DNA from: an uncultured Selenomonadales bacterium
GTDB taxonomy: Bacteria; Bacillota; Negativicutes; Selenomonadales; Selenomonadaceae
Assembly: GCA_946406415.1 (NCBI GenBank)
Contig: CAMJKR010000002.1
Location: forward strand, 1 to 35,865
Direction: 5' to 3'
DNA length: 35,865 bases
Shown: positions 1 through 35,865 of the stretch, piece after piece
Layout: every line of letters begins with the position of its first letter
Position numbering within the stretch: the first letter of the stretch is position 1
Program-made: the position numbers and the translations under genes
Notes under the pieces: generated by a model
Seen by the model: only the letters and a program-made list of their open reading frames with translations
Databases searched by the model: none
What the model was told of the DNA's origin: nothing

Positions 1-405
1 TCGTCGCGGGTACTTGCGTAACTTTGCCGTTGTTGAGAGTCCAACCTGCCGTCTTGTAACCCGCCGTCGAATAATAACTGTTGCCGTCCCAGCCTTTACT
101 GACTGAATTACTCGGCGCAAGTCCACTTGCTAGTTTTACACTATAACTACCGGCGGAAATGGTATTGCCGACTTTGAGCAGAGCGGCATCGTTAATTGTA
201 AGCTCATTGGTGCCGACCGTGATGTTCGTGCTGTTGGGTGTGCCGTTCAGACCGCTAATCTCAAACGCCGCTGTCGTCGCGGGTACTTGCGTAACTTTGC
301 CGTTGTTGAGAGTCCAACCTGCCGTCTTATAGCCGCCCGCCGAATAATAGCTTGAGCCGTTCCAACCTTTACTGACCGAATCGCTCGGCGCGAGGCTCGT
401 CTCCA
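1..405 (-). repeat. Near-identical DNA repeat with 273-bp period
   Basis: Bases 1-55 are identical to bases 274-328 and the similarity continues, less strictly, to about 135 and 405. The spacing of 273 bp is exactly 91 codons. The protein repeat reads AGYKTAGWTLNNGKVTQVPA in both copies. High DNA identity here, compared with the diverged copies further right, points to recent duplication or gene conversion. Confidence 0.85.
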
Positions 406-3400
406 ATTCTATCGTGTAATCATTATCCGCACTAATCGCCGCGCCGTCTTCGAGTACCGCAGAGTTCGTAATCGTGACCTTATTGCCGTCGCCAACTTCG
501 ATCGCCGATTTAACTTCGTCAACCGTCACATTACTCTTTAGACCAGACAAAGTAAATAATATTTCTGTGTTCGCAGGCTGATAAGTAATTTTTTTGTCGG
601 AAATGGCGGCTCCGGCTGTGATTTTCTTGAGATAATTCGCGGAGGTATCGTTGACTGTCCAATCATTGCCATTTTCGGTAGGATAAGTTAAGCCGCTGAT
701 TGTCAAAGCAACATCTTCGCCAGCTTTGGCAACAATATTGTCGCCGCTCTTCGCAAGGCTCGTGATTGAGGAGTCAAAACCAATTTCTCCGCTCTTGAAG
801 CCCGAAACCTTGACTGTCGTTCCCGTCGCGTAATAATTCTTGCCGTCAATGACGAGTTTATCGCCAGTCGCAGTAACATTATCGGGCAAAGTGAGCGTAT
901 ATTTGTAGGTTTTGCCGTCGTAAGTAACGGAACCGCCGCTTGCCAAGCCATTTATCGAAGTAATTGCACCGTTTTCAACCGTAACCGTCACGCCGTCCGT
1001 ATCATCGACAACTGTGAGCGTCTTGCCGTCGGTCGTCGTGAGCGAATCGGTAACCGTGACCTTGCCGCTGTACAATTTCCAATCAGTTTCGCTCGTCAAA
1101 GCCGCCGTTGTAACAGTTTCGCCATTTGCCAAGTGATAAGTGTTGCCGCTAACTGTTTTGCTTATTTTTTCAGTGTCGACAGAGTAATTAACTCCGCCAA
1201 TTTCTATGTCGGTGACGTTCGCAAGCGTTATCGTCGTGGCGTTGACTTTGTAATTGCCGTTCGCCGTGACTTTGAAGGCATTGTTGCCGCTCTTGAGGTT
1301 GCTGAACTCCTTGCCGAGCGTATATTCCTTGCCCGTGCCGACATCTACCGTCAAATTCGCCGCGTCAGTCGCGTTAATCGCCGTCAAAGTGCCGCTTTCA
1401 AGTTTGGCAATCTGTTTAGCGGTCGAGTCAGTGTAAATCGTATCGCTTCCGAGCGTGATTGCGTTGCCGGTGATTATTGTCGCCGTTGTCCACGACGTAT
1501 CATTTATCGCCAGAGTGTCCGCCGTCACATGGACAAGACTATCGTTCTTGATTATGCCGTTAGTCGTGACTTCGTAGCTGTCATTGCCGATTGTGAACTT
1601 GTCGCCCGAATTTAAGCCGCCAATCGTCGAATCAGTCGCATTGACCGTGAGTCCGTCGCCGCTCGTCAGTGTTATCAAGTTGTTGCCAACTTTTACCGCG
1701 TTATTTGTCGCTGAAATTTTCGCCGTGCCGCTTATCAGTGTCGAGCCGTCAAATTTGAACGCGCCGCTAACCACGCCGAACTTATTATCGCCGACATTGA
1801 CATTAACGCCGCCTGTGCCTGCCGTGATTGTCGTCGTCGAAGTATAAAATGCAGAGTCAATCGTTATCGCAGTCGTCAACGCGCTCGCATCTATCGCTGT
1901 GATTGTCGTCGAAGAATCATTTGCTTTAGTCAGCGTAGATCCGTCGAAACTCGCGACTTTTTTGCCGTCCGCGCCATAAAAATCTTGATTGGCGGCGGCA
2001 GTGAGCGTGATTGTGTCGTCAACCGTAGCTGTCCAATTATTTTCCGCGTTAAGTTCTGTTAAAGTGACCGTCGCAGGATTATTGAGCCAAACTTTTCCGC
2101 TCTTCAAAATAAAACCATCGCCAACAGTGTATTCGGTATCTCCGACTTTGAACTTGTCGCCGTTGTCCAAGCTGTCAAACGTCGAAGTGCCGGCGTTGAA
2201 AGTGATTTCGCCGCTAATTGCCTCGATTGTCGCGCCACCATTGAACGAAACCTTAACGCCCTTGCCTAAAGTCGCCGTGCCTTTGAATTGATTCGTTGCG
2301 TTGCCGATATTTTTCACGTCGGAGCCGATGCCGCTCGTCAGCTTGAAATATTTCCCGCTGTATCCTTCGCCAGCCGCTATGTTGTCCGTCAAATAGCCGA
2401 GCTTGGTCGTCGTGTCGAGAGTGTAAGGTTTAGTTGTTGAGCCGTCATTGCCCGTAAAGACTTTGGCGAAGTCCCAGATTAAAATCGGGTTGCTAATCGT
2501 TACGTCCGCCGTGATTGTAAATTTTTTGTCGTCGTCAAGCGTTCCAACAGATAAATTCGCGCTCTTGATGAGTTTATTGGCGTCGGTCGCCGCGATTGTG
2601 ACGGTCGCGCCCGCCTTTACATAAATATCGTTGCCGACTGCGTAGTTGCTCGTTACATTGATGCCGCTCGGCAAAGTGACTTTGTAAACCTGCGTCAAGT
2701 CGGGATAATTATTCGTGACAACATTTTGAGCCGTCGCAACCGTATAATTTCCTTCTGTGCCGAAAATATAATGCTTAGTCTCGTCGAGGCTCGCGCCGAT
2801 TGTTTTATCTTCAGTGATTGTGGCGGTGTTCGCGACTGTGTAACCGGTTTTCGTGCCGGACAAGGTGATTGCGCCGACCGCATAAGTTTTGCCGCCGGCT
2901 GTCGCAGAAATACCGCTCGCGACTGAGACAAAAGCGGGCAATGTCACTTCATAAACACGAATCAAATTGGAATAGTTATCCGTGTTATTGGCGAGCGTGT
3001 AGCCGTTGCCGTTGTCGAAAGCGTAATGCCCGCTCGTGTCGGTAATTTTGAAGTTGTAGCCGCTCGGAGCGGTAATTTGCTTGCCTGTATCAAAAATCGC
3101 GTCGGACTTTATCTTTAACGTCTTGTCGTCAACTTCAATAGCCGCCGTAAGTTCCTCGACTGTCACGCCCGTTTTTAAATTCTCAAGCGTAAATAATGCA
3201 TTGCCGCCCGTCGCCGCAGTGTAACTGACTTCTCCAGCGTTCGTAGTCCAGCTTGAGGCAGTCTTCTCGGAAATGTAAGTCGTGCCGTTCCAATGCGCAT
3301 CAACTTTAGCAGTCATCGTCAACTCGGAAGTGTCTATCACGCCGCCGCCTGTAATTGTTATCGTCGTCGGATTTTCCGGCAAAAGTTCATCAGTCGGCTT

Positions 3401-5430
3401 GAAGGTAATGACATTGCCGTTACGGGGGAACATATCCTCAGTCAAAGTTGCGCCGTCTTTCAAGCCCGTTATCGTCAACGTTTCGCCGCCAACTTGTTCT
3501 TGCCACTCGTAAGCGTCACCGACTTTGGCATAGCCCGCCGTCGTGCCACTTAACGTAACCGCATTGCCTGTTTGATTGAAGTTAATCGTCTTGGCAAGCG
3601 AAGCAGTAAGTTGCAACGTGTAGCTCGAATCTTTAACGGAAATTTTATCGTGTGTGGAAGTCAACGCGCCGTCGCTGATTGTTATCGTCTTGCCGTCAAT
3701 GATGACGTCCGTGCCGAGTGTCGCACTGTCAGAAATACCGCTGATTGTGAACGTCGTCGGAGCGGTCGCTGGTGTAAATGTGTACTTCTTGCCGCTACCC
3801 GTGAAGTATGCGGGCGTGTAAGCCGAAGTGTACGTTCCATTAACCAACGTTGCAGAAGTTTCTGCGTTGTTCGTATTGCCATTAAATATAAGCGTGAAAT
3901 CGTTGCCGTTAAGTTCGACTGTATAAGCCGCCGTCGCCGTCATGTCCAGAGCACTCTCGGCAACAGTAACTTGCTTGCCGCTTATCGTCACGCCGTCCAC
4001 AGATTTAATTCTGGTCAATGTGAACGTCTCGCCGCCGACTTGCCCCGTGTAGGTGACGCCGCTATCAGTCGCCGTGTAGTGTTCGCCTGTGCCCGATGCC
4101 CTGTAACTCAACGTGCCGTTCGCCAAAGTCTTTGATTCGGCAATCGTCTCGGCTGTCGTGTCAACGTCACCATTGAGTTTGACGGAGAAATTGCCGCCCG
4201 TTATGCTGACCGATTTTTTATCGAGAGCCGCCGCCTTGAATTCAAATTCGGTCGTGTCGCCGTCCGTGACGAGAACATTGGTACCGAGACTCGCCGACGA
4301 ATTTAAGTTGGTGATTGTGAAAGTTTTGGCGGTCGTGGCAGGGTAAATCGTTAAAGTTTCGCCGTTCAAATCACTCCACGCTTGCCAAGTCTTTGAAGTG
4401 TAGGTGCCATTCGTCAAGCTCGCGTTGCTTGCAATCGTCTGCGACTTATTACCCGTGAATCCTTCCGCATAAGCAAAACCCACGTCGGAAGATTTTTTAT
4501 CAAGCGTGATTGTTTTCTCTGCGTCGTAATTCAAGGCGGAAATGTTGACTGTGTACTTGTCGCCACTCTTGCTGACTTCAAAGCCGCTTGCCGAATCAAC
4601 GCCGCTTAAGCTGAACAATTCGGTCGCCGGCGTCGTCGGTGTGTAAATAATCTTCTTGCCGCTAACCGCATAGCCCGCCGCGCTGACATATTCGGACTTA
4701 TAAGTCGTGCCGTCCCAGCCTTCGCCGATGGTCGTTGCGGGTGAAACGTTATCAAGCTCAAGCGTAAAGTCGCCCGTAAGTTCAACGTCCGTTGCGTTTA
4801 GCGCATCGCTTGAAATTTTTACTGTGCCGCTGTCAACCGTAACGCCTGAAGGTAAGCTCGCGTTATTTTCCGTCGTCAAAGTCGTTGCCAAGCCGCTGAT
4901 TGTAAACGTCTCGCGATTATCCGACTTGTGGACTATCTGATTGTCGACGACGCGATAACCTTCCGTGTCGCCCGCTGAACTGTAGCTGTATTTAGTTGCG
5001 TCGGTCGTGTCCTGCGTCCAAGAAAGTTCTTTGTGCTCACTCGGAACAATGTTATTGCCCAAAGCAAGCGTATAGCCCTCAGCAACCGTGACAGTCTTGC
5101 CGCTGTCAAGAATCGTGGTGTCGGTTATAGTTATCGTCGTACCGTCAACTTCAACAGCCGCCGCAATCTGCGCGGTCGTCACGTCTGACTTCAATCCGCT
5201 GAGTACGAACTCTTCATTGACCGCCCGACTCGCGCAGATTATCGCTTTATCCTCAACGTTATACTCTATTCCCGAAGGTATGCCATAAATAGCGTTGCCT
5301 TCCGTGACAGTCAACCACGTAGCCTCAATCGGCGCAGACAAGCCCGTTAGCTGAACGACTTGCTCATCTGTCAGCGTAACCGTCAAGGCTCCGTCGCTGT
5401 AGCTGTAAGTCGAAATGCCCGCCGCGAACT
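1..5430 (-). repeat. C-ward repeat region of about 90 residues per unit
   Basis: This part of the giant frame repeats a unit built from FTISGL, a short VxV strand, KVTITxxAL, a YTxxLxxxL strand, a GWxxxxYxS segment and AGYxxxxxKIxYxPATT. About ten diverged copies can be followed from about 5.4 kb to the left edge. Between about 2.3 and 3.1 kb it is interrupted by segments of the type VYKVTLPSGINVTSNYAVG and one GLUG-like module (NIGNATNQFKGT). No enzymatic motif was recognised. The region runs off the window. Confidence 0.65.
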
Positions 5431-8400
5431 CCAATCTGTCATCGGTGCCAAAGTCCGTTATATTGACTGCCTCAACGTTGCTCGTTATCTCAATCGTATC
5501 GGAACCGTCGCCCGTCGTTATCGTCACGTTCGACGCCGCAAAGTTGGTAAGCTTGTCATTGCCGTCGCCGAGTGCAATCTCAATGTTGCTCGCGCTGTTG
5601 GTGATAACGTCGGCATTGTCGGTGGCGGTAAAAGTCTTGCCGCTCCAATCGCCTTTAAGATTAAATTGATAGCCGTTGGAGTTCAAAGCAACCGTCGCGC
5701 CCGAATCATTAACCGCACTGCCGTCAACTTCAATGACTTTGCCCACGTCAGCGATACCGTCAAGCTTGCTTATGCCGCTAATGGCAACCTGCGCGGATCC
5801 GACTGATTCAACTTGATAAGCTATCTCGCCGCCGTCCAAGTACGCGCCCGCGAGTGTCGTCGGGATAAAGTTCGCAGTGCCGCTTTCCAACGACCAATTA
5901 TTGACTGTCTTCGATAAGTTCAGCCCGCCGATTGTAATGTGGCTGTCGAAGTTAGAGCCGTCAGTTCTGTAGCTCGCGACAACGCCGTCATTGGTGACAG
6001 TGAGATCTTTGAAATTGCCGCTTGCAGGTTTAATCACGTCGCCCGCGCCGAAGCCCGTAACCGTAAAGCTGTTTGTGCCCGCAAATTCGATAACGTCATT
6101 GCCTTTGGAAACGTCTATGCTGACGTTCGCGGCGGTGTTGGAAATGGTATCGTTGCCTTCGCCGCCGTCAATCGTGACCTGCGCGGCGGTGTTGCTGATT
6201 GAATCGTTGCCCGCGCCCGCCGAGATTGTGACGTTGGTGCCGCTGTTGCTGATTGTGTCGTCGCCCGCCGAGCCGAGCACGCTGATATTGTCTTCCGCGT
6301 TGGTGTAGGTGTCGCCGCCGTCGTGCAGTTGAATATGATATGCGGCATCAAGCACGGCGTCGCCCGTCAAGTTCACGGTGTAGACATTGCCGTTTTTCTC
6401 AATCGTCGCGCCGCTCAATTCGTCGATAATGCGTCGGTCGTCGTCTGCCGTCAACTCAAATGTAACTTGTCCCGTCGCGAAAATTCTGCCGCGATAATTT
6501 CTGAACCCGTCGGTGTTGGTAAAGGTGAAATGTTCAGGCTCCGTCAACGAGTAAAGTCCGCCGCCCGAAGAGCCGCCGCTCTTGAGCAAGCCGCGTTTGG
6601 GCGTAACCGTTTCGAGGTGATAGTAGCAATCGTTTACGGTGCCGCCGCTGTTGTTGCCGACAATCGCGCCGTTAGTGCCGCTGCTGATATAGCCGTCGAA
6701 GAAACAGTTATCAATCGTGCCGTCGCTGATTGTGCCGACAATGCCGCCGACGTTCTCGTTGCCGCTGATATTGGCATAGAGCAAGACGACGTTTTTAATC
6801 GTGCCGCCGTTGACATAGCCGAACAAGCCGACGTTACTGCTGCCGTCTTTTATCGTTAAATTGCTTATCGTGTAGCTGTCCGTGAGTTCGCCGTCGCTGT
6901 CGTAAATGCCGGCGTCGAACGTGCCCATGAAATGATTCTCCTCGTTGCCTATCGGCGTCCAGTTGCTTTCAGCGTCGAGGATAATTTCTTCCGTCTGCTT
7001 GAACTTCAAGCCCGCGCAGGTGTTGCCGTCGTTGACGTAAGTCGCCAAAACTTGCAAAGCCTCAACCGAATCGATTATGTAGGAGTCATCGCTTGCGTCT
7101 AAGGTAAGCCCCGCGATAACAGGTAAGCCGCTAAATTCGGGCGTCGAATTTTCTGCGGGCATGGTGTAAGTAAATGTTCCGTCGTTGTTATCGGTCGCGC
7201 CGATTATGCCCGTGATTTTCGCAAAACTGTCGTCGTGAGCCGTCGCGCTTATGTTGAGCTTGAGGTCGCCTGCAGGAGCGTAGAGCTTGCCGTTGTATTT
7301 GACGCCTTTATCCTCTGCAATCGTAACGCCTTCGGGCAACGTCAATTCGTAAGCAAGCGGAGTGGAATCTGCCGGCGTGGCGTCTCCTGCACGATAGCTG
7401 TTAGCAATAGAGCCATTGTTCTTGCCGACAATTGCACCGACATAAGAATTGCCGCTTGTCTTGGCTAACGTTAAGCAGTTTTGAATCGTGCCGCCGGACA
7501 TATTGTAACTGACAATGCCGCCGACCCTATAATCGCCGCTGATAGTGCCATCTACCGCGCAATTATCAATCGTGCCGTAGTTTAAGTAGGCAATGCCGCC
7601 GGCATAAGAATTGCCGCTGATGTTGGCATTAACCAGCGAGACATTTTTAATCGTACCGCTGTTCCAATGGAACAAGCCGACTTTATCGCCGCTCGTTATC
7701 GTCAAGTTGTTTATCGTGTGCCCTTGCCCGTCGAATATGCCCGCGAAAGGTTGCGTGTACGGGTTGCCGATTGGCGTCCAGTTCGCTACGTTTCTAAGGT
7801 CAATATCGTTCGTGAGCTTGAAGGTTTTATTTCTGCAGTTGTTGCCGCTGTTGACGATTGTTGCAAAAAGTTTCAGTTGCTCGGCATCGCTTATTTCGTA
7901 GGTGTCGGCAGTCAGATTGAATTTCAAGACAGAAGTATCGCCCGCGTAATTGGCAAGGAAGGTGCTCAACGATGCAAAGCTTGCGGCGTTGTCGAGGTTG
8001 TAGGAGCCGTCGCCGTTGTTGTTCGGAACGAACGTAAGCCCGTCAATCTTCGGGTAGCAGGTGAACTCATTAACCTGCGCGGAGGCGTCGTCGTAGACGG
8101 TATATCTGTAGGTGTTGTCGCCGATTTGCGTAGCGTTCTTGACAGCAATTTTCTCGTAAATGCTTTCGCTGTCGAGTGTGTCCGTGTCAAGCGTGAGGTC
8201 GAAGGTCGCGCCGCTGAGGTAGTAAATTGTGCCGTCGACAGTTTTTGATTTGCCGCTAACATGATTTGCCGTGACGCCGTCGGGCAATTCAAGTTCGTAA
8301 ACAGGAGTGCCGTAGCCGCCCGCCTCGCTGTGATAGTAGCAGGCGATGACTTTGGCGTTGTCGTTGTTTTCGCCAACGATTGCGCCGACAAGTGCTCCAC

Positions 8401-11400
8401 CTGCGCCGTTAGTCTCGATTGTGCCGTCGACAAAACAGTTATCAATCGTTCCGTAATTGGTACCGACTATGCCGCCCGCTCTGCCTCCTTTGACATTGGC
8501 GTTAACCAACGAAACGTTTTGAATCGTGCCGCCGTTATCGTTATAGTCGCCGAGACAGCCGAATAAGCCCGCTCTGGTGTAGCCGCTTGTTTCTACTTTC
8601 AAGTTTCTGATGATATGTCCTTGCCCGTCGAACGTGCCTTTGAAATATTTGCCTCCCTGATCGTCGTTGCCGATTGGTGTCCAGTTCTCTACGCCGTCGA
8701 GGTCGAGGTCGCTCGCAAGCTTAAACGTGTAGCCCGCGCAGTTGTTGCCCGCGTTGACGTATTCCGCCAACTTTTGCAAGTCTGCAACCGTGTTGACGAG
8801 GTAGTAAGCATTGCCCGCCGCGTCGGAGCCAAATGTCATATCGCCGATTTTCGGTAAGCCGTCAAAGGTCTTGCCTGTCGCGTCGAAGTCGTCAGCGAAT
8901 TTAAACGTGTAGCCGCCCGCGTTGCCGAGCAGTTCGATGTTGTCGCCGTTGAAGGAATCCTCGCTGAGCGTGAGGACTTTGTTATCCTTGTCGATGGTTG
9001 CAGCATCGTAGAAATTCCATTCTTTATTCTCGTCATCATAAACTTCTTTTATAGTTTTTATGTTTTCAAAGGAGAACAGCGGCTTGATACCTTCGGCGTA
9101 TTGCCATTTGCCGTCGTCGTCTTGCGTCCAGCCTGAGCCGTCGCCCGCCGTGTCGTAGTAAGCGTAGATATTCCTGTCATTGTCGATAAGGTTCCAACCC
9201 GTCGTGACTTCGCGTTGGAGGAGGGGGCTGTCGATTTCAATTCGACCGCCGCTAATCGAAGGCGATTTGGAAGTATCGAGGACGCTCTCGCTGAGGATAA
9301 CCTTACCGCCGTTAATCGTGACGCCCGCCGCGATTTGATTTTCCGTCAAGCCGTCTTTCAAGCCGCCAAGCGTGAAGAAAGTTTTATTTTCCGCGTAGGC
9401 GATATTGCCGTCCTTGATGTATGCGCCTTCCGTGCCGACCGATTGACTGTAAGTCCAACCGTTCGCGCCTTCCTCCCAAGTGTTGGTTACTTCGCCGCTT
9501 GCAAGTTGGCTGATACCCGCAATGGTAAACATGCCGCCGTCAAAGCTTGCAACGAGGTTGCCGCCTTCAACGCTGAGATTAGTAATTTCGTAATCAGAAT
9601 CGATAACGTCGCCCGAATTGAAATTCTCGACGGTCAAGGAATTCAAATTGCCTCTGATTGTATTGTTGCCCTGCGCGTTGACAATGACAGCCTCAGCGGT
9701 TTCGATATAAATTTGGTTGTCGCCCGTGCCGCCGTTGATTGAGGTGTTGCCGCCGTTCATGAGGTTAATGTTGTTGTCGCCCGAACCTGCAACGATTGTC
9801 GCGTTGTCGGCGTAGTTGTCAATCGAATCGTCGCCGCCGCCGCACAAAATTACAAGGTTATTGCCGCTGTTCTGAATTATATCGCCGATTTCTCTGTCGC
9901 CGGTGTATTCGTCATGCAAAATATTGTTGGCGTCGGAGCCGACAAGCGTTTTGCCCTCGAAGTCACCATCCAACCTGACAACCGCGCCGCCTTTTTCTTG
10001 GACAATCGTAAGAGTGTTGCCCGCAAAGTTTTCGGGGCTGATTTCAACCTGCGGATAGCCGTAACCCGTGTGGTATCTGGGCGAATCGTCATTTACTATT
10101 TTTAAGCCGTTGAACTCGATAACAGGCGTCAAGTCGTTTGCTTGCACGTAGCCGATATACATTCCGCTTTCGCCCACGCCGAAGCCGTTCGCATTGCCGA
10201 CGTAGTAAGCTTTGCCGTTGTCGGTATCTTGCCAGCTGCTTAAATTCGTTGCAATGTTGCTTATGCCGCCGATTGTAACTCTTTTAATGGTACCGGTACT
10301 GGAAGTTTCAGCAACCAACGATTGATTGCCCTCTTCGCCGATAGTCTCAAGTTTGTCAATCGTGCCGCCGTAAAGATAAATGCGGTCGTCCTCTCCCATG
10401 TCGGTAACGGTGATGTTCGTGACGTTCAATCCGAGCTTAATCGTGTCTGCACCGCCGCCGCCCGTTATCGTGACATTGCTCTCGTCGACGTAAATATATT
10501 CACCGTTGTCGGAGCCGGTAAAGTGCACGCCGCTAACGCTGTCGATAAGCCCGAAAGCATAGCCGGCGTTGTTGCTCGTGACAGTGATACCGTCGCCGCC
10601 CGCGAAGTGGTTGCCGTTGAGGACAATAGTTTCAGTGCCGGCTTTCAATCCGCCGTAGCCGTCCAAGTTATCGGTCTGAATCGCAAAGTCCGCACCGATA
10701 CCGCTTAGCTCAACATACATATCCTCCGGCTTAATTTCGTTCAGACGATATTTAATCTTGCCGTCCGTTTCGTCGAGGTAGACGCCTTCAAGTTTCTGCT
10801 TGCCATATTTAGCCGTGCGATTTGCCGCGTCGAAACTCCAGACAGTGCCGTCTTCGGAGAATTTCACGCCGTCAAGGGTCGTGTGGACGTATTCGGAAAC
10901 GATGACGGCTTTTTTATCGCTCTCGTTGTAGCCTTCGGAGCCTAAGCTAAATTCGCCGTCGAACTCGATAACGTCACCCACGCCGAAACCGTCCAACTTA
11001 ACGCTGTTGTTGCCGTTGCGAAGTTTAATCGTGTCGTCGCCGTCGCCCGCCGTAATCGTTACGTCCTTGCCGAAGTTGTCGACAGAATCATTGCCCGCGC
11101 CGCCCAAAATCGAAATGTTATCCTCGCGGTTGGTGTAGGTGTCGCCCGCGCCGTTAAGCTGAATGTGCCAACTGCCGACAACTGCAAGATTAGCCGCGTC
11201 GCTGGTAAGCGTGACTTTGTAAGCGTTGCCGTCTTTGGTAGCCGCAACGCCGCCGACCGTCACGCCGTCGACTACTCGCCGCGTCTCATCGTCACGAGTG
11301 AAAGTCAACGCCGCGCCGTCCTTGTAGTAAGTCGTATTGCCGAACGTAAATTTATCGGCGTCCGCGCAGGTCAAGTTGAGTTGTCTCGGCAAGCCGCTCA

Positions 11401-14400
11401 ACGTGTGAACTTTGATTGCGTCGTCGCCCGCCGTGCCCTTTGTATAGTAGCTGTTCGTGACGGTGCCGCCGAACGCCTCGCCGCTGAAGTCGCCTTTTGG
11501 AGCAAAGACGCTGTTGCTGATTGTCGCATTGCCGCCTTTGACAAAACCGTTAGTCGCATTGGTGAGCGTACCGACAAACGCGCAGTCGTTAATCGTGTTC
11601 GTGCCGTCTGCATTGGCGATAAACGCGGAGCCGTCAGCTATCGTGCCGTCAATCGTGAGGTTGCCAATCGTCGCGCCGCTTGTGTAGTTGAAAAGCGTCT
11701 TGTCCGTCGTGATAGTGTAGCCGTTGCCGTTGAACTCGCCCGCGAACTTGTAACCGCTCGTGCCAAGCTGAATATTCTTGCCGCTGATGTCAATGTCGTG
11801 CGTGAGCTTAAATTTATTCGTCGGCGCGTTGCCGTCGCTGATAAAGTCAGCCAAAGCTTTAAGTTCTTCCACGCTCTCAATCAGATAACTGCCGTCGCTC
11901 TCGTCGTAAATCAAGTCCGCAATCTTCACGCGCCCTTCCGCCGCGATTGTCGGATAAGTTTCGCCGATTGTCACGGTGTAGACGCCGTTTTGACCCGCAA
12001 CGTCGTTGCCGTCAACTTTAAAGCTTGCAAACTGCGTGAACTGCGCGGCGTCGACTGTCAGCTTGAGTTTGGAGCCTTGCGCAATGTACTGAACGCCGTC
12101 GAACGTCAAAAGGCTGTTGTCGTTGGCAAGCTTTGTATTCGCGGGCAACTCGAATTTGAAAGCCTTAGTCGCGCCGTTGCCCGTGCCCGTCGTGTAGTAG
12201 CTGTTCGCGATATTGACGGTGCCGCCCGCGTAAGCATTGCCGCTGTAGTTGTCGGGAACTGAACTCGGAGCAAACATACTGCCGCGCACACGAACCGTGC
12301 CGCTGTTTTCGCCGACAAAGCCGTTGCCGCTGAGGATTTTGCCGTTAAAGACGCTGTTCCTTATCGTGAGCGTGCCCGAATTGTTGTAGACGAAACCGCC
12401 GCGCTCCATATCCCACGACGAGGCAACGCAATCGCTGATTGTGTTCGTGCCGCTCGCGTTGGCAACAATGCCCTTGCTCTTGACTGTGAGATTTTTAATC
12501 GTCGCGCCGTCAATGTAGCTAAACAGCGCATCCAATGAACCGGCAATGTCGATTGTCTTGCCGTTGCCGTCGAACGTGCCCGCAAACGGAGTGTCCGCCG
12601 TGCCGATTTGATACTGCGAGTTTTGAATGTCGTAATAGTTGCCGTTCTTTCTCTCGGCAGTGACTTTGAACTTCAAGCCCGCGCAGTTGTGACCCGCCGC
12701 AACGTAGTTTGCCAACGTTCCCAAGTCGCTGTAGTCTGCTATCAGATAGACGCCGTTTTGGTAAGTCAAGCCGTCAATAATCGGGTCGCCGTTAATCGTG
12801 ACGGTCGTATTTTGCCCGTCGAATATCAGCGCATAATTGCCGTTGGCGTCCGCAGTCAAATCGGTATCGCCGACGCGCAAGCCCTTGATTTTATGATAGC
12901 CCGTCACACCCGCCGTGCTGAGCAATAAGCTTGAGCCTTGCAGATAATAATCTTTGCCGCCAAGAGTAATGGAGTCGCCGCCGCCGCTGTTGAAAGTCGC
13001 CGTCACGCCTTCGGGCAATGTCAACGTGTTAATCTTGCTCGCGTATTTGTCATTGCCTTTAGCGTAGTAGTTGCCGCTTAAGGAGCTGAAGGACGATTTA
13101 TAGCCGACGACCGCCCCGACAAATTTACTGCCGCTGACTGTTGCGTCGGTAAAGCTTTCCTTAATTGCGCCTCTGTCGTTGTAGCCCGCAATGCCGCCGA
13201 CATAATTGCCTGTACCACTGATTTTGCCTTCAACTGTGCAATTATCAATCGTGCCGCTGTAACTGTGACCCGCAATGCCGCCGACTATCCAGCCGCCGCT
13301 GATGTTGGTATTGATGAGATTGACATTTTTAATCGTGCCCTTGTTTTCACCGAACAAGCCTTGACGATCGCCGCCCGTTATGGTTAGGTTGCTTATCGTA
13401 TGGTTTCCGCCGTCAAAGGTGCCGCTGAAATAATTCGGACTGTTACCGATTGGCGTCCAGTTCACGCCGTCAAGGTCAATGGTCGCCGTGAGTTTGAACT
13501 TCAAACCCGCGCAGTTGTGCCCCGCGTTGACGTAAGACGCAAGAGCTTGAAGTTGTGCCGCCGTGCCGATTTCGTAAGCGTTCTCGGCGTGGTTGTAGGT
13601 TGCGCCCGCGCTTGTAAGTTCCGCAATCGTCGGGACGCCGATAATGTCAATCGTCTCGTTGTCGCCGAGCGTGTAGCTGTAAGTGTCGCCCGTCTTTGTG
13701 AGAGCCTTGCCGCCGACACTCAAGCCCGTTATCGTTTGGTAATTTGCATTGGTGCCGACGCTGAGATTGAACGTCGCGCCCAATTTGTAGTAAGTCTTGC
13801 CGCCGACAGTCTTCTTGAGGTCGTCGCCGCCCGTGTAAGTCGCCGTGACACCTGCGGGCAAGTCGAGAGTGTAATATTTAGTCGCGCCCGTGCTGTCGTA
13901 GGCGTTTGAGACATATCCGTTGCCGCTATATCTGCCGTAGTTGTTGCCGACAATCGCGCCGACATACTGATTGCCGCTGACTGTAACATCGGCGAAGCTG
14001 TCCTTAACGGTGCCGGCTTGGTTTTCGCTCGTAATGCCGCCGACATATTTATCGCCGCTGATTATGCCGTCAACAAAGCAATTACCAATCGTGCCGCCGA
14101 AGTTGTCGCCCGCAATGCCACTGACCCATCTATTGCCGCTGAGTTCGCCGCTGACTGCGCAATTTTCTATCGTGCCTCTGTTGTTGTAGCCGACAATGCC
14201 GCCGACATTCCAATAGCCGCTAATATTGGCATTAACCAGCGTGACATTTTTTATCGTGCCGTTGTTATAACCGAACAAGCCGCGATAACTGCCGCCCGTT
14301 ATCTTGAGGTTGCTGATTGTGTGGTTATCGCCGTCGAACGTGCCGCTGAAACGGTTATTACTGTCGTTGCCGATTGGCATCCAGTTCGCTATGCCGCTAA

Positions 14401-17400
14401 GGTCGAGGTTGTCCGTGAGCTTGAACTTCAAACCTGCGCAATCGTGCCCCTCGTTGACGTAAGTCGCAAGACTCTGCAAATCGTTTACGTTGTTAATAAG
14501 GTAAGTGCCCGTTTCCAAGTCTAAACTCATTGTGCCGATTTTCGGAGTGTCCTCAATTACTATCTCCGAATTGCTCAGCGTAAGGGTATAGCTTGAAGTC
14601 GCGCTGTTATAAGTCGCTATGTTGTTGCCCGACTTAAACATCTTGCCGGTCATATCATTTGTTGTCGTGAGCGTCAACGTCGCGTCGGGCTTATAGTAAG
14701 TCTTGCCGCCGATTGTCTTTTTGTTGGCATCGTCTGTAGTAATCGTGACGCCTTCGGGAACGTTGAGAGCGCAATATTTCGTCGCGCCGCTGTTATCGGA
14801 TGCGTCCGAGCAAAAAGCGTTGTCGCCGGTGGTGCCGTCGCTAAAGCCGACGACTGCTCCGACATACTGATTGCCGCTGACTGCAACATCGGCGAAACTG
14901 TTCTTAACGGTGCCGCCGTTGTTGCCGGCAATGCCGCCGACATACCGATTGCCGTTGATTGTGCCTTCAACAAAGCAATTATCAATCGTGCCGCTGTTTT
15001 CGCCGACAATGCCGCCGACATACCTGTTGCCGTTGCCGTTGATGTTTACATTTGTCAACGTCAAATTCTTAATCGTGCCTTCGTTTATGGTGAATAAACC
15101 GCTACCCTGAGGGTGACCGCTCGTTTTGAGGTTGCTAATCGTGTGACCGTTGCCGTCAAACGTGCCTTTGAAATACTTCCAAGCTGATGTGCCGATTGGC
15201 GTCCAGTTGTCTATGCCGCTTAAGTCGAGGTCCGTCGTCAATCTTACTATCTTGCCTTTGTAGACTTTGCCGTTGTTTACTTGGTTGCGGAAGTTTATAA
15301 AGTCGTCGAGGCTGTTAATGTTTATGACGTTTTCGGCGTTGGCAATCTCGTCTTCAACGGTTGGAGCGTCCCCGACAACAAGCGAATCGTTATCGGTGCT
15401 GTTGAAATCGTTCGGGAAAGTGTAAGTCAACGAGCTTGAGACCGTGCCCAAAACCGTGTTGCCAATCTTGAGGACTTTACCCTCGTTCGCCGCGACGAAA
15501 TCATCATCGAGGTTGATAGTAATCGCCGAGTCGGTGTTGTAGTAAAGTCTCTTGTCAAAGATGACAGCCTCTCCGCCGGTGACTTTGATATTAAGGTCGC
15601 CGATTGAAACGTATTTGGTTAAGCGCGTGCCGCCCGTCGAGAAAAAGCCTCGCGGCGGTGAATAACGAAGAACATAGAGGTTATTGATGAAACTGCCGCC
15701 CGCCGTCGCCGCAAAGCCGCCGAGATTTTCAGTATGGATACCCGTCATTATCGAGACGCAATCTTTAATCGTGCCCGTGTTGAGATTGACGAAGCCGCCG
15801 CACTTGCCTTGAACCGTGCAGTTATCAATCGTGCCGAAGTTGCGCCCGACGAACAAGCCGCCGTCCGTCCAGATATTATTTTCGTTGGCGGTGCCCGTGA
15901 CGTTCAAATCTTTGACAAAGCCGCCCGCGCCGATTGTGCCGAATAAGCCGACGCCGATAACGCCTCTGTAGTTGTTGGCGATACTGCTGAGACTTTCGCC
16001 GCCGGTTACCTCTAAACCGTCTTTAAGCGGAACGTTTTGGATTGTGTAGCCTTGCCCGTCGAAGGTGCCCGCGAACTCCGGAGACGATACGTTTCCTGCA
16101 TTCTCTTTTTGCGCTATCGGTACCCAATAATCGGTTACGCCGCTCAAGTCGATGTCGTTCATGAGTTTGAACGTCAAGCCCTTGCAGTTGTGCCAGCTGT
16201 TGACATATTCGGCGAGGGTTTGCAAGTCTTGGACGCTTTGAATCTTGAAGTAACCGCCCGCCGCGTCGTAGGCGAGATAGTGCATGTAGACGCCGCCTTT
16301 ATCCGCGTCGTATATGGCAGTTCCGATTTTAAATTGGGCGTCGAAGGAAATATTTGCGCTTTTCGTCAAAGTGAGCGTATAGGTGCCGTCGTCATTCTTG
16401 GCAAGCTCGTTGCCGCCCGCGCTGAGCGTCAAAGTTTCGGGAGAATAATTGAATTCGTCGCCGATTGTGAGCTTTAACTTCGAGCCGGGCTTGTAATAAG
16501 TCGTGCCGCCGACGCTTATTGTTTCGCCGCTTAAAAGTTCAGTCGTAATGCCTTCGGGAAGATTTGAAACCAAGCAAATTTCGTCGCCCTGAATCGTGCC
16601 GAGTGCGCGAGTGTAGCAGCTGTTTTCGATATTGCAGACGCCGTTGCCGTTCGCGAAAGTCGCCGCGTTCTCAACGGTTGATGAAGTGTTCGGAGCAAAG
16701 ACGCCGTCGCTTATCGTGAGCGTGCCCTTGTTGTCGCCGACAAAGCCGCCGAGCTGTTCGATATTGCCGCTAAGCAAGCCCGTAAATTTGCTGTTGGAAA
16801 TGTTGAGCGTTCCGTTGTTGACGGCGACGAGACCGCCGACAGTGCCCGTGCCGCTCCTTATGGCGACATCAGCAACGCAGTTATCAATCGTGCAGGTGCC
16901 AAAGCTCTGCGACACGATACCCGCCGCGTTGTTGGTGTTGCCGACGTAGAAATCGCCGCTTACCGTCAAGTCTTTAATCGTGGCGTCCTCAATGAACTTG
17001 AACGGCGACATGTTATCAATCGTGGCGGCGAATTTGTATAGATTGAGCGTGTGACCGTTGCCGTCGAACTCGCCTTTGAAGTGGCAATTCTCTGCGCCGA
17101 TATTGTAGCCCGCTCTTATCTCAACGTCGTCCGTCAGCTTGAACTTGTAGCCCTTGCAGTCGTGAGTTCGCGAGTAAGCCACAAGCTCATAAAAACCTGC
17201 AGTGTTGTTTATCTCGTAACAGCCCGTCGCGGCGTTATAGTTTATGTTGTTGAAAGAATCGTAGCCGTAAAGCTTGAGATCGGTGTTGCCGTCAATCGTC
17301 AAGGATATGTTGGTGCCCTTCTCGTAAAAATTATCGCCGTAACGCAGATAAGTCGGAGTGTTCGCCACGCCGTTATAAGTTTTGGTTACGTCGAGCGTGA

Positions 17401-20400
17401 TTGTCGTGCCGGGCTTGTAGTAGTTGGTGCCGTTAAACGTGCGGCGGTCACTCGGCGGAGCGTCTGCCGATATTTCTATGCCGTCGTCCAAGTTCAGCTT
17501 GTAAAGACGTGTCGCGCCCGTGTTGTCGCCGGTCTCCGAACAATATTCATTGCCGCTGACTGTGCCGCTGTTGTTGCCAACGACCGCGCCGACATAACTA
17601 CTGCCGCTGACTGTGACATCGGCGAAACTTTCCTTAATCGTGCTATTGATGTTTTTGCCGACAATGCCGCCGACAGAATTAAAGCCGCTGAGTTCGCCGC
17701 TGACCGCGCAGTTATCAATCGTGCCATTGTCGTTATAGCCCGCGATGCCGCCGACAAAGTAATCGCCGCTGATATTGACATCAATCAGCGAGACGTTTTT
17801 AATCGTGCCGCTGTTGTAGCCGAACAAGCCTACTCGATAATCTTTACCCGTTACCTTGAGGTTACTGATACTGTAGCCTTGCCCGTCGAACGTGCCCTTG
17901 AACATTTTACCGTTGCTTTTGCCGATGGGCGTCCAGTTCGCTATTCCGCTCAAATCTATGTCGGTTGTCTGTCTGAACTTCAAACCCGCGCAGTTGTGCC
18001 CGCTGTTGACGTAATCGCGGAAGGTTTGCAGGTCTTCAACACTTTTTATCAGATAGTAGCCGTTTTCGAGCGTCAAGCCGGCAATTTCCGAAGCGTTGGC
18101 AAGCGTAACCTGCGCGGAGCCGTTGAAAACAAAATTATACGTGCCGTCATCGTTTCGGGTTAAAGTACTGCCTTCGCCCGCAACCAATTTGTAGCCGTCC
18201 GCAACTTCGCCGTCAAGTTCAAAGGTCGTGCCCTGCTTGTAATAAGTTTTTCCGTCGAAAGTGAGCTTGGTGCCGCTTACATAGTTCGCCGTGATTCCTT
18301 CGGGCAAAGTCAATTCGTCTTCGCTGAAGATTTTTTCGCCCTGAGCCGTGCCGAGTTGCGTCGCGTAGTAAGTCGTGCCGTTTATCGTGACGTTATCGCC
18401 GTTGGCAAAGGTGGCGCGAGTAGCATTGCCGTTGATGTCGAGACCGAAGGGAATAAATACGCCGTCCGTTATCGTGAGCGCGCCCGTATTTTCTCCGACA
18501 AAGCCGCCAACCTGCGCGGCGTCTCCGCTCTCAACGTAGCCGCTGAATTTACTGCCCGTTATCGTGAGGTTGCCGCTGTTCTTGCCGACAAGTCCGCCGA
18601 ACGAATCAGTCGAGGTGTTTTTGAGCCGTGCGCTGACCGTGATATTGCGGAGCGTCGTGTTGCCTGTGGTTTCTTTCGCCAAGCCCGCCCCGTCGACGCT
18701 TGAATAACCGTAAGCACTGGCATTGGCGATTTCGAGGTTGCTGATTGTGGCGTTGTTGAGCGTCCCGAACGTTATACTGCCGTTAATGAGTTTGTAGCCC
18801 TTGCCGTCGATTGTGCCCGCGAAGTTGTTCAACGTGCCGCGTGTCGAGATGTCGCGAGTAAATTCAAACGTCGTGCCCGCGCAGTTGTGAGGGTTGCCTG
18901 CCCATTTGCCCGTGCCGTTCACGAAGTCGCAGAGGAGTTGCCAATCGTAGGAAGTCGAGAGCTTGTAATATTGAACATAGCCGTTGCTGTCTTTGACGTA
19001 ACTCAAGCCCGCAATCCAATCCGTGCCGTCAATCGTAATGCCCGTGCCTTTTTCGTCCAGCGTGAAGGAATAATCGTTGCCGCTGATGAGAGTTGCATTT
19101 TTTAAGCCGCTGACTTTGGCATAATTGGCGAGCAAGTCCGCGTTGGTCTTGTCGAGCGTCAAAGTGAACGTCGCGCCGGGCGTGTAGTAAGTTTTGGAGC
19201 CGACAGTTTTAACGTTGCCGCCGCCGGTATATTTTGCCGTGACACCTGCGGGCAAGTCGAGCGAATAATATTTTGTCGCGCCCGTTTTGTCGTTGACTCT
19301 GACTTTGGAAGTAATATATCCGTTGTCGCTGTAGGTGCCGCCGCTCTTTCTGCCGACGATTACGCCGAATTTGTTGAGTGTGCCGCTTACTGTGACATCG
19401 GCAAAGCTGTCCTTAATCGTGCCGCCGCTGTTGTAGCCCGCAATACCGCCGACATACTGACCGCCTTTGATTGTTCCTTCAACTGTGCAATTATCAATCG
19501 TTCCGTTGAGGTTGTAGCCCGCAATGCCGCCGACTTCGTTCCCGCCATTGACGTTGGCATTTATCAGCGTGATATTTTGAATCGTGCCGCTCACGTTGTA
19601 GCCGAACAAACCGCAAGGCTCTTCGTTGCTGTTTATTTTGAGGTTGCTGATTGTGTGCCCGTCGCCGTTAAACGTGCCTCGAAAACTTCTGCCGTTTTTA
19701 GCTATCGGCGTCCAGTTATCAAATTTTTTAAGGTTGAGGTCTTTTGTGAGCTTGAAAGTGTAGCCTTGACAATCGTGAAAGTCGTTGACGTAATCGCGGA
19801 AGGCAAGCAAATCGTCTTCGGAGTTGATTAGATAAGTGTTTGTCTCTTTATCAAAGCCGAGCGAGCCGATTTTCGGGAAACCGACGAACTCAACCTTATC
19901 CGAATCGCCGAGCACGAGATTATAGACGCCTTCGCCTGTGCGGGTGGCGGAAGTGTTCCCTGCCTTGAACGTGTAGCCGCTGAAGTTACTGCCGTAGCCG
20001 TCGGTTGCCGTGAGCGTGAACGTCGCGCCGGGCTTGTAATAAGTTTTTTCGCCGATAGTTATAGTCTCGCCGCTAACGTAAGTAGCCGTGACACCTTCGG
20101 GCAAGTTCAATTCGGCAAAGATTTGTTCGCCCTGAAGAGTGCCGAGCGTCTTTGTGCAGAAAGAATCGGTGATGTTGTTGCTGTTGCGTGCAAAGGACGC
20201 GGATTGATTTGTATTAACGTCAATCTGCGCGGGCGCGAATAAACTTCCGGTAATTTCGGTTTTGGCAAGATTTGTACCGACGAATCCACTCCAACCGTAT
20301 GTATTTTGTCCGATAAACGAGCCGTCAAAGGTGCTGTCTTTTATCGTAAGCTTGCCGCCCATAACCGCACTGACAAAGCCGCCGTTAGCTGAGCCGCCGT

Positions 20401-23400
20401 TATAGGTGCTGTTAATCGTTACGGAGCTTGTGCAGTTGTCAATCGTCGTGTTGCCGTAGCTGTAACCGATTAAACCCGCCGTGCTGTAATTTGACGTTTT
20501 AATCGTGCCTGCGACAGTGAGTTTGCTGATATTTGCGCCGTCAACGTAATTAAACAGTGCGCACAAAACGTTATCGGTTTCGTAGCTGACAGTGATTTTT
20601 TTGTTGTTGCCGTCGAGAGTGCCCGCGAACTTACTGTTCATCGTGCCGATATGGAAGGTGACGCCGCTGATATTGTCGCCGAGTTTGAACTTGTAGCCCG
20701 CGCAGGTGTTGCCCGCCTCCACAAAATCAGCCAAAGCTTGAAGGTCGTTTTTGTCGGCAATGGTGTAAGTGTTCGTCGTGCCGTCGAAGGCAAGCGAGCC
20801 GATTTTTGCGTAGCCGTCAAGTTCCAACGCCGCGCCGCCGATTGTGTAGTTAAACGTGCCGTCGTCGTTTGCGGTCAAGCCTTTAAAGCCCGTGATTTTC
20901 TCAAAAGTGTCGTTGCTTGCAATGTTGAGCGTGAGTTTGACGGTTGAATCGGGCTTGTAGTAGTCGGTGCCGTCGACCGTGACTTTATAAGCCGCGTTTT
21001 CTGGCGTCGCCGTGATACCTGTCGGCAATGTGAGCCATTTAATCGCGCCCGTGTTGTCGCCGACGTTCGAGGCATATTCGTTGCCGCTGTATTTGCTGAA
21101 AACGGTGTAGCCGACAAGTGCGCCGACGTTTTCATTGCCGCCGCTGATGTTTGTTGCGGCAAAGGAATTTTTAACGATGCCGTAGTTATAACCGACAAGT
21201 CCACCGACCGCTTGATTGCCGCTGATTGTGCCGCTCACCGCGCAGTTTTCTATCGTGCCGTAGTTGTAGCTGACAATGCCGCCGATATTCCAATAGCCGC
21301 TAATATTGGCATTAACCAGCGAGACATTTTTAATCGTGCCGTAGCTTTTGCCAAACAAGCCTTGTTGATCGCCGCCGTTCGTTATGATGAGGTTGTTTAT
21401 CGTGTGGTTGCCGCCGTCGAACGTGCCTTTGAAATATTTATTTCCATTGCCGATTGGCGTCCAGTTGTCTATGCTGTCGAGGTTAAGGTCTTCCGTGAGC
21501 TTGAAAGTTAAACCCGCGCAGTTGTGCCCCGCGTTGACATAATCGCGGAACTCAGTCAGTTGCTCCTTCGTGGCGATTGTGTAGGAGTTATCGCTTGTGT
21601 CGAAACCGAGCGAGCCGATTTTTGCGTAGCAATCCAATTCCAAGCGCGTGCCGATTGTGTAATTAAACGTGCCGTCGGAGTTTTTGGTCAAGCCCTTTAT
21701 GCCCGTGATATACGCAAATTCGTCGTTGCTTGTTTCGGTGAGCGTGAGCTTAAAGGTTGCGTCTTTCTTGTAGTAAGTCGTGCCGCCTAAAGTTACCGCG
21801 TCGCCGCTTACAAGTTCAGCCGTGACACCTTCGGGCAAGTTGAGCGCAAAAACTTGTTCGCCCTGAACAGGTTTAAGTCCGATATTATCTCTGAAATAAG
21901 AATCGGTGATGTTGCCGCCGTTGCAGGCGAAGTTCGCGGAGTTGTTTGTGGTTAAACTAAAACCTTTCGGCGCGAATAAACCGCCGCTAATTTCGGTGTC
22001 GCCACCGTTCCAACCGACGAACCCGCCCCAATGTGAAGTTTTTTGTCCGATAAACTTTCCGTTAAAGGTGCCGTTGCTGATTGTGAGCTTGCCGCCGTCA
22101 ACCGAACCGACAAAGCCGCCGTGATTGCCCGCGCCGTTAATGGAGCTGTTAATCGTGACGGAGCTTGTGCAGTCGTCAATCGTCGTGTTGCCGTAGCTGT
22201 GACTGATTAAACCTGCCGCAAATTTCTCGGACGTGTTAATCGTGCCCGCGACAGTGAGCTTGCTGAAAGTTGCGCCGTCAACGTAATTGAACAATGCGCC
22301 GCCGTCGTCGTAAGCAACGGTTATCGTCTTGTCGTCGCCGTCGAGAGTGCCCGCGAACTTTGAATCAGCCGTGCCGATATGGAAGTTGACGCCTTCGATA
22401 TTGCCGCCGAGTTTGAACTTGTAGCCCGCGCAGGTGTTGCCCGCCTCGACAAAATCAGCCAGAGCCTTAAGGTCGGTTGCGTTGTTAATGGTGTAAGTGT
22501 CCGTGCCGTCGAAGGCAAGCGAGCCGATTTTGGGAAAGCCCTCAAATTCAAGCGTCGTGCCGATTGCGTAGTTAAACGTGTCGTCGGAATTTTTGCTTGC
22601 GCCCTTAATGCCCGTGATTTTATGCCAGTTGTCGTTGGATGTCGTGTTGAGCGTGAGCTTAAAGCTTGCGCCTTCCTTGTAATAAGTTTTGTCGCCGATT
22701 GTGACGGTTTCGCCGCTCGAAAAAGTGGCAGTAACTTCTGCGGGCGCGTCGAAGTCATAAACGCGGGTATTGTTTTTGGTTGCTCTTGAGTTATCCCAAC
22801 CGATCGCGTTTGCATTGCTGTGAAAGGTGTTGTCGCTTACAAGCGTTAAGGTTGAGGTATTATAGCCGACAACGCCGCCGACGTCTCCATTGCCGTTGAC
22901 TTGTGCGTCGACCGTGCAGCCGGTGACGTAACCTTTGTTGTTGCCGACAATGCCGCCGACAGATTGATAACCGCTGATATTGCCCGTGACTGTGCAGCCG
23001 CTGACTGTGCCTTTGTTCGTGCCGACAAGCCCGCCGATATTATTTGCGTCGCGTTTCGTGATGTCGACGTTGAGGAGCGTGACATTTTTAATCGTGCCGC
23101 TGTTGTAGGCGAACAAGCCTTGACACCAATCTCTGCGATTGATTTTCATGCCGCTGATTGTGTATTCGGAGTTGTTGCCGTCGAAGGTGCCCGCGAAGGA
23201 ATTATATTGGTCGCCAATGGGTTGCCAGTTCGCGACGCTGCTCAAGTCGATGTTCGCCGTGACAATGAAATATTTGCCGTAGTAGTTGTTGCCGCCGTTT
23301 ACGTCGTTTGCGAGCTGCTGCAGGTCTTCGACGCTTGCAATTTGGTAGGGATTCGTCTGCGAGCCGTCGCCGCCGCCAAACGCGCTGTCGAACCTCTGCA

Positions 23401-23443
23401 GGTCGAACTTAAAATCATTCATAACAAAGACTTTATTCTTCAT
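1..23443 (-). CDS. Giant modular GLUG/RTX-repeat exoprotein, 3' end outside window
   Basis: A single frame stays open from ATG 23443 to the left window edge, at least 7,814 codons (over 780 kDa). I checked the frame phase at about ten points and it is constant. An ideal Shine-Dalgarno (AAGGAGG) precedes the ATG. Order from the N-terminus: short tag region with FDLQRFD; GLUG-type repeats with NWTPIG, GTFDG and GGIVGYN motifs, each followed by a segment like LPEGVTATYVSG then TYYKPGATFTL; RTX-like Asp/Gly stretches such as GGAGNDSVDNFG; a second GLUG array; more RTX-like stretches; then repeats of about 90 residues. GLUG motifs occur in surface proteins, and RTX repeats bind calcium and usually mark type I secretion. 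No hydrophobic signal peptide is visible. Likely a secreted or surface adhesin or matrix protein; the true function is unknown and the C-terminus, where a secretion or anchoring signal would lie, is not seen. Confidence 0.9.
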   Translation of the reverse strand, partial: MKNKVFVMNDFKFDLQRFDSAFGGGDGSQTNPYQIASVEDLQQLANDVNGGNNYYGKYFIVTANIDLSSVANWQPIGDQYNSFAGTFDGNNSEYTISGMKINRRDWCQGLFAYNSGTIKNVTLLNVDITKRDANNIGGLVGTNKGTVSGCTVTGNISGYQSVGGIVGNNKGYVTGCTVDAQVNGNGDVGGVVGYNTSTLTLVSDNTFHSNANAIGWDNSRATKNNTRVYDFDAPAEVTATFSSGETVTIGDKTYYKEGASFKLTLNTTSNDNWHKITGIKGASKNSDDTFNYAIGTTLEFEGFPKIGSLAFDGTDTYTINNATDLKALADFVEAGNTCAGYKFKLGGNIEGVNFHIGTADSKFAGTLDGDDKTITVAYDDGGALFNYVDGATFSKLTVAGTINTSEKFAAGLISHSYGNTTIDDCTSSVTINSSINGAGNHGGFVGSVDGGKLTISNGTFNGKFIGQKTSHWGGFVGWNGGDTEISGGLFAPKGFSLTTNNSANFACNGGNITDSYFRDNIGLKPVQGEQVFALNLPEGVTAELVSGDAVTLGGTTYYKKDATFKLTLTETSNDEFAYITGIKGLTKNSDGTFNYTIGTRLELDCYAKIGSLGFDTSDNSYTIATKEQLTEFRDYVNAGHNCAGLTFKLTEDLNLDSIDNWTPIGNGNKYFKGTFDGGNHTINNLIITNGGDQQGLFGKSYGTIKNVSLVNANISGYWNIGGIVSYNYGTIENCAVSGTISGNQAVGGLVGYNYGIVKNSFAATNISGGNENVGALVGYTVFSKYSGNEYASNVGDNTGAIKWLTLPTGITATPENAAYKVTVDGTDYYKPDSTVKLTLNIASNDTFEKITGFKGLTANDDGTFNYTIGGAALELDGYAKIGSLAFDGTTNTYTIADKNDLQALADFVEAGNTCAGYKFKLGDNISGVTFHIGTMNSKFAGTLDGNNKKITVSYETDNVLCALFNYVDGANISKLTVAGTIKTSNYSTAGLIGYSYGNTTIDNCTSSVTINSTYNGGSANGGFVSAVMGGKLTIKDSTFDGSFIGQNTYGWSGFVGTNLAKTEITGSLFAPAQIDVNTNQSASFARNSNNITDSFCTKTLGTLQGEQIFAELNLPEGVTATYVSGETITIGEKTYYKPGATFTLTATDGYGSNFSGYTFKAGNTSATRTGEGVYNLVLGDSDKVEFVGFPKIGSLGFDKETNTYLINSEDDLLAFRDYVNDFHDCQGYTFKLTKDLNLKKFDNWTPIAKNGRSFRGTFNGDGHTISNLKINSNEEPCGLFGYNVSGTIQNITLINANVNGGNEVGGIAGYNLNGTIDNCTVEGTIKGGQYVGGIAGYNSGGTIKDSFADVTVSGTLNKFGVIVGRKSGGTYSDNGYITSKVRVNDKTGATKYYSLDLPAGVTAKYTGGGNVKTVGSKTYYTPGATFTLTLDKTNADLLANYAKVSGLKNATLISGNDYSFTLDEKGTGITIDGTDWIAGLSYVKDSNGYVQYYKLSTSYDWQLLCDFVNGTGKWAGNPHNCAGTTFEFTRDISTRGTLNNFAGTIDGKGYKLINGSITFGTLNNATISNLEIANASAYGYSSVDGAGLAKETTGNTTLRNITVSARLKNTSTDSFGGLVGKNSGNLTITGSKFSGYVESGDAAQVGGFVGENTGALTITDGVFIPFGLDINGNATRATFANGDNVTINGTTYYATQLGTAQGEKIFSEDELTLPEGITANYVSGTKLTFDGKTYYKQGTTFELDGEVADGYKLVAGEGSTLTRNDDGTYNFVFNGSAQVTLANASEIAGLTLENGYYLIKSVEDLQTFRDYVNSGHNCAGLKFRQTTDIDLSGIANWTPIGKSNGKMFKGTFDGQGYSISNLKVTGKDYRVGLFGYNSGTIKNVSLIDVNISGDYFVGGIAGYNDNGTIDNCAVSGELSGFNSVGGIVGKNINSTIKESFADVTVSGSSYVGAVVGNNSGTVSGNEYCSETGDNTGATRLYKLNLDDGIEISADAPPSDRRTFNGTNYYKPGTTITLDVTKTYNGVANTPTYLRYGDNFYEKGTNISLTIDGNTDLKLYGYDSFNNINYNAATGCYEINNTAGFYELVAYSRTHDCKGYKFKLTDDVEIRAGYNIGAENCHFKGEFDGNGHTLNLYKFAATIDNMSPFKFIEDATIKDLTVSGDFYVGNTNNAAGIVSQSFGTCTIDNCVADVAIRSGTGTVGGLVAVNNGTLNISNSKFTGLLSGNIEQLGGFVGDNKGTLTISDGVFAPNTSSTVENAATFANGNGVCNIENSCYTRALGTIQGDEICLVSNLPEGITTELLSGETISVGGTTYYKPGSKLKLTIGDEFNYSPETLTLSAGGNELAKNDDGTYTLTLTKSANISFDAQFKIGTAIYDADKGGVYMHYLAYDAAGGYFKIQSVQDLQTLAEYVNSWHNCKGLTFKLMNDIDLSGVTDYWVPIAQKENAGNVSSPEFAGTFDGQGYTIQNVPLKDGLEVTGGESLSSIANNYRGVIGVGLFGTIGAGGFVKDLNVTGTANENNIWTDGGLFVGRNFGTIDNCTVQGKCGGFVNLNTGTIKDCVSIMTGIHTENLGGFAATAGGSFINNLYVLRYSPPRGFFSTGGTRLTKYVSIGDLNIKVTGGEAVIFDKRLYYNTDSAITINLDDDFVAANEGKVLKIGNTVLGTVSSSLTYTFPNDFNSTDNDSLVVGDAPTVEDEIANAENVININSLDDFINFRNQVNNGKVYKGKIVRLTTDLDLSGIDNWTPIGTSAWKYFKGTFDGNGHTISNLKTSGHPQGSGLFTINEGTIKNLTLTNVNINGNGNRYVGGIVGENSGTIDNCFVEGTINGNRYVGGIAGNNGGTVKNSFADVAVSGNQYVGAVVGFSDGTTGDNAFCSDASDNSGATKYCALNVPEGVTITTDDANKKTIGGKTYYKPDATLTLTTTNDMTGKMFKSGNNIATYNSATSSYTLTLSNSEIVIEDTPKIGTMSLDLETGTYLINNVNDLQSLATYVNEGHDCAGLKFKLTDNLDLSGIANWMPIGNDSNNRFSGTFDGDNHTISNLKITGGSYRGLFGYNNGTIKNVTLVNANISGYWNVGGIVGYNNRGTIENCAVSGELSGNRWVSGIAGDNFGGTIGNCFVDGIISGDKYVGGITSENQAGTVKDSFADVTVSGNQYVGAIVGNNYGRYSGNGYVSNAYDSTGATKYYTLDLPAGVTATYTGGDDLKKTVGGKTYYKLGATFNLSVGTNANYQTITGLSVGGKALTKTGDTYSYTLGDNETIDIIGVPTIAELTSAGATYNHAENAYEIGTAAQLQALASYVNAGHNCAGLKFKLTATIDLDGVNWTPIGNSPNYFSGTFDGGNHTISNLTITGGDRQGLFGENKGTIKNVNLINTNISGGWIVGGIAGHSYSGTIDNCTVEGKISGTGNYVGGIAGYNDRGAIKESFTDATVSGSKFVGAVVGYKSSFSSLSGNYYAKGNDKYASKINTLTLPEGVTATFNSGGGDSITLGGKDYYLQGSSLLLSTAGVTGYHKIKGLRVGDTDLTADANGNYALIFDGQNTTVTINGDPIIDGLTYQNGVYLIADYSDLGTLANYVAAGHNCAGLKFKVTAERKNGNYYDIQNSQYQIGTADTPFAGTFDGNGKTIDIAGSLDALFSYIDGATIKNLTVKSKGIVANASGTNTISDCVASSWDMERGGFVYNNSGTLTIRNSVFNGKILSGNGFVGENSGTVRVRGSMFAPSSVPDNYSGNAYAGGTVNIANSYYTTGTGNGATKAFKFELPANTKLANDNSLLTFDGVQYIAQGSKLKLTVDAAQFTQFASFKVDGNDVAGQNGVYTVTIGETYPTIAAEGRVKIADLIYDESDGSYLIESVEELKALADFISDGNAPTNKFKLTHDIDISGKNIQLGTSGYKFAGEFNGNGYTITTDKTLFNYTSGATIGNLTIDGTIADGSAFIANADGTNTINDCAFVGTLTNATNGFVKGGNATISNSVFAPKGDFSGEAFGGTVTNSYYTKGTAGDDAIKVHTLSGLPRQLNLTCADADKFTFGNTTYYKDGAALTFTRDDETRRVVDGVTVGGVAATKDGNAYKVTLTSDAANLAVVGSWHIQLNGAGDTYTNREDNISILGGAGNDSVDNFGKDVTITAGDGDDTIKLRNGNNSVKLDGFGVGDVIEFDGEFSLGSEGYNESDKKAVIVSEYVHTTLDGVKFSEDGTVWSFDAANRTAKYGKQKLEGVYLDETDGKIKYRLNEIKPEDMYVELSGIGADFAIQTDNLDGYGGLKAGTETIVLNGNHFAGGDGITVTSNNAGYAFGLIDSVSGVHFTGSDNGEYIYVDESNVTITGGGGADTIKLGLNVTNITVTDMGEDDRIYLYGGTIDKLETIGEEGNQSLVAETSSTGTIKRVTIGGISNIATNLSSWQDTDNGKAYYVGNANGFGVGESGMYIGYVQANDLTPVIEFNGLKIVNDDSPRYHTGYGYPQVEISPENFAGNTLTIVQEKGGAVVRLDGDFEGKTLVGSDANNILHDEYTGDREIGDIIQNSGNNLVILCGGGDDSIDNYADNATIVAGSGDNNINLMNGGNTSINGGTGDNQIYIETAEAVIVNAQGNNTIRGNLNSLTVENFNSGDVIDSDYEITNLSVEGGNLVASFDGGMFTIAGISQLASGEVTNTWEEGANGWTYSQSVGTEGAYIKDGNIAYAENKTFFTLGGLKDGLTENQIAAGVTINGGKVILSESVLDTSKSPSISGGRIEIDSPLLQREVTTGWNLIDNDRNIYAYYDTAGDGSGWTQDDDGKWQYAEGIKPLFSFENIKTIKEVYDDENKEWNFYDAATIDKDNKVLTLSEDSFNGDNIELLGNAGGYTFKFADDFDATGKTFDGLPKIGDMTFGSDAAGNAYYLVNTVADLQKLAEYVNAGNNCAGYTFKLASDLDLDGVENWTPIGNDDQGGKYFKGTFDGQGHIIRNLKVETSGYTRAGLFGCLGDYNDNGGTIQNVSLVNANVKGGRAGGIVGTNYGTIDNCFVDGTIETNGAGGALVGAIVGENNDNAKVIACYYHSEAGGYGTPVYELELPDGVTANHVSGKSKTVDGTIYYLSGATFDLTLDTDTLDSESIYEKIAVKNATQIGDNTYRYTVYDDASAQVNEFTCYPKIDGLTFVPNNNGDGSYNLDNAASFASLSTFLANYAGDTSVLKFNLTADTYEISDAEQLKLFATIVNSGNNCRNKTFKLTNDIDLRNVANWTPIGNPYTQPFAGIFDGQGHTINNLTITSGDKVGLFHWNSGTIKNVSLVNANISGNSYAGGIAYLNYGTIDNCAVDGTISGDYRVGGIVSYNMSGGTIQNCLTLAKTSGNSYVGAIVGKNNGSIANSYRAGDATPADSTPLAYELTLPEGVTIAEDKGVKYNGKLYAPAGDLKLNISATAHDDSFAKITGIIGATDNNDGTFTYTMPAENSTPEFSGLPVIAGLTLDASDDSYIIDSVEALQVLATYVNDGNTCAGLKFKQTEEIILDAESNWTPIGNEENHFMGTFDAGIYDSDGELTDSYTISNLTIKDGSSNVGLFGYVNGGTIKNVVLLYANISGNENVGGIVGTISDGTIDNCFFDGYISSGTNGAIVGNNSGGTVNDCYYHLETVTPKRGLLKSGGSSGGGLYSLTEPEHFTFTNTDGFRNYRGRIFATGQVTFELTADDDRRIIDELSGATIEKNGNVYTVNLTGDAVLDAAYHIQLHDGGDTYTNAEDNISVLGSAGDDTISNSGTNVTISAGAGNDSISNTAAQVTIDGGEGNDTISNTAANVSIDVSKGNDVIEFAGTNSFTVTGFGAGDVIKPASGNFKDLTVTNDGVVASYRTDGSNFDSHITIGGLNLSKTVNNWSLESGTANFIPTTLAGAYLDGGEIAYQVESVGSAQVAISGISKLDGIADVGKVIEVDGSAVNDSGATVALNSNGYQFNLKGDWSGKTFTATDNADVITNSASNIEIALGDGNDKLTNFAASNVTITTGDGSDTIEITSNVEAVNITDFGTDDRLEFAAGISTYSYSDGALTVTLTDEQVVQLTGLSAPIEATWLTVTEGNAIYGIPSGIEYNVEDKAIICASRAVNEEFVLSGLKSDVTTAQIAAAVEVDGTTITITDTTILDSGKTVTVAEGYTLALGNNIVPSEHKELSWTQDTTDATKYSYSSAGDTEGYRVVDNQIVHKSDNRETFTISGLATTLTTENNASLPSGVTVDSGTVKISSDALNATDVELTGDFTLELDNVSPATTIGEGWDGTTYKSEYVSAAGYAVSGKKIIYTPTTPATELFSLSGVDSASGFEVSKSGDKYTVNISALNYDAEKTITLDKKSSDVGFAYAEGFTGNKSQTIASNASLTNGTYTSKTWQAWSDLNGETLTIYPATTAKTFTITNLNSSASLGTNVLVTDGDTTEFEFKAAALDKKSVSITGGNFSVKLNGDVDTTAETIAESKTLANGTLSYRASGTGEHYTATDSGVTYTGQVGGETFTLTRIKSVDGVTISGKQVTVAESALDMTATAAYTVELNGNDFTLIFNGNTNNAETSATLVNGTYTSAYTPAYFTGSGKKYTFTPATAPTTFTISGISDSATLGTDVIIDGKTITISDGALTSTHDKISVKDSSYTLQLTASLAKTINFNQTGNAVTLSGTTAGYAKVGDAYEWQEQVGGETLTITGLKDGATLTEDMFPRNGNVITFKPTDELLPENPTTITITGGGVIDTSELTMTAKVDAHWNGTTYISEKTASSWTTNAGEVSYTAATGGNALFTLENLKTGVTVEELTAAIEVDDKTLKIKSDAIFDTGKQITAPSGYNFKITDTSGHYAFDNGNGYTLANNTDNYSNLIRVYEVTLPAFVSVASGISATAGGKTYAVGAITLSGTKTGYTVANTATITEDKTIGASLDETKHYIFGTEGNYTVATAQNVVTNNYPDLTQVYKVTLPSGINVTSNYAVGNDIYVKAGATVTIAATDANKLIKSANLSVGTLDDDKKFTITADVTISNPILIWDFAKVFTGNDGSTTKPYTLDTTTKLGYLTDNIAAGEGYSGKYFKLTSGIGSDVKNIGNATNQFKGTATLGKGVKVSFNGGATIEAISGEITFNAGTSTFDSLDNGDKFKVGDTEYTVGDGFILKSGKVWLNNPATVTLTELNAENNWTATVDDTITLTAAANQDFYGADGKKVASFDGSTLTKANDSSTTITAIDASALTTAITIDSAFYTSTTTITAGTGGVNVNVGDNKFGVVSGAFKFDGSTLISGTAKISATNNAVKVGNNLITLTSGDGLTVNATDSTIGGLNSGDKFTIGNDSYEVTTNGIIKNDSLVHVTADTLAINDTSWTTATIITGNAITLGSDTIYTDSTAKQIAKLESGTLTAINATDAANLTVDVGTGKEYTLGKEFSNLKSGNNAFKVTANGNYKVNATTITLANVTDIEIGGVNYSVDTEKISKTVSGNTYHLANGETVTTAALTSETDWKLYSGKVTVTDSLTTTDGKTLTVVDDTDGVTVTVENGAITSINGLASGGSVTYDGKTYKYTLTLPDNVTATGDKLVIDGKNYYATGTTVKVSGFKSGEIGFDSSITSLAKSGDNIVAKAGEDVALTISGLTYPTENGNDWTVNDTSANYLKKITAGAAISDKKITYQPANTEILFTLSGLKSNVTVDEVKSAIEVGDGNKVTITNSAVLEDGAAISADNDYTIELETSLAPSDSVSKGWNGSSYYSAGGYKTAGWTLNNGKVTQVPATTAAFEISGLNGTPNSTNITVGTNELTINDAALLKVGNTISAGSYSVKLASGLAPSNSVSKGWDGNSYYSTAGYKTAGWTLNNGKVTQVPAT
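5430..5640 (-). repeat. RTX-like Asp/Gly repeat block 5
   Basis: Translation contains TDNADVITNSASNIEIALG, DGNDKLTNFAASNVTITTG, DGSDTIEITSN and INDFG-like closing residues (NITDFGTDDRLEF). It is the last RTX-like block before the C-ward repeat region. Confidence 0.65.
6020..6345 (-). repeat. RTX-like Asp/Gly repeat block 4
   Basis: The clearest RTX block in the window. The translation runs ISVLGSAGDDTISNSG, VTISAGAGNDSISNTA and VTIDGGEGNDTISNTA, closing with FTVTGFGAGDVI. The repeats are about 18 residues long with GxGxDxI turns, consistent with calcium-dependent folding after type I export. Confidence 0.8.
6400..9060 (-). repeat. GLUG-type module array II
   Basis: Three further type A modules (NWTPIG near 8680, 7770 and 6950) with GTFDG, GLFG, GTIKNV and GAIVG motifs, separated by spacers of the LPEGVT...GVKYNGKLY type. 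The array ends with a Gly/Ser-rich linker (GLLKSGGSSGGG) near 6545-6600. Confidence 0.75.
9600..9975 (-). repeat. RTX-like Asp/Gly repeat block 3
   Basis: Translation contains VILCGGGDDSIDNYADNAT, IVAGSGDNNINLMNGGNT, SINGGTGDNQIYIE and VENFNSGDVID. These are successive turns of a parallel beta-roll-like repeat with Asn often replacing the calcium-binding Asp, so calcium affinity may be reduced. Confidence 0.65.
10355..10530 (-). repeat. RTX-like Asp/Gly repeat block 2
   Basis: Translation contains GSDNGEYIYVDESN, VTITGGGGADTIKLG and ITVTDMGEDDRIYLYGG. This short block is degenerate compared with canonical GGxGxDxLx nonapeptides but keeps the Asp/Gly turns and the closing acidic strand. Confidence 0.55.
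10940..11181 (-). repeat. RTX-like Asp/Gly repeat block 1
   Basis: Translation contains GDTYTNREDNISILGGAG, NDSVDNFGKDVTITAG and DGDDTIKLRNGNNSVKL, ending in GFGVGDVIEF. This is the pattern of hemolysin-type calcium-binding repeats followed by the usual closing strand. It sits immediately after GLUG array I. Confidence 0.75.
11190..23390 (-). repeat. GLUG-type module array I
   Basis: This stretch repeats two related modules. Type A carries a WTPIG-like motif, then F-GTFDG, ISNL, GLFGYN, GTIKNV and GGIVGYN, near 23220, 21455, 19710, 17930, 16120, 15200, 14380 and 13460. Type B carries an IGT...FAGTLDG motif near 22370, 20650, 18820, 17080, 12600 and 11770. Each is preceded by a helical segment like SVEDLQALADFVNAG and followed by a beta-rich spacer with TYYKPG. 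A and B alternate in the first part (23.4-16 kb); A then runs in tandem, and B closes the array. The pattern suggests long right-handed beta-helix segments alternating with small beta domains. Confidence 0.8.
20643..22371 (-). repeat. Tandem supermodule with 576-codon period
   Basis: The string gtgccgatatggaag occurs at 22371 and again at 20643, exactly 1,728 bp (576 codons) apart. Translated surroundings match closely: SKFAGTLDG, ALFNYVDGA, SKLTVAGTI and NTTIDNCTSSVTIN occur in both copies in the same order. This is a relatively recent in-frame duplication of one B+A module pair. A more diverged third copy follows near 18820. Confidence 0.7.
23390..23443 (-). other. N-terminal tag region of the giant protein (FDLQRFD motif)
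   Basis: The first residues read MKNKVFVMNDFKFDLQRFD, followed by a Gly-rich stretch and then the first GLUG module. There is no hydrophobic core or signal-peptidase site. A second in-frame Met (MNDFKF) lies at codon 8, but the Shine-Dalgarno spacing favours the first. The motif resembles the short N-terminal NLQxF-type tags I recall from Firmicute phage structural proteins and from large Negativicutes repeat proteins. That comparison is from memory and is not proven here. Confidence 0.5.
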
Positions 23444-23450
23444 GATTATG

Positions 23451-23460
23451 AAACCTCCTT
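23451..23460 (-). promoter_or_regulatory. Ribosome binding site of the giant gene
   Basis: On the minus strand AAGGAGGTTT ends seven bases before ATG 23443. It is a near-perfect Shine-Dalgarno sequence and fixes the start of the giant frame. Confidence 0.9.
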
Positions 23461-23527
23461 TGTACTTGTCGCGACTTCCTTGTCCGCGTTGTGGCTAATA
23501 ATATTCGTTCGCGCAACTTATCGATTC

Positions 23528-23587
23528 ATTCTACCACGCATTTTTATTTTGAGACTGACCACTTTTTGCAAAATCCGCCCACTTTTT
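23528..23587 (-). promoter_or_regulatory. Promoter and direct-repeat operator of the giant gene
   Basis: On the minus strand AAAAAGTGG occurs at 23587-23579 and again at 23567-23559, 20 bp apart. A -10 box TAGAAT with a TGG extension lies at 23533-23528, 34 bp from the start of the second repeat. No good -35 hexamer is present (AGTCTC at the expected place), which is typical of activator-dependent promoters. The predicted 5' leader is about 80 nt. The same arrangement occurs before the hybrid kinase gene at 28530-28589. A LytTR-family activator is a plausible binder. Confidence 0.7.
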
Positions 23588-23599
23588 CGGAGCGGCGTC

Positions 23600-24448
23600 T
23601 CAGATGTGTATGTCCAGCTCGTAGCCGATAAGATTAGTCACTACATTTGCGATTTTCTTTTTCTCAGAGTGGATTACAGGCGGCTCATCAGGAATTTTTT
23701 CCTCTGCAGGCGGCTTTTCAATCGGCGATGCAGTCGGTTCTGAAATTTCTTCCGCCAACGGCTCAATTTCTTCGACTTGCGGAGCATTTATTTTCTCAAT
23801 CACTCCCAAGAGCTTGTCGGCTGTCGTCAACACGAACGGGATAGTCGAAAATCTTTCGTCAGACGAAATAAACTTTATAATCTTAAATCCATTTATAAAT
23901 TCCATGTCCGCACAGGCGATTATCAAGTCAAAGTCCGTTTCGCGCAGAAATTTCGTTGCGTCGTCGAAATTGGCGGCTGTCAATGCCTCATGATCAAAAT
24001 TTTCTTCGATTAGCTCTTTCATGCCGCACAATTCGCTTTCATCGTCGCCGATTAGCAAAATCTCTTCCGAATGTATCTCCGACAACTTTTTTTCGACGCG
24101 CTTAATCAAATCTGCCGGCATGAACGGTTTTTTTATGTAATCCGTCACATCGAGAGCCATTGCCCTTTGAATCAAATCTTTTTCGACGGTCGCCGTCAAC
24201 ATCATGACGGGAACTTTTTTTATACGTTCGTCTGCGCGAATTTCCGACAAAGTTTCCATGCCGTCCATTTCCGGCATTAAAATATCGAGTAATACCAGAT
24301 TCACGCGCTCATTACGTAGAATTTCCAGTCCGTCGACGCCGCTCGCCGCGCATATCACTTCGCACGACAATTTTCTCTCCAAAATCATCTTCGCAATTTG
24401 CAAATTCATTTCATCATCGTCGATTACCAATATTTTTTTCTTCCGCAT
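23600..24448 (-). CDS. Response regulator with one intact and one degenerate receiver domain
   Basis: 282 aa from ATG 24448; a GTG at 24457 is also in frame, but GGGAG lies 8 nt before the ATG. Residues 4-122 form a complete receiver: IDDDE near residue 9-13, phosphoacceptor D55 in LLDILMP, T85 in LTAT and K107 in KKPF. Residues 128-215 form a second receiver-like fold (LLIGDDE) in which the phosphoacceptor position aligns to C179 in LIIACADME. A Pro/Glu-rich tail follows, with no DNA-binding domain. It probably accepts phosphate from the hybrid kinase encoded just upstream and acts through protein contacts. It is the last gene before the giant exoprotein, which has its own promoter; no terminator hairpin was seen between them. 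Confidence 0.85.
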   Translation of the reverse strand: MRKKKILVIDDDEMNLQIAKMILERKLSCEVICAASGVDGLEILRNERVNLVLLDILMPEMDGMETLSEIRADERIKKVPVMMLTATVEKDLIQRAMALDVTDYIKKPFMPADLIKRVEKKLSEIHSEEILLIGDDESELCGMKELIEENFDHEALTAANFDDATKFLRETDFDLIIACADMEFINGFKIIKFISSDERFSTIPFVLTTADKLLGVIEKINAPQVEEIEPLAEEISEPTASPIEKPPAEEKIPDEPPVIHSEKKKIANVVTNLIGYELDIHI

Positions 24449-24486
24449 ACCTTTCACTCCCTAAAAAATCTTTTCACACTCGAATT

Positions 24487-24678
24487 TTATTCTGACTGCC
24501 AAATTTCCCTCAAGTCGCGATAAAATTCTGTCCCGCACGATTTCTGATTCAGATTCACTCGCATTTCTATCGCCTCCGCGCCGCTCGTCGCCGTAACCAC
24601 CTCATATTTCGTAGCCAATATACGCCGCGCAAGCATTATCATCATCTCATCATCGTCCACAATTAAAATTTTGCTCAT
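24487..24678 (-). CDS. Truncated receiver-domain protein (gene remnant)
   Basis: 63 aa from ATG 24678, preceded by a strong GGAGG site; an in-frame ATG at 24753 overlaps the stop of the kinase gene (ATGA) and would add 25 residues. The start is a normal receiver: MSKILIVDDDE, followed by the first helix and the GAEAIE segment. After about 39 residues it stops resembling a receiver, before the phosphoacceptor Asp, and ends REIWQSE. It therefore cannot be phosphorylated in the usual way. In another frame the last 100 bp read as a plausible protein tail (ESEIVRDRILSRLEG), which suggests a deletion joined two genes. Probably non-functional, or a small decoy. Confidence 0.6.
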   Translation of the reverse strand: MSKILIVDDDEMMIMLARRILATKYEVVTATSGAEAIEMRVNLNQKSCGTEFYRDLREIWQSE

Positions 24679-24749
24679 ATTTTCCTCCAACGTTTCAATT
24701 CTCATATTTTGGAATTGGTCTTTTGCGCCTCCAAAATCACTTTCAAAAC

Positions 24750-26846
24750 TCATTTCAGCTCTCGTCGAGCCATTTTTTTCTCCAATCGGATTTTTTCGTA
24801 TGAACTCATCATTTCTCCGTGATTCGCAAGGATTTCCTCGATTTTTCCGTCCTTCGCTGCCATTTCCATACTTTTTGCCTGCTCACTCAACTTTTCCGCG
24901 CCGATTGACAGCGATGTTGACTTCAAAGCATGTACGAGTATCTGATAATTCTTCCAATCAGCCGAATCGAACGCATTTTGTACTTTTTCAGCGCGTTTGG
25001 CGTCCGTGAACGTCTCTAACATCTGCGTTAAGAAACTTTTGCTGTCCATGCAGTATTTCAACGCCGTTTCAAGGTTTATTTCGGGGCATATCTCCGCAAA
25101 TTTCTTTTTTTCTCGCTTACTGAACTCGTCTTCGCCTATTTTTTCTTCTTCAACAATTTTTTCTTGCCCTTCGACCTCAAACGAAACAATTTCGGCGGGC
25201 AAATGCCTCTCCAATACCGATTCAAGCTCCGAAACGTCTATCGGCTTGCTCAAATAGTCGTCAAAGCCCTCGCGCAGGTAAATTTCTCGCATTCCTGCCA
25301 TTGCGCTCGCCGTCAACATTATTACTCGCGTCTTTTCGCTCAAAATTTTTTCTCGTCGCATGATTTTTAACGTCTCGAAGCCATTTAGTCCCGGCATCAT
25401 GTTATCAAGAAAGATTATATGGTAAAAATTCTTTTTCGCGAGTTCAATTCCAGCTTTTCCGCTCTCCGCAAGGTCGGGAACTATTAAATTCCGTTTCAAA
25501 AGCCCGCTGATGACCTTCAAATTCATATCGTTATCGTCCACAGATAAAATTTTCGCCTTTTCAGCCGTCAAATATCTTTTTTCTGCAATTTTGTCCTCTG
25601 TTTTCTGTTGATGAGCCGTGTAATCGCCTATCGGTGTCTTATCTATCACTTTTTGACGCAGTTTGAACGAAAATTCCGAGCCGTGACCGTATTCGCTTGC
25701 AACTTCCAGCCGACTGTTCATCATTCCTAGCAATTTTTGTACTATCGCAATGCCTAAACCAGTTCCTTCAATGTTTCGGTTCTTTTCTTCGTCCAATCTC
25801 TGGAATGATTGAAATAATTTGCCCATATCTTCGGCGCGAATACCAATTCCCGTGTCTTTTACGCTGATTTTTAGCTCCAACGTATCAGAATCTACCTCTT
25901 TGCCGCTGATTTTCAACTTAACCGAGCCGACGTGCGTATATTTAACCGCGTTCGTTAAAATGTTCGTAATTATTTGCCGCAAACGCACATCATCGCCATA
26001 TAAACTGCGCGGCAACGTCGAATCTATCTCCATTTTGAACTCCAAGCCCTTTTTACGCGCCTTTTCCGAAATCATATTGCTTAAATCGTCTATCAGCGTC
26101 GGAATTTCGTAGCGCACGGGCACAATTTCCATTTTACCATCCTCAATCTTGCTAAAATCGAGAATTGAATTGATTAAAGTCAACAAAGTCCGCCCTGCAC
26201 TCTGAATATTGCTCGCGTAGTCTAAAATTTCTTCCGATTTACTTTCGCGCAGTATCATTTCGTTCATTCCGAGCACTGCATTTATCGGCGTGCGGATTTC
26301 GTGGCTCATTTGCGCTAAAAATTGCGATTTCGCCTTGCTTGCCGCCATTGCCGTATCCGATGCCGCTTTTAATTGCCCGTTGACCGAGTCTTGCCACTTC
26401 AACAGCCGATTTATCAGCGCGTTCACAATTAAAATACAAATTACAAGCAAAATCATGAAGAAAACGCCGAGTAAGATATTATTCCCGTAAATATTCCACC
26501 AATTATTTGCTACGACGACCGTAAAGTTGGAAGTTTTATTTTTTTTCGCAAGGCAAGCAACAAAATCGCCCGTATAATCACGAAAAGTACCGACTTCGAC
26601 GCTTGAATAAATTTTTCCGTATTCCGTGCCAAAAATATCAGTCATGCGGCTCATTGTCAGCTGATAATTGTTATTCGGGTGATTTATTATGATTCCATTG
26701 CGGTCAACGAGAAATGCGTAGCCATCTTTAGTGTAACTTTCGCCTAAAACCTGCGTCAATCGGTCAATGTAAAAATCAATGCCGAAAATCCCTAAAAACT
26801 CGTTATTATCGCCGTAAACAACCTGCGCGAGCGTCACGCAATACAA
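24750..26846 (-). CDS. Hybrid sensor kinase, C-terminal part (Cache-HisKA-HATPase-REC-HPt)
   Basis: Downstream part of a kinase split by an amber codon at 26916; coding sense continues up to 26915, and 26846 is only the first possible start (TTG, no ribosome binding site). Residues counted from 26846: end of a double-Cache sensor (1-120), membrane segment 124-146, HisKA with H182 in MSHEIRTP, HATPase with N-box TNILTNAVKY (near 295-303), DTGIGI and GTGLGI (361-365), receiver with DDND and D481 in FLDNMMP, and HPt domain with H639 in HALKST. All phosphorelay residues are intact. Without the upstream part it would lack the first half of its sensor and its outer membrane-spanning segment. The stop overlaps the next ATG (ATGA), so it was built as an operon with the receiver genes. 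Confidence 0.85.
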   Translation of the reverse strand: MYCVTLAQVVYGDNNEFLGIFGIDFYIDRLTQVLGESYTKDGYAFLVDRNGIIINHPNNNYQLTMSRMTDIFGTEYGKIYSSVEVGTFRDYTGDFVACLAKKNKTSNFTVVVANNWWNIYGNNILLGVFFMILLVICILIVNALINRLLKWQDSVNGQLKAASDTAMAASKAKSQFLAQMSHEIRTPINAVLGMNEMILRESKSEEILDYASNIQSAGRTLLTLINSILDFSKIEDGKMEIVPVRYEIPTLIDDLSNMISEKARKKGLEFKMEIDSTLPRSLYGDDVRLRQIITNILTNAVKYTHVGSVKLKISGKEVDSDTLELKISVKDTGIGIRAEDMGKLFQSFQRLDEEKNRNIEGTGLGIAIVQKLLGMMNSRLEVASEYGHGSEFSFKLRQKVIDKTPIGDYTAHQQKTEDKIAEKRYLTAEKAKILSVDDNDMNLKVISGLLKRNLIVPDLAESGKAGIELAKKNFYHIIFLDNMMPGLNGFETLKIMRREKILSEKTRVIMLTASAMAGMREIYLREGFDDYLSKPIDVSELESVLERHLPAEIVSFEVEGQEKIVEEEKIGEDEFSKREKKKFAEICPEINLETALKYCMDSKSFLTQMLETFTDAKRAEKVQNAFDSADWKNYQILVHALKSTSLSIGAEKLSEQAKSMEMAAKDGKIEEILANHGEMMSSYEKIRLEKKMARRELK

Positions 26847-26915
26847 TCCTGTCTGCGCGTCGTAATATGGAGCCGAAACGCTGAATCCGTCCGCAGATTT
26901 TTCCGCATCTATGTA

Positions 26916-26918
26916 CTA
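26916..26918 (-). other. In-frame amber codon replacing the Trp of an RPWY Cache motif
   Basis: The frame reads SPETRP, TAG, YIDAEKSADG. Double-Cache domains typically have R-P-W-Y here, and the first Cache domain of the same protein has R-L-W-Y at residues 150-153. A change of TGG to TAG is a single base. The frame is open on both sides with matching domain content. Confidence 0.9.
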
Positions 26919-28538
26919 AGGGCGAGTTTCGGGGCTAAAATCGGGCGGCGGCACCCAACCGTTGTTCATTATTACTTTATGCTCTTTATAAGGGTTCGTC
27001 ATGTAGCAAACCGAGATTTCTTTGTAATTTTTCGCCAATCCGTCCAAAAATTTCACTGCCGAAGTATAATCGTCCATAAATTCGGGGTGTTTGCTTATTA
27101 AATTCGCGAACATACTCAAAATACTGCGCTGTTTTTCAATCCAATTCGATAATTGGTGCTCGTAAGTGTCAACTTCGCGGTGCATTTTCGTATCGCCCCA
27201 ATTTATCGTCGTTGAAAAGCAAATTCCGAACGCCAATGTCATTGCACAGACCAAAACCGCTATAATTCCTGTCCTTGCGTAGCGGCTGACCTTCGATAAC
27301 TCCGCATCTTGGAAAATTTTCTCCGATTTTAACTTCTTTTGGTCGCTAAAAACCATTGTCGAGAACGAAAACAGATTATTCAGCATGTCTGAGAGTTTCA
27401 AAGCCGATTCTCGGACTTGCGCGGCACATTCGGCGGGGTCGGCATCACTTTCTACTGTTTTTGTGCTTGATAAGTCCAAAATTCTGCGCAAAGGGTTACG
27501 CAATTCGTGTGAAAGCCGCGATAAAAATTCTTCCTTGACTCTTAACGCATTTTCGGCGCGTAAACCTTTCCTCATCGCGTTCAGATAGAAAAAAATAATC
27601 GCCAACATCATCAGTAGGCTTAAAAGCGTTGTAAATATGATTTGAACGTAACTTTTTTTGTAAAATGCCCAATTATCTATGCTTAAAATCATGTACCAGC
27701 CGTTATTCGTCGCCGAACTGAAAATTGTATGCTCGCTACCGTCAATTTCAGCCGTAAAACTCTCGTGTTGTGTCATTTGCACAATTCGATTTAAAATACT
27801 CTCGTATTCGGGCATATTATCAGATATTTTCTTGCCGACGAGACTCATATCCGTATAACCGATTATCATTCCGCTTTTCGTCACGATTAGCGAATTTCTG
27901 TTGCCAATATCCGCCATTCGATTGATTAAACTTTGCACTTCCGAAAGATTAAAGTCCAATGCGACGACCGAACGCCCGTCCGACAGCACTTTTGACATCG
28001 TATAGCACATTGCGCCCGTCATCGCGTCGATATACGGTTCACTTATGTAAATTTTTCCTTGATTTTCCAACGCGCCCTTGTACCAGAGCCTTTCCGTCGC
28101 GTGATATTCCGGCGGCATTGCAAAATCGGGAATTATCGTCCAATCTTTCTCGCCGACGTAAATATATGTGTTAAAACAGACGCCGTTCATCGATTCTTTC
28201 TGTTCCCGCTTGCGTTTATAGAAAAATTCTTCCAATTCAGCCCGCGTCGCACCAGATTTTATCATTTGCTCCGATTCCATTGCCATTCTCAGCGTCGCGT
28301 CTTCCGACATTTGTAGCGTTCCTTGAAAATCGCTCCGAATTACTTCAAGTTGCGTGTGTCCTATCTCTTCCGTTTGATTCGACGTAATTTCAAATATCAA
28401 CCGGTCGTTTAGCACTATCACCAACAAAAATATCGCCGTTATCGCCGTGATTATCGCGAAGTCTGAATGTTTCCCGCGTTTTAGTATCTGCCAGTCCTTA
28501 AGATTCATACTTCCAAAATATTTTTCATCATTATACAT
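26916..28538 (-). CDS. Sensor kinase, N-terminal part (TM-Cache-TM-HisKA-TM-half Cache), ends at amber
   Basis: 540 codons from ATG 28538. Membrane segment 27-45, extracellular double-Cache domain 50-290 (RLWYKGA near 150 and ISEPYIDAMTG), membrane segment 298-320, HisKA-like helix pair with H344 in SHELRNP, no ATP-binding domain, membrane segment 421-443, then the first lobe of a second Cache domain ending FSPETRP before TAG. In the next codons the same frame continues YIDAEKSADG, so the original gene ran to 24750 (1,262 codons). ATG 28538 lies just upstream of the predicted -10 box, so the in-frame ATG at 28508 (MNLKDWQ) is the more likely start. Either a nonsense-mutated gene or one read through at low level. 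Confidence 0.85.
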   Translation of the reverse strand: MYNDEKYFGSMNLKDWQILKRGKHSDFAIITAITAIFLLVIVLNDRLIFEITSNQTEEIGHTQLEVIRSDFQGTLQMSEDATLRMAMESEQMIKSGATRAELEEFFYKRKREQKESMNGVCFNTYIYVGEKDWTIIPDFAMPPEYHATERLWYKGALENQGKIYISEPYIDAMTGAMCYTMSKVLSDGRSVVALDFNLSEVQSLINRMADIGNRNSLIVTKSGMIIGYTDMSLVGKKISDNMPEYESILNRIVQMTQHESFTAEIDGSEHTIFSSATNNGWYMILSIDNWAFYKKSYVQIIFTTLLSLLMMLAIIFFYLNAMRKGLRAENALRVKEEFLSRLSHELRNPLRRILDLSSTKTVESDADPAECAAQVRESALKLSDMLNNLFSFSTMVFSDQKKLKSEKIFQDAELSKVSRYARTGIIAVLVCAMTLAFGICFSTTINWGDTKMHREVDTYEHQLSNWIEKQRSILSMFANLISKHPEFMDDYTSAVKFLDGLAKNYKEISVCYMTNPYKEHKVIMNNGWVPPPDFSPETRP

Positions 28539-28589
28539 TGCAACGAATCATTTGGACTGCTCACTTTTCGCGATTTCCGCCCACTTTTT
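28530..28589 (-). promoter_or_regulatory. Promoter and direct-repeat operator of the hybrid kinase gene
   Basis: On the minus strand AAAAAGTGG at 28589-28581 is followed by GAAAAGTGA at 28569-28561, 20 bp apart, and by TATAAT at 28535-28530, 34 bp from the start of the second repeat. CAGTC follows the second repeat in both this promoter and the giant gene promoter. Sequence between these conserved blocks differs between the two, so the blocks look selected. The -10 box lies directly after ATG 28538, which argues against that start codon. Confidence 0.7.
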
Positions 28590-28659
28590 GTCCAACGCTT
28601 TTATTTCAATGGCTTGTATGCTTTAATTAACTTACTCTGACACTACTTTACTACCAACT

Positions 28660-28689
28660 AAAAAAGTCGGGCGATTTTCTGCCCGACTT
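28660..28689 (-). terminator. Intrinsic terminator (minus strand) in the lytTR/kinase intergenic region
   Basis: Perfect 9-bp stem AAGTCGGGC / GCCCGACTT with an 8-nt loop. On the minus strand it is followed by a run of T. Its direction means it would stop transcripts coming from the GHKL kinase gene antisense through the LytTR gene, shielding the hybrid kinase promoter. On the plus strand the same hairpin lies in the 5' leader of the LytTR gene, directly before its ribosome binding site. Confidence 0.7.
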
Positions 28690-28709
28690 CACTCGACAGG
28701 TGATTTTTC

Positions 28710-29456
28710 ATGAATATAGCCATCGTGGACGACTTATCAGACGATTTACTCGCCGCCAAAACTTTTTTGACAAATTACCTCGCTAAAAATTTCGCTGAAG
28801 TTGCTACTAACGTCCAAATCAAAACTTTTTCCAATCCCGCAAACTTTTTAAGCGTTTTCAAGCCCGAATCTTTCGACTTACTGATTCTCGATATTTTTAT
28901 GAAGCCGTTAAACGGTATTCAAGTCGCTCAAATTGTTCGCAACCAAGACAGAGATGTTTCTATCATATTTTTGACGACCAGCGAAGATTTTATCCTCGAA
29001 GGCTATAAAGTTTTCGCTGTCGGTTACTTTCTCAAGCCACTGAGCGAAAACCTCGACCAATTTGCCAAAACTTTTCAATATATCTTCCCAAAACTCGTTG
29101 ATAACCAAAAAAAATTGTCTGTTCGCGTCGACAGCGGAGAAATTCTCGTTCCATACAAGAATATTCGCTACATCGACCTTGATGAACGCCACAAATTGCA
29201 AATTCATCTGCCGAACAAACAATTTTCTGCCAATATGACTTACGACGAGTGCTTTAACGTCCTAAAAAATGATTCGCGCTTCGTCGAATGCTATCATCGA
29301 ATACTTTTGAACATGAATTTTATAAAACTCATGGACGCCGAAGACTTTATCTTGACTGACGACACCAAAATTCCTATCAGCAAGCGCAAAAGTAAGGAAT
29401 CCAAGCTTAAATACATGAATCACTTGATAAATCTCAACTCTGCCAATACATGGTGA
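28710..29456 (+). CDS. LytTR-family response regulator (AgrA/ComE-like)
   Basis: 248 aa from ATG 28710, with AGGTGA a few bases upstream. Residues 1-120 form a receiver: acidic DD at 7-8, phosphoacceptor D61 in LLILDIFM, T/S near 89-91 (LTTS) and K near 113 in FLKPL. Residues 135-235 form a LytTR DNA-binding domain (KLSVRVDSGEILVPYKNI, HRILLNMNFI, IPISKR). Such proteins bind pairs of direct repeats about two helical turns apart. It is the only plus-strand gene in the window and its 3' end overlaps the 3' end of a GHKL kinase by 23 bp; the two are probably partners. The paired repeats upstream of the hybrid kinase and the giant gene are candidate targets. Confidence 0.9.
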   Translation: MNIAIVDDLSDDLLAAKTFLTNYLAKNFAEVATNVQIKTFSNPANFLSVFKPESFDLLILDIFMKPLNGIQVAQIVRNQDRDVSIIFLTTSEDFILEGYKVFAVGYFLKPLSENLDQFAKTFQYIFPKLVDNQKKLSVRVDSGEILVPYKNIRYIDLDERHKLQIHLPNKQFSANMTYDECFNVLKNDSRFVECYHRILLNMNFIKLMDAEDFILTDDTKIPISKRKSKESKLKYMNHLINLNSANTW

Positions 29457-30735
29457 CCTTAAAAATCCCTCCCGACTGTTCAAAATCTGTATAGGCGTCG
29501 TATTTCTCCGAAAAAAGCTTAATCGACGCCATACCAAGCCCGTGACCTTCCTCCGAAGTTCGTGGGTAATTTTTTTCGTCAAATATTACTTCCTCGTCAA
29601 TGAAATTTTCAATTTTGAGCACGCATTGACCGTTCACAGTCTGAATCGCGATTGAAATTTGTTTCTGCGACGAATTTTTTTGTCGAGAGCTTGCGTTTAT
29701 GGCATTTTCTAGTAGATTCGAGACTAGCAACGCGAAGTCGCCTTCATCAATCGAAATTTCCGACGGCAAATTGATTTTATGATTTATTTTTATGCCCAAT
29801 TTCTCGGCGCGGCTAATGTAAACACTCAACGCGGCATTTATCAGCGGTTGCGAGCAAAAATTTTTAACTTTAGTCTTGTCAAGCAATTTTTCTTCCTTGC
29901 CGATATAATTTTTTGCTTCCTCAAGTTTGCCCTCCTGCAACATCAGATAAATTATTCGGAAATTGTGTTTCAAATCGTGGCGCATAACCAAAATTTGTTC
30001 GCGACTTTCCTGCATGATCCGATTATATTCACTCAGAGCGGTTAATTGCTCCTTCATCAGCCGAAAATTTTGCTTCGCGAGCTTTTCTTCCTGTAATTTC
30101 TCGTTCGTCTGCAAAATATAGCGATAGAAGAAAAAAAACACGAACGGCAGATAGAATCTGGAGAATCTTTCCTGCCAAGAATGGATTAACGGCTCCTGCG
30201 ACCAAAGGAGAGTTACACTTAACGTCATTATAATCGGCAAAAACGCGACCGCAACTCCGTAATCGACGAAAAATCTTCTTGGCGGAAGTAAATCCACAAA
30301 ATAACGCCACTCAAGCGGCAAACATACTGCGAAAAGTAACAAATATATTATTGCGTGGGAAAAAAGTATTTCGTGTTCGGTGTAGAAGAGCAACACTATA
30401 GTTATCGCGGAAAAATTATGCAATATTATGCTCCAAACCCGCGACATCCCGAAAATAAAGACGTGTTGAAGAATACTTCGCCGAACAATCAGCATAAAAA
30501 TTACCAAGTAGGGTATCCAGCCCAACATCAACAGCCTTTTATAGACGTAAGCAGTAATTCCGCAGTGTTCAAAGACTAAAATACTCCCGACACAGCTTAT
30601 CATTCCGCAAGCCAGCATTCCGAGCAGTAAATTTTTTCGTTCAGCGTGCGTCATTCCTTTGTGAAACGGAATATACATCAAATAAAAATCGGAAAGCTGA
30701 ATCGACATGACGAGCAGAGCCAAAGGTATTGACAT
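29434..30735 (-). CDS. GHKL sensor histidine kinase (AgrC-like)
   Basis: 433 aa from ATG 30735, with CGGAG 7 nt upstream. About six membrane helices fill residues 1-208, followed by a coiled coil (210-245), the phosphoacceptor H253 in MRHDLKHN (HPK10-type), the N-box SNLLENAINAS (339-349) and the G-box EEGHGLGMAS (395-404). This is the architecture of quorum-sensing peptide receptors such as AgrC, but no agrB or agrD-like gene is visible, so the signal may be something else. It faces the LytTR regulator tail to tail instead of sharing an operon with it, which is unusual for this pair of families. Confidence 0.9.
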   Translation of the reverse strand: MSIPLALLVMSIQLSDFYLMYIPFHKGMTHAERKNLLLGMLACGMISCVGSILVFEHCGITAYVYKRLLMLGWIPYLVIFMLIVRRSILQHVFIFGMSRVWSIILHNFSAITIVLLFYTEHEILFSHAIIYLLLFAVCLPLEWRYFVDLLPPRRFFVDYGVAVAFLPIIMTLSVTLLWSQEPLIHSWQERFSRFYLPFVFFFFYRYILQTNEKLQEEKLAKQNFRLMKEQLTALSEYNRIMQESREQILVMRHDLKHNFRIIYLMLQEGKLEEAKNYIGKEEKLLDKTKVKNFCSQPLINAALSVYISRAEKLGIKINHKINLPSEISIDEGDFALLVSNLLENAINASSRQKNSSQKQISIAIQTVNGQCVLKIENFIDEEVIFDEKNYPRTSEEGHGLGMASIKLFSEKYDAYTDFEQSGGIFKVTMYWQS

Positions 30736-30765
30736 TTCATTTCTCCGAAAGATTTTATCATAACG

Positions 30766-30774
30766 ATTATAGCA
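30766..30774 (-). promoter_or_regulatory. Extended -10 promoter of the GHKL kinase gene
   Basis: On the minus strand TGCTATAAT is a perfect extended -10 element (TGn TATAAT), about 20 nt before the ribosome binding site. No clear -35 box is seen. The AAAAGTG direct repeats found at the other two promoters are not present here. Confidence 0.7.
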
Positions 30775-30791
30775 CAAAAAACGTTCTGCTC

Positions 30792-32510
30792 CTAACAACT
30801 TGTATTTAAAGAATCGCGGATTGCTTTCAACGCTCGAATGGTTTCGTCAAGCTTTGTATCGGCGACGGTCTGAATCAGCGTAGAGATTTCGTCCAGTAAT
30901 TTTTGCGTTTCTGCACGTTTCTTTTCCAACTCGACACGGAGATTTTCTTCGTCAGCAAAAGATTGAATCGACTCATCGGAGACGACATCAACACTCTCGT
31001 CACTATCCTCCGTTGGTGTCAAATTCGATTCGGAATTTTGTATCGGCATGGATTCACTCTCGATAATAATATCCTCTTCACTCTCGCCGACACTTTGAAT
31101 TTGCTCGGCTACTTCATCCTCCACAGCGAAAAGACTAAGCTCATTATCTTCTGTTGCAGAAACCTCTTTGCTTTTGGTTTCTTTCCACTGTTTGACAGCC
31201 TGCTGAACTTGCCGCGCAGATTGAGTTTCGACCGGACTGCCTGCTTGCGCTTGTGCCTCGATAAAAGCTTCTTCGTCGCCTTCCGGCAATGCCAACATTT
31301 TTATCAGCGTTGTAGTCGTCAAATCGGAAATCGATTTTCGATTTCCAAAACGTTCCGCTATCGCCATAAAATTTCGTGCAGTACGATCTGTCCACTCAAA
31401 TTCTTTCTCAAGCCAATCAGTCCAGCCACCGTGTCCGATTTCTTTCTTTGCCGCGATAAGCTCAAAACCGATTTCGATAATGCCGCGTTGAACATCAGCC
31501 TGCAGGCGACGGATTCGCTCGGCACGGATTTCTAACGTTACCGGTTGAGAAGATTCAATCGGCAACTCAATCAGCTCGGTAGCACTATCATCGCCTTCAG
31601 GCTCCCGCGTAGGTTTATCATCAACGACAGGCTCAATCGGTTGCTCGACCACGTCCAACTCACAAAAGTTACCGTGCTTAACGAGCTGATAATGCTCTCC
31701 ATCGTCTCCCACGACCTCAAAGGGAAACTGCGACAGGAACTGCCGCACTCGATTTAAAAACTCTATATCCTTATTCGTCATCAAGTCGGAGATAAGTGAC
31801 TCGGTGTCAGCAATATTCAGTTTCTCGTGTAATTCTCGACGCAAGACAGGTGCGAAGTCGTGTTGACCGTTGCTGATTTTTTCCGCGTGCAATAATATCG
31901 TGTTGTAGTCGGCACGTGAAATTTCCGCCACTTTATTCATAGCGCATTCCTCCTTACATTGAACAACATTGTTCAATTTGCTATTACTCTCTTCATAAGT
32001 AGCTTTGGCAGAATCATAAGCTTGTTGGTAAAGCTCCTGCAAATAGTGCGGTAATCTTTCTACTAACGCCCCAAAATGATACAAAAGAACCTCGCCGACA
32101 AGCGACACGACGACAGAAAACACTGCGGCGGTTGAGCAATACAGCGTATCGAACAGCTCTTTGTTTCCTTCGTATCTAAGTCCCTCTCTGGCAAACTCAA
32201 GAGCAAGTCCAGATACATAAGGACGTTCCTCTTTAAAGCGCATATGGGCAATAGAATAATCATCGGGCGGCGTAGAATAACCTTCAAAAATTTGATTGAC
32301 GGCAATGGAGAACGTTTTGTTCATGCCGTCTCCTTCAAAAAGAGAATAATCGCATTCCTTCTGACGGGCGTCGGTGGCGTTCATCAAGCCCAGAATAATC
32401 CTAAACGTAATTTGGTCGTCCTCGTCAATATGATGTGATTCAGCTTTTTTCAAAGTGCCAGCGACGAATTTTTTCAACGACCGCCAATGATTTTTATTGA
32501 TAGCATCCAT
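30792..32510 (-). CDS. DUF3102-domain protein of a mobile element
   Basis: 572 aa from ATG 32510, chosen because GGAGAAACTTT precedes it; the open frame upstream has no good start. Residues about 127-150 are hydrophobic. Residues about 330-400 match the DUF3102 pattern: RAERIRRLQADVQRG, IGFELIAAKKEIGHG, GWTDWLEKEFEWTDRTARN and FMAIAERFG. The next segment (IKMLALPEGDEEAF) recalls ParB-type proteins. The C-terminal third is acidic and ends in a coiled coil. DUF3102 proteins are common on Firmicute plasmids and integrated elements; the function is not established, though a partition or replication accessory role fits its place after the Rep gene. Confidence 0.85.
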   Translation of the reverse strand: MDAINKNHWRSLKKFVAGTLKKAESHHIDEDDQITFRIILGLMNATDARQKECDYSLFEGDGMNKTFSIAVNQIFEGYSTPPDDYSIAHMRFKEERPYVSGLALEFAREGLRYEGNKELFDTLYCSTAAVFSVVVSLVGEVLLYHFGALVERLPHYLQELYQQAYDSAKATYEESNSKLNNVVQCKEECAMNKVAEISRADYNTILLHAEKISNGQHDFAPVLRRELHEKLNIADTESLISDLMTNKDIEFLNRVRQFLSQFPFEVVGDDGEHYQLVKHGNFCELDVVEQPIEPVVDDKPTREPEGDDSATELIELPIESSQPVTLEIRAERIRRLQADVQRGIIEIGFELIAAKKEIGHGGWTDWLEKEFEWTDRTARNFMAIAERFGNRKSISDLTTTTLIKMLALPEGDEEAFIEAQAQAGSPVETQSARQVQQAVKQWKETKSKEVSATEDNELSLFAVEDEVAEQIQSVGESEEDIIIESESMPIQNSESNLTPTEDSDESVDVVSDESIQSFADEENLRVELEKKRAETQKLLDEISTLIQTVADTKLDETIRALKAIRDSLNTSC

Positions 32511-32685
32511 AAAGTTTCTCCTTTCAGCTATCGCAACGTAGTAACGTCCTACAATGCGCCTGCGCAGGGCGATATTGACAACAATTATCAACGCAGCTCG
32601 CGGGGGTTACATTTGCAACATCCTACCTTAAAAAGAGTAATCTAAAGCAAGTCGGAACGTCAGATAATTTTTGACGCCAACGGAA
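32511..32685 (-). promoter_or_regulatory. Rep-DUF3102 intergenic region with operator-like repeats
   Basis: This 175-bp gap holds an imperfect inverted repeat TTGATAATTGTTGTCAA (minus, 32591-32575), the 10-bp palindrome cctgcgcagg (32559-32568), and two copies of aacRtcctac (32543-32552 and 32617-32626). A GGAG ribosome binding site for the DUF3102 gene lies at its left end. No terminator was seen. These could be an operator or a partition-type site; the evidence is only the repeats. Confidence 0.35.
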
Positions 32686-34383
32686 TTACGGAGTCGGAAG
32701 TATTTTTTTAGAGAGCAAGTCGTCAACAGAATTGGGCGGGCGCGGCAAAGCAGTCGGGTCGTCGCACAAGGCGGAGACACCTAACTCAACGAGCTTTTCT
32801 TTCACCCAACGGGACAACGCTTCATAACCTTCAGCGGCTTTTTGACGCAACTGCGGAATCAGGAAGTTCCGATAAAACAGGCGCAGAATCTCAAAATCCA
32901 TGTGCGCAATAACTTTACTCGGCGGCAATTCGCAAGTCACAGGATTTTTATCGGGATGCGCGGCAAAATACTCGTTGATTTTCTTGATAATCGGGCGGGA
33001 GAACTGCAACGCCGGCAAGCCCTTCGTCGCGATTGCATATTCCGTCCACAAGTCAATATTCCCGGCACTAACCTCACGCAACAAGTCAAACGGAATCTTG
33101 CTGTTCTTGATAACGTTCGCCGAGACCTCTTTATCTATACCGTAGACATGCAGATGGTCGTAACCTTCAATCTTATCCAGATAAATGCTGTCCTTAACGG
33201 GACGAAGTTCACCTTTACGCTCACCCTTGTTGTAGCGGCTAAAATGCAGACCATGCGCCTCAAACGCGGGCATATACGACGGGTCAATCTCTTCGCCGAA
33301 TTCTTTCTTGAACTGCGCGGCGACAATCTCAACCCAGTCATTCTTCAGTTGAGATTCCATGTCGGAAACGGTTCCAAACTTACCCTTCGGCACGAACAAA
33401 ATCACATGGAAGTGCGGATGCCAACCTGCATTCGGCAAAATCTCACCATCGGGAGTAATTAATCCGTCGTTAAGCGTGATTTCCAAGCGGCGGACATAAC
33501 CTTGCAAGTCCATCGCCGCCCGACGCTTCCTCGCAGACCAACTGGACACAAAGAAATTATCCCACGAGTTCTGCAAGACATTGAGCAAGTTCTTCAAGTG
33601 ATGCCAGCGGTGGAAGATTGTCAGCGTCATCATAAAAGGCACACAATCGTTCAAATACGCCCACGCAATCGCCTTCTGGATACGCAACCGCCATTTATAC
33701 AATTCTTTTGGCGCGTCGACGGGGTCAAGCCAAATGGAGTGTGACCGACAAATATCATCAAGCCGGACACTGGTATTACCATTCTTCTCAGACGCAACAA
33801 CATCAACGTAGTCGTAACGGAATAAGTCTCTTGCGGTTGGGATTTCGGGGGATTTAAGAACCTTCTCGGCGTCAAAGAACAGCGAGTCATTATCCCGCAC
33901 GGAATCATGCAGATATTGACGATACCACGGAGAATTCTTCCAATCAATAGACTTCGGGTCAATACCGCGCTTACGCAAACGCGCAGTCAACGGCAACATA
34001 GATTCGTGCGCAAACTTCAATGACGGAAACAAATCAAGCAAAGTTTCAACGACGCGATGTTCTTGGTTCCATTCACGACGCCAATCCAAGCCCAACAACG
34101 AGTCAAAATCTTCAACGGAACGCAAGGCAAGATACAATTTCGCCCGCCTGAGCATTTCAAACGACTGATTGCGCTCCAAAATCTTCGCGCCAAGCAATGC
34201 GTCGGGGAGTTCGACGAAAAGTGGGGCACCCGCAGGACAGGTTCTATAGTTCCGAGACCTCTCCGGGTTCAAATTTTGAACGCCGACGCCCAAGCGAGAG
34301 CGTCGCTTACTATTATAAGTATTTTTTTCAAATAAACTAAGTATCCGTTTTCTAAAGTTCATAAAGGTTTCCTTCATTGCCAC
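32686..34383 (-). CDS. Rolling-circle replication initiator, HUH family (Rep_1-like)
   Basis: 565 aa from GTG 34383, about 9 nt after GGAGGT; ATG 34377 and ATG 34362 are also possible. Motif I is MMTLTIFHRW (251-260); motif II with the metal-binding histidines is HPHFH (322-326), preceded by YVRRLEITLND. A segment ATKGLPALQFSR (452-463) matches the conserved tail of the family. Motif III, normally E-x-A-K-Y-x-x-K, reads EVSANVIK (419-426), with Asn at the place of the catalytic Tyr. The N-terminal 230 residues are longer than in small plasmid Reps. It would nick the element's origin. It is preceded by a structured leader with a terminator and followed by the DUF3102 gene. Confidence 0.8.
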   Translation of the reverse strand: MAMKETFMNFRKRILSLFEKNTYNSKRRSRLGVGVQNLNPERSRNYRTCPAGAPLFVELPDALLGAKILERNQSFEMLRRAKLYLALRSVEDFDSLLGLDWRREWNQEHRVVETLLDLFPSLKFAHESMLPLTARLRKRGIDPKSIDWKNSPWYRQYLHDSVRDNDSLFFDAEKVLKSPEIPTARDLFRYDYVDVVASEKNGNTSVRLDDICRSHSIWLDPVDAPKELYKWRLRIQKAIAWAYLNDCVPFMMTLTIFHRWHHLKNLLNVLQNSWDNFFVSSWSARKRRAAMDLQGYVRRLEITLNDGLITPDGEILPNAGWHPHFHVILFVPKGKFGTVSDMESQLKNDWVEIVAAQFKKEFGEEIDPSYMPAFEAHGLHFSRYNKGERKGELRPVKDSIYLDKIEGYDHLHVYGIDKEVSANVIKNSKIPFDLLREVSAGNIDLWTEYAIATKGLPALQFSRPIIKKINEYFAAHPDKNPVTCELPPSKVIAHMDFEILRLFYRNFLIPQLRQKAAEGYEALSRWVKEKLVELGVSALCDDPTALPRPPNSVDDLLSKKILPTP

Positions 34384-34411
34384 GACGCTCTCACCTCCTT
34401 GCCACGTAACG

Positions 34412-34452
34412 AAAAAGGCGACACTCACCTTTTCCCAGTGAATGTCGCCTTT
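34412..34452 (-). terminator. Intrinsic terminator/attenuator just upstream of rep
   Basis: On the minus strand AAAGGCGACA at 34452-34443 pairs perfectly with TGTCGCCTTT at 34423-34414; four further pairs of TTCAC/GTGAG extend the stem. Five T follow. The ribosome binding site of rep starts about 14 nt later, so termination here would switch rep off. Confidence 0.75.
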
Positions 34453-34693
34453 CTCTGCTTTACAAAAACCTCGTAAAGCTTTATAATCAGTTCAGTTCTT
34501 TGATAAAAATCATCTGAACCCGTAGCCGTGAGTCGTTTCTGAGTGGGTGCTGGCGGCACTCACGAGGAGTTAAGACCTTCGGGCGAATGATTTGGGCATT
34601 CACCGGTTGAAGCTCTGCAAGTCTCGTAAACTTGCAGGGCTTTCGCGTTTCTATGCTATAAAATCACTCCTAAAATTGTTATGTGTATTCGTT
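34412..34693 (-). ncRNA. Structured rep leader RNA, putative attenuator or origin
   Basis: In transcript order the hairpins are: 34641-34611 (CTGCAAGT/ACTTGCAG, extended by AGC/GCT), 34601-34585 (GAATG/CATTC), 34564-34527 (CGTGAGT/ACTCACG), 34519-34490 (GTTCAG/CTGAAC with inner TGAT/ATCA), 34479-34457 (GCTTTAC/GTAAAGC), then the terminator. The segment GTGAGTGCCGCC (34563-34552) differs by one base from the 3' terminator arm GTGAGTGTCGCC (34428-34417), so either can pair with the 5' arm GGCGACATTCAC (34449-34438). That is the logic of an antiterminator. No known RNA family was recognised. Hairpin clusters upstream of a Rep can also be single- or double-strand replication origins. Confidence 0.5.
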
Positions 34694-34699
34694 GCTCTA

Positions 34700-34728
34700 A
34701 TGATAAACTTTTTCTCTGGAAAAAACAA
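34700..34728 (-). promoter_or_regulatory. Promoter of the rep leader transcript
   Basis: On the minus strand TTGTTT (34728-34723) and TATCAT (34705-34700) are spaced 17 bp apart, close to the sigma-70 type consensus. The predicted start is near 34693, giving a leader of about 280-310 nt before rep. Confidence 0.6.
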
Positions 34729-34738
34729 TACCTTAAAC

Positions 34739-34776
34739 AAAAAAAATCCTGTATCGTCGTGAGGCGACGGTACAGG
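34739..34776 (-). terminator. Intrinsic terminator after the TnpV-like gene
   Basis: Minus-strand stem CCTGTA-C-CGTCG / CGACG-A-TACAGG with loop CCTCA and one mismatch, followed after one A by eight T. It lies a few bases after the stop codon of the TnpV-like gene and separates it from the rep promoter. Confidence 0.85.
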
Positions 34777-34781
34777 AAAAA

Positions 34782-35069
34782 TTATCGTTGAATTTCTCTT
34801 TGCAATGTCGATTGTACTTCCTCTTGAATTTTCTCAGAAGCCAAAATCCATTCCAGAGAATCATCCCTGTAAAGATTGTCGTCAACGCCGCGCTCTGCCG
34901 CCAGTTTCTCTGCCATTTTTTCTGCGCGACCGGAGTACGCCGTCTGGTAGCCCGTCAAATACTCTTCCAACTCATTCTTTTCGACCATAAGCTCATACAA
35001 CTCCGGCTTATTCGTTTTCAGATATTCTTCGCGAAGATGCCCCCATACTCCACAAAATTTTTCTTCCAA
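34782..35069 (-). CDS. TnpV-like transposon-encoded protein
   Basis: 95 aa from TTG 35069, chosen because GGGAGG lies 8 nt upstream; TTG 35087 and GTG 35078 are in-frame alternatives that would overlap the upstream gene. The N-terminal part, WGHLREEYLKTNKPELYELM followed by NELEEYL, resembles the TnpV family (short proteins of Firmicute transposons and phages with the pattern G..R..YLKEHRP.LY..LL..GKL..YL). The rest is charged and helical. The function of TnpV is not known. It follows the metallopeptidase gene closely and ends at a strong terminator. Confidence 0.65.
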   Translation of the reverse strand: MEEKFCGVWGHLREEYLKTNKPELYELMVEKNELEEYLTGYQTAYSGRAEKMAEKLAAERGVDDNLYRDDSLEWILASEKIQEEVQSTLQREIQR

Positions 35070-35074
35070 AATCT

Positions 35075-35836
35075 TCACCTCCCGCAAGCTCTGACTTCTT
35101 GCATAATCTCTTTCCCGTAATTTTTATTTTGGCGACCAAGCGGACTCAGGTCTTGTATTACCTGTTCAACTGTGGCGGACGAATATTTTTTACTCAATTC
35201 TTTTGCTGACTCGATGTCGAATCGTTTTTGCTTTGTCGGTGAATATTCGTATGGCGAATGAAGTGCGGTTGTTAAAATTTTGTAGCCCGTAGAGTTTTTT
35301 GACGCTTTGCCGTCTTGCATACTGCAGACGTTTTCATCAATCCGCGTAACAAAGGCTTTGAACTGTTTACTCGACAACGTAACTGCCGGATATTTCTCGC
35401 GTACCTCTTTCGCTTTGAAAAATTTCTTAACGCCGTCGAGCAATTTTTGAGTAAATGCGGCTAGCCTGCCCGCTAAGCTCCGATTTTCTTTTGAAATTTT
35501 TTCAAGGACGCGCCGACCCGTCTTCATGTCGGCAAAAGCATCGGCAAGCATTTCTTCCATTACCTTCGACTTGCTCATTTTCGGCTGTTTGACCGCTTGG
35601 CGATAATCTTCTATCTGCTGAGTGCTAAAAATTTCGTGACGTTCAACATGAGCAAGAATATCCTCGTAAAGTTCCGGCTCGTGCTTTTTCATCACATGAA
35701 AAGCTTCATGCCAAAACGCCCAATCCAACGATGTTTCTGTCTTCCCGTTCAGATACATGATGTCTCTGTCGTCGTCATATCTGCCGTGTAATTCCGGCGT
35801 ACCGTCAAAATGGATATATAATATAAAAGTGGACAC
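35075..35836 (-). CDS. Zincin-like metallopeptidase fragment, 5'-truncated
   Basis: 253 aa if GTG 35836 is the start; there is no ribosome binding site there and an in-frame TAA lies at 35854-35852. MYLNGK at residue 27 is another possible start. A zinc motif HEAFH (43-47) and the downstream EEMLADAFAD (94-103), which would supply the third ligand, are clear. The RYDDDRDIMYLN segment before it is the usual strand leading into the active helix. A basic amphipathic C-terminal half follows. Such zincin domains occur in large polyvalent proteins of phages and conjugative elements. The beginning reads as if cut at the TGTCCACT repeat, so this is probably the tail of a longer protein. Confidence 0.6.
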   Translation of the reverse strand: MSTFILYIHFDGTPELHGRYDDDRDIMYLNGKTETSLDWAFWHEAFHVMKKHEPELYEDILAHVERHEIFSTQQIEDYRQAVKQPKMSKSKVMEEMLADAFADMKTGRRVLEKISKENRSLAGRLAAFTQKLLDGVKKFFKAKEVREKYPAVTLSSKQFKAFVTRIDENVCSMQDGKASKNSTGYKILTTALHSPYEYSPTKQKRFDIESAKELSKKYSSATVEQVIQDLSPLGRQNKNYGKEIMQEVRACGR

Positions 35837-35862
35837 AAAAAAAGACGTATATTAGTGGACAC
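35829..35862. repeat. Direct repeat gtggacac at the window edge
   Basis: gtggacac occurs at 35829-35836 and 35855-35862, 26 bp apart. Flanking bases are partly alike (aaaagtggacac and ttagtggacac). The first copy coincides with the apparent truncation point of the metallopeptidase gene. It could be the end of an insertion sequence lying outside the window, but no transposase is visible. Confidence 0.4.
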
Positions 35863-35865
35863 GAA

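Follow-up and report, generated by a model that had tools for sequence, protein, structure and literature searches.

A candidate antisense-RNA-controlled attenuator leader upstream of several kinds of replication gene in one genus of Selenomonadaceae

The DNA analysed here, called the window below, is a 35,865-nucleotide stretch from an uncultured Selenomonadales bacterium (contig CAMJKR010000002.1), and toward its right-hand end it carries on the minus strand a gene, rep, for a rolling-circle replication initiator. The translation of this gene matches the Rep_1 profile PF01446 and contains the HUH motif HPHFHVILF, and a search with the protein returned only distant relatives, located on small plasmids and annotated as rep, with none found in phages. 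A gene for a DUF3102 protein (30792-32591, minus strand) comes after rep, and a DUF3102 gene also adjoins a DnaB-type replication gene on a relaxase-bearing contig (locus L197). The minus strand also holds a reading frame of at least 7814 amino acids (2-23443) that has repeated segments, starts with MKNKVFVMNDFKFDLQRFDS and is still open at the window end. Another contig, G005:C9, matches the window at 99.9% identity across 32.8 kb, and the two end at the same base (window end, 35836-35865), probably because a repeat interrupted both assemblies. The features of rep and of its leader, the subject of this analysis, are as follows.

32686..34383, minus strand: rep, HUH rolling-circle initiator (Pfam Rep_1 PF01446, E 5.6e-10)
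34412..34452, minus strand: intrinsic terminator made of segments 3 and 4 and a T run (from folding; conserved across the family)
34428-34414, minus strand: segment 4, GTGAGTGTCGCC... (read from the sequence)
34449-34438, minus strand: segment 3, GGCGACATTCAC (read from the sequence)
34459..34487, plus strand: antisense promoter, -35 TTTACA (34459-34464), 17-nt spacer, -10 TATAAT (34482-34487)
34468..34480, minus strand: 3' strand of helix P4, within the antisense promoter spacer (duplex calculation)
34494..34655, plus strand: predicted antisense RNA of about 160 nt, its ends placed by the antisense promoter and hairpin P2 (34610-34642)
34533-34527, minus strand: segment 2, ACTCACG, complementary to CGTGAGT of segment 1 (read from the sequence)
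34541..34563, minus strand: optional hairpin GTGAGTGCCGCC..CACCCACTC, containing segment 1; alternative pre-emptor in the window leader
34567-34552, minus strand: segment 1, CCTCGTGAGTGCCGCC (read from the sequence)
34555..34568, minus strand: 5' strand of helix P4, TCCTCGTGAGTGCC, overlapping segment 1 (duplex of -14.6 kcal/mol, family covariation)
34580..34607, minus strand: hairpin P3, whose 5' arm CCGGTGAATG (34606-34597) is the conserved pre-emptor 'a'
34610..34642, minus strand: hairpin P2, conserved in the family
34660..34671, minus strand: 5' conserved block AGGAGTGATTTT; family form GGAGG-N-TATAG, with GGAG and TATA invariant
34687..34712, minus strand: probable rep leader promoter, AAAAGTT-N12-AACGAAT, a degenerate copy of a family motif

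The initial annotation described four segments that could pair either as 1:2 plus 3:4, giving a terminator, or as 1:3, giving an antiterminator, and it took the whole to be a copy-number or induction switch. A terminator/antiterminator leader acting on rep, most likely to set copy number, is supported by what follows, and on re-reading the sequence all four segments were found on the minus strand where they had been placed. The 1:3 pairing extends over 11 of 12 positions, one of them a G-U, the remaining position being a C-A mismatch. A complement to segment 3 as good as segment 1 arose in 0.3% of dinucleotide-shuffled leaders, so the 1:3 pairing is not due to chance, and it forms when the window leader is folded only as far as segment 3. 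The 286-nt leader as a whole is far more stable than its shuffles (z = -6.8), and folding pairs the 5' conserved block with 34577-34565. The terminator lies directly upstream of the initiator gene, the last position of its T run being 34412; it is followed by a strong ribosome binding site, AAGGAGGTGA (34400-34391), and by the GTG start at 34383. Its position just 5' of the ribosome binding site was thus correctly described, with the spacing measured as about 11 nt rather than 14.

The existence of dozens of homologous leaders, including further copies in the window's own genome, had been overlooked. Searching 66 genomes of one Selenomonadaceae genus with a covariance model built on the 5' domain of the leader gave 55 matches, spread over 16 genomes; the window's own genome accounts for 7 of them and one other genome for 19. 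Of these leaders 49 were read, and 40 were complete enough for structural tests. The carrier records that are named come from uncultured Selenomonadaceae, with goat duodenum and reindeer as sources. Searches of 380 genomes of the class and a sample of 398 from the phylum, run under stricter filters that weak matches can escape, yielded no leader outside the genus. A nucleotide search of PLSDB with the leader gave no match, and an exact-pattern scan of IMG/VR gave five contigs, none of which the covariance model confirmed. The window matched no Rfam family at the gathering score, and the Rfam ctRNA families gave no match with an E value of 5 or less on the window leader, nor any of 0.5 or less on 17 homologous loci. 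We found no description of the family in the open-access literature, most subscription papers lying outside the scope of that search. In two genomes the first part of the leader, through P2, adjoins a transposase-like gene (MKRKNRDTPGRRIAQAIIAQYKP...), and these two partial leaders (L078 on G032:C211 and L207 on G005:C47) have a nearly identical form.

The genes downstream of the leaders are of several kinds. Twenty downstream proteins were scanned for domains: one (L054) is a Rep_1 protein, to be added to the window's own Rep, and five match a DnaB-like helicase. Other matches are to Toprim/D5 primase-helicases and to PriCT_2 proteins with VapE-like or DUF927 domains; four of the 20 have no match, and three of those four resemble the others in sequence. 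The leader therefore precedes at least four kinds of replication gene, namely Rep_1, DnaB-like helicase, Toprim/D5 primase-helicase and PriCT_2/VapE. One carrier contig, G000:C24 (L198), has 14,017 bases with a 55-bp terminal direct overlap; next to the leader and its PriCT_2/VapE replicase lies a MobA/MobL relaxase, and the contig also encodes an Abi_C protein. From its sequence it is probably a complete, circular, mobilizable plasmid of about 14 kb. Such an end overlap as proof of circularity was seen in none of the other 22 of 23 contigs checked, the window included.

Rolling-circle origins have hairpins near rep, and the alternative offered in the initial annotation, that the leader hairpins are the double-strand origin of the replicon, would take them as such. 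This is unlikely, given that the leader also stands in front of DnaB-like and primase/helicase replication genes that carry no Rep_1 domain. Moreover, the leader contains no pC194-type nick sequence, the matches to CTTGATA lying inside rep (32983 and 33106), and the covariation described below fits helices of the RNA type. We therefore regard an origin at this position as extremely improbable.

A second element that had escaped notice is a promoter on the opposite strand, TTTACA-17-TATAAT, which agrees with the sigma-70 consensus at 11 of 12 positions. It is located inside the leader just before the terminator and points away from it, reading against the leader across segments 2 and 1, P3 and P2. 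Within the 95 nt before the terminator, an antisense promoter scoring at least 9/12 is present in 36 of 40 leaders and one scoring at least 10/12 in 25; the sense orientation of the same 95 nt reaches these scores in only 7 and 1 of the 40, and shuffled sequences in 12% and 1%. The spacing is 17 in 37 leaders and 16 in the other 3, and between 15 and 63 nt separate the -35 box from the terminator arm. The predicted transcript would be complementary to P2, P3 with its 'a' strand, the P4 5' strand and segments 1 and 2, and not to the terminator. Its own 3' terminator may be P2 as read on the plus strand, followed by TTTCGCGTTTC, the U tract being interrupted; a near-copy of hairpin P2 with a T tract also occurs outside any leader, in L015.

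The 5' domain is strikingly constant, with 31 invariant positions among 17 members, and this constancy would suit an aptamer formed by GGAGG..TATAG, P2 and P3, that is, a ligand-sensing riboswitch that switches the terminator. The controlled genes, however, are unrelated plasmid replication genes rather than a metabolic regulon, the conserved P2 is accounted for as the terminator of the antisense RNA, and the family matches nothing in Rfam. A conserved antisense promoter is also not expected of a riboswitch, and we consider this explanation very unlikely.

The antiterminator itself differs from the one first proposed. Across the family the strand 'a', the P3 5' arm (CUGGUGAAUG), is complementary to 'd', the 5' arm and loop of the terminator (CAUUCACCAG); in the window the P3 5' arm (34606-34597) makes a pairing of 10 bp with segment 3 and the terminator loop (about 34444-34435) that had not been noticed before. 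Two further long-range helices back up this conserved pre-emptor. In one, 'b', the 3' base of P3 (CCAGAAAGUCC), is complementary to 'c' (GGACUUUCUGG), which in the sense orientation lies just after the antisense -35 box. In the other, P4, a strand of the variable region pairs with the antisense promoter spacer, as in UAUCGCUA/UAGCGAUA and GCGUCGCC/GGCGACGU; the window version, UCCUCGUGAGUGCC/AGCUUUACGAGGU, has its -14.6 kcal/mol as an isolated duplex. The three helices are nested as a(b(P4)c)d.

These pairings covary. When each leader's own partners were compared with partners swapped between leaders, the own partners were more stable for a:d, b:c and P4, with none of 300 permutations doing as well in each case. 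Among 24 representatives of less than 75% identity, the permutations that did as well numbered 16 (a:d), 0 (b:c) and 0 (P4) out of 5000, and in the control pairs a:c and b:d the own partners were no better than swapped ones. With only six very divergent representatives (less than 65% identity), b:c (19/5000) and P4 (30/5000) still stand and a:d (1365/5000) is not significant. The covariation of b:c and P4 concerns the sense RNA, because their 3' strands, 'c' and P4 3', lie outside the antisense RNA. The a:d covariation is carried mainly by two positions of the terminator loop; at position 2 all 11 leaders with C have G in 'a', and 15 with T have A, a correspondence that the terminator stem cannot explain. 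A consensus fold of the 5' domain alone gives almost no covariation, because the informative helices are long-range.

Segment 1 is accordingly not the general antiterminator, since its hairpin is present in only 6 of 40 complete leaders and the conserved pre-emptor is the P3 5' arm. The initial annotation had named a lack of 1:3 covariation in homologous leaders as what would refute its proposal, and this lack is seen family-wide, although in the window leader alone 1:3 is still thermodynamically favoured at most truncation points. All eight matches to the segment 1 hairpin in four genomes fall inside leaders, and in the window leader this optional hairpin may compete with or supplement the conserved pre-emptor, the role of pairing with the terminator 5' arm being shared between the two.

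Partition functions were calculated for the 40 leaders with the RNA cut before the terminator 3' arm. Under these conditions 'd' is paired upstream in all 40, and a:d has a probability above 0.5 in 34. Blocking the part covered by the antisense RNA lets the terminator form in 38 of the leaders, the other two, L022 and L067, having been entered with an incomplete terminator; in the window leader the terminator then has a probability of 1.00. The window leader otherwise shows 1:3 with a probability of 0.9-1.0 at most truncation points and a:d with one between 0.0 and 0.56, the upper value at a single point, 1:3 often being preferred; P4 is unpopulated in the partition function, and b:c forms no clear helix (-5.5 kcal/mol). 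In these calculations the window leader thus seems to have two alternative pre-emptors, 'a' and segment 1. For the full-length leader without antisense RNA, thermodynamic folding favours the terminator in most members, and read-through would therefore depend on kinetic trapping of the antiterminator. The same holds in known attenuator systems.

The switch is best explained as follows. Transcription of the rep mRNA would start near 34680-34690, and without antisense RNA the nascent leader would fold into the nested long-range helices, in which a pre-emptor (the P3 5' arm in the family; the P3 5' arm and/or segment 1 in the window) pairs with the terminator 5' arm. With that arm sequestered, RNA polymerase would read through into rep. 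The opposite-strand promoter just upstream of the terminator would supply the antisense RNA of about 160 nt, which would bind the pre-emptor strands and not the terminator; once the pre-emptor is blocked, the terminator 5' arm would be free to pair with the 3' arm, and transcription would stop before rep. An increase in plasmid copies would raise the level of antisense RNA and lower that of Rep, so that copy number would limit itself by negative feedback. What operates the switch is most likely the antisense RNA, which the initial annotation did not propose.

A conserved terminator, a conserved antisense promoter, covarying antiterminator helices and a placement before replication genes are all present at the sequence level. 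The leader is, in our judgement, quite probably a countertranscript-driven transcriptional attenuator that limits a plasmid replication initiator in the manner of pT181 and pIP501, and that belongs to a separate family; production of the antisense RNA, termination caused by it and a role in copy number would all be part of this. A variant would have a real antisense RNA act mainly on the translation or stability of the rep mRNA, as suggested for the Rep_1 plasmids pC194 and pUB110, with the terminator as a minor contributor. The antisense RNA, however, would start upstream of the terminator and would not overlap the rep ribosome binding site, and both the strong terminator and the pairing to its 5' arm are conserved; we consider this variant unlikely. 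Co-resident leaders share 72-73% in the 5' domain but only 45-48% in the variable part, which would be the first to be transcribed into the antisense RNA, as expected if divergence of the variable part makes recognition plasmid-specific.

Control of repC in pT181 relies on a pre-emptor, a terminator lying upstream of the gene and an antisense RNA of 87 nt (PMC5703833, citing Novick et al. 1989). The resemblance includes a rolling-circle initiator, an antisense RNA (predicted here) directed against an untranslated leader, and a pre-emptor that pairs with the 5' arm of a terminator just 5' of the rep start until antisense binding releases the terminator. The pT181 initiator is of the Rep_trans type, in contrast to Rep_1 and several other types here, and its 87-nt antisense RNA is shorter than the roughly 160 nt predicted for the window. 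The present family also adds nested helices, one strand of which lies inside the antisense promoter spacer, and matches no Rfam family. In pIP501, a 136-nt RNAIII acts by attenuation in the 329-bp leader of repR (PMC4981023); the leader is of similar length, and antisense RNA and terminator-based attenuation of an initiator gene are common to both, whereas pIP501 also uses the CopR repressor (PMC4981023). The sequence relation of the family to pIP501 was compared by way of Rfam only. The Rep_1 plasmids pC194 and pUB110 share with the window a Rep_1 initiator and an antisense RNA (here a predicted one), but theirs is proposed to cover the region where translation initiates and so to block translation (PMC5703833), unlike the one here, which would lie upstream of the terminator.

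Countertranscript attenuators have been described for individual plasmids of Gram-positive hosts, each with one type of initiator (PMC5703833, PMC4981023). We see the balance as even on a broader reading, in which a single modular antisense-RNA attenuator has dispersed within one genus of diderm Firmicutes as a cassette, joining at least four unrelated kinds of plasmid replication gene. An antiterminator strand placed in the antisense promoter spacer would let promoter and switch diverge in step, so that a cell could hold many such plasmids at once. If a family common to unrelated initiators does exist in this rumen and gut genus, copy control would be a separable, exchangeable module, and the leader sequence would allow plasmids of these poorly studied bacteria to be detected and typed. 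The family would also offer dozens of naturally diverged attenuators for RNA engineering.

Two observations concern the start of the leader transcript. A motif AAAGGA[T/A]-N13-G[GTC]CGAAT, of which the window has the degenerate copy noted above, precedes most of the 49 leaders. It does not resemble a sigma-70 promoter, and in the window a sigma-70-like TTGTTT-17-TATCAT (34728-34700, minus strand) overlaps it. Exact matches in four genomes number 19, against 1 for the reversed control. The motif also stands before ordinary host genes, named by their translations as hpf, rsmH and argS (loci L204, L206 and L208), and the idea that AAAGGA-N13-GNCGAAT is specific to these elements was therefore rejected. 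The second observation is a GGAG-N8-AUA at the leader start (window 34670-34653, minus strand). Of 44 leaders, 35 have a stop codon in frame with it 2-7 codons further on, as against 6 of 44 in one other frame, a count weakened by the relatedness of the sequences. This element could be a non-AUG mini-ORF or a decoy ribosome site.
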